A stretch of DNA of 64,000 nucleotides from Adlercreutzia sp. ZJ176 (GTDB taxonomy: Bacteria > Actinomycetota > Coriobacteriia > Coriobacteriales > Eggerthellaceae), in assembly GCF_011038975.1 (NCBI RefSeq), contig NZ_JAAKEC010000002.1, forward strand, positions 62,001-126,000, in the 5' to 3' direction. The translations under genes were made by a program, and so were the position numbers. Below the pieces are notes generated by a model that saw nothing but the letters and a program-made list of their open reading frames with translations, was not told the origin of the DNA and searched no databases. Numbering within the stretch: the first letter of the stretch is position 1; every line of letters begins with the position of its first letter. Below, in pieces: positions 1 through 64,000 of the stretch.

Positions 1-2
1 GT

Positions 3-1940
3 TTCTTTGTCAAGAAATGGGAGCGTTGGGAGCTGGCACCTATCATATCCAGAATTCAAAATCTATCTGATTTTGTTTCGCATACAGGGCGAGTGCCAAG
101 TGCAGCGGTGATCGAATGGGTGTGGCTTTCAATATGGTGTTCCTTCTCTTCGGACATGACGTTAAGGGCATTAAGCCAACGTTTGTTGTTTTCTTTATGC
201 GATTCGAGCAGTGAGGCTCTGCATGAGACAATTGATGCGTGGAAGATAGTTAAGGATGTGTTCGCACGGAGAGCCATTACCAAGGCTATTTCTCATTTAG
301 ACAAAAAGACAAAAAGAACTGATATCGTTCAAAAATTCGTCGATAGTGCCGTTCGTGAGGAAAATGTCACCGACTCAATCATAATTGCCAATATCTGCCG
401 CATATCTGAAGGTCAAATTACTCCGATAGATTTCAATTCCAAAAATATCTACCTCGAATTAGAGGATTTCCAGCCAACCGAGGATGACCTTGATACCTTT
501 ATGCATCAGGCTGACATGATAGATTTGGTTCATAAGAATTTCTTCCCATTTGACATTTACAAAATGCAAAAGGGCTACATAGATTTTGGCTATTCTAATA
601 GCTTCATTTCCACGCCGATATGGACGATCAGGTCATGGAATGATTCGCTTCGTGGGCTGCTCAATTGCCAATCCGGAGGCGAGTGTAAAGGGTGGCTAAA
701 GCAGGTAGAAGATTTCAAAGATTTTCTTCCCATCGAATTCGAAACAGAGGAGCTTGATCAGCGCCGACTAATGAATTGCATGGTTTATTTAACAAAGTCA
801 TGGCTGGAACATTACGGAGGAAATCTGCAAGAACTGCTTGGAAAGTTTAGGCTGCTAAACCCCTATCGTGGCAACTATGTTACTCCCAATATGAAGCCTT
901 TCGATCTAGCATCATATGAGCTTCTTGGTTCGCTTGCATCAAACTATTATGTTGATGAAATCGCTTTGGGCGAAGCGAGCCTCCAACGCTGTGGCTTTTG
1001 CCAATATGATGAACAAGCCTATAACGAGCCGGGGATAATCCATGTATGCACGCCATCCTCGAATATCGTAACTGATTCTGCTAAACCAAAAATGGAGCGA
1101 AGAATCGTATCTCCCGAGAATAAAGATCGTGCATGGTTCGATGATGTAGATGAAGCATATTCGGAAATACTGAGCATGATTGCAAGTATCAGAGTTGGCA
1201 AAACAGAATGGCAGCCTATTGCTCTTTCTGCAAAAAGCAGAATCCACATGGGTGGTGATCTTATATTCTCGAATGAATTCGTCATATCGATTGCGTTTGG
1301 CACAAAGCAACACATCAATGGCGGCCATGATGATAGATACTTGACCATAGAGCACGAAAGCTTTAAGGGTAACATCAGGGATTACAAGATGGAGCACGGG
1401 AGCTTGTGTCGAATCTTGGATGCGCCGGATAAGCATTGCACTATAACAGAGCGCAATCAAATCTTGCTTCCTCCTCCGTCATTAATCAAAAAACTCGATC
1501 TTACATTTGACCCTAAGACCGCATGCTTTGTTGACGCTTCATCGGACGAAACTGTGATTGTATGCGATGGGGCGCCCGGAAACTATTACGAGGAGTCTAT
1601 TCATAACCTGATTTTGATGCGGAAAGATGTCTATGATGAGCTGATTCGAAATGAAACTATAACCTTTTTCGCATTTAGCGAAAGATTTCATAAAGAGGGC
1701 GGATACGGTAACGATTGCGATAGACATTGGGAATTCCTACCCGATGGAACGCAAATTGCCGACTACCCCAATGGTGGCAATGTTCAATCTTTGGAAACTC
1801 CTGATTCCTGCAAAGGCTGTTATTTCTCTTCAGCCATGCAACAAGAACGCCGAAAAGATAACGAGTTCGAATTCGTTGATCCAAAATGGCTTGAAGAGAT
1901 CAAAGAAATAGCGAGCAAGTACTTTGAATCACCAGATTAA
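3..1940 (+). CDS. Large unrecognised protein, 5' end outside the window, possibly defence-related
   Basis: The reading frame is open from the first bases of the window to the TAA at 1940, so the GTG at 93 is probably internal and the true start lies upstream. The visible ~645 residues contain no motif I recognise. They are rich in Asp, Glu, Ile, Asn and aromatic residues, with scattered Cys pairs (CGFC, CKGC) that could bind metal. The DNA is clearly more AT-rich than everything downstream and its codon use is unlike the pyr genes, which suggests horizontal transfer. The C-terminal pattern around LILMRKDVYDELI resembles C-termini I associate with large STAND-type ATPase or anti-phage proteins, but this is an impression. 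The function is unknown. Confidence 0.7.
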   Translation, partial: FFVKKWERWELAPIISRIQNLSDFVSHTGRVPSAAVIEWVWLSIWCSFSSDMTLRALSQRLLFSLCDSSSEALHETIDAWKIVKDVFARRAITKAISHLDKKTKRTDIVQKFVDSAVREENVTDSIIIANICRISEGQITPIDFNSKNIYLELEDFQPTEDDLDTFMHQADMIDLVHKNFFPFDIYKMQKGYIDFGYSNSFISTPIWTIRSWNDSLRGLLNCQSGGECKGWLKQVEDFKDFLPIEFETEELDQRRLMNCMVYLTKSWLEHYGGNLQELLGKFRLLNPYRGNYVTPNMKPFDLASYELLGSLASNYYVDEIALGEASLQRCGFCQYDEQAYNEPGIIHVCTPSSNIVTDSAKPKMERRIVSPENKDRAWFDDVDEAYSEILSMIASIRVGKTEWQPIALSAKSRIHMGGDLIFSNEFVISIAFGTKQHINGGHDDRYLTIEHESFKGNIRDYKMEHGSLCRILDAPDKHCTITERNQILLPPPSLIKKLDLTFDPKTACFVDASSDETVIVCDGAPGNYYEESIHNLILMRKDVYDELIRNETITFFAFSERFHKEGGYGNDCDRHWEFLPDGTQIADYPNGGNVQSLETPDSCKGCYFSSAMQQERRKDNEFEFVDPKWLEEIKEIASKYFESPD

Positions 1941-2415
1941 TCCTCGGTCTTAGCTTTAGCATGGGTATGCAGGGTGAGTATTGTGGTGTTTGGGTAGCAC
2001 TCATTTCGCGATTTTCGTATCACCCGCCAAAATGATCTTTTCGCGAAATTGATAACGCTCGATTCTCAGGCGCCTATCGCCATGTGGCCTTCGTACAATC
2101 GTTACGCCATGTAACTGATTGCACGGAAGGAACACGGCGCTGCCGGCTACTGCAGCACCATCCTGAAGACATCGCTGAGCCCAGTGGAAAACGAGCAGGC
2201 CAGAGTTGCTCTCGAGCTTCACAATGACGCCAGTCAGAAACTCGTCGTCCTCAAAGTCACGCTCTCTGCGGCATCGAAGCTGATGGAGATTGGGGGAGTT
2301 AAAGCACTGCCGAGGCGCAATAGACGATTGCCAGCGCATGCCCGTACCGTTGCTGCTAAGGCTCGCCCGCTTGTGAAAAACTTGGCGCCGAGGGGTTACG
2401 CATGCGGGGGAAACG
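1941..2415. other. Intergenic stretch with decayed coding-like sequence
   Basis: There is no convincing gene here. The composition is intermediate between the AT-rich gene before it and the GC-rich pyr operon after it. A + frame entering at about 2112 and a - strand frame at 2001-2339 both stay open for about 75-110 codons, but neither has a Shine-Dalgarno site or a recognisable motif. This is probably the edge of a transferred segment, with remnants. Confidence 0.4.
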
Positions 2416-2424
2416 TGGCATACT
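2416..2424 (+). promoter_or_regulatory. Possible extended -10 promoter of the pyr operon
   Basis: TG-G-CATACT reads as an extended -10 element. It would start transcription near 2431, just before the PyrR-type leader hairpin. No good -35 is visible, which extended -10 promoters can tolerate. The position relative to the attenuator supports the call. Confidence 0.4.
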
Positions 2425-2432
2425 GGACGAGT

Positions 2433-2464
2433 CCTTTAAATGCGGTACAGAGAGACCGACAAGG
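2433..2464 (+). promoter_or_regulatory. PyrR-binding leader hairpin (pyr attenuator)
   Basis: CCTT (2433-2436) pairs with AAGG (2461-2464) and CGGT (2443-2446) pairs with ACCG (2455-2458), leaving a loop with CAGAGAG. This matches the known PyrR anti-antiterminator, a stem with a purine-rich internal bulge and a CNGNGAG loop. Together with the terminator at 2523-2555 and the pyrR gene downstream, it indicates UMP-dependent transcription attenuation of the whole operon. Confidence 0.75.
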
Positions 2465-2522
2465 TACAAACCAAGTGCATCACCTGCGCGCGGCCGCGCG
2501 CAGCGAAGATGCGAAGCGGGGA

Positions 2523-2555
2523 GAGCCTTTGTCAGTCGCAGGGGCTCGTTTTTTT
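2523..2555 (+). terminator. Intrinsic terminator of the pyr attenuator
   Basis: GAGCCTTT (2523-2530) pairs with AGGGGCTC (2540-2547), including two G-T wobbles, and is followed by a run of seven T. It lies about 60 nt after the PyrR site and 200 nt before pyrR, as expected for the attenuator terminator. The remaining leader (2556-2762) is very GC-rich and contains a 14-mer direct repeat (2591-2604 and 2678-2691) but no gene. Confidence 0.8.
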
Positions 2556-2762
2556 GCCCTGCGGCGGCGGGATGAACACGGCGGACAGGACGCAAGCGCG
2601 GCGCGAAGCGCGCAACGCGCGGGCGGCGGGCGCAGGCCCGAGCGAGCCCGGGCGGGCGCACGTGAGCGAGGAGCGCACGCAAGCGCGGCGCAAGGCGCGA
2701 AGCGGCCTGACGGCGGGGGATTCGGTTTCGTCTGTGCGCACTCGAACCAGAAGGGAGTGTGT

Positions 2763-3350
2763 ATGAACGAGAACAGCCTGGTCAAGTCCGTTTGCATGGA
2801 TGCAAGCGAGATCGAGCGATCCATTACGCGCATTGCGCATCAGATCCTCGAGGCCAACAAAGGAGCTCAAGGCATCGCGCTCGTGGGCATCGTGACCCGC
2901 GGCGATTTGCTTGCCAAGAAGCTCGCCTGCAAGATCGAGGAGATCGAAGGGGTGAAGGTGCCCCTCGGCAAGCTCGACATCAGCTTCTACCGTGATGACT
3001 TCATGACGCATTTCGCGCCCGAGGTCCACTCCACCGACATCGCGTTCGACATCGACGGCGTCACGGTCGTTCTCGTGGACGACGTGCTCTACACGGGCCG
3101 CACCATCCGCGCCGCGCTCGACGCGCTCATGGACATCGGCCGCCCGGCCGCCGTGCAGCTCGCCGTGCTCGTCGACCGCGGCCACCGCGAGCTGCCCATC
3201 CGCGCCGACTACGTGGGAAAGAACGTGCCCTCGTCCGCCGACGAGAGCGTGCGGCTCTTCCTCGAGGAGGTCGACGGCGTGTCAGCCGTGGAGATTCTGG
3301 CAATCGAACCGGGCTCCCGTGCGAGCTCGGCACCCCTGGGAGGTGAGTAG
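2763..3350 (+). CDS. pyrR: PyrR: pyr operon attenuator protein / uracil phosphoribosyltransferase-like
   Basis: PyrR binds pyr leader RNA when UMP or UTP is high and favours termination; many homologues also convert uracil and PRPP to UMP. The 195-residue protein has the type I PRTase signature [13 protein letters not shown] (PRPP loop), the IVTRGD segment, and the C-terminal [17 protein letters not shown] block typical of PyrR. The ATG at 2763 follows AAGGGAG at 5 nt; the frame is open much further upstream but crosses the attenuator, so longer starts are not credible. It is the first gene of the operon and stops 3 nt before pyrB. Confidence 0.95.
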
Positions 3351-3353
3351 GGC

Positions 3354-4298
3354 ATGGGCTTCAACCACAAGCACCTGATCGACATCACGGAGTACTCCGC
3401 CAACGACATCATGACCATCCTCGAGACGGCGGTGCGCTTCCGCGAGGTCAACGAGCGGCGCATCAAGCAGGTGCCTACGCTCAAGGGCTTCACCGTCGTG
3501 AACATGTTCAACGAGCCCTCCACGCGCACGCGCTCCTCCTTCGAGATGGCCGAGAAGCGCCTGAGCGCCAACAGCCTCAACTTCGGCGGCTCCTCCACCT
3601 CCACGGTCAAGGGCGAGAGCCTTGTGGACACGGTCGAGACGCTGTGCTCCTACAAGGTCGACATGATCGTCGTCCGCGACAAGCACGCGGGCGTGCCGCG
3701 CAAGATCGCCGACGTGTCGGGCGTGCACGTGATCGACGCCGGCGACGGCAAGCACCAGCACCCCACGCAGGCCCTGCTCGACCTGTACTCCATCTGGCAG
3801 ACCAAGGGCGATCTCGACAAGCTGCACGTCGGCGTCGTCGGCGACATCGGGCACTCCCGCGTGTGCGGCAGCCTCATCCCCGCGCTCAAGATCATGGGCT
3901 GCGAGGTCACCGTCGTCGCCCCGCCCACGCTTTTGCCGGCGCGCCCCGACGTGCTCGGCGCCGACCACTGGACGAGCAGCCTCGACGAGGTCCTGCCCGA
4001 GCTCGACGTGGTGTACATGCTGCGCATCCAGCGCGAGCGCCTCGAGGGGGCGCCGTACCCGAGCCTGCGCGAGTACAACATGCTCTACGGCCTCACCGAG
4101 GCGCGCGAGCCCCTCATGAAGCCCGACGCCATCGTGTGCCACCCCGGCCCCATCAACCGCGGCGTCGAGCTCGACTCCTACATGGCCGACCACCCGAAGC
4201 GCTCGGTCATTCTCGATCAGGTCTATGCCGGCATCCTGACCCGCATGGCCGCCCTGTACCTGCTGCTTGGAGGGAGCGAAGATGGCATTGCTGCTTAG
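3354..4298 (+). CDS. pyrB: Aspartate carbamoyltransferase catalytic subunit
   Basis: This enzyme joins carbamoyl phosphate and L-aspartate to carbamoyl-aspartate, the committed step of pyrimidine synthesis. The 314-residue length fits the catalytic chain. Visible signatures are PSTRTRSSFE (carbamoyl-phosphate loop, ~residues 53-62), HPTQ (~135) and the C-terminal HPGPINRGVE. No regulatory chain (pyrI) is nearby, consistent with control by PyrR. The start has a strong GGAGGTGA Shine-Dalgarno site, 6 nt away. The 3' end overlaps pyrC by 17 nt. Confidence 0.97.
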   Translation: MGFNHKHLIDITEYSANDIMTILETAVRFREVNERRIKQVPTLKGFTVVNMFNEPSTRTRSSFEMAEKRLSANSLNFGGSSTSTVKGESLVDTVETLCSYKVDMIVVRDKHAGVPRKIADVSGVHVIDAGDGKHQHPTQALLDLYSIWQTKGDLDKLHVGVVGDIGHSRVCGSLIPALKIMGCEVTVVAPPTLLPARPDVLGADHWTSSLDEVLPELDVVYMLRIQRERLEGAPYPSLREYNMLYGLTEAREPLMKPDAIVCHPGPINRGVELDSYMADHPKRSVILDQVYAGILTRMAALYLLLGGSEDGIAA

Positions 4299-5574
4299 AA
4301 ACGCGCACGTGGTCGACCCGCAGGTCGGCCTCAACGAAGTCACCGACATCCTCATCCGCGACGGCCGCATCGTCGAGGTCGGCCATGACCTCGACATGCC
4401 GAAGGGCGTCGAGCGCGACCTGGCGGGCAAGACGGTGATCCCGGGCCTCGTGGACATGCACGTGCATTTGCGCGAGCCGGGGTACGAGCAGAAGGGCGAC
4501 ATCGCCTCCGAGACGCGCGCGGCGGCCAAGGGCGGCTACACGGCCGTGTGCTCCATGCCCAACACCAAGCCGGTGGTGGACGACGCGGTGGCCGTGGAGT
4601 ACGTGAAGGCGCGCGCGGCCGCGGTGGGCAAGTGCCGCGTGCACGTGGCCGGCGCCTGCAGCCAGGGGCTCAAGGGCGAGACGCTCTCCGAGATGGGCGA
4701 CATGATCGCCCACGGCGCGGTGGCCTTCACCGACGACGGCCGCGGCGTGCAGGGCGCGGGCATGATGCGCCGCGTCATGGACTACGCGAGCCAGTTCGGG
4801 CGCGCGGTCATGAGCCACTGCCAGGACGAGGACCTCGTCGGCGAGGGCCAGGTGAACGAGGGCGTGGCGTCCACGCGCCTCGGGCTTCTGGGCTGGCCGG
4901 CCGAGGGCGAGGAGCTCCAGATCGCCCGCGACATCGCGCTGTGCCGCCTGACGGGCTGCCCGCTGCACATCCAGCACATCTCCACCGCGCGCGGCCTTGA
5001 CCTGGTGCGCGCCGCGAAGGCCGAGGGCCTGCCCGTGACCTGCGAGGCCACGCCGCACCACCTGTTCCTCACCGAGGACGCCATCGGCGACGACTACAAT
5101 ACCAGCTTGAAGGTGAACCCGCCGCTGCGCACAGCCGCCGACGCGGCCGCGCTCGTCGAGGGCGTCGTCGACGGCACCGTCGACGCCATCGTCACGGACC
5201 ACGCGCCGCACACTGACTTCGAGAAGGACCGCGAGTTCGAGCTCGCGCCCTTCGGCATGATCGGCCTGGAGACGGCGCTCGGCCTCATGGTCACGCACCT
5301 CGTGAAGCCGGGCAAGATCACCTGGGAGCGCCTCGTGGAGCTCATGAGCGTCGCCCCGCGCGCCATCCTGCGCGTGGACCCCGTGCGGATCGAGCCGGGT
5401 TGCGTCGCGGACCTCACGGTGATCGACCCCGACGTCACCTGGACGGTCGACGTCGCCGACTTCGCCTCGAAGGCCAAGAACTCCGGCTTCGTCGGGGCCG
5501 AGCTCACGGGTCGCGCGACGGACGTGTACGTGGGAGGCTACGCCACGCTCGAGGACGGCGCCATCGTCGAGTAG
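4282..5574 (+). CDS. pyrC: Dihydroorotase (type I)
   Basis: This zinc enzyme cyclises carbamoyl-aspartate to dihydroorotate. The 430-residue protein is of the long, type I amidohydrolase class, with the metal-binding DMHVHLREPG motif near residue 57, HCQDE and HIQHIS in the barrel, and TDHAPH near residue 304. I start it at ATG 4282, because a TTG at 4267 would place the GGAG Shine-Dalgarno site inside the gene. It overlaps the end of pyrB, which suggests translational coupling. Confidence 0.96.
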   Translation: MALLLRNAHVVDPQVGLNEVTDILIRDGRIVEVGHDLDMPKGVERDLAGKTVIPGLVDMHVHLREPGYEQKGDIASETRAAAKGGYTAVCSMPNTKPVVDDAVAVEYVKARAAAVGKCRVHVAGACSQGLKGETLSEMGDMIAHGAVAFTDDGRGVQGAGMMRRVMDYASQFGRAVMSHCQDEDLVGEGQVNEGVASTRLGLLGWPAEGEELQIARDIALCRLTGCPLHIQHISTARGLDLVRAAKAEGLPVTCEATPHHLFLTEDAIGDDYNTSLKVNPPLRTAADAAALVEGVVDGTVDAIVTDHAPHTDFEKDREFELAPFGMIGLETALGLMVTHLVKPGKITWERLVELMSVAPRAILRVDPVRIEPGCVADLTVIDPDVTWTVDVADFASKAKNSGFVGAELTGRATDVYVGGYATLEDGAIVE

Positions 5575-5627
5575 CCGACGCGCGCCTGCGCCCGATGGCA
5601 TGAGGGCAGGCGGCACATGAGTAGTTC

Positions 5628-5657
5628 GGCGAGGCCGGGCGCGCGCCCGGCCTCGCC
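5628..5657. repeat. Perfect 30-nt palindrome between pyrC and carA
   Basis: A perfect self-complementary sequence (arms 5628-5642 and 5643-5657) lies in the 104-nt gap between pyrC and carA. There is no T-run on either side, so it does not look like an intrinsic terminator. It could stabilise the upstream mRNA segment or act as a partial barrier. It is the only sizeable gap in the operon. Confidence 0.7.
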
Positions 5658-5678
5658 GTGAGAGGGAAAGGGTAGCGC

Positions 5679-7054
5679 ATGAGCGAGACAAGCGAGCGGC
5701 TGCTGGCGGGCACGTCCAAGCCCGCCGGAGCGCCAGCTCTCCTCGTATTGGAAGACGGCGCGGTTTTCAAGGGAACCGCCTGCGCGGCGCGAGGGGAGGT
5801 GTTCGGGGAGATCTGCTTCAACACGTCGCTCGAGGGCTACCTCGAGGTGATCACCGACCCGTCCTACGCGGGCCAGATCGTCACCATGACCTACCCCCAG
5901 ATCGGCAACTACGGCGTGAACCTGGATGACTGCCAGTCGGACGCCCCCGCTCTGCGCGGGCTCGTGGTGCGCGACCTGTGCGCCACGCCGTCCAACTGGC
6001 GCAGCGAGATGAGCCTGCCTGAGTTCCTCGTCAAGAACGGCATCGTGGCCGTCGAGGGCGTCGACACGCGCGCGCTCGTGCGCCACGTGCGCGACCACGG
6101 CGCGCAGCGCGCGGTGCTCTCCACCGAGGACGTTAACGCGGAGAGCCTGCTCGCGAAGGTGCGCGCGAGCGAGTCCATCGTGGGCGTGAACCTGGCGGCC
6201 ACGGTGTCGTGCGAGGCGGTGCACGCGTTCGACGCGGTGCCGGCCAGCCACGCCTTCGCCGTGGAGCCCCCGGCCCCCAAGCGCTACCGCGTGGTGGCGT
6301 ACGACTGCGGCGCGAAGCGCTCCATCCTCGAGAACCTCGTGCGCGTGGGCTGCGACCTCACCGTGGTGCCGTGGGACACGCCGGCCTTTGAGGTGCTGGC
6401 GATGGGGCCCGACGGGGTGTTCCTCTCGAACGGCCCGGGGGACCCCGAGGCCGTCGAGGGCACGTACGCGCAGGTCGAGCAGCTTCTGGGCAAGGTCCCG
6501 GTGTTCGGCATCTGCCTGGGGCACCAGATGATCTCGAAGGCTGCGGGCGCGGCGATCGAGAAGCTCAAGTTCGGGCACCGCGGCGGCAACCAGCCGGTCA
6601 TGAACCTGCGCACGGGGCGCGTGGAGATCACGGCGCAGAACCACGGCTTCGGCCTCGTGTGGCCGAGCTTGGGGCCGCTCGTGCCAGAGCTCTCCGAGGG
6701 CTTCAAGGGGCACGAGGACGACCTGCGCTTCTGGGTGCGCGCCCAGTGCGCGCCGGTGGTGCGCAACGAGAAGTTCGGGCGCATCCAGCTCACGCACGTG
6801 AACCTCAACGACGGCACCGCCGAGGGCATCGCGTTTCTCGACATCCCCGCGTTCTCGGTGCAGTACCACCCCGAGGCCTCGCCCGGGCCGACTGACGCGC
6901 ACTACCTGTTCACGGCGTTCACGCGCCTGATGGACGGGCGCGAGGACTACCTCGACATCGACATCGCGGCCGACCGCCTCGAGGGCTGGACGTTCGCGTC
7001 GGACGTGCGCAACGAGGGCTTAGGCAACGCAGGCGAAGGCAAGGTGAGCGAGTA

Positions 7055-7055
<1 letters not shown>
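5679..7055 (+). CDS. carA: Carbamoyl-phosphate synthase small (glutaminase) subunit
   Basis: CarA releases ammonia from glutamine and passes it to CarB. The N-terminal CPSase domain ([20 protein letters not shown]) is followed by the class I glutaminase with nucleophile motif FGICLGHQ (~residue 275) and the YHPEASPGP His/Glu pair (~395). At 458 residues it is longer than the usual ~360-400. There are roughly 35 extra residues between AQNHGFG and THVNLNDG, and an additional acidic C-terminal tail of about 35-40 residues. It ends at TAATG, overlapping the carB start by one base. Confidence 0.95.
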
Positions 7056-10282
<3,227 letters not shown>

Positions 10283-10286
10283 CGAT

Positions 10287-11102
10287 ATGACCTTGGTGAA
10301 TGAGAAGGCGCGCATCCTGGCGAACGCGTGCGTGGGGCCGCGGCTGTGGCTCATGGAGCTTGAGGCGCCCGCGATCGCGGCAGCGGTCGAGCCGGGGCAG
10401 TTCGTGCACATGAGGGTGCCGCTCATGCCCGAGCGCATCCTGCGCCGCCCGTTCTCGATCTACGCGCGCGACGCGCAGGCGGGCACGGTGGAGGTGCTCT
10501 ACCAGGTGGTGGGCGCCGGCACCGACCACATGACCACGCTCGGGGCTGAGCTTAAGTGCGAGCTCATGGGCCCGGTCGGGCGCGGCTGGCAGCCGCCCGC
10601 CGCCGTGTCGCGCGCCCTTCTGGTCGGCGGCGGCGTGGGGGCGGCGCCCCTGTTCATGCTGGCCGAGGAGCTCGTGGGCGCCGGCGTGCGCACCGACGTG
10701 GTCCTCGGCGCGCAGACGGAGGCGGCGCTCGCGTGCCGCGGGCGCTACGAGGAGCTGCTCGCGGCTGGCGCGTCCTGCGGGTGCGCCGGCGCGCGCTGCG
10801 CCACCGACGACGGCAGCTTCGGGCGCGCGGGCTTCTGCACGTCGCTCGTCGAGGAGGCGCTCGCCGAGGCGGCAGCTTCGGGCGAGCCCTACGATTATGT
10901 GGCCGTATGCGGCCCCGAGCCGCTCATGAGGATCGTGGCGGGCATGGCGAAGGCGTCCGGCGTGCCCTGCGAAGTGTCCATGGAGAAGCGCATGGCCTGC
11001 GGCATCGGCGCGTGCCTGTCGTGCGTGGTGGACACGCGCGCGGGGAAGAAGCGCTCCTGCGTCGACGGCCCGGTGTTTCCCGCAGAGGAGCTGATGTGGT
11101 AA
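10287..11102 (+). CDS. pyrK: Dihydroorotate dehydrogenase electron-transfer subunit
   Basis: PyrK carries FAD and a [2Fe-2S] cluster and passes electrons from PyrD to NAD+. The 271-residue protein shows the ferredoxin-reductase-like FAD motif RRPFSIY, a GGGVGAAPL nucleotide-binding loop and a C-terminal cluster site with Cys in MACGIGACLSCVV and RSCVDGP. It sits 4 nt after carB and ends at TAATG, overlapping pyrD. Its presence identifies the dehydrogenase as the NAD-linked class 1B form. Confidence 0.96.
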   Translation: MTLVNEKARILANACVGPRLWLMELEAPAIAAAVEPGQFVHMRVPLMPERILRRPFSIYARDAQAGTVEVLYQVVGAGTDHMTTLGAELKCELMGPVGRGWQPPAAVSRALLVGGGVGAAPLFMLAEELVGAGVRTDVVLGAQTEAALACRGRYEELLAAGASCGCAGARCATDDGSFGRAGFCTSLVEEALAEAAASGEPYDYVAVCGPEPLMRIVAGMAKASGVPCEVSMEKRMACGIGACLSCVVDTRAGKKRSCVDGPVFPAEELMW

Positions 11103-12058
11103 TGGACGAGCGAAACGAGCAGATGGCGGCGCGCACCCCGCGCGCCACGAGCGTGAGCCTTGCCGTCAACCTGGGCGGCCTTGGCATGAGAAACCCCGTG
11201 ACCACGGCCTCCGGCACGTTCGCCGCGGGGCGCGAGTACCACGACTTCGTGGACGTGGCGGCCCTCGGCGCCGTCACCACGAAGGGCGTGTCTTTGAACG
11301 GCTGGGAGGGCAACGCCTCCCCGCGCATCGCCGAGGTGCCCTCGGGCATGCTCAACTCCATCGGGTTGCAGAACCCCGGCGTGGCGCACCTCAAGGAGCA
11401 CGAGCTGCCCTGGCTCGCCGAGGTGGGCGCCACCACCATCGTGAACGTGTCGGGGCACAGCTTCGACGAGTACGTGTCCGTGATCGAGGCGCTCGAGGAC
11501 GCGCCGGTGGACGCATACGAGGTGAACATCTCGTGCCCGAACGTGGACGCGGGCGGCATGACCATGGGCTGCCACGTGCCGAGCGTCGAGAAGGTGGTGT
11601 CGCTCTGCCGCGCGGCGACGGCCCGCCCGCTCATCGTGAAGCTCACGCCGAACGTCACCGACATCACCGAGATCGCCCGCGCGGCCGAGGCGGCGGGCGC
11701 GGACGCCATCTCGCTCATCAACACGCTGCTCGGCATGGCGATCGACGCGCGCCGGCGCCGCCCGCAGCTCGCGCGCGTGGTGGGCGGCTTCTCGGGCCCG
11801 GCCGTGAAGCCCGTGGCCCTGCGCATGGTGTGGCAGTGCCACAACGCCGTGAAGGTGCCGATCCTCGGCATGGGCGGCGTCACCACCGGGACCGACGCCG
11901 TGGAGTTCATGCTGGCCGGCGCCACGGCGGTGGCGGTGGGCACGGCGAACTTCATGAACCCGCGCGCGACCGTCGACGTGATCGACGGCATTATCGACTA
12001 CTGCGAGGAGCAGGGCGTGTCTGACGTCAACGAGCTGATAGGAGCGCTGCAATGCTAA
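11102..12058 (+). CDS. pyrD: Dihydroorotate dehydrogenase, class 1B catalytic subunit
   Basis: This FMN enzyme oxidises dihydroorotate to orotate. The 318-residue protein has MRNPVTTASGTF at the N-terminus, VNISCPNVDAGG with the catalytic Cys typical of class 1B, and GMGGVTTGTDAVEFMLAGA for FMN phosphate binding. The frame is open far upstream over pyrK, but the ATG at 11102, overlapping the pyrK stop, gives the family length. It overlaps pyrF by 7 nt. Confidence 0.96.
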   Translation: MDERNEQMAARTPRATSVSLAVNLGGLGMRNPVTTASGTFAAGREYHDFVDVAALGAVTTKGVSLNGWEGNASPRIAEVPSGMLNSIGLQNPGVAHLKEHELPWLAEVGATTIVNVSGHSFDEYVSVIEALEDAPVDAYEVNISCPNVDAGGMTMGCHVPSVEKVVSLCRAATARPLIVKLTPNVTDITEIARAAEAAGADAISLINTLLGMAIDARRRRPQLARVVGGFSGPAVKPVALRMVWQCHNAVKVPILGMGGVTTGTDAVEFMLAGATAVAVGTANFMNPRATVDVIDGIIDYCEEQGVSDVNELIGALQC

Positions 12059-12801
12059 CGAACGACCTCAACCCGAACTTCCGCGAGCTGCCCTTGCGCG
12101 ACCGCGTCATCGTGGCGCTCGACTGCAACGCCGCCTGGGAGGCCATCGTCATGGCTGACGCCCTGGTGGGGAAGGCGTCGTGGGTCAAGGTGGGCATGAC
12201 GCTGTACTACGCCGAGGGCCCGGCCATCATCCAGATGTTCAAGCGCCGCGGCTTCAAGGTGTTTCTGGACCTCAAGTTCCACGACATCCCGCACCAGATC
12301 GAGGGCGCGGCGCGCTCGGCGGCGGCGAGCGGCGCCGACATGATCACCATGCACACGGTGGGCGGCCTGGCCATGATGCAGGCTGCCCAGCGCGGTGCGG
12401 TGGCCGGCGCGGCCGAGATCGGCGCTTCTGTTCCGGCGACGCTCGGCATCACGGTGCTGACCTCGATGGACGATACGGCCCTAGCCGCCACGGGCGTGAC
12501 GCGCCCCTTGCGCGACCAGGTGCTCGCCCTGGCCGACCTCGCGCGCACGGCCGGCATCTCCGGCGTGGTGGCCTCGCCGCAGGAGGCGGCGGCCCTGCGC
12601 GCGCTTCTGGGCCCGGACGCGTTCATCGTCACGCCCGGCGTGCGCCCCGCCGGCGCGGCGCTGGGGGACCAGAGCCGCGTGGCCACGCCGGCCGAGGCGT
12701 TCGCCGCGGGCGCGTCGCACATCGTCGTCGGCCGCCCCATCACGCAGGCGCCCGACCCCGCCGCGGCCTTCGACGCCATCGCCGCCGAGCTCGAGGGCTA
12801 G
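12052..12801 (+). CDS. pyrF: Orotidine 5'-phosphate decarboxylase
   Basis: PyrF decarboxylates OMP to UMP, the last step of the pathway. The 249-residue protein has the catalytic DLKFHDIPHQ motif (~residues 62-71) and the phosphate-binding IVTPGVRP and HIVVGRPIT segments. It is the last gene of the operon and is followed by a terminator. The orotate phosphoribosyltransferase gene (pyrE) that supplies its substrate is not in this window. Confidence 0.96.
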   Translation: MLTNDLNPNFRELPLRDRVIVALDCNAAWEAIVMADALVGKASWVKVGMTLYYAEGPAIIQMFKRRGFKVFLDLKFHDIPHQIEGAARSAAASGADMITMHTVGGLAMMQAAQRGAVAGAAEIGASVPATLGITVLTSMDDTALAATGVTRPLRDQVLALADLARTAGISGVVASPQEAAALRALLGPDAFIVTPGVRPAGAALGDQSRVATPAEAFAAGASHIVVGRPITQAPDPAAAFDAIAAELEG

Positions 12802-12841
12802 GCCCTCTTCGGCGCGGTAATCACGCCGCTTCGCCTGCTGC

Positions 12842-12887
12842 GCCCCGCGCGGGATGGGGGCCGTCCCTCCCACGCGGGGCTTCTTTT
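12842..12887 (+). terminator. Terminator of the pyr operon
   Basis: GCCCCGCG (12842-12849) pairs with CGCGGGGC (12873-12880), with further internal pairing, followed by TTCTTTT. It is the first clear stop signal after pyrF. Confidence 0.75.
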
Positions 12888-12888
12888 C

Positions 12889-13105
12889 GCCCCGGCTGCC
12901 TCCACCTGTAGAGGATTTGTGGTGGAAATGTTAATTTTCCCAGTTCAACGCCTGATTCATCCATAATATGGGCGCTTGAGTTGCCCTGGGGCGCGCAAAC
13001 GGCGCGCTATGCGGCCTCAAGCAGGCATTTCACGTACTGACGTGCGCCCGCCGGGACCACGTAACCTGCAATCCGAGATAGGTGAAAGAAGAAGGAGACA
13101 GATTC
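12889..13105 (+). promoter_or_regulatory. Leader and probable promoter of mihF-gmk-rpoZ
   Basis: An AT-richer segment contains a TAATAT hexamer (12964-12969) that could be a -10 element. No clear -35 is present. This gives a leader of about 130 nt before mihF. Nothing else is recognisable in this stretch. Confidence 0.4.
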
Positions 13106-13414
13106 ATGGCTATCCCTCAACTCAGCCCTGAAGCACGTGCGGAAGCCCTTGAGAAGGCGAAGGCCGCCCGCATCAAGCGCGCCGAGGTCCGCGAGGACCT
13201 GAAGTCGGGCAAGCTCACGATCGAGCAGGTGCTCGACATGAAGGAGGACCCCATCGTGGGCCGCATGAAGGTGTCCACGCTCATCGAGACGCTTCCGGGC
13301 TACGGCAAGGCCAAGGCTGAGAAGGTCATGAGGGAGCTCCAGATCGCCGAGAGCCGCCGCCTGCGCGGGCTGGGCGACCGTCAGCGCGCCGCCCTGTTGG
13401 AGCGCCTGGGCTAG
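13106..13414 (+). CDS. mihF: Actinobacterial integration host factor (mIHF-type)
   Basis: This is a small nucleoid-associated DNA-bending protein of the actinobacterial type, unrelated to enteric IHF. The 102 residues begin MAIPQLSPEARAEALEKA and contain the helix-two-turns-helix-like DNA-binding region around VSTLIETLPGYGKAKAEKVM, as in the mycobacterial family. The ATG at 13106 follows GAAGGAGA by 7 nt. The order pyrF-mihF-gmk-rpoZ is conserved in Actinobacteria and supports the call. Confidence 0.93.
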   Translation: MAIPQLSPEARAEALEKAKAARIKRAEVREDLKSGKLTIEQVLDMKEDPIVGRMKVSTLIETLPGYGKAKAEKVMRELQIAESRRLRGLGDRQRAALLERLG

Positions 13415-13417
13415 TTC

Positions 13418-13990
13418 ATGCGGCGCGGCAACCTCTTCGTCATCTCAGGGCCGTCAGGTGCCGGCAAGGGCACGCTGGTGGCCCGCCTGCTTGAAGCCGT
13501 GCCCGACGCATGGGTGTCCGTCTCGGCCACCACGCGCGCCCCGCGCGACGGGGAAGCAGAGGGCGTGCACTACTTCTTCAAGTCCAAGGACGAGTTCATG
13601 CGGCTCGCGCGCGAGGGCGGGCTTTTGGAGTGGGCGCGCTACGCGGGCAACTGCTACGGCACGCCGCGCGCCTCGGTCGAGGAGCACATGGCCGCGGGCG
13701 ACCAGGTCATCCTCGAGATCGACGTGCAGGGGGCCTTCCAGGTGCGCGAGAAGATGCCCGACGCGCACCTCGTCTTCATCGAGCCGCCCTCGCTCGAGGT
13801 GCTCGAGCAGCGCCTGCGCGGGCGCGGCACCGAGACCGACGAGGCGGTCGAATCGCGTCTTGACGCGGCCGTGGTGGAGCTTTCCCGCAAAATGGAGTAT
13901 GATATACGGCTGGTAAACGACGACCTGGAGCTTGCCTTGGGCGAGCTGGTCGCATATGTGAACGAGCAAGCCGACAACCCGCGAGGATAA
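13418..13990 (+). CDS. gmk: Guanylate kinase
   Basis: It phosphorylates GMP to GDP. The 190-residue protein has the P-loop SGPSGAGKGT (~residues 10-19), the GMP-binding SVSATTRAPRDGE segment and EIDVQGAFQV. It starts 3 nt after mihF, so the two genes are co-transcribed. Confidence 0.97.
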   Translation: MRRGNLFVISGPSGAGKGTLVARLLEAVPDAWVSVSATTRAPRDGEAEGVHYFFKSKDEFMRLAREGGLLEWARYAGNCYGTPRASVEEHMAAGDQVILEIDVQGAFQVREKMPDAHLVFIEPPSLEVLEQRLRGRGTETDEAVESRLDAAVVELSRKMEYDIRLVNDDLELALGELVAYVNEQADNPRG

Positions 13991-13996
13991 CAGTCT

Positions 13997-14257
13997 ATGA
14001 GCATTATTGAACCTGAGATCGACGTTCTGCTGAACGAAACCGAGAACGACCGCTTCCTGCTGTGCGCCTTGGCCTCCAAGCGCGCGCACGACATCAATGA
14101 CATGATGCGCGGGCAGCGCGATCGCGCCATCCAGCTGCAGACCGCCGTGGAGATCGCGCGCGCGGCGGACAAGAAGCCGCTCTCGATGGCCTTCACCGAG
14201 ATCGCCCGCGAAGAGGTCTCCTACGACCCTGAGTCCATCGACGCCAAGAACCACTAG
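13997..14257 (+). CDS. rpoZ: RNA polymerase omega subunit
   Basis: The 86-residue protein carries the omega signature NDRFLLCALASKRAHDIND, with an AREEVSYDP segment near the C-terminus. Omega assists assembly of the beta-prime subunit. It lies 6 nt after gmk, the usual arrangement. Confidence 0.95.
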   Translation: MSIIEPEIDVLLNETENDRFLLCALASKRAHDINDMMRGQRDRAIQLQTAVEIARAADKKPLSMAFTEIAREEVSYDPESIDAKNH

Positions 14258-14258
14258 C

Positions 14259-14395
14259 CTCGTTCGCTGCTGACGCAGCAAACGAGCTTCACGCTGCGAG
14301 GGCCCCTGATCGCCCAGCTGCTCGCTCCAGGCACTTCACGCACGCCATGCGGTTGAAGTGCCCATCGCGGCATCTGATCGATCAGGGGCCCTCGC
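14259..14395. repeat. Nested inverted repeats after rpoZ
   Basis: There are three stem structures in 137 nt. An 11-bp hairpin with a one-base bulge spans 14259-14286. A perfect 17-bp inverted repeat has arms at 14296-14312 and 14379-14395. Inside it lies a perfect 9-bp pair, GGCACTTCA (14330-14338) and TGAAGTGCC (14354-14362). No T-run follows any of them. This may be a structured RNA or a REP-like element; the first hairpin could slow transcription after rpoZ. Confidence 0.6.
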
Positions 14396-14449
14396 GCTGA
14401 CTTCGCCGCCGCCTTTCCCTGCTTCTTCTCTTCCTTCGTGAGGTACAAC

Positions 14450-15685
14450 ATGCTGGAATTCCAACGCATCGTGCTGGTCCACTACCACGAGATCGGCCTC
14501 AAGGGACACAACCGCGCGAGCTTCGAGATGCGCCTTTTGCGCAACCTGGAGTCGCTGCTCGGCGCGTTTCCCGTGGTGACCATCCACCGCATCGCCGGGC
14601 GCCTGCTCGTGTTCCTCAAGGAGGGCACGAGCCATGACACGGCGAACGCCTGCGCCGACGCCATCCTCGGCGTGCCGGGCGTGGCGCGCGTGTCGTGCGG
14701 CTTCAAGTGCGAGCGCGACCTCGACGTCATGGGGACGGCGGCTCAGGCGGCGCTGTCCGAGGCCGGCAGCTTCGAGAGCTTCAAGGTGAGCGCGCGGCGC
14801 AACCACACCGACTTCGCCATCGACTCCATGTGCATGAACCGCGAGATAGGCTCGGTTCTGTGCGCGGCGTTCCCCGAGAAGAAGGTGCGCATGAAGGACC
14901 CCGACGTCACGGTCGGCGTCGAGGTGGTGCAGAACGCCGCGTACGTGTACGCGCGCAGCGTGCGCGGCATCGGCGGGCTGCCCGTGGGGAGCTCGGGCGT
15001 GGTGGTGAGCCTTCTGTCCTCGGGCATCGACTCGCCGGTGGCGCTGTGGCGCATGGCGCGGCGCGGTGCGGTGTGCGTCGGCGTGCACTTCTCGGGGCGC
15101 CCGCAGACCTCTGACGCCTCGGAGTTCCTCGTCGACGACATCGCGCGCGTGCTCGAGAGGACGGGCTGCATCGCGCGCGTCTACGTGGTGCCCTTCGGCG
15201 ACTACCAGCGCGAGATCTCCGTGCTCGCGCCGCCGTCGCTGCGCATCATCCTGTACCGCCGCCTCATGTTCAAGGTGGCCGAGCGCCTCGCATGCCGCGA
15301 GCGCGCGGGGGCGCTCGTCACGGGCGAGAGTTTGGGGCAGGTGGCCTCGCAGACGCTCGACAACATCCGCGCCACCGACGCCGCGGTGAGCCTGCCGGTG
15401 TTCCGCCCGCTCATCGGCACCGACAAGATCGAGATCATCGAGCAGGCGCAGCATCTGGGCACCTTCGAGATCTCCTCGCAGGACGCGCCCGACTGCTGCA
15501 CGCTGTTCATGCCGCGCGCCCCCGAGACGCACGCGAAGCTCGCCGACGTCGAGGCCGCCGAGGCGCAGCTGCCGGTCGAGCAGTGGGTCGAGGAGCTCGC
15601 GGAGGCCGCCGAGGTGCACGACTACGCCTGCGCGGCCTACAAGCGCCGCAAGAAGGAGGCGGGCGCGCATCCCGATTGCGCCTGA
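14450..15685 (+). CDS. thiI: tRNA 4-thiouridine synthase ThiI
   Basis: ThiI adenylates U8 of tRNA and transfers sulfur to give 4-thiouridine, and in some bacteria contributes to thiazole synthesis. The 411-residue protein has an N-terminal ferredoxin-like/THUMP region (residues ~60-165), then the PP-loop LLSSGIDSPVA (~185-195), where the usual SGG is SSG. There is no C-terminal rhodanese domain, as in the Bacillus-type short form, so a separate cysteine desulfurase would supply sulfur. I start at ATG 14450, because the upstream GTG forms part of the likely ribosome site GTGAGG. Confidence 0.92.
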   Translation: MLEFQRIVLVHYHEIGLKGHNRASFEMRLLRNLESLLGAFPVVTIHRIAGRLLVFLKEGTSHDTANACADAILGVPGVARVSCGFKCERDLDVMGTAAQAALSEAGSFESFKVSARRNHTDFAIDSMCMNREIGSVLCAAFPEKKVRMKDPDVTVGVEVVQNAAYVYARSVRGIGGLPVGSSGVVVSLLSSGIDSPVALWRMARRGAVCVGVHFSGRPQTSDASEFLVDDIARVLERTGCIARVYVVPFGDYQREISVLAPPSLRIILYRRLMFKVAERLACRERAGALVTGESLGQVASQTLDNIRATDAAVSLPVFRPLIGTDKIEIIEQAQHLGTFEISSQDAPDCCTLFMPRAPETHAKLADVEAAEAQLPVEQWVEELAEAAEVHDYACAAYKRRKKEAGAHPDCA

Positions 15686-16030
15686 CGCGGGCGGCTGACG
15701 CGGGATTGGCGTGGGCGATTGACGTGGGCTTGGCGTGCGCGGCTGCGGTGCGACAGGCGCGTTTGGCGCGCGGGCGGTTAACGTGCGGAAGGCGCGTCTG
15801 GCGCAGGCGGCGGCGATGCGGCAGGTGCGGCTGCGATGCGGCATGTGCGCCGGTTGCATGCGGCTGCGGAGCGAGAGACGCGCCCGATGCGTGCGACCTT
15901 GAGGCGACGGGCGCGGCGGATCTGCGTCAGATGAGCGGGGTCCTCGCATGAGGGCCCCGCCAGGTTTCCGCCGCCCTTCTGCCAGGTGGCGTCGCTACCC
16001 TGTCCTTGGAAGACGAGGGAAGGGGAGCGC
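15686..16030. other. Gene-free GC-rich stretch between thiI and comEA
   Basis: The first ~220 nt are a degenerate low-complexity run of G-rich words such as GCTGACGCGGG and GATTGACGTGGG. A hairpin follows (GCGGGG 15935-15940, CCTC, loop GCAT, GAGG, CCCCGC 15955-15960), which may end the thiI transcript, though only three T follow. I see no gene. Confidence 0.5.
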
Positions 16031-16708
16031 ATGGGCTTTCAGGACTCAGCCTACTCGTGGCGCGCGCGCCTGCATCTGGGGAGGACGAAGCCCGCGGTCA
16101 TCGCGGGCGTGCTTGCCGTCGCGCTGCTCATCGTGCTCTGCGCGGCTTCAGGCGCCCTCCAGGCGGGCGGCACCTCTTTCGAGATCGTCAAGGGCCCCGG
16201 GGGCGCTTCCGCCTCGGAAGCCGCCTCCTCCGCGCAATCCGCCGCAGAGGAGGCGCCGCAGATCTGCGTGCACGTGGGCGGGTGCGTGGCGCATCCCGGC
16301 GTGTGCTACCTGCCTGCCGGGGCGCGCGTCGCCGAGGCCGTCGAGGCGGCGGGCGGGTTCGCCGAAGGCGCGGCGCATGACGCGGTGAACCTCGCGCGCG
16401 TGCTCAGTGACGGCGAGCAGATTATCGTGCCCTCAGCTGAGGAGGCGGCTGCGGCGGCGAACCCGAGCGTTGCTGCAGGGAGTGCGGCCGCGCCGCCGGC
16501 AAGCGCGGCGGGAGGGCGCGTCAACATCAACACGGCCGACGTGGCGCAGCTGGTGACGCTTGACGGCGTCGGCGAGGCCACGGCGCTCAAGATCGTCAGG
16601 GACCGCGAGGCGAACGGCCCCTTCAAGACCATCGAGGACCTCAAGCGCGTCTCCGGCATCGGCGACAAGAAGTTCGAGGGCCTTAAAGACCACATATGCG
16701 TGGGGTAG
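16031..16708 (+). CDS. comEA: ComEA-type DNA-binding competence protein
   Basis: ComEA is a membrane-anchored receptor that binds double-stranded DNA during natural transformation. The 225 residues hold one N-terminal membrane helix (~22-42), a soluble SLBB domain (~78-135, starting ICVHVGGCVAHPG) and two helix-hairpin-helix units at the C-terminus (RVNINTADVAQL, LDGVGEATALKI, VSGIGDKKFE). ATG 16031 follows GGGGAG. It overlaps comEC by 13 nt. Confidence 0.93.
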   Translation: MGFQDSAYSWRARLHLGRTKPAVIAGVLAVALLIVLCAASGALQAGGTSFEIVKGPGGASASEAASSAQSAAEEAPQICVHVGGCVAHPGVCYLPAGARVAEAVEAAGGFAEGAAHDAVNLARVLSDGEQIIVPSAEEAAAAANPSVAAGSAAAPPASAAGGRVNINTADVAQLVTLDGVGEATALKIVRDREANGPFKTIEDLKRVSGIGDKKFEGLKDHICVG

Positions 16709-19125
16709 CGAACCGCAAGGCGCCCAAGCCGGGGACGGCGGGCCGTGAGGCTCCCGGGTCGGGGGCGGCAGGTCGTAGGGCGCCTGGATCAGGGACGGCG
16801 GGTTGCGAGGCGCCGCCTAAGCCGAGCGTGCCGCCGCTGCTCCTCGCGGCGCTCGCGCTGTGGGCTGCCTGCGCGGGCGCCTACACGCTGCTCGGCGCGC
16901 TGCCGAAGGCGGCAGCCGGCGTCTTCGGCTTGGGCGGCGCCGCTCTCTCCATCGTCTGCGGCGCGCTTCTGGCGCGCCGTCGCCAGGCTCTGGCGTGGTG
17001 CGTTCTGCTCGGGCTCTGCCTGGGCGTCTGCTGCGCCGGATGCGGCGCGTATGCCATGCGGGCTGCATCCGAGCCCCTCGTCGGCAGCGCGCGCCCATGG
17101 ACGTTCACGCTCATCGAGGACGCGCGCCCAGGCTCCTTCGGCGCGCAGGCCCTCGCCTGGGCGCAGGATGCCGCAGGCGCGCGCGTGAAGGTGCGCCTCA
17201 TGCTCGGCGAAGACGCCGGGACGCTTCTCGGCGGCAGCAGGCTCGAGGCCCCCTACGCCCTCGAGGACGTCCCCGAGGAACGTCAGACCTTCCTCTGGGG
17301 CGAGGGCGTGTGCGTCACGGCGCGCGCGAGGTCACCCCATCTGCTCGAGGACGCAGGCCCGCTCGCGCCCGTCCGCGCCTTGCGCGCGCAGGCCATCGAG
17401 GCGCTCGGGGCTTACGGCGGCGCGCAGGCGGGCATCCTGCAGGCGCTCGCGTGCGGGTACCGCGGCACCGTCAGGGAAACAGGCGCCTACGGGCGCTACC
17501 AGGCGGCGGGGCTCGCGCATCTGGTGGCCGTGTCGGGTGCGCACCTCGCCCTCGTCGTCGTCCTGCTCGGATGGGTGCTCGGCGCCCTGCGCGTGCCCCG
17601 TCCTGCGCGCCTGGCGCTCAACGCGGGCGTGGTGGGCGCCTACCTCGTGCTCGCGGGCGTGCCGCTCTCGGCGGTGCGCGCGGCGGCCATGGTGCTGCTC
17701 GCCCTCGTGGCGCCCGCGGCGGGGCGGCGCGCCTCCTCGCTCAACGCGCTCGCGGTGAGCATCATGGCCTTCGTCGCGCTCGACCCCTCTGCGTCCGTCT
17801 CGGCGTCGCTCTTCCTCTCAGCGGGCTCCGTGTTCGGCATCGTGCTGTTCTCAGGGCTCTTCCGCTCATGGCTCGCTCCGCTCCCGCGCGCCCTGCAGGG
17901 CCCGATCGTTCAGCCCCTGGCGCTCACCGCAGCGTCGAACCTGGTCACACAGCCCTTCTCGGCGGCGCTCTTCGCGCAGCTCCCGCTCGTCGGGCCCGTT
18001 GCCAACGTGCTCGCGGCGCCGCTCTTCGCGCTCGGCTGCGTGGCGAGCCTCATCGCGGGAGTCGTCTCGTGCGCGGTCCCCGCGGCGGCGCCGGTCGCCG
18101 TCGGGGCGGCGCGCGCGGCGTGCCTGCCGCTCGAGGCGCTCGTGGCCCATCTGGCGCGCCTGCCCTACGCCTGCATCGCCGTGGACTTCCCCGTGGCACC
18201 CGCCGTCGCGCTCTCGGCCGCGGCGTGTGCGGCGCTCTGGCTCGTCTGGCCCCAGCCGCGCCTGCGCACGCTTGCCACAGGCAGCGGCGCCCTCGCCGCC
18301 GCGCTCGCGCTCGTGCTTATGGTGGCGCCCACCTTTCGGGGCGACGAGATCATCATGCTCGACGTCGGCCAGGGTGACGCCTTCATCGTGCGCAGCGGAG
18401 GCGCGTCCGTGCTCGTGGACACGGGGAACCAGGATGTGCTCCTGCGCAGGGCGCTCGGGCGCAACGGCGCCTTCGGGTTCGACGCGCTCATCGTGTCGCA
18501 CGCTGACGACGACCACTGCGGCAGCATGGAGGTGCTCGAGGGCGTCGCGCATGCACGGCGTGTATGCGTCGCCGCAGGCGCGCTCACGTGTCCCTGCGCC
18601 TCCTGCGAGCGCCTGCGCAGGCAGGCAGCGAGCCTTGCCGGCGCGCAGGGCATCTGCGGCATGGAGCCGGGAGACACCCTGACGGTGGGAAGGTTCACGC
18701 TCAAGGCCGTCTGGCCGCACGCGTTCGCCGACGAGGGAGGCAACGCCGACAGCCTCTGCGTGCTCGCCTCGCTCGACGCCGACGGGGACGGCGCGGCTGA
18801 CTGGACGGCGCTCTTCTGCGGTGACGCCGAGTCCGCGCAGGTCGAGCGCATCGTGGCAGAGCAGGGCCTGCGCGGCGTCGACGTTCTCAAGGTGGGCCAC
18901 CACGGTGCCCGCGTCGCGCTCACCGATGAGCTCGCCGCTTCTCTCGGCCCGCGCGTGGCGCTCATCAGCTGCGGTGCCCACAACCGCTACGGCCACCCGA
19001 ACGCAGAGACCCTCGCTCGCCTCGAGGCCGCGGGCGCGCGCATCCTCAGGACCGACCAGACGGGAGACGCCCGGCTCTCCTTCGCCAAGGGCTCCCTCAG
19101 CATCACCACCGAGCGCTCGGGGTGA
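16696..19125 (+). CDS. comEC: ComEC/Rec2 DNA uptake channel
   Basis: ComEC is the inner-membrane channel that passes single-stranded DNA into the cytoplasm. The 809-residue protein has an Ala/Gly-rich N-terminus, an N-terminal domain, a multi-helix competence domain (about residues 230-520, including LAHLVAVSGAHLALVV) and a C-terminal metallo-beta-lactamase-like domain with IIMLDVGQGDAF (~555), SHADDDHCGS (~600) and GHHGA. With comEA it suggests the organism can or once could take up DNA; pilus genes are not in the window. Confidence 0.94.
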   Translation: MRGVANRKAPKPGTAGREAPGSGAAGRRAPGSGTAGCEAPPKPSVPPLLLAALALWAACAGAYTLLGALPKAAAGVFGLGGAALSIVCGALLARRRQALAWCVLLGLCLGVCCAGCGAYAMRAASEPLVGSARPWTFTLIEDARPGSFGAQALAWAQDAAGARVKVRLMLGEDAGTLLGGSRLEAPYALEDVPEERQTFLWGEGVCVTARARSPHLLEDAGPLAPVRALRAQAIEALGAYGGAQAGILQALACGYRGTVRETGAYGRYQAAGLAHLVAVSGAHLALVVVLLGWVLGALRVPRPARLALNAGVVGAYLVLAGVPLSAVRAAAMVLLALVAPAAGRRASSLNALAVSIMAFVALDPSASVSASLFLSAGSVFGIVLFSGLFRSWLAPLPRALQGPIVQPLALTAASNLVTQPFSAALFAQLPLVGPVANVLAAPLFALGCVASLIAGVVSCAVPAAAPVAVGAARAACLPLEALVAHLARLPYACIAVDFPVAPAVALSAAACAALWLVWPQPRLRTLATGSGALAAALALVLMVAPTFRGDEIIMLDVGQGDAFIVRSGGASVLVDTGNQDVLLRRALGRNGAFGFDALIVSHADDDHCGSMEVLEGVAHARRVCVAAGALTCPCASCERLRRQAASLAGAQGICGMEPGDTLTVGRFTLKAVWPHAFADEGGNADSLCVLASLDADGDGAADWTALFCGDAESAQVERIVAEQGLRGVDVLKVGHHGARVALTDELAASLGPRVALISCGAHNRYGHPNAETLARLEAAGARILRTDQTGDARLSFAKGSLSITTERSG

Positions 19126-19260
19126 GAGACGCGGGCGCGCAGCCTGCTTCCTGGGGCAGAACAGCAAGCTCATCCCGCCGCTCTGCTGGCCATCCCGCCG
19201 CTCCCTTCGCCATCCCCTGGTTCCTCCCCGTTGTCTTCGGGAACGGCGTCGCGCTTCGGG

Positions 19261-19266
19261 TACAAT
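19261..19266 (+). promoter_or_regulatory. -10 element placing holA on a leaderless transcript
   Basis: TACAAT ends exactly 6 nt before the holA ATG (19273), so the predicted transcription start coincides with the start codon. No Shine-Dalgarno site is present other than G's immediately before ATG. The same geometry occurs at phoH (32308-32320). No clear -35 is seen. Confidence 0.5.
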
Positions 19267-19272
19267 GGGGGC

Positions 19273-20241
19273 ATGACGACACGCAAGGACACCGAGCTGC
19301 TCCCCGCCTACCTGGTGGTGGGGGAGGACGCGCTGAAGCGCGCGGCGGTGCTCGCGCGCCTGCGCACGCGCATGGAGGCGTACGGCGACCTCTCCTTCAA
19401 CTCCGAGGACCTCAACGGCGAGACGGCTACGGGCGCCGACGTCACCACGGCGTGCAACACCATGCCCTTCGCCAGCGAGAAGCGCCTCGTCTACGTGCGC
19501 AACGCCGAAAAGCTCAAGAAGGCCGACTCCGAGGCGGTGGTGGCCTACCTCAAGGCGCCGAGCCCCACCACGGTGCTTCTGCTGGAGGCCGAGAAGCTCG
19601 CGAAGAACACGCGCCTGTACAAGGCGGTCGCCGCGGTCGGCAAGAGCGCGGTCATCGACTGCGCGCCGCCGAAGCGCTACGAGCTGCCGCGCCAGGTGCG
19701 TGCCATGGCCACGGCGCACGGCGTCACCTTCACCGAGGGCGCCGCTACGAAGCTCGTGGAGCTCGTCGGCGAGAACACGGTGCACCTCGACAACGAGATC
19801 AGAAAGATCGCGCTCGCGCACCGCGGTCGCGACGCCGTCAACGAGAACGAGGTGATCTCGCTCGTCGCGCGCACGGCCGAGGTGAAGCCGTGGGAGCTCG
19901 TCGACGCGTTCGCTGCGCGCGACCTCAAGAAGTGCCTGCGCTACCTGCAGATGATGGAGTCGGCGTCGCCCCATGCGCTCATCGCCCTGTGCGTGAACCG
20001 CACGCGCGAGCTCCTCTGCGCCCAGTCGCTCATGCGCCGCGGCTCGGTGGCGCAGCTTCCCAGCGCGCTCGGCATGCCCGACTGGAGGTGCAAGCACCAC
20101 GCCACGTGGGCGCGCCAGTTCACCGCCTCCGAGCTGCGCCGCGCCATCTGCTCCGCGCGCGACGCCGAGCGCGCCATGAAGAGCGGCGCCGACGCGGACG
20201 CGGCCTTTCGCGACTGGCTCGTCGCCACCCTCAGGCGCTAG
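19273..20241 (+). CDS. holA: DNA polymerase III delta subunit
   Basis: Delta opens the sliding clamp within the clamp-loader complex. The 322-residue protein shows the HolA pattern: AYLVVGEDALKRAAVLARL near the N-terminus, a degenerate AAA+ core, and a C-terminal helical region ending FRDWLVATLRR. The gene order comEA-comEC-holA-rpsT is widespread and supports the call. The start at 19273 is chosen because a -10 hexamer lies just upstream of it. Confidence 0.9.
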   Translation: MTTRKDTELLPAYLVVGEDALKRAAVLARLRTRMEAYGDLSFNSEDLNGETATGADVTTACNTMPFASEKRLVYVRNAEKLKKADSEAVVAYLKAPSPTTVLLLEAEKLAKNTRLYKAVAAVGKSAVIDCAPPKRYELPRQVRAMATAHGVTFTEGAATKLVELVGENTVHLDNEIRKIALAHRGRDAVNENEVISLVARTAEVKPWELVDAFAARDLKKCLRYLQMMESASPHALIALCVNRTRELLCAQSLMRRGSVAQLPSALGMPDWRCKHHATWARQFTASELRRAICSARDAERAMKSGADADAAFRDWLVATLRR

Positions 20242-20285
20242 GCATCCGCCGCCGGCCGTCGGTCCGCAAGCGCTCCCGAAACGAA

Positions 20286-20318
20286 GCAGGGCCCGCGACC
20301 ATGTGTCGCGGGCCCTGC
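20286..20318 (-). terminator. Terminator hairpin between convergent holA and rpsT
   Basis: There is a perfect 14-bp stem (20286-20299 with 20305-20318) and a 5-nt loop. Read on the minus strand, it is followed by TTCGTTTCG, so it mainly serves rpsT. It may also stop holA transcripts. Confidence 0.75.
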
Positions 20319-20360
20319 GTCAACCCGATGGCGGGCGCCTATCACCTGGTGGCGATGAGG

Positions 20361-20861
20361 CTACTCGGCAGCTTCCTCAGCCTCGGCGGCCTCGGCCTTG
20401 GCAGCCTCCTCGGCCTCCTTGGCCTTGCGGGCCTCGGCAGCCTTGACGGCCTTCATGTGGGCCTCGCGGCGCTTCGCCTTCTCGGCGGAAGCAGCGGCCA
20501 TGGCCTCCTTGCGGGCAGCCTTCGCGGCAGCCTTCTTGTTGCCCGTCTTCTCCTGCTTCTTGGGCTCGGGCTTCACGTAGGCGGCGCGGTCGGCGTCGGT
20601 CACGATGGTGTTGGCGAGCGCCATGATGCCGCTCTTGCGGTTCGCGGCCTGGTTCTTGTGGATGACGCCCTTGGACGCCGCCTTGTCCATGAGGCGGCAG
20701 GCGGCCAGCGCGCGGGCGTACGCCTCGGCGCCGTTGCCCTCGGCCACGGCGTCCTTGACGTGGCGGGTGGCCGTCTTCAGCTCGGCCTTGACGGCGCGGT
20801 TGCGCATGCGCGCCTTCTCGTTGGTGATGATGCGCTTCTTCTGCGACTTGATGTTTGCCAT
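20361..20861 (-). CDS. rpsT: Ribosomal protein S20 with a long C-terminal extension
   Basis: S20 binds 16S rRNA in the small subunit. The first ~90 residues are typical ([20 protein letters not shown], then [14 protein letters not shown]-like helices), but the protein is 166 residues where the family is about 85-90. The extra ~75 residues are a Lys/Ala/Glu-rich low-complexity tail, probably helical. The start has a strong AAGGAGGAT site. The gene is divergent from lepA and convergent with holA. Confidence 0.94.
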
Positions 20862-20982
20862 TGCGATCCTCCTTGTGAATCAACGCGTTTTTGCAGGTGG
20901 CCAGCGCGCGAGCGCATGACCGGGCGCATCAGCGCTGCAGGAGGTGGGTGCACGTGAGGATTCCGGGACAGGATGCCAACGG

Positions 20983-21131
20983 GCGCGCAAGAGCGCGCAA
21001 GGACACGCTCGCCTGAGAGGGAGCGTGCTCAAGGCAGGCGGGATTTTCTGCCTTGCGACCAGTTGGTCATCCAGCGACTCGAATCCTCATGTGCAGCCAC
21101 GTCTGCGGAGGGGGCATGCGTTGGCATGCCC
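20983..21131. other. Four consecutive hairpins between rpsT and lepA
   Basis: The 458-nt gap between rpsT and lepA holds no gene but four perfect stems in a row: 20983-20998 (6 bp), 21004-21027 (7 bp), 21030-21055 (8 bp) and 21112-21131 (8 bp, loop GTTG). None has a T-run. They could be part of the rpsT leader (S20 is often autoregulated), of an upstream lepA leader, or of an unknown RNA. Confidence 0.5.
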
Positions 21132-21220
21132 GCATGTATCGCTGAATACGCAAGCCAGTAGAATACCAGAGAAATTGCGCGCAGTCACGAAGAATGTGAA
21201 AAAACTCGCGCATGTCACGA

Positions 21221-21226
21221 TACAAT
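21221..21226 (+). promoter_or_regulatory. Likely -10 element of lepA
   Basis: TACAAT lies 93 nt before the lepA ATG. It falls inside the longest open frame (from 21212), which argues against that longer start. Confidence 0.5.
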
Positions 21227-21319
21227 AGCGTCTCGACTGACAACAGGACGACTGACAACACAACCAGCGGTAACGCGGCGAGCCCGCACGCGCCAGAGGA
21301 ACACGCCAGAGGAACCTAC

Positions 21320-23128
<1,809 letters not shown>

Positions 23129-23196
23129 CGCAGCGGGAGGATGGCTGGGCTGCCAAACGACACGGGGAACGGCGGAACCGCGAAGGGACGGTGCAA

Positions 23197-23433
23197 ATGT
23201 TTGAGCTTGCAGCTCTCATCGTTGGCGCTCTCGTGTGCGCCGCGTGCCTCGTCATAGCTGTGCTGCTGTTCCGGGGGCACATCACGCTTCTCGCCGGCAT
23301 CGACAAGGACGATGCAGCGAAGATGACGTCCGAGGAACGCCGCCGGTGGTCGATCATCGGCGGCGTTATCTGCCTCGCGGTATTCGCGTTCGCGCTTCTC
23401 AGCGTGCTCGGGCCCTTGCTGGCGGGGAAGTAG
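23197..23433 (+). CDS. Small two-helix membrane protein, DUF3784-like
   Basis: The 78-residue protein has an N-terminal membrane helix (~3-25), a short loop (HITLLAGIDKDDAAKMTSEE) and a second helix (~50-73). The loop resembles the LIAG...S.EE pattern of DUF3784 proteins, whose function is unknown. The ATG at 23197 is preceded by GAAGGGACGG, 68 nt after lepA, so it may be co-transcribed with lepA. Confidence 0.7.
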   Translation: MFELAALIVGALVCAACLVIAVLLFRGHITLLAGIDKDDAAKMTSEERRRWSIIGGVICLAVFAFALLSVLGPLLAGK

Positions 23434-23448
23434 GGTGCTGCCGTCTTC

Positions 23449-24096
23449 CTATCCCTGCGTCAAGTCCTCGCGCACAACGTGGGTCCATGTTTTCGGCTCC
23501 AGCTCGGGCGGCGTGATGCCGGCCTCGCGCGCCGCGGCCAGGCTCTTCAGCATCCACGCCATGTTACGGCCGAGCTGGCGCATGGTGTGCATGCCCTCGC
23601 CGTCGGCGGCCGCCTCGCCGGGGGTGCGCCCGAAGGCGACGCCCCAGTAGGTGCTCGAGATCACCGGCATGCAGTTGATCTGGAAGTACTTGTTGATCTG
23701 GTCGGCCGCCTCCACGGCGCCGGCGCGCCGTGCCACGCCCACGCCGGCGGCTGGCTTGAAGCGCAGGTGCGACCCGCCGGCGTAGAACATGCGGTCGAGC
23801 AGCGCGATGAGCGAGCCCGCGGCCCCGGCGTAGTACACCGGCGAGCCGACGATGATGCCGTCAGCCGCCGCGGCCTTCTCGATGAGCTCGTTGCAGCAGT
23901 CGTCGTCGAACGCGCAGCGGCCCTCCCCGCTGCGCGCGCAGGCGCCGCAGGCGATGCAGCCGCGGACCGGCTTACTGCCGATCCAGGCGATCTCTGCTTC
24001 GACGCCCTCGGCGCGAAGCGCGGCGGCCGCCTCCTCGAGCGCGCGGTTCGTGTTGCCCTCTCGGCGCGGGCTTCCGTTGATGAGCAGGACCTTCAT
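23449..24096 (-). CDS. Iron-sulfur flavoprotein / NADPH-dependent FMN reductase family
   Basis: The 215-residue flavodoxin-fold protein has a VLLINGSPRREGNTNRAL phosphate-binding loop at the N-terminus, a compact Cys motif C47-x2-C50-x2-C53-x7-C61 as in iron-sulfur flavoproteins, and IIVGSPVYYAGAAGSL for FMN binding. It probably passes electrons between ferredoxin and an unknown acceptor in the cytoplasm. The start at 24096 (minus) follows GAGGAGACAC; longer frames upstream run through repeats. It is convergent with the small membrane gene. Confidence 0.85.
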   Translation of the reverse strand: MKVLLINGSPRREGNTNRALEEAAAALRAEGVEAEIAWIGSKPVRGCIACGACARSGEGRCAFDDDCCNELIEKAAAADGIIVGSPVYYAGAAGSLIALLDRMFYAGGSHLRFKPAAGVGVARRAGAVEAADQINKYFQINCMPVISSTYWGVAFGRTPGEAAADGEGMHTMRQLGRNMAWMLKSLAAAREAGITPPELEPKTWTHVVREDLTQG

Positions 24097-24143
24097 GTGT
24101 CTCCTCTTCTCGCTTCCTTGCTTGGGACCCATTGTAGCGCATG

Positions 24144-24210
24144 CGCCCCTGCTGGCAGGGAGCAACAAGCCTTCGCCCCTGCTTGCAGGGCGTAACGAGC
24201 CTCCGCCCCT
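24144..24210 (-). promoter_or_regulatory. 30-bp tandem repeat with internal palindromes upstream of the flavoprotein gene
   Basis: The word CGCCCCT recurs at 24144, 24174 and 24204, an exact 30-nt period. The first two copies each contain CCCTGC-NN-GCAGGG (24147-24160, 24177-24190); the third is degenerate. Placed 50-110 nt upstream of the minus-strand flavoprotein start and three helical turns apart, they could be operator sites. This is inference only. Confidence 0.4.
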
Positions 24211-24315
24211 CGGCGCTGAAGTGTCGGTCTGGCAACGCGGATGAGCGGGGCGGTCTTCTGATCGACGGCCTTTGCCGCCTTGTCCGCTGCTCCGCACGCC
24301 GGTCGCCGACGGCGT

Positions 24316-24513
24316 CACCGACAACGGCGCTTTTCCATCCACCCCTCAGGCGATTCTGGATGAAACGAGGCCGTTATCGGTGGTTTTTTGAGAAAAGTGG
24401 ATGCAGAATGCGCGTTATCGGTGGTTTTCGGGGCTTGGAGCACCGACAACGGGCGTTTTCCAGCCAGCTTTCCCGAGCCGTGGCTGCAAAGAGGGCGTTG
24501 TCGGTGTTTTGGG
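24316..24513. repeat. Five copies of CACCGAYAACG in both orientations
   Basis: The 11-mer occurs on + at 24316 and 24441 and on the - strand within 24371-24390, 24411-24430 and 24491-24513. Each is flanked by short T or A tracts (for example GCGCTTTTCCA and GGTGGTTTT). The stretch has no gene on either strand. It may be a cluster of protein-binding sites or a decayed repeat array. Confidence 0.6.
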
Positions 24514-24596
24514 CCTCGAGGCTTGAAAAGGCCGCGCCACTGCTGACAGGCGACGAGAGTGTTGGGGTCGGACTCAGGCGGGCGGCCCCGGGTGGC

Positions 24597-24714
24597 GTGC
24601 CGGGGGCCCGGGTGGAGCTCACCAAGCGAGCTCCGCACAAGCTGGTAGCGCCTGCGGCGCTTCCGTGCGAGCAGGACAGTCCGAGCGACTGAGCTTCACC
24701 CGAGCTCCCGGCAC
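24597..24714. repeat. Hairpin-forming dispersed repeat, copy A
   Basis: This is a 118-nt element with 24-nt imperfect inverted ends (24597-24620 and 24691-24714, 21 of 24 matching) and a structured core. The core (24621-24690) matches 32121-32190 at 64 of 70 positions. It lies between the 11-mer cluster and a small membrane protein gene. It is not a transposon with coding capacity, and could be a REP-like element or a structured RNA. Confidence 0.65.
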
Positions 24715-24864
24715 ACTCCGCGAGGGGGTATGAGAGATGCAAGGGGGATAGCGCTTCGCATGAGGTGTTTCGGGGTGATTCTGCGCAGGTTCGGCACGGG
24801 GGCGCGATTTGGGGTACCCTGACAGTCTCTGGTGAAGCCGACGGCGAAAACGACGAGGAGACCC

Positions 24865-25062
24865 ATGAAGAGCACCCGGGAATACGACTGGCTCAACGAC
24901 CCCTTCGACGAGAAGAAGTGCGCCGAGGAGCTTGACCGCGCCCGCTCCCGCGGCATGCGCGGCGCGGGGTGCGCGCTCGCGGCCGTCGTCGCGGTGGCCG
25001 TGGTGCTCGTGGCCGTGTTCGTGGTGATCGTCGGCGCGCTCGGCACCGACCTCGCGATCTAG
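24865..25062 (+). CDS. Small single-helix membrane protein, unknown function
   Basis: The 65-residue protein begins MKSTREYDWLNDPFDEKKCA, with a charged cytoplasmic part, then one long hydrophobic helix (~44-65). ATG 24865 is preceded by GGAGACCC. It ends directly at the dusB start, so the two genes form one unit. I do not recognise a family. Confidence 0.65.
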   Translation: MKSTREYDWLNDPFDEKKCAEELDRARSRGMRGAGCALAAVVAVAVVLVAVFVVIVGALGTDLAI

Positions 25063-26043
25063 GTGCCTCACGTGGCTCTGTTCGGGAAATACGAGGTGCT
25101 GCTGGCGCCGATGGCGGGCGTGAGCGACGTCGCGTTTCGCACGCTGTGCCTGGAGCAAGGTGCTGATTTGGCCTTCACCGAGATGGTGTCGGCGAAGGGG
25201 CTCTCATACGCCAACGAGAAGACGCGGCATCTGCTCGCGCTGGCCGCAGGCGAGCAGCGCGTGGGCGTGCAGCTGTTCGGCCACGAGCCCGCCACCATGG
25301 CGAGCCAGGCTGCTTGGGTGGAGGATGAGCTCGGCGAGGCGCTCGCATACCTCGACGTCAACATGGGCTGCCCCGCGCGCAAGATCGTGAGCAAGGGCGA
25401 CGGCAGCGCGCTCATGAAATCACCCGATGTGGCGGCCGATATCGTGCGCGCGGTGAAGGCCGCGGTGGCGCACCCCGTCACCTGCAAGTTCCGCCGCGGC
25501 TGGGACGAGGGGCAGGAGAGCGCGCCCGAGTTCGCGCGGCGCATGGAGGACGCCGGCGCCGACGCCGTCTGCGTGCACGGGCGCTACGCCGCCCAGCTCT
25601 ACCGCGGCAGCGCGGAGTGGGGCGTGATCGCGCGCGTGAAGGAGGCCGTGGGCATCCCCGTGGTGGGCAACGGCGACGTCCGCTCAGGCGCCGACGCGGT
25701 GCGCATGCGCAAGGCCACCGGCTGCGACGCGGTGATGATCGCGCGTGGCGCCGAGGGCAACCCGTGGCTGTTCGCCCAGGTGAAAGCCGCGCTGGCAGGG
25801 AACGAGGAACCTAGCCTCCCCGACGTCTCCGCGCGCCTCGCCATGGCGCGCCGCCATGCCGCGCTGCTCGCGCGCCGCGAGGGGCGCAACATCGTGCGCA
25901 TGCGCAAGCACGCCATGTGGTACGTGGCGGGGCTTCCTGGCGCCGCCGCCGCGCGCGGCAAGATCAACTACTGCACCACGCTCGAGGACTTCGGCCGCGT
26001 GTTCGACGAGCTCGAGCAGATTGCGAGCGAACATGCCTCATGA
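25063..26043 (+). CDS. dusB: tRNA-dihydrouridine synthase (DusB-like)
   Basis: This flavoenzyme reduces uridines in the tRNA D-loop. The 326-residue protein has LLAPMAGVSDVAFR, the catalytic Cys in NMGCPARKI (~103), CKFRRGWDE, VHGRYAAQLYRG, GNGDVRSG and MIARGAEGNPW, all standard in the family. The GTG at 25063 abuts the preceding stop and lacks a clear ribosome site; a GTG three codons later is possible. It overlaps hemW by 11 nt. Confidence 0.94.
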   Translation: MPHVALFGKYEVLLAPMAGVSDVAFRTLCLEQGADLAFTEMVSAKGLSYANEKTRHLLALAAGEQRVGVQLFGHEPATMASQAAWVEDELGEALAYLDVNMGCPARKIVSKGDGSALMKSPDVAADIVRAVKAAVAHPVTCKFRRGWDEGQESAPEFARRMEDAGADAVCVHGRYAAQLYRGSAEWGVIARVKEAVGIPVVGNGDVRSGADAVRMRKATGCDAVMIARGAEGNPWLFAQVKAALAGNEEPSLPDVSARLAMARRHAALLARREGRNIVRMRKHAMWYVAGLPGAAAARGKINYCTTLEDFGRVFDELEQIASEHAS

Positions 26044-27145
26044 CCCCTACCAGGCGCTCTACCTCCACGTGCCGTTCTGCGTGAGTCGCTGCATGTACTG
26101 CGACTTCACGACGCGCGCCGTGCCCGCCGACGACCCCGAGATCACGCGCTACGTGGAGGACCTCGTGATGCAGATCCGCCGCGCGGGCAAGCAGGGCGAG
26201 CTCGCGGGCGTGGAGACGGTGTACGTCGGCGGCGGCACGCCGAGCCACGTGGGATCGCGGCACCTCTCGCAGCTGCTCTACGCACTCGGTCTGTCGATGC
26301 ACCTCACGCCTGAGGTGGAGTGCACCGTTGAGTGCAACCCCGAGAGCCTGGACGAGCGCCTCGTGCGTGACATGTGGGCGCTCGGCGCGAACCGGCTGTC
26401 CATCGGCGTGCAGAGCTTCGACGACCGGCTTCTGCGTACGCTCGGGCGCGCGCACACGGCTGACGAGGCCCGCCGCGCCGTCGACGCGGCGCTCACGCGC
26501 TTCGAGAACGTGAGCGTGGACGTGATGTGCGGCCTGCCCGGCCAGTCAACCGAGGACGTGCGCGCGAGTGCGGAGGAGGCCGTGCGCCTCGGCGTCACGC
26601 ACGTGAGCGTGTACCCGCTCACCATCGAGGACCACACGCCGTTCGCGCGCATGGTGATGCGCGGCGAGCTCGACGAGCCCGACGACGACGTGGAGGCCGA
26701 GCACATGGAGGCTGCCGCGGAGGTGCTCGGGCGCGCGGGGTTCCACCGCTACGAGGTGGCGAGCTACGCGCGGGAGGGCTTCGAGAGCCAGCACAACACC
26801 GCCTACTGGACGGGAAAGCCCTACCTCGGGCTCGGGCTGTCAGCCACCACGATGACGCAGAACGCCACGCGCCGCATGCGGCGCCAGGACGGCTTCGTGA
26901 CCGACGACCTGAACCCCGCGCAGATGCTCGCCGAGGACCTCATGCTCGGCATGCGCATGTCGCGCGGCGTGAGCGACGAGCTGGTGGGGCGCGCCGCAGC
27001 GCTCCTGCCGGACGCGCGCGACGTGTTCGCGAACCTCGAGCGCGACGGCCTGGCCGTGCATGAGGACGGTCGCTGGCGCCCCACGAAGCGCGGCTGGCTG
27101 TGCGGCAACGAGCTCTACGGGCGCATCTTCGACCTCGCCCCGTAG
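26033..27145 (+). CDS. hemW: HemW-type radical SAM protein (coproporphyrinogen oxidase-like)
   Basis: The 370-residue protein has the radical SAM motif C16-x3-C20-x2-C23, followed by Phe rather than a fourth Cys. That replacement is typical of HemW, a heme chaperone, rather than HemN. Other landmarks are VETVYVGGGTPS, ECNPESLDE, NRLSIGVQSF and DVMCGLPGQ, with a C-terminal HemN_C-like domain. The location between dusB and hrcA follows the common hemW-hrcA order. Confidence 0.92.
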   Translation: MPHDPYQALYLHVPFCVSRCMYCDFTTRAVPADDPEITRYVEDLVMQIRRAGKQGELAGVETVYVGGGTPSHVGSRHLSQLLYALGLSMHLTPEVECTVECNPESLDERLVRDMWALGANRLSIGVQSFDDRLLRTLGRAHTADEARRAVDAALTRFENVSVDVMCGLPGQSTEDVRASAEEAVRLGVTHVSVYPLTIEDHTPFARMVMRGELDEPDDDVEAEHMEAAAEVLGRAGFHRYEVASYAREGFESQHNTAYWTGKPYLGLGLSATTMTQNATRRMRRQDGFVTDDLNPAQMLAEDLMLGMRMSRGVSDELVGRAAALLPDARDVFANLERDGLAVHEDGRWRPTKRGWLCGNELYGRIFDLAP

Positions 27146-27388
27146 CGGGGGCCGTCCCGATGAGCGCGCGTGCGTCCCGCGGCGCGGCCCCGCTCCCGGT
27201 GAGCGCTCGCATGCTTCGCAGCGCACATCTGCGCGCCCTTTGCCGCACGTCCTCGCGCACGCGCTCCGCGGCGCGCATCCGCGCACCCCACGACGCGCCC
27301 CGCGGCGCGCATCCGCACCTCTTCGCACGCGCCCCGTGTCGCTCATTATGGCGCTTGCGTTGAATTTTCGGCGGTTCCCTCCAATCGT
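27146..27388. other. Gene-free stretch upstream of hrcA
   Basis: This is low-complexity GC-rich sequence with a 17-nt direct repeat (27266-27282 and 27300-27316). From 27345 it becomes AT-richer and presumably holds the hrcA promoter, with TTGAAT (27360-27365) a possible -35. No gene was found. Confidence 0.5.
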
Positions 27389-27415
27389 TTAGCACTCGGG
27401 GGCCGAGGCTGCTAA
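27389..27415 (+). promoter_or_regulatory. CIRCE operator of hrcA
   Basis: TTAGCACTC - 9 nt - GGCTGCTAA. The left arm is the perfect CIRCE half-site; the right arm differs from GAGTGCTAA at two positions. It lies about 105 nt before hrcA, whose product is the repressor that binds CIRCE, so the operon is heat-shock regulated and autorepressed. Confidence 0.85.
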
Positions 27416-27520
27416 AATGCTGCGAGAGCTTGCGCGGCGCGGCTCGCGTCCACGTGCCCGCAGGCAGGAGAGAAGAAGGCAGGAAGTCAGAAGGCGGCCG
27501 AGCGCCGAAGGAGGAGTGCC

Positions 27521-28570
27521 GTGCTATCCGACAGGCGGCAGCGCGTGTTGAGCGCGCTCATCGAGGAGTACGTGGAGCGGGCGATGCCCGTGGGCTCGCG
27601 TACGCTCACCGAGCGCTACCAGCTCGGCGTGAGCCCGGCTACCGTGCGCAACGACCTGTCCGCCCTCGAGGACGCGGGCTACATCACGCAGCCCCACACC
27701 TCCGCCGGCCGCATCCCCACCGACGCGGGCTACCGCGCCTTCGTCGACGAGCTCTTGAGCCACGGCCTCGCCGCCGAGGAGCACCCCCACCGCGACATCG
27801 TCGACGAGCTGCGCGCGAGCGCCAGCGAGCTCGACGCGCTCATGGAGCAGACCTCGGCCGCGCTCGCGCGCCTCACCGACTGCCTCTCCATCGTGATGGC
27901 GCCGTCGTTCTCCGCGCACATCCGCCAGCTCTCGCTCATCTCGCTGTCGAACCACCGCGCGCTCATCGTGATCGTGGCCGAGGACGGCCGCGTGGCGAAC
28001 CGCAGCGTCGCGTTCGCCGACGAGGTGACGCCCGACGAGCTCGCCGGCGTGCAGAACCTGCTCGGGCGCTTGTTCGCCGGGAAGTCGGTGCGCGAGGTGC
28101 GCGAGGGGTTCGACGCGCCGACCTACGAGGCCCTGCGCGACCCGCTCGTGCAGCTCATCCTCGACGAGGTGATCGCGTGTTTGCAGGAGAACAACATCGG
28201 GCGGGCGCACCGGCTCGGCATGAGCTCGCTTCTGCGCAAGCCCGAGTTCAGCAGCTCGAGCGCCCTTCTGCCTCTCGTGCAGGTGCTCGAGGACGACTCC
28301 GTGCTCCTGCACGTGTTCGACGAGGCGTCCGCGCCCGCAGAGGCCGCACAGGCGCCCGACGACGCGCCGGGCGCAGAGGGCGAGCACGTGATGGTGCGCA
28401 TCGGGCGCGAGAACGCGGCCGTCGAGCTCTCCGGCGTGTCGGTGATCGCGAGCACCTACGGGCGCGGCGAGGGCGAGGGCATCGTCGCCGTCATCGGCCC
28501 GACGCGCATGGACTACACGCGCGTCATCCGCGCCGTGCGCGCGGCCCAGCACGTGCTGAGGGACGAGTGA
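27521..28570 (+). CDS. hrcA: Heat-inducible transcription repressor HrcA
   Basis: HrcA represses chaperone genes by binding CIRCE and depends on GroEL for folding. The 349-residue protein has the N-terminal winged helix (RQRVLSALIEEYVE, PVGSRTLTERY, VSPATVRNDLSALEDAGYI, HTSAGRIPTDAGYR) and the C-terminal dimerisation/GAF-like region ending MDYTRVIRAVRA. GTG 27521 follows AAGGAGGAG. The usual grpE and dnaK do not follow; dnaJ does. Confidence 0.95.
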   Translation: MLSDRRQRVLSALIEEYVERAMPVGSRTLTERYQLGVSPATVRNDLSALEDAGYITQPHTSAGRIPTDAGYRAFVDELLSHGLAAEEHPHRDIVDELRASASELDALMEQTSAALARLTDCLSIVMAPSFSAHIRQLSLISLSNHRALIVIVAEDGRVANRSVAFADEVTPDELAGVQNLLGRLFAGKSVREVREGFDAPTYEALRDPLVQLILDEVIACLQENNIGRAHRLGMSSLLRKPEFSSSSALLPLVQVLEDDSVLLHVFDEASAPAEAAQAPDDAPGAEGEHVMVRIGRENAAVELSGVSVIASTYGRGEGEGIVAVIGPTRMDYTRVIRAVRAAQHVLRDE

Positions 28571-28694
28571 GGCGAAGGCGCGGGCGAAGACGACGGCGAC
28601 AGTGACGGCGGGAAAGACCCCCTTACGGTAACAAGGCGCGGCCGGCATCGAGGCCGCGCGTTCGAGATAGGTGACAGAAAGGCATTACGAACCC

Positions 28695-29834
28695 ATGGCT
28701 AAAGACTTGTACGAGGTGCTCGGCGTTTCGCGCGACGCCTCCGAGGCTGAGATCAAGAAGGCGTTCCGCCACAAGGCGCGCGAGCTGCACCCCGACGTGA
28801 ACAAGGCCCCCGACGCGGAGGACCAGTTCAAGGAGCTCAACGAGGCGTACGACGTGCTCTCCGACGCGAACAAGCGCGCGCAGTACGACCGCTTCGGCAC
28901 CATCCCGGGCGCCGCGGGCTCGAGCCCGTACGGCGGCGGCAGCGGCTACGTCGACTTCGAGGACCTCTTCGGCGGCGGCTTCGGCGGCATGGGCGACATC
29001 TTCTCCACCTTCTTCGGCGGAAGCGCCGGCGGCGGGCGCACGGTGCGCAAGGAGGGCCGCGACATGGGCATCGGGCTGCGCCTGACGCTCGAGGAGGTCG
29101 CGCGCGGCGTGAAGAAGGAGATCGTGTACGACCGCCTGGCGCCGTGCCCCGACTGCGACGGCTCGGGCCTCGGCGAGGACGGCCGCGAGGTCACGTGCCC
29201 GGAGTGCAACGGCAAAGGCCGCGTGGTCACCGTGCAGCGCACCTTCCTCGGCGACATGCAGTCGTCCTCCACGTGCCCGAAGTGCCACGGCACGGGCTCG
29301 TCCATCGAGAACCCCTGCCCGGAGTGCGAGGGCCAGGGCCGCGTGCCCGACCGCCAGAAGGTGTCGGTCGAGGTGCCTGCGGGCGTCCGCGACGGCCAGC
29401 AGCTACGCGTGTCGGGCTTCGGCGAGGCCGGCATGCAGGGCGCGGCGGCCGGCGACCTCATCGTCACCGTGCGCATCCAGCCGCATGAGTTCTACGAACG
29501 CGACGGCGAGGATCTGCACGTGCAGGTGAGCGTGCCCATGGTCCAGGCGGCGCTCGGCGCCGAGATCGAGGTCGACGGCATCTTCGACGACGAGGAAGTG
29601 CCGGTGCGCATCCCCGAGGGAACGCAGAACGGCCAGGTCATCCGCTGCAAGGGATTCGGCATGCCGCGCCTGCGCTCGGACGCGCGCGGGGATCTGTACG
29701 TGCACGTGGAGGTGGAGATCCCCCGCCGCCTCTCGAAGCGCGAGCGCGAGATCCTCGAGGAGCTCGCCGCTGAGATGGGCGAGGACGTCTCGGAGCCCCG
29801 CTCGCCCCTGCAGAAGCTCCGCGACATGTTCTAG
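28695..29834 (+). CDS. dnaJ: Chaperone DnaJ
   Basis: DnaJ is an Hsp40 that delivers substrates to DnaK and stimulates its ATPase. The 379-residue protein has a J-domain with HPD (ELHPDVN, ~residue 33), a Gly-rich linker with GGGFGGMGD, four CxxCxGxG zinc repeats ([32 protein letters not shown]) and two C-terminal substrate domains. I start at ATG 28695 ([11 protein letters not shown]); a GTG at 28671 is less likely. It lies 124 nt after hrcA, with a GCGCGGCC/GGCCGCGC hairpin between them. Confidence 0.96.
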
Positions 29835-29903
29835 CCTGAAGGGCTCCGTCCCGCACTGACTTCGCCAACGACGTTCGCCTTCCCTCGTTGCAAAGGAGAC
29901 TTC

Positions 29904-30752
29904 TTGTCCCTCCACCAGTTCTTCCTGGATGACCAGGTGCTCGCTCACGAAGGCGCTGCGGTGTTCCCGCTGCGCCTCGCGCCCGACGACGCGCGCCACG
30001 CCCGCGTGCTGCGCCTCTCACCTGGCGAGCACGTCGCCGTGGTGGACGCTGCGCGCGACTACTTCGAGTGCGAGGTCGTCTCCTTCGACGACGCGGTGCC
30101 GCTCGTGCGCATCGCGCGCCGCCTCGACGCGCCCGACGACGGCCCGCGCGTGATCCTGCTGCAGGGGCTCGCCAAGGGCGACAAGATGGAGACGGTCATC
30201 CGCCACGCCACCGAGGTGGGCGTCGAGGCGTTCGTGCCCCTGCGGTGCGCGCGCTCGGTCATGAAGGTGGACGCCAAGAAGGCCGCTGCGAAGAGGAGCC
30301 GCTGGCAGGCCGTCGCGAAGAGCGCCGCCATGCAGGCCGGGCGCCACGTGGTGCCCGAGGTGAGCGAGCCCGTGGGCCTGTCCCAGGCGTGCGAGCTTCT
30401 GGCGAACGCCACCGCCGTGCTCGTGTGCTGGGAGGAGGCGCCCCAGACGGCGACGATGCGCGCGGCGCTCGCCGACGCGATGGCGCAGGCGGGCTGCACG
30501 GTGGCGGCTGACGCGCGCGTGGCCGTGGTGGTGGGCCCCGAGGGCGGCCTTTCGCCCGAGGAGGTGGAGCGCCTGCTCGCGTGCAACCCGCGGGCGCGCC
30601 TCGTGTCGCTCGGGCCGTCCATCCTGCGCACCGAGACGGCCGGCGTCGTGGCGCCGGCGCTCGTCCTCTACGAGCTCGGCGGCATGGGCAACGCGGGCGG
30701 CGCGCTCGGAGCGCTCAGCGCACTTGGGGCACTCGGGACGGGGGGTCGCTGA
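29904..30752 (+). CDS. rsmE: 16S rRNA (uracil-1498-N3)-methyltransferase
   Basis: RsmE methylates U1498 of 16S rRNA. The 282-residue SPOUT-family protein has RILLQGLAKGDKME-like VILLQGLAKGDKMETVIRHA, VVVGPEGGLSPEEV and SLGPSILRTETA, the knot segments that bind SAM. The TTG start at 29904 follows AAAGGAG at 6 nt. The last ~25 residues are a Gly/Ala/Leu low-complexity tail. Its stop overlaps the mtaB start (TGATG). Confidence 0.94.
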   Translation: MSLHQFFLDDQVLAHEGAAVFPLRLAPDDARHARVLRLSPGEHVAVVDAARDYFECEVVSFDDAVPLVRIARRLDAPDDGPRVILLQGLAKGDKMETVIRHATEVGVEAFVPLRCARSVMKVDAKKAAAKRSRWQAVAKSAAMQAGRHVVPEVSEPVGLSQACELLANATAVLVCWEEAPQTATMRAALADAMAQAGCTVAADARVAVVVGPEGGLSPEEVERLLACNPRARLVSLGPSILRTETAGVVAPALVLYELGGMGNAGGALGALSALGALGTGGR

Positions 30753-32020
30753 TGCGGTTTGCCGTCGTCAACCTGGGGTGCAAGGTGAACCGCGTGGAGT
30801 CAGACGGCTTCGAGCGGCTCCTTTTGGCCGCGGGCGGCACGGAGGCTCTGCAGGAGGAGGCCGACCTCATCGTGGTGAACACCTGCACGGTCACCGCCGA
30901 GGCTGACAAGAAGACGCGCAAGGCCGTCCGCCATGCGCTGCGGGCCAACGCGTCGGCCCGCGTGGCGGTCACCGGCTGCGCCGCGGCCATCGACGAGGGC
31001 GCCTTTGCATCCATGGACGCGCGCGTGTGCGTGGTCCCCAAGGCCGGCATGAGCCTGTGGCTCGAGGACGTCGCCCGCACGGAAGCGGCCGCGGCTGGAG
31101 CTGCCGACGAAGACGTCCTGCCCGCCGCCCCTGGCGCGGGGATGCCTGAGGCTCACGAGCCTGACCTGGCGCTCTTCTCCTCGCGCACGCGCGTGGGCGT
31201 GAAGGTGCAGGACGGCTGCGACAACGCGTGCACCTACTGCATCGTGCACGTGGCGCGCGGGCGCGCGACGAGCCGGCCGGCGCCCGAGGTCCTCGCCGAG
31301 GCCGTGACGCTCGCCGCTTCGGGCGTGCGCGAGATCGTGCTCTCGGGCATCAACCTCGGCTCGTATCGCTGGGAGGACATGCGCCTGGCCGGGCTGCTCG
31401 AGGAGCTGCTCGCCGCCACCGCGCACCTGCACGAGCCCGGCGAGCCGCCGTGCCGCTTCCGCGTGAGCTCCGTCGAGCCCATGGACGTTGATGACGACTT
31501 CATCAGCTTGCTTGCCTGCGCGGACGGCCGCGTCTGCCGCCACCTGCACCTGCCCCTGCAATCGGGCAGCACCAAGGTGCTCCGCGAGATGGACCGCCCG
31601 TACACCGCCGAGGAGTTCGCGCGCCTCGTAAGCCGCCTGCGCGCGCAGGTGCCCGCGCTCGCGCTCACCACCGACGTCATCGTGGGGTTCCCCGGCGAGA
31701 CGGAGGGGGAGTTTGCCGAGACGCTCGAGATCGCGCGCGCCTGTGCGTTCAGCAAGATCCACGTGTTCCCGTACTCGCAGCGCGCGGGCACGCCCGCCGC
31801 CGCGCGCGCTGACCAGGTGCCGCCGCGCGTGAAGTCCGCCCGCGCCGCCCGCCTGCGCGCGCTCTCCGACGAGCTGCGCGCCGCCGACCGGGCGCGCCGC
31901 GCGGGCACCTGCGAGCTCGCGCTCGTGGAGGAGGCCGGCCGCGCCATGACCGAGAGCTACCACGAGACAAGCGCACCGGCCGGCGCCAACCCCGGCGCCC
32001 TCGTGCACGTGACGCTGTAA
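30752..32020 (+). CDS. mtaB: tRNA (N6-threonylcarbamoyl-A37) methylthiotransferase MtaB
   Basis: MtaB adds a methylthio group to t6A37 of tRNA. The 422-residue protein has an N-terminal UPF0004 domain (NLGCKVNRVESD, NTCTVTAEADKK, VTGCAA) with three cluster Cys, then the radical SAM motif CDNACTYC (~156-163), LHLPLQSGSTKVL and a C-terminal TRAM-like domain. The NLGCKVN and CxVTxxAD wording favours MtaB over MiaB or RimO. It follows rsmE with a one-base overlap. Confidence 0.93.
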   Translation: MRFAVVNLGCKVNRVESDGFERLLLAAGGTEALQEEADLIVVNTCTVTAEADKKTRKAVRHALRANASARVAVTGCAAAIDEGAFASMDARVCVVPKAGMSLWLEDVARTEAAAAGAADEDVLPAAPGAGMPEAHEPDLALFSSRTRVGVKVQDGCDNACTYCIVHVARGRATSRPAPEVLAEAVTLAASGVREIVLSGINLGSYRWEDMRLAGLLEELLAATAHLHEPGEPPCRFRVSSVEPMDVDDDFISLLACADGRVCRHLHLPLQSGSTKVLREMDRPYTAEEFARLVSRLRAQVPALALTTDVIVGFPGETEGEFAETLEIARACAFSKIHVFPYSQRAGTPAAARADQVPPRVKSARAARLRALSDELRAADRARRAGTCELALVEEAGRAMTESYHETSAPAGANPGALVHVTL

Positions 32021-32045
32021 CGCCCTGCGGCCCAAAGGAGTACGC

Positions 32046-32087
32046 ATGGCATTCGCTTTGACGGTCTTAGTTCTTATGGTGTTGTAG
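32046..32087 (+). CDS. Possible 13-residue hydrophobic micro-ORF
   Basis: ATG at 32046 follows a perfect AAAGGAG (32034-32040) by 5 nt and encodes MAFALTVLVLMVL before TAG. The strong ribosome site and fully hydrophobic product are striking, and it lies 25 nt after mtaB and 7 nt before the hairpin repeat copy B. It is either a real micro-peptide or the stub of a gene cut by that element. Confidence 0.4.
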   Translation: MAFALTVLVLMVL

Positions 32088-32093
32088 GGGTTA

Positions 32094-32217
32094 GGCGCCT
32101 CGGGGGCTCGGGCGGTGCTCACCAAGCGAGTTCCGCACGAGCCGGAAGCGCCAGCGGCGCTTCCGTGCGAGCAGGACTGTCCGAGCGACTGAACTCTGCG
32201 CGAGCCCCCGAGGCGCC
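32094..32217. repeat. Hairpin-forming dispersed repeat, copy B
   Basis: This 124-nt element has perfect 17-bp inverted ends (32094-32110 and 32201-32217). Its core contains the hairpin GGAAGCGCC-AGC-GGCGCTTCC and matches copy A at 24621-24690. It fills most of the gap between mtaB and phoH, upstream of the phoH promoter. Confidence 0.7.
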
Positions 32218-32307
32218 ACGAGCCGCTATGGTTGACAGGATGACTGAGCTCCGTCCGAGCTCCCGGGGCGACGCAAACCCCGTCCCTTGCCCAGCCCCAA
32301 GCTCTGT

Positions 32308-32313
32308 TACAAT
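32308..32313 (+). promoter_or_regulatory. -10 element placing phoH on a leaderless transcript
   Basis: TACAAT is separated from the phoH ATG (32320) by 6 nt, the same geometry as holA. No Shine-Dalgarno site precedes the ATG. No clear -35 is seen. Confidence 0.5.
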
Positions 32314-32319
32314 AGCCGC

Positions 32320-33285
32320 ATGACCGATCAGACACAGATTACCCTCACCATCCCCGACAGCGTGAGCATGGCGCTCGTGGTCGGCGAGGCCGACGAGATC
32401 CTGCGCACGCTTGAGGACGCCTACGAGGCGCGCATCACCGTGCGCGGCAACGCCATCTCGCTCGTCGGCGACCCCGTCGAGGTGCAGTCACTCACGGCGA
32501 TCTTCTCCGACCTCGTCAAGCTCGTGAAGGGCGGCGACGTGCCCGACGCCGCGTACGTGCGCCACGCGCTCGACCTCATGCGCACGGCGGAGTTCTCGCC
32601 CACGGCGCTGCGCGAGGACGTCCTGCTCACGTACCGCGGGCGCGCCGTCCGTCCGAAGACCACCGGGCAGAAGCGCTACGTCGACGCCATCCGCGCGCAC
32701 ACCATCACCTTCGGCATGGGGCCGGCCGGCACGGGCAAGACGTATCTGGCCATGGCCATGGCGGTCGCGGCGCTCAAGCGCAAGGAGGTCGGCCGCATCA
32801 TCCTCACGCGCCCCATCGTGGAGGCGGGGGAGAGCCTCGGGTTTCTGCCCGGCACCCTCACCGAGAAGGTCGACCCCTACATCCGCCCGCTGTACGACGC
32901 GCTCTTCGACATGTGCGACGCCGAGCGCGTGAACCAGCTCATCGAGGCGGGCACCATCGAGATCGCGCCGCTCGCTTTCATGCGCGGACGCACCTTGAAC
33001 GACAGCTTCATCATCCTCGATGAGGCGCAGAACACCACCCCCGAGCAGATGAAGATGTTCCTCACGCGCCTGGGCTTCGGCTCGAAGATGGTCATCACCG
33101 GCGACGCCTCGCAGGTTGACCTGCCGCGCGGGGCCTCGGGCCTCACGCGGGCGCGCAGCATCCTCGAGGGCGTCGACGACATCGCGTTCTGCACGTTCAC
33201 CGGCAAGGACGTCGTGCGCCACTCGCTCGTGGCCGCCATCGTGGCCGCCTACGACCGGGCGGCCTCGGCAGCGAGCCGGTCCTGA
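32320..33285 (+). CDS. phoH: PhoH-family ATPase
   Basis: PhoH-like proteins are predicted RNA-linked ATPases of unknown exact role, usually encoded beside ybeY. The 321-residue protein has an N-terminal extension (~1-115), then Walker A MGPAGTGKTYLA (~134), TRPIVEAGESLGFLPG, the Walker B region FIILDEAQNTTPEQMK and the sensor GDASQVDLP. A TTG further upstream (32287) would place the promoter inside the gene, so ATG 32320 is preferred. Confidence 0.93.
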   Translation: MTDQTQITLTIPDSVSMALVVGEADEILRTLEDAYEARITVRGNAISLVGDPVEVQSLTAIFSDLVKLVKGGDVPDAAYVRHALDLMRTAEFSPTALREDVLLTYRGRAVRPKTTGQKRYVDAIRAHTITFGMGPAGTGKTYLAMAMAVAALKRKEVGRIILTRPIVEAGESLGFLPGTLTEKVDPYIRPLYDALFDMCDAERVNQLIEAGTIEIAPLAFMRGRTLNDSFIILDEAQNTTPEQMKMFLTRLGFGSKMVITGDASQVDLPRGASGLTRARSILEGVDDIAFCTFTGKDVVRHSLVAAIVAAYDRAASAASRS

Positions 33286-33306
33286 GGCAAGGCGGAGAGG
33301 AGACAC

Positions 33307-33852
33307 GTGGAGATCTACGTCGACTACGCCCATCGCGCAGACGAGCTGCGCGCGCTGCCCGTCGAGGACCTCGTGCGCTTCGTGCTCGAGGCTGAGCAGA
33401 TGCCCGCGAGCACCGAGGTGTCCGTGAGCTTCGTCACCGACGAGGCCATCGCCGCGCTGAACGAGGAGTTTCGCGGCAAGGCCGGCCCCACCGACGTGCT
33501 GTCGTTCGAGTGCGACGGCGTGGACGACGCGTTCGACGAGGCCCTGCTCCCGCCGGACGGCGCGGCAGACGCGCCCGACGACGAGCTTCCCTTCGAGCTC
33601 GGCGACGTGGTCATCGCCCCCGACGTGGCGCGCCGCCAGACCGATCTGTACGGGACCACCTTCGAGGGCGAGGTCACGCTCCTGCTCGTGCACGGCCTGC
33701 TCCACCTCGCCGGCTTCGATCACATCGCCGACGACGAGGCCGAGGAGATGGAGGCGCGCGAGCGCGAGATCCTGGGGCTGTGGGCCGACGCGGGACACGA
33801 GGGCGTGCGCCACGTGCGCGACGACACCATCCGCGTGCGCGGCGAGCACTGA
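33307..33852 (+). CDS. ybeY: Endoribonuclease YbeY
   Basis: YbeY is a zinc endonuclease for 16S rRNA 3' maturation and ribosome quality control. The 181-residue protein has the metal motif HGLLHLAGFDH (~128-138) and GPTDVLSFE. An acidic insertion (DDAFDEALLPPDGAADAPDD, residues ~74-95) is longer than usual. GTG 33307 follows AGGAGACAC. The order phoH-ybeY-dgkA-era is conserved. Confidence 0.94.
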   Translation: MEIYVDYAHRADELRALPVEDLVRFVLEAEQMPASTEVSVSFVTDEAIAALNEEFRGKAGPTDVLSFECDGVDDAFDEALLPPDGAADAPDDELPFELGDVVIAPDVARRQTDLYGTTFEGEVTLLLVHGLLHLAGFDHIADDEAEEMEAREREILGLWADAGHEGVRHVRDDTIRVRGEH

Positions 33853-33861
33853 GGTTTGCGC

Positions 33862-34419
33862 ATGTCCCGCCAGCCCAACATGCCCGAAGCGCCTGTCGCG
33901 CCGCGCCGCGCCGAAGCTCCCGAAGCGCCTGGGGCGCTCGCCGCGCAGGCAGCGCCGTCCTGCGCCACCACCCACGACGCTCCCAGCGCCCAAGGCGCCC
34001 CCGCCGACGCGGCGCGCTTCGTACGCCACGCTGCCGACAGCCGCGCCGACGCGCACGCGCGCTTCACGCTCTCCCGCGCGTTCGCCTGCGCATGGGAGGG
34101 CATCGCCTACGCCTTCACCTCGCAGCGCAACCTCAAGATCCACAGCGCGTTCGCCGCGCTCGCCGTGGCGCTCGGCTTCGCGCTCGGCATCTCGGAGGCC
34201 GGCTGGCTCGCCGTGGTGGTCTGCATCGCGCTCGTCATGGCGCTCGAGGTGGTGAACACGGCCGTGGAGTCGGTGGTCGATTTGGTATCGCCCGAGTGGA
34301 ACGAGCTCGCCAAGCGCGCGAAGGACTGCGCCGCCGGGGCGGTGTACCTCGCAGCCGCCGCCTCGCTCGTCGTGGCCGCGATCGTGTTTTTGCCGCGCCT
34401 CGGCGCGCTCATCTTCTGA
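33862..34419 (+). CDS. dgkA: Diacylglycerol/undecaprenol kinase family membrane protein
   Basis: This family phosphorylates diacylglycerol or undecaprenol at the membrane. After an Ala/Pro-rich N-terminal extension of ~60 residues absent from most homologues, the protein has AFACAWEGIAYAFTSQRNLKIH, three membrane helices and the signature ALEVVNTAVESVVDLVSP followed by AKDCAAGAV. The ATG at 33862 follows GAGG; a TTG two codons earlier is possible. The substrate cannot be told from the sequence. Confidence 0.88.
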   Translation: MSRQPNMPEAPVAPRRAEAPEAPGALAAQAAPSCATTHDAPSAQGAPADAARFVRHAADSRADAHARFTLSRAFACAWEGIAYAFTSQRNLKIHSAFAALAVALGFALGISEAGWLAVVVCIALVMALEVVNTAVESVVDLVSPEWNELAKRAKDCAAGAVYLAAAASLVVAAIVFLPRLGALIF

Positions 34420-34437
34420 CGAGAAACGAGAGTAGAC

Positions 34438-35397
34438 ATGGACTTAGACGCCTTCTTCGCCGAGAACCCCATGGGCGGCACGCCCGACGCGCTGCCCGAC
34501 GACTTCAAGTCGGGCTTCGTCACGCTCGTCGGCCGCCCGAACGCGGGCAAGTCGACGCTTTTGAACGCCGTCATGGGCAAGAAGATCGCCATCACCTCGG
34601 ACACCGCGCAGACCACGCGCCACCGCTTCCGCGCCGTGCTCACGCGCGAGGGCTTCCAGATGATCATCGTGGACACGCCCGGCCTGCACAAGCCGCACGA
34701 CGCGCTCGGCGAGGAGCTCAACACCTCGGCCATCAAGGCGCTCGAGGACGTCGACGTGGTGGCCATGCTCATCGACGCCTCCGCGCCGATCGGGCGCGGG
34801 GACGCGTGGGTGGCCGAGCAGGTGCGCGCGGCGCGCGGCGCGAAGAAGATCTGCGTGCTGTCGAAGTGCGACCTGGCGACCGAGGCGCAGATCGCCGCCC
34901 AGCGCGAGGCCGCCGAGGAGCTCGCCGACTGGGACGCCATGGTGGCGCTGTCGTCGGAGACGGGCTACAACGTAGAGGCGTTCGTGGAGGAGGTCACGTA
35001 CTTTTTGCCGGAGGGCCCCGCGTGGTTCCCGCCCGACATGGAGACCGACCAGCCCCTCGAGGTCATGATCGCCGAGTTCATCCGCGAGAAGATCCTGCGT
35101 GGCTTCCACGACGAGGTGCCGCACGCCATCGGCGTGGTGGTCGAGGACATGGAGTACGTGCGCAAGACCGACCTGACGCGCATCTACGCCATCGTCTACG
35201 TGGAGCGCGACAGCCAGAAGGGCATCATCATCGGCAAGCGGGGGAGCGCCCTCAAGCAGATCGGCACCGAGGCGCGCCGCGACCTCGAGCAGCTTCTGGG
35301 CACGCGCGTGTTCCTGGATTTGCGCGTGAAGGTGAAGAAGAACTGGCGGCGCGACGCCAACCAGATCCGCCGCTTCGGCTACGGCGAGGGGCTGTAG
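34438..35397 (+). CDS. era: GTPase Era
   Basis: Era binds the 3' end of 16S rRNA and assists 30S assembly. The 319-residue protein has G1 GRPNAGKST (~31), QTTRHR (switch I), G3 VDTPGLHKP (~79) and a C-terminal KH domain with YVERDSQKGIIIGKRGS. The G4 position reads LSKCD (~140), where the canonical motif is NKxD, so Ser replaces Asn. The 3' end overlaps the convergent regulator gene by 19 nt. Confidence 0.95.
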   Translation: MDLDAFFAENPMGGTPDALPDDFKSGFVTLVGRPNAGKSTLLNAVMGKKIAITSDTAQTTRHRFRAVLTREGFQMIIVDTPGLHKPHDALGEELNTSAIKALEDVDVVAMLIDASAPIGRGDAWVAEQVRAARGAKKICVLSKCDLATEAQIAAQREAAEELADWDAMVALSSETGYNVEAFVEEVTYFLPEGPAWFPPDMETDQPLEVMIAEFIREKILRGFHDEVPHAIGVVVEDMEYVRKTDLTRIYAIVYVERDSQKGIIIGKRGSALKQIGTEARRDLEQLLGTRVFLDLRVKVKKNWRRDANQIRRFGYGEGL

Positions 35398-36071
35398 GCC
35401 GCACCGTCCGAAAGCCACGCCTGGCGGCCCTTGTTGCGCGCATAGTCGGCAAGAAGCTGGGGATCCTCGTCGCGCAGGCGGGCGAAGGCCCGCGTGATGG
35501 AGGCCCGGTTGCAGGCCAGCACCCGGGCCATATCGCCGTTCGGCAGATACAAGCCAAACGACATCAGCTTGCGAATGAACAGAACGACGCGCGCGTAGGC
35601 TGACTCCGATCTCATGATCGCCGAGAACTGGGCGACGTCGCTGGTGAGCGCCATCGAGATCCGCATGAGCGTGCGCGCGAATTCCCTGTCCTCTTCAAAC
35701 AGGGCCCTCACGGTCTCGTGGTCGAACTGGGCGATGCGGCAGTCCGTGAGGCACACCATGTCGTTATAGGGGTAGAGGTGCTCCATGATGTCGCCTTTGT
35801 CGAAGAACGTGAAGTCGAGCGAGAGGGGTCGGCCCGGAAAGCAGAGCGTGAAGAACGGCATGGTGCTCTCGTCGAGGGTGTCCTTGAGCTTGATCTGCGG
35901 AACATCGCTTATAAGGCCGTCGAGGATGACGCTCATGGTCGCGCTGAAGCTCTCGTGAAGGCAGAAGGAGCCGGCCTTGAGGAACTGCTGCCGGCATCTC
36001 GAGCAGAGCTTCGAGCGGGTTGGCTCAGGCAGGTTCGAGCAAAAAAGGTTGTCGACGCACGATTTCGACAA
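35379..36071 (-). CDS. Crp/Fnr-like transcriptional regulator with N-terminal cysteines
   Basis: The 230-residue protein has four N-terminal Cys (C5-x5-C11-x11-C23-x2-C26) that could hold an oxygen-sensitive iron-sulfur cluster as in FNR. A cupin-like sensor domain, a dimer helix (RIAQFDHETVRALFEEDREF region) and a C-terminal helix-turn-helix (LPNGDMARVLACNRASITRAF) follow. I start at TTG 36071 because AAAGGAG lies 4 nt before it; an ATG at 36128 has no ribosome site. It is divergent from the molybdoenzyme genes and probably controls them. Confidence 0.8.
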   Translation of the reverse strand: MSKSCVDNLFCSNLPEPTRSKLCSRCRQQFLKAGSFCLHESFSATMSVILDGLISDVPQIKLKDTLDESTMPFFTLCFPGRPLSLDFTFFDKGDIMEHLYPYNDMVCLTDCRIAQFDHETVRALFEEDREFARTLMRISMALTSDVAQFSAIMRSESAYARVVLFIRKLMSFGLYLPNGDMARVLACNRASITRAFARLRDEDPQLLADYARNKGRQAWLSDGAAYSPSP

Positions 36072-36225
36072 GGCGCTCCTTTCTCGATGACGCATTTGCA
36101 ACATTTTACTGCTACTCATTCGTCCCATACAAGGGACCGCAGCGTCAACCTGTGTTTTCCGCCTCCGATATTCTCATGGGCGACGATGCGCATGGCATCG
36201 GTATCCGCGAATGTGAGGGGGTTTC
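36072..36225. promoter_or_regulatory. Divergent promoter region of the regulator and molybdoenzyme genes
   Basis: This 154-nt gap separates the divergent start codons. On + a TATTCT (36169-36174) could be a -10 element. A short inverted repeat GATGC-5 nt-GCATC (36185-36199) follows and could be a regulator site. No canonical FNR box (TTGAT-N4-ATCAA) is present. Confidence 0.4.
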
Positions 36226-38796
36226 ATGAATGACAAGCTGAGAAAAGGCGAGGAAGGCGCCGCGTGGGTGGCCGTGCCCTGCTGGCACAACTGCGGCGGA
36301 CGCTGCCTGGTCAAGGCGCTCGTGCGCGACGGGAAGGTGCTGCGCATGAAGACGGACGACCTTCACGAGGACACCTGGGAGCGCCCGCAGGCGCGCTGCT
36401 GTCCGATGGGCTATGCGATGCAGCAGCAGGTGTTCGGGCCGGGCAGGCTCAAGCACCCCATGAAGCGCAAGCACTACTCGCCCGAGGATCCGCATCGCGA
36501 GCTGCGCGGCGTCGACGAATGGGAGCGCATCACGTGGGACGAGGCGATGGACCTGTTCGCTGACGCGCTCAAGAAGGCCAAGGCCGCGTACGGCAACGAG
36601 TCGATCATGTACATGAACATGATCAACATGCAGGGCTACCTGGGCGCCGTGCTGTCAGCCTTCGGGGGCTACTTCGATACGACCGGCACCCAGTCCACGG
36701 GCGCGTTCCAGATGGTGAATCCCCTGTTCGGCTGGTCGGCCCCATGGGGCAACTCCAATGACCGCATGGACCTGGCCAACTCCGAGTACATCGTGCTCAT
36801 GGGCCACAACGCCGCGTGGGCTGCGTTCGGCAACCCGAGCGTCTACTTGAAGCACGCGAAGGAGAAGGGCTCGAAGTTCGTGTTCGTCGGCCCCGAGTAC
36901 TCCGAGACCGCCGGCTTCGCCAACGCGCTGTGGATCCCGGTGCGCCCCGGCGGCGACACGGCCCTGCTTCTGGCCGTGGCTTACCTGATGATCACCAAGG
37001 ACGAAGGCGGCTCCCTCATAGACTGGGACTTCCTCGACCGCTGCACCGTGGGCTTTGACGCCGACCACATGCCGGCTGACGCCAAGACCGATGAGAACTT
37101 CAAGGACTACGTGCTGGGCGCCTACGACGGCGTACCGAAGACCCCCGCGTGGGCTTCTGAGCTCTGCGGCACGCCGGTCGAGCTCATCGAGCAGCTTACC
37201 GAGATCCTCGGCTGCAAGCATGACGTCTCGATCCACGCGAACGGCGCTCCGGCGCGCTGCAAGGGCGCCGAGAACTACCCGCAGCTGCTCATGACCGTTG
37301 CGGCTATGGGCGGCCACTACGGCAAGCCCGGCAACTCGTGCTCGAATGACCAGTATTACGGCGCCATGAACTCCGGCACGCTGATCGCGACGCCTCCCGG
37401 AAGCACCATGGCGCAGTTTTCGACAGCGGGCAATGCGGTGGGCAAGACCGTGTCGCTCGACCTCATCTGGGATGCCATCGTCGACGGCGAGTACTGGGAT
37501 GCGGGCAACTGCATGCTGGCAGACCCCAGGCAGGGGATCGCCCTGCCGCACGAGGTGCGCCGCGAGACGGCGGACATCCACGTGCTCGTGTCCGAGACCA
37601 ACAACTTCCTCTCCACGCAAGCCAACACCAACAAGGGCATCGAGGCGTTCCGCAAGGTCGACTTCGTGTTCGCCTCCGCCTACTACATGAAGCTCGACGC
37701 GCAATACGCCGACGTGGTCGTGCCCGTAACCACACGCTGGGAGACGTTGAAGGGCCACTTCTACGGCTTCTTCAAGGACAAGGAGACGTCGTTTGCGTCG
37801 CGCGCTCCGATTCCTGTGCAAGGCGAGAGCAAGAGCGACCGGGAGATCGCGGCAGCGCTGGCCGCCAAGCTGGGAATCGACTACGACACCCTGCTCAACC
37901 CCATGAGCGACGCGCAGCAGTGGTTCAACCAGATCGCGCAGACGGCCGTCATGGGCTACACGCCTGAGGGCCAGCCGATGCCGGTGGCGCAGGTCACCCA
38001 GGAGGATCTTGACCGATACGGGGTGACGGGCAGCCCCCAGCCCGGGCTCATGCCCTTCGAGGACTACGTTGAGGCGGGTGTTTACCGCATCCCGCGCGAG
38101 GAGGGCGACCGGTTCGTCACCATACCCCTGTCTGACTTCCGCGAGGACCCCGAGGCTCATCCGATTGAGACGAGCGCATCGGGCAAGCTCGAGATCTACT
38201 GCCAGGCCAAGAGCGACTGGTACGACATGGTCAACGGCTACGCTGACGGCGGCGAGGGCGTTGCCGACTACGTCAAGGTCTCGCCGCTGCCCAAGTGGCT
38301 CGACGCTCCGCTCAGCTACAAGGACTCGTTCGCCGACTGGGACAACAAGGTCAAAGGCGACTATCCCATCCAGCTGACGCACGCCCACTACCTGCGTCGC
38401 GCCCACACCGACTGCGACAACCTGCCGTGGATGCGCGAAGCGCTCGTGAATCCGGTGTGGATCAACAAGGATGACGCCGCCGAGCGCGGCATCAAGACGG
38501 GTGACACCATTCGCGTGTTCAACGACAACGGCGCCTTCCTGCGCCCGGCGTCCGTGACGCGCACCGTCATGCCCGGCGTCATCGTCATCCCGCATGGCGC
38601 CACCCTGCGCCTCGATCCCGAGACGGGGGTCGATGTCGCAGGCGCTGACAACGTGCTGACGAGCTCAAATCGCACGACGACGCCGTTCCTCAACGGCTGG
38701 AACTCCAACCTCGTGCAGTACGAGAAGTACGACGGCCCGATACAGCTGGCCCCCGACTGCGAGGTGCCTCCTGTCGTGCCGCTGGTGGAAGAATAG
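36226..38796 (+). CDS. Molybdopterin oxidoreductase catalytic subunit A1 (DMSO reductase family)
   Basis: The 856-residue protein has an N-terminal [4Fe-4S] motif C19-x3-C23-x3-C27-x30-C58 (CWHNCGGRC), then GRLKHPMKRK, ERITWDEAMDLFADAL, and the C-terminal molydopterin-binding domain (GDTIRVFNDNGAF). The segment DTTGTQSTGAFQM may supply the molybdenum ligand Ser. There is no Tat signal (no twin Arg), so it should act in the cytoplasm. The substrate is unknown; Coriobacteria use relatives for sulfoxides, nitrate-like acceptors and catechol dehydroxylation. It is followed after 9 nt by its likely ferredoxin subunit. Confidence 0.88.
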   Translation: MNDKLRKGEEGAAWVAVPCWHNCGGRCLVKALVRDGKVLRMKTDDLHEDTWERPQARCCPMGYAMQQQVFGPGRLKHPMKRKHYSPEDPHRELRGVDEWERITWDEAMDLFADALKKAKAAYGNESIMYMNMINMQGYLGAVLSAFGGYFDTTGTQSTGAFQMVNPLFGWSAPWGNSNDRMDLANSEYIVLMGHNAAWAAFGNPSVYLKHAKEKGSKFVFVGPEYSETAGFANALWIPVRPGGDTALLLAVAYLMITKDEGGSLIDWDFLDRCTVGFDADHMPADAKTDENFKDYVLGAYDGVPKTPAWASELCGTPVELIEQLTEILGCKHDVSIHANGAPARCKGAENYPQLLMTVAAMGGHYGKPGNSCSNDQYYGAMNSGTLIATPPGSTMAQFSTAGNAVGKTVSLDLIWDAIVDGEYWDAGNCMLADPRQGIALPHEVRRETADIHVLVSETNNFLSTQANTNKGIEAFRKVDFVFASAYYMKLDAQYADVVVPVTTRWETLKGHFYGFFKDKETSFASRAPIPVQGESKSDREIAAALAAKLGIDYDTLLNPMSDAQQWFNQIAQTAVMGYTPEGQPMPVAQVTQEDLDRYGVTGSPQPGLMPFEDYVEAGVYRIPREEGDRFVTIPLSDFREDPEAHPIETSASGKLEIYCQAKSDWYDMVNGYADGGEGVADYVKVSPLPKWLDAPLSYKDSFADWDNKVKGDYPIQLTHAHYLRRAHTDCDNLPWMREALVNPVWINKDDAAERGIKTGDTIRVFNDNGAFLRPASVTRTVMPGVIVIPHGATLRLDPETGVDVAGADNVLTSSNRTTTPFLNGWNSNLVQYEKYDGPIQLAPDCEVPPVVPLVEE

Positions 38797-38805
38797 GGGA
38801 GCATC

Positions 38806-39219
38806 ATGGCGAAACTCGGATTCTACTTCGATGCGGAGAGCTGCATCGCCTGCCACACCTGCCAGGTGGCCTGCAAGAGCGCCCACAACCTGCCCGTTGG
38901 CACCAACTACCGTGTCGTGCGCTCGTTCTGCACGGGAAGCGGCTGGACTCCGCGCATCTACAACATATCGGTGTCCGCCGAAGGCTGCGACACCTGCGCC
39001 GACCTTCGCGCGATAGGCGAGCAGCCCGCATGCGTGGCCAGCTGCCCCATGCGCGCCCTCGAGTTCGGTGACGTCGACGAGCTGCGCGCCAAACACGTTG
39101 GCGAGCCGCTTGCCGACGGCTGCCCCGCCCTTCCCAACGAGGAGCTGGCGAACAGAAACTTCGTCATGCGCGTCAAGGACTGCATGGCGGACGGGGATTT
39201 CGACGAGTACCTGGTGTAG
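38806..39219 (+). CDS. Short two-cluster ferredoxin subunit B1
   Basis: The 137-residue protein resembles DmsB/NrfC-type electron-transfer subunits. It has C13-x2-C16-x2-C19-x3-C23 and C61-x2-C64-x11-C76-x3-C80, the first and last Cys groups of the four-cluster family. The central block carrying the other two clusters is missing, so it should hold two [4Fe-4S] clusters. ATG 38806 follows GGGAG. It probably passes electrons to or from A1. Confidence 0.87.
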   Translation: MAKLGFYFDAESCIACHTCQVACKSAHNLPVGTNYRVVRSFCTGSGWTPRIYNISVSAEGCDTCADLRAIGEQPACVASCPMRALEFGDVDELRAKHVGEPLADGCPALPNEELANRNFVMRVKDCMADGDFDEYLV

Positions 39220-39289
39220 GCAACTTGCCGAGCGGCCGCCCAAGCCGACCGGCGGGAAGAGCTAGAGAGAGAAAAAGGAGGAGCGAGAA

Positions 39290-41743
39290 GTGTCAGAGAC
39301 CAAGATAACGTACCATCCTTGCCAAGGGTACGGATGCCATGAGCGTTGCCTGCTCGAAACCCATACGAGAGACGGCAAGATAACGCGCGTGCAGAAAGCG
39401 GTGTTCCCGCACAAAGTGGGCCCGGGCGTGCAGATCTGCCAGAAGGGCATTGCGAGCTGCCAGGTTCCCTACAACGAGGACCGGCTGCTCTACCCGATGA
39501 AGCGCACAGGCGAGCGCGGCGAGGGCAAGTTCGAGCGCATCAGCTGGGATCAGGCCATTTCCGAGATCAGCGCGAAGATCAACGAGTCAGCCGAGAAGTA
39601 CGGCCCGCGCAGCATCGTGATGAACCTGTACTACTGCGGCATCCCGGCGAGCACCGATTCGATCACGCACCTGCTCGGACAGCGCTATCTCAACACGTTC
39701 GGCGCGTCCAAACTCGAGTATGAGGCCGTCGACTACGCCATCGTCGAGATGGACGTCGTCGACGAGGGCATGGCAATCGTCGGCGGGCGCTACAACATCG
39801 CAGACGCCGACAATCTCGTCATCATCTGGGGCGGCAACCCGCTCGGGTTCACGCGTCCGGCGCGCTTGACCCACATGGTCCTCGACGCCAAGGAGCGCGG
39901 CGCGAGGCTCGTGCATATCAGCAACCTGTACGACAACACGTCTGCGAAAGCCGACGAGTGGGTTCCCGTGCGATCCGGCACCGACGCGGCGCTCGCCCTG
40001 GGCATGGCCCACGTCATCGTGAGGGACTATCCAGTCAACGAGGAGTTCCTGCTCGGCGAGACGGCGGCCGCCTATTTGGTGAACACCGAGACGCACAAGT
40101 ACGTTCGCGCTTCCGAAGTGTTCGAAGGCGGAAGCCCGGCGGACTTCGTCTTCTGCGACGAGCAGGCAGGCGCGCTCACTGCGATTCCGCGCTTCAACTT
40201 CCGCCACGAGGTGACGTACGGCGACGCGAAGCCCGCTCTCGAGCATGAGTGCGAAATCGGGGGCGTTGTCTGCAAATCCTCGTACACCCTGCTCAAAGAG
40301 CACCTGCAGAAGTGGACGCCTGAAGCGGCCGAGAACGCCTGCGGCGTTCCCGCTGCCCAAGTCGAGCATCTCGCCAAGCTGTACTACGAGTCGTCGCCCT
40401 CGCTCATCGCGATCGGCGATGGGCTGCGCTACTCGAACGGAACGCAGACCATCCGCGCCATCAAGCTGCTCACGTACCTCACGGGCAACCACGGCGCGCC
40501 CAACGGCGGCACGATCATCTCCGCCGGTCTCGACAACGCCGGCCCCCACATGATCGATCGCATGCACATCCGGTTCCCGGAAGGCCTTCCGACTGACCTC
40601 GGCGATTACGCGCCGGTCGAGGATGTCATCAACAGCGTGAACGACCCCGAGGCCCAGCAGTACAAGGTCCTCCTCAACATGGAGGGCAATCCTCTGCTCA
40701 ACTGGCCCAACAAGGAGCTGTGGTGCGAGCGCATCCTCCCCGTCTTCGACCTGGTGGTCGCCTGCGAGATTCGCATGACCGACACGTGTCGTTGGGCTGA
40801 CTATATCCTGCCCGAGGCGACGACGTTCGAGCGCCATGAGGTGTGCAGCGAGACCGACCATTGCGTCGTGCTCTGCGAGCCGGCGATCGAGCCGCTTGGC
40901 GAGTCGCGCACGGCGGCGGACATCTACCGTGCGCTTGCTGAGTCGACGGGCGTCGGCCAGTACTTCCAGAAGACGCAAGAGGAGTGGGCTGCCGCCATCC
41001 TTGACGAGAACCCCACTCCGACCATGGGCTTCGTGGCGGCCGACGAGGATGCCGACCGCGTCGGGGAGGTCGAGCCCGTTACGTACGAGCGCCTCAAGAA
41101 GCAGACGGCCATTCACCTCGACGTGCCCGACGATCCTGCTGACCCGTACGCGGGACTGCTGCTCCACGTGAACGAGACAGGGAGAATCCAGTTCTACAGC
41201 GAGGCGCACGCCATGACGGGCGACATGCTGGCTGACCTCCAGGCGACGCACATCCTCGACGAGGAGATGAAGAAGAAATACCCGCTCCACCTGTTCATCG
41301 CGCGCCACAAGTACTTCATGCAAGGACAGTTCACCAACATTCCCGAGATGGAGAAGCTCGCCTACACCCAGTTCGGCGTCGCCCTCAACCCGAAGACGGC
41401 TCAGGAGCGCGGATTGCGCGACGGTGACGAAGTGGAGGTGTTCAACGACCGCGGCGTCATGAGGAGCAAGCTCATCCTGCGCGAGGACGTGGCTCCCGGC
41501 ATCGCCCATACGTGGTACAGCTTCCCGGAGACCTACTACCCTGACACCGACTGCCCCCAGGTGCTCGCGACGCCTCAGAATGCGCCCGAGACCGCGACGC
41601 CAATGTCGTACGTGAACGGCGCGCTGTGGGATGCCATCCAAGTTGCCTGCGGCTCCCCGGCCACCGAGAAGTTCGCATCCGGCTTTACGACGCCGGAAGT
41701 CATATTCGACCAACTCTGCGAAGTGAGAAAGGCGGTCCGATAA
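39290..41743 (+). CDS. Molybdopterin oxidoreductase catalytic subunit A2 (DMSO reductase superfamily)
   Basis: The 817-residue protein is only distantly similar to A1. Its N-terminal cluster site is spaced differently, C11-x4-C16-x3-C20-x29-C50. It then has RLLYPMKRTGERGEG, FERISWDQAISEISAKI, IIWGGNPLGF, MTDTCRWADYILPEATTFER and the C-terminal LNPKTAQERGLRDGDEVEVF domain. No Tat signal is present. GTG 39290 follows AAAAAGGAGGAG. It ends at TAATG, overlapping B2. The reaction is unknown; pairing with A1 is inferred from the operon. Confidence 0.87.
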   Translation: MSETKITYHPCQGYGCHERCLLETHTRDGKITRVQKAVFPHKVGPGVQICQKGIASCQVPYNEDRLLYPMKRTGERGEGKFERISWDQAISEISAKINESAEKYGPRSIVMNLYYCGIPASTDSITHLLGQRYLNTFGASKLEYEAVDYAIVEMDVVDEGMAIVGGRYNIADADNLVIIWGGNPLGFTRPARLTHMVLDAKERGARLVHISNLYDNTSAKADEWVPVRSGTDAALALGMAHVIVRDYPVNEEFLLGETAAAYLVNTETHKYVRASEVFEGGSPADFVFCDEQAGALTAIPRFNFRHEVTYGDAKPALEHECEIGGVVCKSSYTLLKEHLQKWTPEAAENACGVPAAQVEHLAKLYYESSPSLIAIGDGLRYSNGTQTIRAIKLLTYLTGNHGAPNGGTIISAGLDNAGPHMIDRMHIRFPEGLPTDLGDYAPVEDVINSVNDPEAQQYKVLLNMEGNPLLNWPNKELWCERILPVFDLVVACEIRMTDTCRWADYILPEATTFERHEVCSETDHCVVLCEPAIEPLGESRTAADIYRALAESTGVGQYFQKTQEEWAAAILDENPTPTMGFVAADEDADRVGEVEPVTYERLKKQTAIHLDVPDDPADPYAGLLLHVNETGRIQFYSEAHAMTGDMLADLQATHILDEEMKKKYPLHLFIARHKYFMQGQFTNIPEMEKLAYTQFGVALNPKTAQERGLRDGDEVEVFNDRGVMRSKLILREDVAPGIAHTWYSFPETYYPDTDCPQVLATPQNAPETATPMSYVNGALWDAIQVACGSPATEKFASGFTTPEVIFDQLCEVRKAVR

Positions 41744-42156
41744 TGAGCTGCGCAACCCTCATCGACGTCAACCGTTGCACGGGATGCTGGACGTGCTCCA
41801 TGGGGTGCAAGAACGCCTACGACATGCCGCTTGACGAGTATCGCCTGTTCATTCGAACGATCGGCGGCGGCGGGATCGACCAGGCCGGCGGAGAATGGCC
41901 CAACTTGTACCTCAAATGGCACCCGGTCTTCACGAAGAAGTGCCTGGGCTGCAGAGGGGACTCCACGACGGGGAACGTTCCGTACTGCGTGTTCAACTGC
42001 CCGACGGGAGCACTTACCTGGGGAGACCCGGAGGATCCCGCAAGCGGGTTCTCAAAGCGCAAGGAGGAGCTCCTCGACCAGGGCTTCCACATCTGGCAGC
42101 AGCCGGAGTGGGAGGAGACGCGCGACGGCGTCTTCTACGCGGAAAAGGGGATCTAA
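41743..42156 (+). CDS. Short two-cluster ferredoxin subunit B2
   Basis: The 137-residue protein has C12-x2-C15-x2-C18-x3-C22 and C67-x2-C70-x11-C82-x3-C86, the same spacing as B1. As in B1, the two central clusters of DmsB-type proteins are absent. The sequence between the Cys groups differs (IGGGGIDQAGGEWPNLYLKW). It overlaps the A2 stop by one base, so it is almost certainly the A2 partner. No membrane anchor or TorD-type chaperone gene follows. Confidence 0.87.
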   Translation: MSCATLIDVNRCTGCWTCSMGCKNAYDMPLDEYRLFIRTIGGGGIDQAGGEWPNLYLKWHPVFTKKCLGCRGDSTTGNVPYCVFNCPTGALTWGDPEDPASGFSKRKEELLDQGFHIWQQPEWEETRDGVFYAEKGI

Positions 42157-42420
42157 GGGCGATCTCTCTTCTCTGGCTCCCACCTGACAGATGATTCCAG
42201 GGGCCGTAGCAAGCTCTCATGTCGAGGGCTCATGCTGCGGCCCCTTGGCGTTCTTGGCGCCTGGCTCCCTCCCCATGACTCCGATTGCCAATGCCCCTGG
42301 GCGCCGTCTCCTTAAGGCGTCCTTTTCGCCTGGCTTTCTCCCCATGTCATTTTGAGGGAGTCTGCCGTTGTCCTCGGACGTCCTTTTCGCAGGTGAACTT
42401 GATGTGAATTGGCAACGAAA
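42157..42420. other. Gene-free stretch with a hairpin after the molybdoenzyme genes
   Basis: A long imperfect hairpin (AGGGGCCG at 42199-42206 with CGGCCCCT at 42238-42245, further pairing inside) probably ends the molybdoenzyme transcript, though no T-run follows. Beyond it are degenerate direct repeats: GCCTGGCTYYCTCCCCATG near 42259 and 42328, and CGTCCTTTTCGC near 42318 and 42379. No gene was found. Confidence 0.5.
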
Positions 42421-42449
42421 TTCATGTGGGGTTTCTTTTTGGCTATAAT
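42421..42449 (+). promoter_or_regulatory. Promoter of the zinc-ribbon/PASTA gene
   Basis: A consensus TATAAT (42444-42449) lies 30 nt before the ATG, with TTCATG (42421-42426) at 17 nt spacing as a weak -35. Confidence 0.6.
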
Positions 42450-42479
42450 GGGCGCAGCCGTAACGAGGAGAGCTCTTTC

Positions 42480-44648
42480 ATGATATGCCCTAACTGCAAA
42501 ACCGAGAACCGCGCCGAGGCCAAGTTCTGCGACGAATGCGGATGTGACCTGCGTGCGCTCGCTGCCGAGGAGGCGGCTGCATCAGGGAAAGCCGCCGCAG
42601 CCGACGGAGACGCGCCGGCCGCCTGCGCCGGCAAGGACGCGCCCTCGGGCACGTCCGCTGCGCCGTCGCCTGCCGACGCAGCTCCCAACCAGGTGATCGC
42701 CGAGGCGCTCGGCGAGGTGCGCGCGCTGCGCGACGCCGTGCCGCCCGTCATTAAGGTGCCGACCATCGTGTCGGTGCCCGACATCGCGATCGAGGATGCG
42801 CCTGAGCCTGATGCGAAAGAGCTCGCGAAAGGGTCCGCGAAGGAGCTCGAAAAGGCGGCTGCCGCGCCTGCTGAGGCCAACGAAGCCTCGGGAAAGGCCG
42901 CCAGCTCCGATGAGGCTCCCGCGCTCGCTGAGGCCTCCGCATCCGCGAAGCTCGACGCCCCCGCAGTCGCCAAGCCCGCGAAGCGCGCCGTCGACAGCAC
43001 GCCCGCAGTCGCCAAGCCTGCCACGCCCGCCGTTGACGGCACGCCCGCTGCAGACGCCAAGGAGCCCGCGTCCTTCGAGTCTCGCCCCGACACCCCCTTC
43101 GCCGAGGCGCGCGCGATGTTCGGTCCCAAGGGCATCTCGGCCGAGGTGACCGCCGATTTGAGCGGGCTCGAGCGCCTCGTCGACTCGAGCTACGTGCCGC
43201 CCTCGTCGTCAGGGCGCGCCGGCGACACCATGGAGCTCCCGCGCATCGAGGAGGACCCGGCGCCGCGCGCCACCTCCTTCCGCGCCGAGGTCGACCGCAA
43301 GGAGGCGCGCCGGCAGAAGAGGGCGCAGCGCAAGCTCGAGCGCGAGCAGGCGAAGCGCGCCCGCGAGCTCCAGAAGCAGGGGGCCGTCGCGGCGCCCGGC
43401 GCGCACCCCGCGCTCGAGGACCTGCCCGCCGTCGAGCCCGAGCCGCAGCCCGAAGCCATACCCGAGGCGGGGGCTGCACCCGAGGCCATGCCCGAGCCGG
43501 CGCCCGCGCCCGAGGTCCTGGCAGGAGCTGCGACGGACACCCCGATCCTTGCGGACGCCCCGACAGAGGCCCCAGCGGGGACCGCATCCGCGCCCGAGCG
43601 CGTCACGTCCGCCGATCATGCCGACCAGCCGTCCGATCCCCACAACTCCGCCGCTTCCGCAGGCAGCGCCGACGTCCCCGACGCGCCCGTCCGCCCGCGT
43701 CCCCGCAAGGCGGTCGTCGCCGGCATCGTCGTGGCCTGCGCCGTCATCTGCGCGGCCATCGCGCTTTGCACCTACCACGCCGAGCTCTGGGGCGGCAAGG
43801 TCATCCCCGACGTGGCCGGCAAGTCGCAGGCCGACGCGCGCTACCTGCTCGAGGAGAAGGGCTTCACCACCATGACCACGCAGGTGAAGTCCGACGAGGT
43901 CGAGGGCCTCGTGCTCGAGACCGACCCGGCGGCGGGCCAGCGTGCTGACAAGGGCAGCGAGATCACGCTGCGCGTCGCCACGGCCCGCATCGTCCCCGAG
44001 GTCGTGGGCAAGCCGCAGGCCGAGGTGGAGAAGCTCATGGCCGAGGAGGGCTTCGGGAACGTCGAGTACGTGCTCGTGAAGTCGAACGAGCCCGAGGGCA
44101 CGGCGCTGTCAGTCGCGCCCGAGCCCGGCACGCGCGCGAAGGCGGGCGAGCCCGTCACGGTGGAGGTCGCGCAGGCCTACACGGTGCCCGAGGTGAGGGA
44201 CCTGTCCACCGCCGACGCCACGCGCGCGCTCGAGGCCGAGGGCTATAAGGTGACCACGGAGCAGTACAACACCGAGGACCTCCCCGAGGGCACGGCCGTC
44301 TCAACCGACCCGCTGGCGGGCACGAAGCTCCCCTCGGGCTCGGCGGTCACGCTCTACGTGGCCCACAACCGCTCGACCGACCTCATCGAGTTCACGCGCG
44401 CGTTCTTCACCGACTCGCCGGTCATCACCTACGCGGGCAAGGTCTACAACACCAAGCCGGACACGATCGAGCTCACCTACGTCGGCAACAACACGGTGAA
44501 CTTCAGCATCCAAGGCGTCGAGGTGGGCTTCATCTTCGGCATCGCCGTGGAGAACCCGAGCGGGCAGACCACGCTCAAAGGCTCCATCACCTGGGACGAT
44601 GACAACAACATCGTGTCGACGACCCCCGTGATGAAGCAAGGCGCCTGA
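42480..44648 (+). CDS. Zinc-ribbon membrane protein with three extracellular PASTA domains
   Basis: The 722-residue protein begins with a zinc ribbon (C3-x2-C6-x10-C17-x2-C20), then a long Ala/Glu/Pro-rich cytoplasmic region (~25-405), one membrane helix (~410-437), three PASTA repeats (~440-632; IPDVAGKSQADARYLLEEKG, VPEVVGKPQAEVEKL, VPEVRDLSTADATRALEAEG) and a C-terminal beta-rich domain. PASTA domains bind peptidoglycan fragments. No kinase domain is present, unlike PknB. The start follows GAGGAG and excludes frames that cross the promoter. A role in wall sensing is inferred. Confidence 0.85.
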   Translation: MICPNCKTENRAEAKFCDECGCDLRALAAEEAAASGKAAAADGDAPAACAGKDAPSGTSAAPSPADAAPNQVIAEALGEVRALRDAVPPVIKVPTIVSVPDIAIEDAPEPDAKELAKGSAKELEKAAAAPAEANEASGKAASSDEAPALAEASASAKLDAPAVAKPAKRAVDSTPAVAKPATPAVDGTPAADAKEPASFESRPDTPFAEARAMFGPKGISAEVTADLSGLERLVDSSYVPPSSSGRAGDTMELPRIEEDPAPRATSFRAEVDRKEARRQKRAQRKLEREQAKRARELQKQGAVAAPGAHPALEDLPAVEPEPQPEAIPEAGAAPEAMPEPAPAPEVLAGAATDTPILADAPTEAPAGTASAPERVTSADHADQPSDPHNSAASAGSADVPDAPVRPRPRKAVVAGIVVACAVICAAIALCTYHAELWGGKVIPDVAGKSQADARYLLEEKGFTTMTTQVKSDEVEGLVLETDPAAGQRADKGSEITLRVATARIVPEVVGKPQAEVEKLMAEEGFGNVEYVLVKSNEPEGTALSVAPEPGTRAKAGEPVTVEVAQAYTVPEVRDLSTADATRALEAEGYKVTTEQYNTEDLPEGTAVSTDPLAGTKLPSGSAVTLYVAHNRSTDLIEFTRAFFTDSPVITYAGKVYNTKPDTIELTYVGNNTVNFSIQGVEVGFIFGIAVENPSGQTTLKGSITWDDDNNIVSTTPVMKQGA

Positions 44649-44654
44649 CAGGCC

Positions 44655-45419
44655 GTGTCCGCGCCCACCTACCGCGCCCGCGCGCTCGTCCTGCGCAAGA
44701 CGAAGTTGGGGGAGAGCGACCTCATCCTCACGCTGCTCGCCGAGGACGGCAGCCAGCTGCGCGCGGTGGCGAAGGGAGCGCGCAAGCCGCGCAGCTCGTT
44801 CGCGAGCCGGCTCGAGCTCTACAGCGAGGTCGACCTTCTGTGCGCGCGGGGCCGAAGCCTCGACATCGTGAAGGAGGCGCGCCTCCTCAAGGCCCGCGAC
44901 GCGCTGCGCTCAAGCGTCGAGCGCGCGGCGGGGGCCGCGTGCGCCGCCGAGCTCGTCGAGCGCGTGTCACTCGAGCACGTCTGCGCGCCGCGCCTGTTCG
45001 CCGCCACCGGCGTGGCGCTCGATTCGCTCGCGCGCGCCGACGTGGCGCAGGTTCCCGTCATCACGGCGGCCCACCTGCTGAAGGCGTTCTCCCTCGCCGG
45101 CCTGCGCCCGAGCTTGGAGGCGTGCGTGGCCTGCGGGGCCCCCGCAAAGCCGGCGGCGGGGCAGGTGCGCTTCTCGGCCCCCGACGGCGGCGTGATGTGC
45201 GCGCGCTGCGCGGCCCAGGCCCAGACCACGCTTTTGCCCGAGCAGACCCGCGCCTGGGCGCGCGCCCTCATCGCCTCCACCTTCGCCCAGATCGAGCAGA
45301 TGGACGCGCCCGTGCAGGCCGGCGTCGACCTGCTCCAGCTCTGCCAGGTGTGGGCCGCCGCCCACCTCGGCGTCCGCCTCAAGTCGGTCCAGTTTCTCCT
45401 CACCTGCGGCCTGCTCTGA
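44655..45419 (+). CDS. recO: DNA repair protein RecO
   Basis: RecO loads RecA with RecF and RecR during gap repair. The 254-residue protein has an N-terminal OB-fold (RALVLRKTKLGESDLILTLL, VAKGARKPRSSF) and a helical C-terminal part with a zinc site (CVACG...CARC). GTG 44655 lies 6 nt after the PASTA gene. recO normally follows era; here the molybdoenzyme module and the PASTA gene separate them. Confidence 0.93.
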   Translation: MSAPTYRARALVLRKTKLGESDLILTLLAEDGSQLRAVAKGARKPRSSFASRLELYSEVDLLCARGRSLDIVKEARLLKARDALRSSVERAAGAACAAELVERVSLEHVCAPRLFAATGVALDSLARADVAQVPVITAAHLLKAFSLAGLRPSLEACVACGAPAKPAAGQVRFSAPDGGVMCARCAAQAQTTLLPEQTRAWARALIASTFAQIEQMDAPVQAGVDLLQLCQVWAAAHLGVRLKSVQFLLTCGLL

Positions 45420-45435
45420 GCCTTCTGATTGCCCC

Positions 45436-45464
45436 TTGCTTTTGAAGTGCCGCTGTCATATACT
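45436..45464 (+). promoter_or_regulatory. Promoter of rpsO
   Basis: TTGCTT (45436-45441), 17 nt spacer, TATACT (45459-45464). The leader of about 130 nt before the rpsO ATG leaves room for S15 autoregulation. Confidence 0.7.
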
Positions 45465-45599
45465 AGAAAAGCTGTGCATAGGCGCAGCTCGTCTGACCTT
45501 AGCTTGCATGGGCCACCCTCTTGCCTGCCCAGATCTGACGAAAGAGACATGCCGCAAGGCACGGGCGATGGAGCCCGCACGAACACGAAAGGTGGAGAC

Positions 45600-45887
45600 A
45601 TGGCTGACAAACTGAGCATCAGCAAGGAGCGCACCGCAGAGCTCGTCAAGGAGTTCGGCAAGGGCGAGGGCGATTCCGGCAGCGCCGAGGTGCAGGTTGC
45701 CATCCTCACGGAGCGCATCCGCAACCTCACCGAGCACCTCAAGGTGCACAAGAAGGACAACCACACCCGTCGCGGTCTGATGATGCTCATCGGCAAGCGT
45801 CGCGGCCTGCTGAAGTACATCAAGCAGCGCGACATCGACGAGTACCGCGCGCTCATCAAGAAGCTCGGCATTCGCGACAACATCTAA
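45600..45887 (+). CDS. rpsO: Ribosomal protein S15
   Basis: S15 binds the central domain of 16S rRNA. The 95-residue protein ends with the family block [20 protein letters not shown] and [12 protein letters not shown]. The preferred ATG (45600) follows GGTGGAGAC and gives the standard length; longer frames cross the promoter. rpsO is followed by pnp, as in most bacteria. Confidence 0.96.
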
Positions 45888-45900
45888 TCGCGTCAGCATC

Positions 45901-45935
45901 AAGGCCCGCAAGCTTTGCGGGCCTTGTGTTTGTTG
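45901..45935 (+). terminator. Hairpin between rpsO and pnp
   Basis: A near-perfect 25-nt hairpin (45901-45925) is followed by GTGTTTGTTG. It can end rpsO transcripts or act as the RNase-processed stem known between these genes, with some read-through to pnp. Confidence 0.65.
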
Positions 45936-46058
45936 AATCGGTCGAAGCTGCCAGTGGGGCGGCTTTGCTCGAGAGGCGCGGTGAAGGTAAGTAGCCGCCC
46001 CTCGAAGAAGCTCACGCGCAATGAGGCGCACGAGGTGAAGAGAAAGATACGAAAAAAC

Positions 46059-48290
46059 ATGACCAAGATCGTCGAATCCTTTGAGCTGTACGGCAAGGAA
46101 TACCGACTTGAGACCGGCGAGCTGGCCAAGCAGGCCACCGGCGCCGTTCTCGCAACCTGCGGCGACACCACCGTGCTCGTGACCGCCGTGGTGTCCAAGC
46201 AGGAGCGCGACTTCGACTTCTTCCCGCTGACGGTGGACTTCCAGGAGAAGATGTACTCCGTGGGGCGCATCCCCGGCGGCTACCTGAAGCGCGAGACGAA
46301 GCCGTCCGACCACGGCACGCTCACGGCGCGCATGATCGACCGCCCCATCCGCCCGGGCTTCCCGGACGGGTACAAGAACGAAGTGCACATCGTGGTCACG
46401 CCGTTCGTGTGTGACGGCCAGCACCTTCCCGACACCATCGCCGTCAACGCCGCCTCGGCGGCCCTCCTCGTCGGCGGCGCGCCGTTCGAGGGCCCGGCGG
46501 CCTGCGTGCGCATCGGGCGCATCCAAAACGAGGAGACCGGCGAGCTCGAGTTCGTGGTGAACCCCACCGTCGACGAGGAGGCCGCGTCTGACCTGGAGCT
46601 GACCATCGCCGGCACCGCCGACTACATCTCCATGGTGGAGGCTGGCGCGCATGAGATCTCCGAGGAGGACATGCTCGCCGCCATGACGTTCGGCCAGGAG
46701 GCCATCGCCGCGTTCTGCGAGAAGCAGAAGGAGTTCCTGGCGAAGGTGAACCCCACGCCGATGGACTACACCATCCACGCCGCCGACCCCTGCGTCGCCG
46801 AGCGCATCGAGCCCTACTTCGAGCAGATGTCCGCGGCCCTCAAGGACGCCGACAAGCTCGCCCGCATGGGCAAGGTGGAGCAGCTCAAATCCCACGTCAA
46901 GGAGACCGAGTTCTCCGAGGATGAGCGCGCCGCCTGGGGGAGCGACATCGCCGCGGCCCTCAAGAAGCTCGAGAAGCGCGCCATGCGCAAGATGATCATC
47001 GAGACGGGCGAGCGCGCCGACGGGCGTGCGCCCGAGGAGGTGCGCCCGCTGCACATCGTCCCGGGCTACCTGCCCCGCGTGCACGGCTGCGGCCTGTTCC
47101 AGCGCGGCCAGACCCAGGTCATGAGCGTGTGCACCCTCGGCATGCTCAACGAGTGGCAGCGCCTCGACACCATCTGGCCCGAAGAGGGCAAGCGCTACAT
47201 GCACCAGTACAACTTCCCGCCGTTCTGCACGGGTGAGACCGGCCGCATGGGCGCCCCGAAGCGCCGCGAGATCGGCCACGGCAACCTCGCCGAGAAAGCC
47301 ATCCTGCCGGTGCTGCCCACCGAGGACGAGTTCCCCTACGCCATCCGCGTGGTGTCTGAGGTGCTCGAGTCGAACGGCTCGTCCTCCATGGCCTCCACCT
47401 GCGGCTCCACGCTCGCGCTCATGGACGCCGGCGTGCCCATCTCCGCCCCCGTGTCCGGCGTGGCCATGGGCCTCATCAAGGAGGGCGACGACGTCGTCAT
47501 CTTGACTGACATCCAGGGCATCGAGGACTTCCTCGGCGACATGGACTTCAAGGTGTGCGGCACGCCGAAGGGCATCACGGCGCTGCAGATGGACAACAAG
47601 GCCAAGGGCCTGTCGGTCGACATCCTCGCCCGCGCGCTCAAGCAGGCGCACGAGGGCCGCGCGTTCATCCTCGACGCCATGCTCGCCGAGATCGCCGAGC
47701 CGCGCGCCGAGATGCGCGAGACGGCGCCGCGCATCGAGACCATCAAGATCCCCGTGGACAAGATCCGCGACGTCATCGGAAGCGGCGGCAAGGTCGTCCG
47801 CGGCATCCAGGAGGAGACGGGCGCGTCCATCGACATCCAGGAGGACGGCACCATCCACGTCGGCGCCACCGACGGCACCTCCATGGAGGCTGCCAAGGCC
47901 ATGATCCTCGGCATCGTGAAGGAGCCCGAGGTCGGCGAGGTCTACGAGGGCGAGGTCGTGGGCATCAAGGACTTCGGCGCCTTCGTCAAGCTCACGCCGG
48001 GCAAGGACGGTCTGCTGCACATCTCGCGTGTAGCCAACGGGCGCGTGGGCAAGGTGGAGGACGTGCTCAACCTCGGCGACGTCGTGAAGGTCGAAGTCCT
48101 CGAGGTGGACGCCAAGACGGGCAAGATCTCGCTCGACCGTCTCGACAAGCCGGACGCGCCGGCCGGCAGCGCCCCCGCGCACGACGACCGCCCGCGCGAG
48201 CGCCGCGGCGAGCGCGGACCCAAGGGCGACAAGCCGCGCCCGGGCCAGGGTACGCGCACCCCGCGCCGCCGTCACACCAACGACGCATAA
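46059..48290 (+). CDS. pnp: Polyribonucleotide nucleotidyltransferase (PNPase)
   Basis: PNPase degrades RNA 3' to 5' with phosphate. The 743 residues contain two RNase PH domains, the alpha-helical linker, a KH domain (~562-615, DVIGSGGKVVRGIQEETGAS) and an S1 domain (~625-694, GVVVGIKDFGAFVKL-like). The tail is basic, rich in Arg and Pro. ATG 46059 begins the conserved FELYGKEYRLETGELAKQA; the ribosome site is weak. Together with rnj and rny it gives all main mRNA-decay enzymes in this window. Confidence 0.96.
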   Translation: MTKIVESFELYGKEYRLETGELAKQATGAVLATCGDTTVLVTAVVSKQERDFDFFPLTVDFQEKMYSVGRIPGGYLKRETKPSDHGTLTARMIDRPIRPGFPDGYKNEVHIVVTPFVCDGQHLPDTIAVNAASAALLVGGAPFEGPAACVRIGRIQNEETGELEFVVNPTVDEEAASDLELTIAGTADYISMVEAGAHEISEEDMLAAMTFGQEAIAAFCEKQKEFLAKVNPTPMDYTIHAADPCVAERIEPYFEQMSAALKDADKLARMGKVEQLKSHVKETEFSEDERAAWGSDIAAALKKLEKRAMRKMIIETGERADGRAPEEVRPLHIVPGYLPRVHGCGLFQRGQTQVMSVCTLGMLNEWQRLDTIWPEEGKRYMHQYNFPPFCTGETGRMGAPKRREIGHGNLAEKAILPVLPTEDEFPYAIRVVSEVLESNGSSSMASTCGSTLALMDAGVPISAPVSGVAMGLIKEGDDVVILTDIQGIEDFLGDMDFKVCGTPKGITALQMDNKAKGLSVDILARALKQAHEGRAFILDAMLAEIAEPRAEMRETAPRIETIKIPVDKIRDVIGSGGKVVRGIQEETGASIDIQEDGTIHVGATDGTSMEAAKAMILGIVKEPEVGEVYEGEVVGIKDFGAFVKLTPGKDGLLHISRVANGRVGKVEDVLNLGDVVKVEVLEVDAKTGKISLDRLDKPDAPAGSAPAHDDRPRERRGERGPKGDKPRPGQGTRTPRRRHTNDA

Positions 48291-48307
48291 GGCAAGCCTG
48301 ACACGCT

Positions 48308-48338
48308 GACGCGGGAGCCGTGCTGCGGCTCCCGCGTC
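48308..48338 (+). terminator. Terminator after pnp
   Basis: A 13-bp GC-rich stem (48308-48320 with 48326-48338) and 5-nt loop are followed by GCTGTTT. The short T-run makes it a moderate terminator. Confidence 0.65.
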
Positions 48339-48363
48339 GCTGTTTGAGGCGCTGTTGAGGGCA

Positions 48364-48574
48364 CCGTGCAGATTTCCCGCGGGATTTTGGCAGAAATCTT
48401 CAGATATTTGCCCCTCGTTGGCCGACGGAGGGGCACATTTGCGGAAGATGATTCCCGTCTTCACACGTTTCCCCAGGTCAAGTTTTCTCGCACACGTCCG
48501 TGCGCAGGTGTGGGGCCCTGATTTTGACCAACATCTGAAGATTTCTGCCAAAATGCCTTTGGAAATCTGCACGG
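48364..48574. repeat. 211-nt palindromic element with 42-nt inverted ends (MITE-like or structured RNA)
   Basis: The arms 48364-48405 and 48533-48574 are reverse complements at 38 of 42 positions. Inside are more pairs: TGCCCCTC/GAGGGGCA (48408-48435), GGTCAA/TTGACC (48476-48481 and 48524-48529) and CACAC/GTGTG. The element is AT-richer than its surroundings and has no open frame of note. It lies between pnp and dapB, 42 nt before the dapB ribosome site. No target duplication is obvious. Confidence 0.7.
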
Positions 48575-48626
48575 GGCTCACGAGACTGCCCCCTTGCATG
48601 GGAACGACGCAATCGAAGGAGACATG

Positions 48627-49397
48627 ATGATCAAAGTTGCTGTTGCCGGATGCGCGGGCCGCATGGGCTCGGCCGTCGTCGACGCCGCTCGCGCCGCGGA
48701 TGACATGCAGGTCGTCTGCGGCATCGACCCGCACGCCGCGCCTGCGGCGGACTTCCCGGTCTACGCCGCGCTCGCCGAGGCGCTCGACGCGCACGAGGTC
48801 GACGTGCTCGTGGACTTCACGCAACCCTCCGTGGTGGCGGGCAACCTCGCCGCCGCCCTGCCGCGCGGCGTGAACTGCGTGGTGGGCACCACCGGCCTCT
48901 CGAACGAGACGCTCGAGGAGCTGGCCGCCGGCGCAACCGGCGACGCGTGCCTGTTCTACGCGCCGAACTTCACCACGGGCGCCGTGCTCATGATGCAGTT
49001 CGCGAAGGCCGCCGCGCCCTACTTCCCCGAGGCTGAGGTGATCGAGTTCCACCATGCCAAGAAGAAGGACGCGCCCTCGGGCACGGCCGTGCGCACCGCG
49101 CAGATGATCTCGGAGGCTCGCGGCGGACAGGCGAGCGAGGCTCCCGGCGCCGAGACGGAGATCGCCGGCGCTGAGGGCGCCCGCGGCGCGCTCGTCGACG
49201 GCGTGCCCGTGCACTCCGTGCGCTCGATGGGCTACGTCGCCAGCCAGGAGGTCGTGTTCGGCTCCATGGGCCAGACGCTCACCATCCGCCATGACTCGTG
49301 GGACCGCACCTCCTACATGCCCGGCGTGCTCCTCGGCATCCGCAGCGTCGGCGAGCGCAGCGGCCTGATTGTTGGTTTGGAGAACTTCATGGCGTAA
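48627..49397 (+). CDS. dapB: 4-hydroxy-tetrahydrodipicolinate reductase
   Basis: DapB reduces the DapA product with NAD(P)H in lysine and diaminopimelate synthesis. The 256-residue protein has VAVAGCAGRMG for nucleotide binding, VDFTQPSVV, GTTGL, the catalytic EFHHAKKKDAPSGTA (~137) and a C-terminal YMPGVLLGIR. Two ATG codons are adjacent; 48627 is preferred because AAGGAG is then 5 nt away. It lies 137 nt before dapA. Confidence 0.95.
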   Translation: MIKVAVAGCAGRMGSAVVDAARAADDMQVVCGIDPHAAPAADFPVYAALAEALDAHEVDVLVDFTQPSVVAGNLAAALPRGVNCVVGTTGLSNETLEELAAGATGDACLFYAPNFTTGAVLMMQFAKAAAPYFPEAEVIEFHHAKKKDAPSGTAVRTAQMISEARGGQASEAPGAETEIAGAEGARGALVDGVPVHSVRSMGYVASQEVVFGSMGQTLTIRHDSWDRTSYMPGVLLGIRSVGERSGLIVGLENFMA

Positions 49398-49478
49398 CGC
49401 CTGAAAAAGCGCACAGTCGTGGCACAATATCAACCAGTTGTTCGTTGCGCCGCGGCGCTCGTGTGCCGTTGCGCGATA

Positions 49479-49513
49479 ATGAGCGAAACGCAGCTCGATG
49501 AGCGAAACGCAGC
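49479..49513 (+). repeat. Duplicated 16-mer in the dapA leader
   Basis: ATGAGCGAAACGCAGC occurs at 49479-49494 and again at 49498-49513. Each copy contains an ATG; the second opens an 8-codon frame that stops before dapA, the first a frame that runs into dapA. Neither has a good ribosome site. Confidence 0.5.
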
Positions 49514-49534
49514 AAGGCAAGTGAGGAGAACTTC

Positions 49535-50434
49535 ATGTCTATAGGTGAACCCCGTTTCGGCCGCATGATCCCGGCCATGGTGACCCCGTTCGACGAGAAC
49601 CGCGACCTCGACCTCGACCGCGCCGGCGCGCTGGCCGACCGCCTCGTCGAGGGCGGCGCTGACGCGCTCATCATCAACGGCACCACGGGCGAGAGCCCGA
49701 CGGTGTTCTACCCGCAGAAGATGGAGCTCTTCCGCGCCGTGGTGTCCGCGGTGGGCGGGCGCGTGCCCGTCATCGCGAACGTGGGCGACAACTGCACCGC
49801 CGACACGGTCGACTTCGCCCACGACGTCCAGGCAACCGGCGTCGACGGCTTCATGTGCGTGGTGCCCTACTACAACAAGCCCCCGCAGGAGGGCCTCTAC
49901 CAGCACTTCAGCACCATCGCCCGGGCGGTCGAGCTGCCCATCATCCTGTACAACATCCCCGGCCGCTGCGTCATCAACATGGCGCCCGAGACCACGCTGC
50001 GCCTGGCGCGCGACTGCGACAACGTCGTGGCCATCAAGGAGGCGTCGGGCAACCTCGAGCAGATCAAGCGCATCATCGACGAGGCGCCTGAGGGCTTCGA
50101 CGTGTACTCGGGCGACGACTCGGCCACCTACGACATCATGAGGCTCGGCGGCGTCGGCGTCATCTCCACCATCGGCAACGTGGCGCCCGCGCGCATGAAG
50201 GAGATCGTCGATCTGTGCGCGGCGGGGGACTTCGAGGCGGCCGCCGCGGCCAACGAGCGCCTGCTGCCGCTCATGAACGGCCTGTTCGAGACCTCGAACC
50301 CCATCCTCGTGAAGGAGGCGCTCAAGCTGGCGGGCTTCCCCGTCGGCGGCGTGCGCCTGCCGCTCGTGGACGCCACGCCTGAGCAGTCGGCGCGCCTGGC
50401 CTCCATCATGCGCGAGGTGGGCGTGCTCGCCTAA
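49535..50434 (+). CDS. dapA: 4-hydroxy-tetrahydrodipicolinate synthase
   Basis: DapA condenses pyruvate and aspartate semialdehyde. The 299-residue aldolase-fold protein has INGTTGESPTV, VVPYYNKPPQEG with the catalytic Tyr, and the Schiff-base Lys in VVAIKEASGN (~166). ATG 49535 follows GAGGAG. The order dapB-dapA-rnj-ftsK is typical of Actinobacteria. Confidence 0.96.
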   Translation: MSIGEPRFGRMIPAMVTPFDENRDLDLDRAGALADRLVEGGADALIINGTTGESPTVFYPQKMELFRAVVSAVGGRVPVIANVGDNCTADTVDFAHDVQATGVDGFMCVVPYYNKPPQEGLYQHFSTIARAVELPIILYNIPGRCVINMAPETTLRLARDCDNVVAIKEASGNLEQIKRIIDEAPEGFDVYSGDDSATYDIMRLGGVGVISTIGNVAPARMKEIVDLCAAGDFEAAAAANERLLPLMNGLFETSNPILVKEALKLAGFPVGGVRLPLVDATPEQSARLASIMREVGVLA

Positions 50435-50472
50435 GCCCGACTGGGGCGTAGCGCGACGCATACAGGGACGCG

Positions 50473-50506
50473 ACGCCGGCTCGACCACGTTCGGGCCGGC
50501 GTTTTG
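50473..50506 (+). terminator. Terminator after dapA
   Basis: ACGCCGGC (50473-50480) pairs with GCCGGCGT (50495-50502), followed by TTTG. The T-run is short, so some read-through to rnj is likely. Confidence 0.55.
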
Positions 50507-50538
50507 ATAGGAAACGTCAACAAGCACTAAGGAGATAC

Positions 50539-52443
50539 ATGGCAAAAGAAAGAAGAGAAGGGGACGCGCCGGCACAGGGCCAGACCGCTCCCCAAAACAA
50601 CCGCAAGAACGCGCAGCGCCCCCAAGGCTCGCAGGGCGGGCGCAACGCGAAGAAGAAGACGAGCTCGTACAAGCACGTCAACCTCGAGCGCAAGCGCCCG
50701 CAGCTCACCCGCGACGGCGCCGAGGCGCAGAAGGGCGCCGGCCAGCGGGCTGACGCCCGCCGCGCGTTCTCGTCGCGCAAGAAGGACCCGCACGCGCGCC
50801 TCGAGATCATCCCGCTCGGCGGCCTCGACGCCATCGGCAAGAACATGACCGCCTTCATGTGCAACGGCGACATGATCCTCGACGACGCGGGCCTGATGTT
50901 TCCCGACGACGACCACCCGGGCATCGACCTCATCCTGCCCGACTACACCTACGTGCTCGAGAACGCCGACAAGCTGCGCGGCATCGTCATCACGCACGGC
51001 CACGAGGACCACACGGGCAGCCTCCCGTACCTGCTCAAGGACCTCGACCGCACGGTGCCCATCTACGCCACGAAGCTCACGCTCGGGCTCATCGAGGGCA
51101 AGTTCGCCGAGCACCGCATCAAGAACGCCAAGCTCATCGAGATCAAGCCGGGCGACGAGATCAAGCTCGGCTGCATGACGGTGGACTTCTTCGCGGTGAA
51201 CCACTCCATCCCGGGCGCCGTGGGGCTGTTCTTGCAGAGCCCGGCCGGCAACGTGCTGCACACCGGCGACTTCAAGCTCGACCAGACGCCCATCGACGGC
51301 GTGCACACCGACTTCGCGGCGCTCGCGCGCTTCGGCGAGATCGGCGTCGACCTCATGATGAGCGACTCCACCAACGCGCAGAACGCCAACTTCACGCCGT
51401 CGGAAGCGGAGGTGGGCAAGTCCCTCGCGCAGATCATCAGCCAGGCCCGCGGACGCGTCATCATCGCGTCGTTCGCGAGCCACATCCACCGCATGCAGCA
51501 GATCTGCGACGCGGCGGTGGCGAACGGCCGCAAGGTGGTGGTCACGGGCCGCTCGATGATCCAGAACACCGACATCGCGCGCCGCCTCGGCTACCTCAAC
51601 ATCTCCGACAACGACCTCATCGACGCCTACGACCTGTCGGGCATCCCGCCCGAGCAGGTGGTCATCATGTGCACGGGAAGCCAGGGCGAGCCGCTCTCGG
51701 CCCTCGCGCGCATCGCCAACGGCGAGCACCGCACCATCGACATCGAGCACGGCGACACCGTCATCATCTCGGCGACGCCCGTCCCCGGCAACGAGAAGGC
51801 CGTCACCCGCGTGATCAACTCGCTCGCCAAGATCGGCGCCGACGTGTACGACAAGAGCCGCGCGCGCGTGCACGTGTCGGGCCACGCCGGGGCCGAGGAG
51901 CTCAAGATCGTGCTCACCATCGTGCAGCCGCACGCGTTCATGCCCGTCCACGGCGAGGCCACGCACCTGCGCGCTCACGCCAAGCTGGCCGAGGCCACCG
52001 GCGTGCCGGCCGAGAACATCTTCGTGATGGAGAACGGCGACTCGCTCGTCCTGTCCGCGCGCGGCATCGAGGTGGGGGAGGGCGTGCAGTCCGGCATCGT
52101 CTACGTGGACGGCCTGTCGGTCGGCGACACCTCCCAGGACGTGCTCGACGAGCGCAACGCGCTCGGCAACCAGGGCTTCGCGAGCGTGGCCGCGGCCGTG
52201 TCGTTCAAGCGCCACGACCTCATTGGCAGCCCGCAGGTCGAGATGCACGGCATCACCGGTGGCGACGACTACTACCTCAACCAGGAGATGGTCAGCGTGG
52301 TGGGCAACGCCATCCGCCGCGCGCTGTCCAAGGACGGCGACGCGAAGAGCGTGCGGAAGGTGGCGCGCGACTCGCTGCTGTCGCTTCTGTGGGAGCGCAC
52401 CAAGCAGCGTCCTATGGTGATCGTGAACCTGTTGGAGGTTTAG
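50539..52443 (+). CDS. rnj: Ribonuclease J
   Basis: RNase J is a metallo-beta-lactamase RNase with 5'-3' exo- and endonuclease activity in mRNA decay and rRNA maturation. The 634-residue protein has a basic, Gln/Lys/Arg-rich N-terminal extension of ~85 residues, then LGGLDAIGKNM, the metal motif HGHEDHTG (~152), HTGDFK, SDSTNA and FMPVHGEATHL. ATG 50539 follows AAGGAG. Such N-terminal extensions occur in actinobacterial RNase J. Confidence 0.95.
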   Translation: MAKERREGDAPAQGQTAPQNNRKNAQRPQGSQGGRNAKKKTSSYKHVNLERKRPQLTRDGAEAQKGAGQRADARRAFSSRKKDPHARLEIIPLGGLDAIGKNMTAFMCNGDMILDDAGLMFPDDDHPGIDLILPDYTYVLENADKLRGIVITHGHEDHTGSLPYLLKDLDRTVPIYATKLTLGLIEGKFAEHRIKNAKLIEIKPGDEIKLGCMTVDFFAVNHSIPGAVGLFLQSPAGNVLHTGDFKLDQTPIDGVHTDFAALARFGEIGVDLMMSDSTNAQNANFTPSEAEVGKSLAQIISQARGRVIIASFASHIHRMQQICDAAVANGRKVVVTGRSMIQNTDIARRLGYLNISDNDLIDAYDLSGIPPEQVVIMCTGSQGEPLSALARIANGEHRTIDIEHGDTVIISATPVPGNEKAVTRVINSLAKIGADVYDKSRARVHVSGHAGAEELKIVLTIVQPHAFMPVHGEATHLRAHAKLAEATGVPAENIFVMENGDSLVLSARGIEVGEGVQSGIVYVDGLSVGDTSQDVLDERNALGNQGFASVAAAVSFKRHDLIGSPQVEMHGITGGDDYYLNQEMVSVVGNAIRRALSKDGDAKSVRKVARDSLLSLLWERTKQRPMVIVNLLEV

Positions 52444-52569
52444 CGCCCGCACCTGCGCGCATCCCCTATACTGTAAATCCACGCATGTTGAGCGGCTTGC
52501 CTCGCAGGCCGTTCACGTCGTACCATCCACCTGAATCGAACCGCAAACACAGCACGAAGGAGCTTGGGC

Positions 52570-55248
52570 GTGGCCCGTCAACCAGCATCAACGCACACAA
52601 CCAAGAAGAAGCACACCCGCGACACCGCGCAGGGTCGCAAGAGCGCGGCCGCGCGCCGCGCCGCATCGCCCGAGCCCGCCGCGCACGTGCTCGACGACCG
52701 CGCCCGCCGCGATATCGCGGGCGTGGTGTTCATCCTGCTCGCCGTCGTGCTCCTGCTCGCCGCCGTGCTCTCCCCGAGCGGCGAGGGCATCGTGACCAGC
52801 TTCATCTCGCGCGGCGTGCACCTCGCGTTCGGCGTGGGCTGCTACGTGCTGCCCGTGGTCCTCGCCGCCGTCGGCGTCACCTTCCTCGTGCGCTTCGACC
52901 GCGAGCGCGTGCCCGTGCGCGTGGCGTGCGGCCTCATGGTGATCTTCGTGGCGCTGCTCGGCTTCATCGCGCTGTTCACGCCCGTCACGGGCGTCACCGG
53001 CGACAACCTCTCGCTGCTGTTCTCCGAGCGTGCGCTCACAAGCCACGGCGGGTACGTGGGCGCGGGCATCGCCTGGGTGGGACTCACGCTGTTCGGCCAG
53101 GTCATCTCGTGCGTGATCCTCGCAGGCGTCATGCTCATCGGCGGCATCATCATCGGGTTTTCCATCTCGAAGCTCATCGAGACGATCCGCGCGAAGAAGG
53201 ACGCCCGCGCCGCTGCCGCCGCGGAGGCGGCCGCAGCCGAGGAGCGCGACGGAGTGGTGGCCGCGCCCCCCTTCGCGCGCGTGCGCCGCGGGCGCGGTTC
53301 GCGCAGGCGCGACGCCGGCGCGCTCAAGGCGGGCGCGGACGGGCTTGCCGCCGACCCCGGCGCCGCAACGGGCGTGCTCGTGAAGCCCGCCAGCGTGCTT
53401 GCCGCCTCCGAGACCGCGACTTTGAAGCCCGCGCGCGTCGGGCGCGCCTCGGCGCGCCGCCACCGCAGCTCGGCTGAGGCCGGCGAGGCCCAGGCAGCCG
53501 ACGCCGCCGCGGACACCTCCGCGCTCACCACCAAGCTCGGCGCGGCGGGGGGCGCGGGGGGCGCAGGCGCTGACGCGGCCACGGACGCGGGTGCTGGCAT
53601 GGACGCCCACGACGCGCCCGTGGCCCTCACGCGCAAGCTCGGCAAGAAGCGCGCCGCCGAGGAGCGCGCCGGCGCCTCGGCTACTGCCAAGCCGCGCCGC
53701 AGCGCGAGCGCCTCGCCGGTGGCCACGCCGCGCCCGCTCGAGGGCTTCAAGCTGCCGCCGATGTCGCTGCTCGCGTCCCCCAAGAAGGGCGAGGCGGGCA
53801 GGGCCCCCGACTCCGAGCTCTCCGAGACGTCCGCGCGCCTGCAGGAGACGCTCGAGGACTTCGGCATCATGGCCGAGGTCGTGGGCTGGGTGGCCGGCCC
53901 CACGGTGACGCTGTTCAAGGTTGACCTGCCCGCCGGCGTGCGCGTGAGCCGCGTCACGGCCCTGAACGACGACATCGCGCTCGCGCTCGCCGCGCCGGGC
54001 GTGCGCATCTTCGCGCCCATCCCCGGCACGAACTACGTGGGCATCGAGGTGCCCAACCGCGCGCGCCAGACGGTGTACCTCTCCGACGTGCTCGGCGACG
54101 CGGGCCCCGGGCCCCTCCAGATCGCCATCGGCAAGGACGTCGAGGGGCACTCCATCGTGTCCGACCTCGCGCGCATGCCGCACCTGCTCATCGGCGGCAC
54201 CACCGGCTCGGGCAAGTCGGTGTCCATCAACGCCATGATCATGTCCATCCTCATGCGCGCCACGCCCTCCGAGGTGCGCTTCATCATGATCGACCCCAAG
54301 CGCGTGGAGTTCACGCCCTACAACGGCATCCCGCACCTCTACGTGCCCGTGGTCACCGAGGCCAAGGAGGCCGCGAGCGCGCTGTCCTGGGGCGTCGCCG
54401 AGATGGAGAAGCGCCTCAAGATCTTCTCGAAGGTCGGCGCGCGCAACATCGGTCAGTACAACGCCAAGGCGCAGGCCGCCCTCGCCGAGGAGCAGCGCGC
54501 CGAGGCGGCGGGGGAGGAGGCCGAGCACTGGGAGTACCCCGAGGAGATGCCCTACATCGTCATCATCATCGACGAGCTCGCCGACCTCATGATGAACGTG
54601 GGCAAGGAGGTGGAGTTCTCCATCAGCCGCATCGCGCAGCTCGCGCGCGCGGCCGGCATCCACCTCATCGTGGCCACCCAGCGCCCCTCCACGAACGTGG
54701 TGACGGGCCTCATCAAGGCGAACATCACGAACCGCATCGCCTTCAACGTGGCCTCGGGCATCGACTCGCGCGTCATCCTCGACACGCCGGGCGCCGAGAA
54801 CCTCATCGGGTTGGGCGACCTGCTGCTGTCCAAGCCCGAGTACGCCAAGCCGCAGCGCATCCAGGGCTGCTACGTGTCCGAGGACGAGATCAACGCCGTG
54901 GTGTCCATGCTCAAGGAGCAGGGCGAGCCCGACTACCACACTGAGATCCTCTCCGCCAACGTGGTCACGCTCGGCGCCTCCTCACCCTCGGGCGACGGCG
55001 GCTCGGACGCGGAGGACCCGCTTCTGTGGGAGGCCGCAGATATTGTGGTTTCGAGCGGTCTGGGCTCAACATCTAACATTCAACGGCGCTTGAAGGTGGG
55101 TTACGCGCGAGCAGGCCGTATAATGGATCAGTTGGAGGAACAGGGCGTCGTGGGCCCCGCGAACGGCTCGAAGCCGCGCGAGGTGCTCGTGAGCGACCCT
55201 TTGGAACTTGAGACGCTCAAGGCGTTCAAGGAGAACGACGAGCTCTAG
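52570..55248 (+). CDS. ftsK: DNA translocase FtsK/SpoIIIE
   Basis: FtsK pumps chromosome termini across the division septum. The 892-residue protein has about four or five N-terminal membrane helices (~50-210), an Ala/Arg-rich linker (~215-400), the ATPase motor with GGTTGSGKSVSIN (~541-553) and the Walker B region YIVIIIDELADLMM, and a C-terminal gamma winged helix (SNIQRRLKVGYARAGRIMDQ). GTG 52570 is preferred, with GGAG 7 nt upstream. A TATACT (52467-52472) may be its -10 element. Confidence 0.95.
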   Translation: MARQPASTHTTKKKHTRDTAQGRKSAAARRAASPEPAAHVLDDRARRDIAGVVFILLAVVLLLAAVLSPSGEGIVTSFISRGVHLAFGVGCYVLPVVLAAVGVTFLVRFDRERVPVRVACGLMVIFVALLGFIALFTPVTGVTGDNLSLLFSERALTSHGGYVGAGIAWVGLTLFGQVISCVILAGVMLIGGIIIGFSISKLIETIRAKKDARAAAAAEAAAAEERDGVVAAPPFARVRRGRGSRRRDAGALKAGADGLAADPGAATGVLVKPASVLAASETATLKPARVGRASARRHRSSAEAGEAQAADAAADTSALTTKLGAAGGAGGAGADAATDAGAGMDAHDAPVALTRKLGKKRAAEERAGASATAKPRRSASASPVATPRPLEGFKLPPMSLLASPKKGEAGRAPDSELSETSARLQETLEDFGIMAEVVGWVAGPTVTLFKVDLPAGVRVSRVTALNDDIALALAAPGVRIFAPIPGTNYVGIEVPNRARQTVYLSDVLGDAGPGPLQIAIGKDVEGHSIVSDLARMPHLLIGGTTGSGKSVSINAMIMSILMRATPSEVRFIMIDPKRVEFTPYNGIPHLYVPVVTEAKEAASALSWGVAEMEKRLKIFSKVGARNIGQYNAKAQAALAEEQRAEAAGEEAEHWEYPEEMPYIVIIIDELADLMMNVGKEVEFSISRIAQLARAAGIHLIVATQRPSTNVVTGLIKANITNRIAFNVASGIDSRVILDTPGAENLIGLGDLLLSKPEYAKPQRIQGCYVSEDEINAVVSMLKEQGEPDYHTEILSANVVTLGASSPSGDGGSDAEDPLLWEAADIVVSSGLGSTSNIQRRLKVGYARAGRIMDQLEEQGVVGPANGSKPREVLVSDPLELETLKAFKENDEL

Positions 55249-55279
55249 ACGGGCTCTAGGCAAGTGAAGGAGTAGGAAC

Positions 55280-56374
55280 GTGGCGCGTCAAAGATCCTAC
55301 GGAGGGCTTCTCCGCGAGGCGCGTGAGAGGCGCGGATTCGACCTGACAACCGTGTCGCATCGGCTGCGCGTGCGCCCTGACATCCTGCGCGCCATTGAGG
55401 AGGCCGACTTCGCCTACCTGCCGCCGCGCGGGTACACCCGCAACATGATCAGCGCCTACGCGCGCCTCGTGGGGCTCAACCCCACCGAGGTCACCTCGCT
55501 GTACCTCGACGAGGTGCACGCGTACGAGTCGGGATACGCCCGTGTCGACGCCCGCCGCGCCGAAGGGCAGGGGCGTCGTCCGCGCGGCGAAGGCGGCGCG
55601 CGGTCGTCCGCGCGTTCCGTCGGCTCTGGCCGGCCCGCGCGTGGGGGCCGCGCCGCTCCCGGGCGCGCCGACGGACGCGCGCGGGGCGCGCAGCGCGGCG
55701 AGCGCAGCCGGAGGGGCGAGCCGCGTCAGGGCTTCGTGGGCGGAAACTCGTACCCGAGCCTGTACTCGAAGGCGCAGAACGGCCCCGTGCCCTCGATGAC
55801 GCGCCTGCCGCTCATCATCGGCGCGGCCGTGGTGGTGCTCGTCCTGATCGTCGTGCTCGTGTTCGTGCTCGGCGGCAAGCAGGACGCTGCGCAGGACGTG
55901 CCCGACGTGCCCATCTCGGGCCTCACCGACACCTCGAACCCCGCGAGCGAGGAAACGGTCGAGCCTGTGGAGACGGCGCCCACGAGCGCGCAGGTCGTCT
56001 ACAAGGTCGTCGGCTCAAGCGACGTGTACGCCGAGATCACCACGGACGGCACCACCGAGAGCAAGCTCATCTCGCCGCCGGTTGAGGAGACCGTCGAGGT
56101 CACCGGCACGTGGAGCCTGAGCGCCTGGGTGGTCGACGCCATCACCGTCACGGTCGACGGCAAGGAGATCGAGTACACGCAGGCCGACGGCGGCATCCCC
56201 ACCTGGTCGGTCGACTTCACGAAGATCAAGGACGACTGGGAGGCAGCGCACGGCGAGGGCAAGGGCTCGTCGTCGGCGTCCTCGAGCGCCTCGTCCTCGG
56301 CTTCGTCGTCTTCGGCCGCGCAAGCGGCGGGCGGCTCCTCGAGCTCGTCGTCGGGCGCCGCAGCCTCCCGCTAA
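55280..56374 (+). CDS. RodZ-like HTH membrane protein
   Basis: The 364-residue protein has an N-terminal Xre-type helix-turn-helix (LLREARERRGFDLTTVSHRL, PRGYTRNMISAYARLVGLNP), as in RodZ-type cell-shape proteins. Then come an Arg/Gly-rich cytoplasmic linker (~95-165), one membrane helix (~176-198), a DUF4115-like extracytoplasmic domain (~235-320) and a Ser-rich tail. GTG 55280 follows GAAGGAG. It lies 31 nt after ftsK, suggesting shared expression of division and shape genes. Confidence 0.85.
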   Translation: MARQRSYGGLLREARERRGFDLTTVSHRLRVRPDILRAIEEADFAYLPPRGYTRNMISAYARLVGLNPTEVTSLYLDEVHAYESGYARVDARRAEGQGRRPRGEGGARSSARSVGSGRPARGGRAAPGRADGRARGAQRGERSRRGEPRQGFVGGNSYPSLYSKAQNGPVPSMTRLPLIIGAAVVVLVLIVVLVFVLGGKQDAAQDVPDVPISGLTDTSNPASEETVEPVETAPTSAQVVYKVVGSSDVYAEITTDGTTESKLISPPVEETVEVTGTWSLSAWVVDAITVTVDGKEIEYTQADGGIPTWSVDFTKIKDDWEAAHGEGKGSSSASSSASSSASSSSAAQAAGGSSSSSSGAAASR

Positions 56375-56418
56375 ACCACGTTTCCGCCTACCCCAGCTAC
56401 CTGAAAGGAATTTGACCC

Positions 56419-56916
56419 ATGGCCAAGGAATCCAGCTTCGACATCGTGTCCGTCGTCGACATGCAGGAGGTCGACAACGCCTTCCAGCAGGCGCGCAAGG
56501 AGATCGCGCAGCGCTACGACCTCAAGGACTCAGGCGCCGAGATCGCGCTCGACAAGGCCAAGCAGACCATCACAGTGTCCGCGCCGGCCGACTTCGTGGC
56601 CAAGCAGGTCATCGACGTCATCGGCAGCAAGCTCATCAAGCGCGGCATTGACCTTACGGCCGTGAAGTGGGGCGACGTCATCGCCGCCACGGGCCAGTCG
56701 GTGCGCCGCGTGGCCACTGTCGTCAACGGCATCGACAAGGAGACGGCCGGCAAGATCAACAAGGACGTCAAGGCCCTCAAGCTCAAGTGCAAGGTGCAGA
56801 TCGAGGGCGACCAGCTCCGCGTGAGCTCGGCGTCGCGCGACACCCTGCAGGAGGTCATCGCGTTTCTGAAGGGCCAGGACTACGGCCAGCCGCTCCAGTA
56901 CGTGAACTATCGCTAG
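56419..56916 (+). CDS. yajQ: YajQ-family nucleotide-binding protein
   Basis: The 165-residue protein has two ferredoxin-like halves; landmarks are SSFDIVSVVDMQEVDNA, RYDLKDSGAEI, GKINKDVKALKLKCKVQI and the C-terminal PLQYVNYR. Some members bind cyclic di-GMP, others nucleic acids. The ATG at 56419 follows AAAGGA. Confidence 0.93.
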   Translation: MAKESSFDIVSVVDMQEVDNAFQQARKEIAQRYDLKDSGAEIALDKAKQTITVSAPADFVAKQVIDVIGSKLIKRGIDLTAVKWGDVIAATGQSVRRVATVVNGIDKETAGKINKDVKALKLKCKVQIEGDQLRVSSASRDTLQEVIAFLKGQDYGQPLQYVNYR

Positions 56917-56928
56917 GGCGCGCGTCAC

Positions 56929-58317
56929 ATGGGCGAGATGCAGAAGGCAGACGCGCACGAGGGCGAACGCGGCGCGTGGCGCGTGGCGTTCGTGACGATG
57001 GGCTGCGCGAAGAACGAGGTCGACACGGCCGCCATGGAGAAGCGCCTGCTCACGGCGGGCTACGCGGTCACTCCTGACGTGGAGGACGCCGACGTCATCG
57101 TGGTGAACACGTGCTCCTTCATCCAATCGGCCACCGAGGAGAGCCTCGAGGCCGTCTTCGAGGCGGCGCGTCTGCCGCGCGTGGCGGCGGGCAGCGCGCA
57201 CGTCGTGGTGGCGGGGTGCATGCCCGCGCGCTACGGCGCCGACCTGGAGGAGGAGCTCACGGAGGCGGCGGCCTTCGTGCCCTGCTCGCGCGAGGACGAC
57301 ATCGTCGCGGTCGTCGGGCGCTGCCTCGGCGTGGCCGAAGCTGGTGCCGGCGTCGGGCTCCGCGCTGATGAGCCGGCGCGTGAAGGCGCGGGCGAGGCTT
57401 CCGCCGACGGCGCGCCTGCCGGCCCCGCAGGCTCCGCGTCGCCGTCCGCCTACGTGAAGATCTCCGACGGCTGCGACCGCTGGTGCTCGTACTGCGCCAT
57501 CCCGCTCATCCGCGGACGCTACCACAGCTTCCCCGTCTCCGACATCCGCGCTAACGTCGCCGAGCACGTTGCGGCCGGCACGCGCGAGATCGTGCTGATC
57601 GCGCAGGACACGGGGCGCTACGGCCAGGACTTCGACGAGCCGAGCACGCTCGCGCGCCTCGTGGCCGACCTCGCCGAGGAGTTTCCCCGCACGTGGTTCC
57701 GCGTCATGTACCTGCAGCCCGAGGGCGTCACCGACGAGCTGCTCGCGGTGATGGCGGGCCACGACAACGTCTGCTCGTACCTTGACATCCCGCTCCAGCA
57801 CGTCGACGAGGCGCTCCTGCGCGCCATGAACCGCCGCGGCTCGCGCGCGCAGTTCGAGGCCCTCATCAAGCGCGTCCGCGCCGCTGTGCCCGACGTCACG
57901 CTGCGCACCACGCTGATCGCGGGCTTCCCCGGCGAGACGGACGAGCAGTTCGAGGACCTCTGCGACTTCGTGGCGGAGGCGCCCTTCGACTACGTGGGCG
58001 TGTTCGCCTACTCGCGCGAGGAGGGCACGCGCGCCTTCGACCTGCCCGACCAGGTTGACGAGGACGAGAAGGCCGACCGCGCCCAGCGCCTGCGCGACAT
58101 CGCCGACGCGGCCTGCACCGCGCGGGTCGCCGAGCGCGTGGGGCGCACGGTGCGCGTGCTCGTGGAGGGCTGCGAGGAGGACGGGCAGCTCTTCGGGCGC
58201 GCCCAGTGCCAGGCGCCCGAGGTGGACGGAGTCACCTACCTCGACGCCGGAGAGGTAGGCAGCATCGTGGAGGTGCGCGTCAGCGACACCCTCATGTACG
58301 AGATGGAAGCGGAGTAG
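56929..58317 (+). CDS. rimO: Ribosomal protein S12 methylthiotransferase RimO
   Basis: RimO adds a methylthio group to an Asp of ribosomal protein S12. The 462-residue protein has the UPF0004 domain (VTMGCAKNEVDT, NTCSFIQSATEES, VAGCMPARYG), the radical SAM motif CDRWCSYC (~182-189) with AIPLIRGRYHS, and a C-terminal TRAM domain. The wording MGCAKNxVD and GRYHS favours RimO over MiaB or MtaB. An Ala/Gly-rich insertion separates the first two domains (~145-165). It ends 3 nt before the pgsA-cinA fusion. Confidence 0.93.
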   Translation: MGEMQKADAHEGERGAWRVAFVTMGCAKNEVDTAAMEKRLLTAGYAVTPDVEDADVIVVNTCSFIQSATEESLEAVFEAARLPRVAAGSAHVVVAGCMPARYGADLEEELTEAAAFVPCSREDDIVAVVGRCLGVAEAGAGVGLRADEPAREGAGEASADGAPAGPAGSASPSAYVKISDGCDRWCSYCAIPLIRGRYHSFPVSDIRANVAEHVAAGTREIVLIAQDTGRYGQDFDEPSTLARLVADLAEEFPRTWFRVMYLQPEGVTDELLAVMAGHDNVCSYLDIPLQHVDEALLRAMNRRGSRAQFEALIKRVRAAVPDVTLRTTLIAGFPGETDEQFEDLCDFVAEAPFDYVGVFAYSREEGTRAFDLPDQVDEDEKADRAQRLRDIADAACTARVAERVGRTVRVLVEGCEEDGQLFGRAQCQAPEVDGVTYLDAGEVGSIVEVRVSDTLMYEMEAE

Positions 58318-58320
58318 CGC

Positions 58321-59583
58321 ATGCGCGACAAGCTCTGGACACCTGCCAACGTCATCACGCTCACGCGCATCTGCCTCGTGCCGGTGTTCGTGCTCGCCCT
58401 CCTGAGTCCCTGGCCCGAGTGGTTCGGGCTCGACTTCATCAGCGCGCAGATGAAGTCGCTCGTGGCGGCGGGGGTGTTCATCCTCATCTCGTGCACCGAC
58501 TGGGTCGACGGCTACCTCGCGCGCAGCCGCGGCGAGGTCACCGACTTCGGCAAGTTCATGGACCCGCTCGCCGACAAGATCCTCGTGGCGGCGGCGCTGC
58601 TCGCGCTCGTGGAGCTCGGCGTGCTGCCGTCGTGGCCCGTGCTCATCATACTGGCGCGCGAGTTCATCGTCTCGGGCGTGCGCATGATCGCCGCCACGAA
58701 GGGCGAGGTCATCGCCGCGAGCTGGTACGGCAAGGCCAAGACGGTGTTCCAGATCGTCGCCATCGTGCTGTTCCTCGTGAAGGACGGCCTGCATCCGGAC
58801 ACGGTCAGCTCCGCGTTCGGTGATCCGCTCTACGTGCTGTCATGGCTCGTCATGATCGTCGCGCTCGTGCTCACCATCGTGTCGATGCTCGACTACCTGT
58901 CCAAGGCGCGCCACCTTCTCGGCTTCGCGCCGGCGAAGGCCCGTGAGTCGGCGAAGGGGCCGGCCGAAGGCGGAGCCGCAGATGGGGACGCGGGCGCGGT
59001 GAGCGACGAAGCGCAGGACGTGGCGAAGGACGGAGCGCGGGGCGCGACGCAGGACGCAGCGGGCCGGGAAGAGGCGGGGCGGGAGGCGCCCTCCGTCGCC
59101 GAGCTTGACGCGCTCGTGCACGCCGAGGCGCGCGCGGTGGTCGAGAAGGCGCTGGCGAGCGGCACGAGCCTGGCCACGGCCGAGAGCCTCACGGGCGGCA
59201 TGATCTCAAGCGCGCTCACGTCGGTCCCCGGCAGCTCGGGTGTGGTGCGCGGCGGCGTGGTGAGCTACGTGAACGAGGTGAAGCACGGCGTCCTCGGCGT
59301 CGACGCGCACGTGCTCGAGGCGCAGGGCGCGGTGTGCGCCGAGGTTGCCGAGGGCATGGCGCGCGGGGCCCGGCGCACGCTCGGCGCCGACGTGGCCGTC
59401 GCCGTCACCGGCATCGCCGGGCCCGGGGGAGCCGAGGAGGGCAAGCCCGTGGGGACCGTCTGGTTCGGTTTCGCCGCTGAGGGCGAGACGCGCTCTTGGA
59501 CGCGCTGCTTTGGGGGGACACGCGAGCAGGTCCGCCAGCAGACGGCCCTCGAGGCGCTCCGCGCCCTCGCAGGCGAGGTGTAG
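58321..59583 (+). CDS. Fusion of phosphatidylglycerophosphate synthase (PgsA) and CinA/PncC amidase domain
   Basis: Residues ~1-198 are a CDP-alcohol phosphatidyltransferase with five or six membrane helices and the DG-AR-G-D-D signature in DWVDGYLARSRGEVTDFGKF...D (~60-85). This makes phosphatidylglycerol phosphate from CDP-diacylglycerol. A charged Ala/Glu linker (~199-262) leads to a CinA C-terminal domain (~263-420: ATAESLTGGMISSALTSVPG, VVSYVNEVKHGVLGV, VTGIAGPGG), which hydrolyses nicotinamide mononucleotide in PncC proteins. pgsA and cinA are often adjacent before recA; here they are one frame with no internal stop. Confidence 0.9.
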   Translation: MRDKLWTPANVITLTRICLVPVFVLALLSPWPEWFGLDFISAQMKSLVAAGVFILISCTDWVDGYLARSRGEVTDFGKFMDPLADKILVAAALLALVELGVLPSWPVLIILAREFIVSGVRMIAATKGEVIAASWYGKAKTVFQIVAIVLFLVKDGLHPDTVSSAFGDPLYVLSWLVMIVALVLTIVSMLDYLSKARHLLGFAPAKARESAKGPAEGGAADGDAGAVSDEAQDVAKDGARGATQDAAGREEAGREAPSVAELDALVHAEARAVVEKALASGTSLATAESLTGGMISSALTSVPGSSGVVRGGVVSYVNEVKHGVLGVDAHVLEAQGAVCAEVAEGMARGARRTLGADVAVAVTGIAGPGGAEEGKPVGTVWFGFAAEGETRSWTRCFGGTREQVRQQTALEALRALAGEV

Positions 59584-59604
59584 GGGAGCGGCGAAATCCG
59601 ATGC

Positions 59605-59646
59605 ACGCTCGCACACGCCGCCTCTTCACGCGCCGTGTGCGAGCGT
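59605..59646 (+). terminator. Hairpin after the pgsA-cinA gene
   Basis: A perfect 13-bp stem (59605-59617 with 59634-59646) is followed by CTTTCCC. It probably reduces read-through into recA. The following ~210 nt (59647-59860) contain no gene, only scattered CCCGCCAGG words. Confidence 0.6.
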
Positions 59647-59861
59647 CTTTCCCGCCAGGACGCAGCGCCCTTCTGCTTGATTCCCGCCAGGTTGGGGCGA
59701 CAGGCGGGCGACCTCCCGCCGATGCTCAGCGCGCCTGGGGGCGCGTCTCCGCGCCACGGCCTGGCCCAATCCCCGCCATCACGCCGTCAGGCGGCGGCGC
59801 TATGCTGCAAGGCGTCAGGGCGCGCCCGCAAGACTTTCTCAGGGAAAATGGAGAAACCTCC

Positions 59862-59889
59862 TTGACCAACAAACAGGTGTTCGTATAAT
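59862..59889 (+). promoter_or_regulatory. recA promoter with overlapping LexA (SOS) box
   Basis: TTGACC (59862-59867), 16 nt spacer, TATAAT (59884-59889). In the spacer, CAAAC-AGGT-GTTCG (59870-59883) matches the Gram-positive LexA box CGAAC-N4-GTTCG at all but one position. LexA bound here would block RNA polymerase, so recA is DNA-damage inducible. Confidence 0.85.
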
Positions 59890-59945
59890 AGGCGTATACC
59901 GTTTCAGGACGAACAGCCTACGCCGCCGCACGCAAAGGAGCGCAC

Positions 59946-61001
59946 ATGAACCAGGACAAAGAGAAGATGCTCAAGCTCACGACCGACCAGATCGAGTCGA
60001 AGTTCGGCAAGGGCTCCATCATGAAGCTCGGCGAGGGCGGCGCGGACCTCAACATCGGTGTCATCCCCACCGGCGCGCTGCCGCTCGACGCGGCGCTCGG
60101 CATCGGCGGCGTGCCGCGTGGGCGCATCATCGAGATCTACGGCCCCGAGTCGAGCGGCAAGACCACGCTCGCGCTCCAGATCCTGGCGGAGGCCCAGGCC
60201 ATGGGCGGCATCGTCGCGTTCATCGACGCCGAGCACGCGCTTGACCCCGTCTACGCCGCCCGCCTCGGCGTCGACATCGACGAGGTCCTCATCTCCCAGC
60301 CCGACACCGGCGAGCAGGCGCTCGAGATCTGCGACATGCTCGTGCGTTCAGGCGCCATCGACTGCGTGGTGATCGACTCGGTGGCGGCGCTCGTCCCGCG
60401 CGCCGAGATCGAGGGCGAGATGGGGGACACCACGGTCGGCTTGCAGGCGCGTCTCATGTCGCAGGCGCTGCGCAAGCTCGCCGGCTCGCTCTCCAAGTCG
60501 AATACCACGTGTATCTTCATCAACCAGCTGCGCGAGAAGATCGGCGTCATGTTCGGCAACCCCGAGACCACCACGGGCGGCCGCGCGCTCAAGTTCTTCG
60601 CGAGCGTGCGCATCGACATCCGCCGCATCGACTCCATCAAGCAGAGCGGCGAGATCGTCGGCAACCGCGTGCGCGCGAAGGTCGTCAAGAACAAGGTGGC
60701 CCCGCCGTTCCGCCAGGCGGAGTTCGACCTCATGTACGGCGAGGGCATCTCGCGCGAGGGCTGCATCATCGACATGGCCGTCGAGTGCGGCGTCGCGAAG
60801 AAGAGCGGCGCGTGGTACACCTACGGCGAAGAGCGGCTCGGGCAGGGGCGCGAGGCGGCGAAGAACACCCTGCGGGAGAACCCTGACATGCGCGACGAGA
60901 TCGAGCGCAAGGTGCGCGAGGCGTTCGACATCCCGGTCCTCGACCAGAACCTCGGCGAAGACGCGGCCACGCCGCTCCCGAAAGACGGCAAGCGGAAGTA
61001 G
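59946..61001 (+). CDS. recA: Recombinase RecA
   Basis: RecA promotes strand exchange and LexA self-cleavage. The 351-residue protein has Walker [11 protein letters not shown] (~65), [30 protein letters not shown], the DNA-binding loop region [14 protein letters not shown], and [18 protein letters not shown] 59946 follows AAAGGAG. It is followed after 9 nt by recX. Confidence 0.98.
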
Positions 61002-61010
61002 CGCGCGCCT

Positions 61011-61487
61011 ATGCCGTCGGAGAGCAACGTGATCGAAGAGCAGGCCGACAAGGCGTACCAGAAGGTCCTGCGCTGCGTGAGCGTGCGCGAGCAGTCCACG
61101 GCGCGCATGCGCGAGAAGCTCCTGCGCGCCGGGTTTGACCCCGCGGCGGCCGACCACGCGATCGAGCGCGCCTGCCGTGCTGGCGCGCTCGACGACGTCC
61201 GCTACGCCGAGGCGCTCGTGCGCGCCACGCTCGCCGCCGGCAAGGGCCTGCGCTTCGCCGAGGCGGAGATCGAGGAGCTCGGAGTTGACGTCAACGCCCT
61301 CGACGCCTACCGCGACCACCTTGACGCCGACGACGGCGACGAGGTGGCCCGCGCGCTCGCAGCCATCAAGGCGCGCCCGCCGCGCGCCAAGAACAAGCGC
61401 GAGGCGGCCTTTCGCCGCTGCGTTGCGAAGGGCTTCTCCGCCGACGTCGCAACCTCCGCCGCGCGGATATGGTGTGAGGAAGGATAA
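61011..61487 (+). CDS. recX: Regulatory protein RecX
   Basis: RecX modulates RecA filament growth. The 158-residue protein has the helical repeats of the family ([55 protein letters not shown]). It lies directly after recA, the usual place. Confidence 0.9.
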
Positions 61488-61540
61488 TCCGTTCGCATTT
61501 GCTCAGGCGAAAGCCCCTCTTTATGAGGTATACTTAATTC

Positions 61541-61648
61541 TTGCTTTGAGCAATGCGTACCCGATGGGTATTTCATATAGATATAACTGCATAGTGAGTC
61601 TATCCTGTCGTGCTTATTGCTCATGTCGGCTTGTTGCCGGCATTTTTT
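61541..61648 (+). ncRNA. Candidate structured leader or small RNA upstream of rny
   Basis: A TATACT (61529-61534) could start a ~108-nt AT-rich transcript. GAGCAAT (61548-61554) pairs with ATTGCTC (61616-61622) to close a junction holding TACCC-GAT-GGGTA (61558-61570) and ATAGA/TCTAT (61577-61581, 61599-61603). It abuts an intrinsic terminator: ATGTCGGC (61623-61630), loop TTGTT, GCCGGCAT (61636-61643), then T's. A 13-codon frame (61553-61594) lies inside. This may be an attenuator of rny or an independent RNA; I do not recognise the class. Confidence 0.5.
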
Positions 61649-61699
61649 GTTGACTGACCAACCTCAAGACGTAACCAACCTAGACGAAAGGGGGAGCAC

Positions 61700-63265
61700 A
61701 TGATCGAAACGATCCTGCTCATTGTCGGCGTCGCCGTCGGCATCGCCCTCGGTATCGTCGTTGCGCGCTTCATCGCAAACTCTTCCACGAAGAAGGCCGC
61801 CGACGAGGCTGCCGCGCTCACGAAAAAAGCTGCTGATGAGGCATCTGCGCTTGTCGAAGACGCGAAGCGACAGGCGGAGACCATGCGCCGCGAGGCCGAC
61901 ATCGAGGCCAAGGACAAGGCCATCCAGTACAAGCAGCGCGTTGACGACGAGAACAAGGAGCGCCTGCGCGAGGTGCGCGCGGCTGAGAACCGCGTGTCGC
62001 AGCGCGAGGAGTCGCTCGACCGCCGCGTCGAGACGCTCGACGCGCGCGAGCATCAGCTCTCGTCCCTCCAGGGCCAGATCGAGCGCCGCGAGCGCGACCT
62101 CGACGCGGCCGAGGTGGAGATGGGCCGCCGCCTCGAGCGCGTGGCGGGGATGACGCCGCAGGAGGCGAAGGCCGAGATGCTCGACGCCCTGCGCGACGAG
62201 GTCACCCACGAGTCCGCCGCCATCATCCGCGACGCGGAGACGCGCACCAAGGCCGAGGCCGACAAGAAGGCGCGCATGATCCTGAGCCTCGCGATCCAGC
62301 GCGTGGCCGCCGACCACTCGGCCGAGAACACGGTGTCCACCATCCACATCCCCTCGGATGATCTCAAGGGCCGCATCATCGGCCGCGAGGGGCGCAACAT
62401 CCGCTCGTTCGAGCAGCTCACCGGCACGAACCTCATCATCGACGACACGCCGGAGTGCGTGACCATCTCGTGCTTCGACCCGGTTCGCCGCGAGATCGGC
62501 CGCGTCACCATGGAGAATCTCGTCGCCGACGGGCGCATCCATCCCGCGCGCATCGAGGAGATGTACGGCAAGGCCGTCTCATTCGTGAACCAGCGCGTCC
62601 AGGAGGCGGGCGAGCAGGCCGTGTTCGACACCGGCATCCACGACCTCGACCCCGAGCTCGTGCGCACGCTCGGCCGTCTGCGCTACCGCACCTCCTACGG
62701 GCAGAACGTGCTCAACCACTCGCTCGAGGTGGCCTACCTCGCGGGCGTCATGGCCTCCGAGCTCGGTCTCGACCCCATCCCCGCCAAGCGCGCGGGCCTT
62801 CTGCATGACCTTGGCAAGGCGGTCGATCATGAGGTCGAGGGCAGCCACGCCGTCATCGGCGCCGACCTCGCGCGCCGCTTCGGCGAGCGTGCCGAGATCG
62901 TGCACGCCATCGAGGCCCACCACGCCGACGTCGAGCCCAACACCATCCTCGACGTGCTCATCCAGGCGGCCGACGCCGTCTCCGCCGCACGCCCCGGCGC
63001 CCGCAAGGAGACGCTTGACGCCTACATCAAGCGCCTCGAGAAGCTCGAGGAGATCGCCAACGCGCACGAGGGTGTCGAGCGCACCTACGCCATCCAGGCC
63101 GGCCGTGAGGTGCGCGTCATGGTGAAGCCCGAGGTGGTCGACGAGGCGCAGGCCGTCGTCCTCGCGCATGACATCGCCCACCAGATCGAGAGCGAGATGC
63201 AGTACCCCGGTCAGGTGAAGGTCGTGGTGATCCGCGAGAGCCGCGCCGTCGACTACGCAAAATAG
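61700..63265 (+). CDS. rny: Ribonuclease Y
   Basis: RNase Y is a membrane-anchored endonuclease that starts mRNA decay. The 521-residue protein has an N-terminal membrane helix (~3-22), a long coiled coil (~28-195), a KH domain (~210-270; [20 protein letters not shown]) and an HD domain with the catalytic [10 protein letters not shown] (~369-378). ATG 61700 follows AAAGGGGGAG. The terminator-bearing structured stretch before it suggests regulated expression. Confidence 0.96.
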
Positions 63266-63266
63266 C

Positions 63267-64000
63267 ATGAGCGAGAAAGCGCTGACCGCGTTCGTGGAGT
63301 CAGTGTGCGGCGATAGCCACCTCCGCGTCGAGCAGGACTTCGGAGGTGGCTACGTTCGTCTTCGGAGCACCGAGGCCGAGAAGCGCCAGGCCGCCCAGGA
63401 CATCCGCTCGACCGAGGACATCGTGATCGAGCTCCTGCGCAACGCCCGCGACGCCGGCGCGCGCCAGGTGTTCGTCGCCGCGCAGCGCGATGACGTGACG
63501 CGCACGCTTACCGTGATCGACGACGGCTGCGGCATCCCCGAGGGCATGCGCACGCGGGTGTTCGAGCCGCGCGTCACCTCGAAGCTCGAGACCGCCCACA
63601 TGGACAAGTGGGGCATGCACGGGCGCGGCATGGCACTCTACTCCGTCTCCGTGAACGCCGAGGAAGCCTATGTGGCCGCCTCGTGCGAGGGCGCCGGCAC
63701 CTCGCTCGTCGTCAGGACAAACCTGGAGAAGCTCAAGGAGAAGACCGACCAGTCGACGTTTCCGCACTTCGAGGTGCGTGACGGGGTGCACGCCATGCGC
63801 GGGCCGCGCAACATCGTGCGCACCGCAGCCGAGTTCGCGCTCGAGCACCGCCGGGAGTGCAGCGTCTACTTCGGCTCGGCCACCGAGATCGCAGCCACGC
63901 TGTACGAGTACGGCACGGCGACCACCTCGCTCGCCGAGCGCACCTTCGCCCCAAGCGGCCTCGCGCTCACGAAGCGCCTCGCCACCGCGACTGACCCCGC
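63267..64000 (+). CDS. GHKL-type ATP-binding protein, 3' end outside the window
   Basis: The frame from ATG 63267 is open to the window end (244 codons seen). It has a GHKL ATPase fold: N-box ELLRNARDAGARQVF (~57-71), G1 box IDDGCGIPEG (~87-96) and G2 box GMHGRGMALYS. The pattern (RSTEDIVIELLRNARDAG near the N-terminus) resembles MutL/topoisomerase VI B-like stand-alone ATPases rather than sensor kinases, since no His-phosphotransfer domain precedes it. It starts one base after the rny stop, so it is likely co-expressed. Its function is unknown. Confidence 0.75.
   Translation, partial: MSEKALTAFVESVCGDSHLRVEQDFGGGYVRLRSTEAEKRQAAQDIRSTEDIVIELLRNARDAGARQVFVAAQRDDVTRTLTVIDDGCGIPEGMRTRVFEPRVTSKLETAHMDKWGMHGRGMALYSVSVNAEEAYVAASCEGAGTSLVVRTNLEKLKEKTDQSTFPHFEVRDGVHAMRGPRNIVRTAAEFALEHRRECSVYFGSATEIAATLYEYGTATTSLAERTFAPSGLALTKRLATATDP

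Follow-up and report, generated by a model that had tools for sequence, protein, structure and literature searches.

The window examined here, a stretch of 64,000 nucleotides from Adlercreutzia sp. ZJ176, carries towards its end recA (59946-61001), recX (61011-61487) and rny (61700-63265), all on the forward strand, as are the features described below. The product of rny was recognised as RNase Y by TIGR03319 (693.8 bits against a cut-off of 454.35) and by its RNase_Y_N, KH_1 and HD domains, and the gene is preceded by a Shine-Dalgarno-like GGGGGAG at 61690-61696. The gap between recX and rny harbours the element studied here (61529-61648). As an earlier note on this DNA had observed, this segment is AT-rich in GC-rich surroundings: its GC content was 0.41-0.44, compared with 0.68-0.79 over recX, and 0.62-0.77 was found in the first 500 bases of rny. 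A gene for a HATPase_c (GHKL) protein (63267-64000), cut by the window end, starts one base past the rny stop; judged by eye, a similar stretch also lies 3' of rny in several relatives, and this protein may be co-expressed with RNase Y. Upstream of recA, Pfam recognised both a PgsA-like CDP-alcohol phosphatidyltransferase and a CinA domain in a single open frame (58321-59583), an apparent pgsA-cinA fusion. No tRNA or tmRNA was detected in the window.

Within the leader, all the motifs pointed out in the earlier note were found. TATACT, the -10 box of a putative leader promoter, occupies 61529-61534, and GAGCAAT (61548-61554) and ATTGCTC (61616-61622) belong to a closing stem, P1, of 8 bp. Its strands, UGAGCAAU at 61547-61554 and AUUGCUCA at 61616-61623, are supported by sequence, fold and alignment. 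P1 encloses a hairpin, P2 (GUACCC-GAU-GGGUAU, 61557-61571; 61557-61562 paired with 61566-61571), and an AU-rich conserved core (UAUA...AUA, 61576-61593), which could be paired (P3) or single-stranded and is a candidate binding or cleavage site. An intrinsic terminator directly abuts the closing stem (61623-61649; fold and terminator scan): its stem, AUGUCGGC/GCCGGCAU (61623-61643), has 8 bp, 5 of them G-C, and is followed by a T run. The 120-nt segment folds with -37.3 kcal/mol against a shuffle mean of -24.3 (z -4.3), and none of 200 shuffles was as stable. The three-way junction that had been proposed is less clear than the note had it: folded on its own, the sequence reaches its energy minimum as an extended, irregular rod, and the conserved parts are P1, P2 and the AU-rich core. 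Between 61555 and 61614, the P2 strands are complementary to the 3' region, so that GAUGGG could instead pair with CCUGUC in a rod fold, in competition with P2; this alternative, with GGGU pairing downstream rather than in P2, appears in single-sequence folds.

We then asked for the same structure in relatives, whose absence the earlier note had named as evidence against its reading. DNA 5' of rny was taken from 119 genomes of Eggerthellaceae, the family of the window, one stretch having just 72 bases. Of 65 chosen leaders, six (mis-parsed or doubtful) were removed before a first alignment, A1, and nine of the remaining 59 (long or odd loops) before A2, a trimmed alignment (UGAG...CUCAU) of 50 diverse family leaders. 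A1, built with MAFFT and including 5' flanks, misaligned two groups and yielded no pairs in RNAalifold. On A2, RNAalifold returned P2 alone, P1 and P3 coming from a run with other settings. The A2 consensus comprised P1 as UGAGN/NCUCA, P2 with the majority sequence GUACCC...GGGUGU, and the core UAUAnACAA...AUA, whose columns are nearly invariant. Pairing was possible in 93.8% of 695 cells, compared with 85.7% in shuffles and 26-63% when partners were slid; both sides of a pair had changed in 60 cells, where shuffles gave 16.7 and slid controls 2-17. The covariation score was 0.327 versus 0.167. Double changes affected 6 pairs, a number equalled by 52 of 500 shuffles. Conserved and covarying structure is thus present in relatives. 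The leader forms a conserved covarying domain as expected of an aptamer-like element, nearly all compensatory change sitting in P2 (5 of its 6 pairs in the 50 sequences). P1 is mostly invariant across A2, with one strongly covarying pair, and its 97.6% pairing partly reflects selection, because the leader parser rewards P1 pairing, while P2 was not selected for. No compensatory change was seen for P3 among the 50 sequences of A2, so that P3 is a candidate pairing.

A covariance model of A2, R1, was then compared with the individual leaders. Sense matches (E <=0.05, leaders alone as target) were obtained in 110 of 119 (80/89 plus 30/30), so that P1, P2 and the AU-rich core recur 5' of rny throughout most of the family. 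Fifty of the 119 had served to build R1; of the remaining 69, 60 matched, including many that are closely related to the model-building set. R1 also matches the antisense strand in several leaders. The leaders without a match were L071, L107 (the 72-base piece), L125, L128 and L145-L149. By eye, L071 resembles a diverged leader copy. L146-L149 (genomes G010, G113, G016 and G101) belong to the most diverged full-length RNase Y of the family (62-66% identity), and in G016 and G101 rny closely follows the upstream frame, which by eye suggests leader loss.

Two placements of the element were used for counting. R1 placed 110 leaders, while a later element parser, which slightly favours candidates with a -10 box or with UGC/UGU after CUCA, placed 103 of 119, including at least one likely false parse (G010). 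Promoter and outer-pair counts repeated with the model-placed leaders agreed with the parser counts. All four UGAG/CUCA pairs are possible in 98 of 110 leaders. Further outward, 70 of 110 leaders allow P1 pairs 2 and 3, which point towards the terminator or enter it, compared with 165 of 1100 flank controls. When 3' flanks were re-dealt among species, P1 positions 1, 2, 4 and 5 did not exceed shuffles, and position 3 gave p 0.009. What marks the outer pairs of P1 is conservation, not covariation.

These data also bear on the simplest account of the site, that it is the plain terminator of recA-recX accompanied by a chance fold. The site does lie just past recX, and one terminator-like site is about what chance provides for the stretch scanned (0.9 expected in 1.2 kb), so that the window terminator alone is not significant. 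This account is nevertheless contradicted by the conservation and covariation of the upstream domain and by its own -10 box, and we regard it as highly improbable.

As for the 13-codon frame (61553-61594), it exists in the window, as the earlier note had stated, but the leader-peptide role suggested for it was not upheld, the frame not being conserved among relatives. An ATG near the equivalent place was found in only 21 of 103 parsed or 20 of 110 model-placed relatives. Products from the equivalent ATG were mostly short or unlike, a related start being common to four close relatives. A looser frame test (at least 8 codons preceded by a purine-rich stretch) was positive in 48 of 103 and was uninformative. 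The frame was consequently not counted in the mechanism proposed below.

A search of 297 genomes of the order with R1, under strict filters, returned matches at E 0.01 in 74 of the 90 that belong to the family and in none of the other 207. In 73 of the 76 matches the leader preceded the matched part of rny in the same orientation, at a distance of 55-455 nt (median 84); two more were the same place read in antisense, and the contig of the last one does not carry the matched rny piece. Of the 16 family genomes missed in this search, eight give a sense match once the search is confined to the leader. In the source genome, a 215-base query found no second copies at E 0.001, and R1 gave a single match. 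Rfam 15 yielded no match at curated score either in the window or in 20 loci of other families; the best sub-threshold match at the leader was rseX, with 24.1 bits where 50 are needed. An Rfam assignment was therefore rejected, rseX, Hrs12 and others lying far below their cut-offs, relatives included.

A conserved domain closed by P1 beside a terminator is what a small-molecule riboswitch controlling rny would look like. As a rule of thumb, however, 74 genomes should between them hold a metabolite riboswitch at more than a single gene, while the leader was found solely at rny, at one place per genome; this single-copy linkage to one gene argues against a riboswitch of that type. Given also that Rfam offers no match and that the gene context suggests no ligand, we consider it unlikely. 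The exclusive linkage to rny suggests instead autogenous control, with RNase Y itself as the regulator.

Within the family, a promoter box accompanies most of the leaders. A -10-like hexamer (score at least 7) precedes UGAG in 100 of 110 model-placed leaders, compared with 8 of 329 controls, and in 99 of 110 it ends 9-12 nt before UGAG. With the box placed in this way, the transcript should begin at the foot of P1, which in the window would correspond to a start at about 61541-61545. The promoter scan of the window returned no full sigma-70 match, the -10 being good and the -35 poor, and the strength of the promoter in the window is accordingly uncertain. Between the terminator and the Shine-Dalgarno sequence, a -10-like box (score at least 7) occurred in just 2 of 91 leaders. 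From this, rny should depend on read-through, whether from the leader promoter or from recX. The order of an attenuator, namely promoter, terminator and gene without a second promoter, is present at the sequence level.

The same arrangement could describe an independent gene for a trans-acting small RNA of about 100 nt, with its own promoter box and terminator, merely placed before rny. Such a gene would not be tied to one neighbour, yet among the 297 genomes the element was not found away from rny, save for the one match on a separate contig. The scarcity of promoter boxes between leader and gene, which makes rny appear dependent on read-through, likewise speaks against a free-standing unit, and this explanation seems to us quite improbable.

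We next considered the terminator in relation to P1. By our criteria a terminator is recognised in 90 of the 103 parsed family leaders and missing in 13. The two structures share 0 nt in 5 leaders, 1 nt in 25, 2 nt in 19 and at least 3 nt in 41 (n=90), i.e. at least 2 nt in 60 of 90. For the window's own leader, with 2 nt shared, the fold with the terminator is the more stable by 6.3 kcal/mol; its transcripts would then mostly be terminated unless P1 is stabilised. No other antiterminator was found in the 90 family leaders (59 non-redundant). A classical antiterminator inside the leader was rejected, as the terminator arms pair no better with their own element than with foreign ones (mean rank 0.51 and 0.54 against other species, compared with 0.26 for the P1 control).

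Outside the family, both in the rest of the order and in further orders of the class, rny has leaders that, judged mostly by eye, are laid out similarly but differ in sequence. The clearest sister type begins with a -10 box, followed after about 7 nt by GGCAUUUUGAUC, then a hairpin and an AUA-containing stretch, and continues with GAUCANNAUGCC straight into GGAUG...CAUCCGGC and T's. Among 53 loci of other families, 31 fit the pattern UG(C/U)CGGA; four were dropped as overlong or mis-parsed, and 27 were used. Leader starts were chosen partly by pairing, so that pairing in this set is not independent evidence. In the sister type the terminator begins with UGCC, the very bases that make up the 3' strand of P1, and the two stems cannot both form in full. 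The P1 3' strand and the terminator 5' arm overlap by at least 2 nt in 26 of 27 sister leaders. Forced P1 and terminator folds differ by a mean of -0.2 kcal/mol and lie within 4 kcal/mol of each other in 26 of 27, a near-equality that is partly built in, as both stems pair GCC with GGC. A T-rich tail was present in 23 of 27. For the pairing of the leader ends, the mean rank against foreign partners was 0.37 in the 27 leaders and 0.19 in the 10 without a GAUC motif. The sister alignment, A3, is good at its ends only and was not used for counts. In other orders, a UGCC(G/A)G(G/A) stretch occurred in 18 of 24 leaders, at least one of these occurrences being fortuitous, and many T runs were weak.

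Run on the 53 sister loci, R1 gave three weak matches (E 0.18, 0.25 and 3.9). The first and the last cover P2 and the core, and the one at E 0.25 covers a promoter and is spurious. Homology across families therefore rests on layout and not on the model, and by this resemblance common descent of the leaders is likely. In the family designated f10 (L247, L251, L275, L277, L285 and others), the closing stem and hairpin were seen by eye with a T run that is absent or weak, as if the domain had outlived its intrinsic terminator; in family f4, a clear terminator could not be read by eye. In f10 and f4, then, termination may not be the mechanism.

Taken together, we propose that the leader is a cis-acting transcription attenuator of rny in which P1 acts as the antiterminator, a reading to which we assign a probability of roughly 0.6. 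The earlier note had described the geometry as that of a riboswitch or attenuator, and attenuator geometry is supported: the -10 box keeps a fixed distance, the leader is conserved and covarying, a terminator stands ahead of rny, and in the sister families P1 and terminator overlap and are nearly isoenergetic. The computed support consists of conserved structure, position, terminator and overlap, with no other promoter box. According to this model, transcription would start after the -10 box, and the mRNA would begin at the foot of P1. The nascent leader would fold so that P1 closes P2 and the AU-rich core, the outer 3' side of P1 running into the 5' arm of the terminator. If the P1 domain is held, the foot of the terminator would be blocked and the polymerase would read into rny; if P1 is loosened, the terminator would form and a leader RNA of about 100 nt would be released. 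Both the switching and its direction belong to the model. The near-equal energies of P1 and terminator in the sister type are what a poised switch would need, stabilisation of P1 then being predicted to yield read-through. The leader thus probably sets the amount of RNase Y made.

Our best guess is that the signal would be the level or activity of RNase Y, acting as negative feedback through the core. In its fullest form, the model describes a class-wide sensor of decay capacity: RNase Y would bind or cut the core of the nascent leader, P1 would loosen, and the terminator would shut off rny. We put this forward only tentatively, as a version that is more probably wrong than right. If it held, RNase Y would be set by transcription attenuation and not by message stability.

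The serious rival is control after transcription. Here, the 5'-terminal stem would protect the mRNA and the core would be a site at which RNase Y cleaves and so shortens its own message; the terminator hairpin would be a by-product or a stabiliser, and control would act on stability without attenuation. In B. subtilis, RNase Y autoregulates by cutting its own transcript, through cuts in the first ~100 nt of the frame and in the 5' UTR, those in the UTR falling mainly in the first 50 nt, and the enzyme prefers single-stranded, AU-rich sites close to structure (PMC10303841, in the part at hand). The core of our leader is AU-rich and lies ~30-50 nt from the inferred 5' end, and the leader persists in some lineages that lack a clear T run. 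Against this, control by cleavage has no need of the terminator found in 90 of 103 family leaders or of the T-rich tail of 23 of 27 sister leaders, and only some of the cores contain the G that reportedly marks preferred RNase Y cuts. On balance we think this route rather unlikely, if less so than a riboswitch.

The significance of attenuation at this gene follows from the role of its product: RNase Y starts much of the mRNA decay in B. subtilis, and likely does so in many other bacteria (PMC10303841 and PMC11313650, in the parts at hand). A conserved rny attenuator, if true, would be a new way to set the decay capacity of the cell. Among the matches listed for RNase Y, Coriobacteriia and structured RNAs, and within the parts of those sources at hand, no such leader is described. 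The main texts of PMC11109978 and PMC8632094 contain no rny, RNase Y, Eggerthella, Coriobact- or Collinsella, and that of PMC2965389 contains no rny, ymdA or Eggerthella. The leader would add a structured RNA family for Coriobacteriia, one to which Rfam 15 has no match.

Several known systems offer comparisons. RNase E autoregulation acts through a leader represented in Rfam by the family rne5. The rne 5' UTR resembles the rny leader as a structured leader of a decay-initiating RNase gene (RNase E is mentioned in the part of PMC10303841 at hand), but the gene is unrelated, control proceeds by mRNA cleavage without a terminator, and the rny leader has no Rfam match. B. subtilis RNase Y autoregulation is closer in that it concerns the same gene and is exerted partly in the rny 5' UTR; it differs in working by RNase Y cleavage together with RNase J1 (PMC10303841, same part). 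A structure over the ribosome-binding site, common to close relatives of B. subtilis, is described there too, but it enters the coding region and is not the leader reported here (PMC10303841). The words terminator, attenuat- and hairpin are absent from the main text of that source, as far as it was at hand.

With riboswitches and ribosomal-protein leaders, the rny leader has in common a closing stem that shares bases with the terminator; it departs from them in matching no known family and, in Eggerthellaceae, in the small size of the overlap. The comparison is with those riboswitches and protein-binding leaders, ribosomal-protein ones among them, in which closing stem and terminator compete; leaders confined to a single gene often report on its own product. 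The pyrG attenuator of B. subtilis, finally, relies on pairing of the transcript 5' end with a terminator arm. The rny leader is unlike it in that its 5' end lies inside a closed structured domain and lacks a G run that would allow slippage. It is like pyrG in the sister families, where the inferred first transcript bases, GGC, can pair with the GCC of the terminator.
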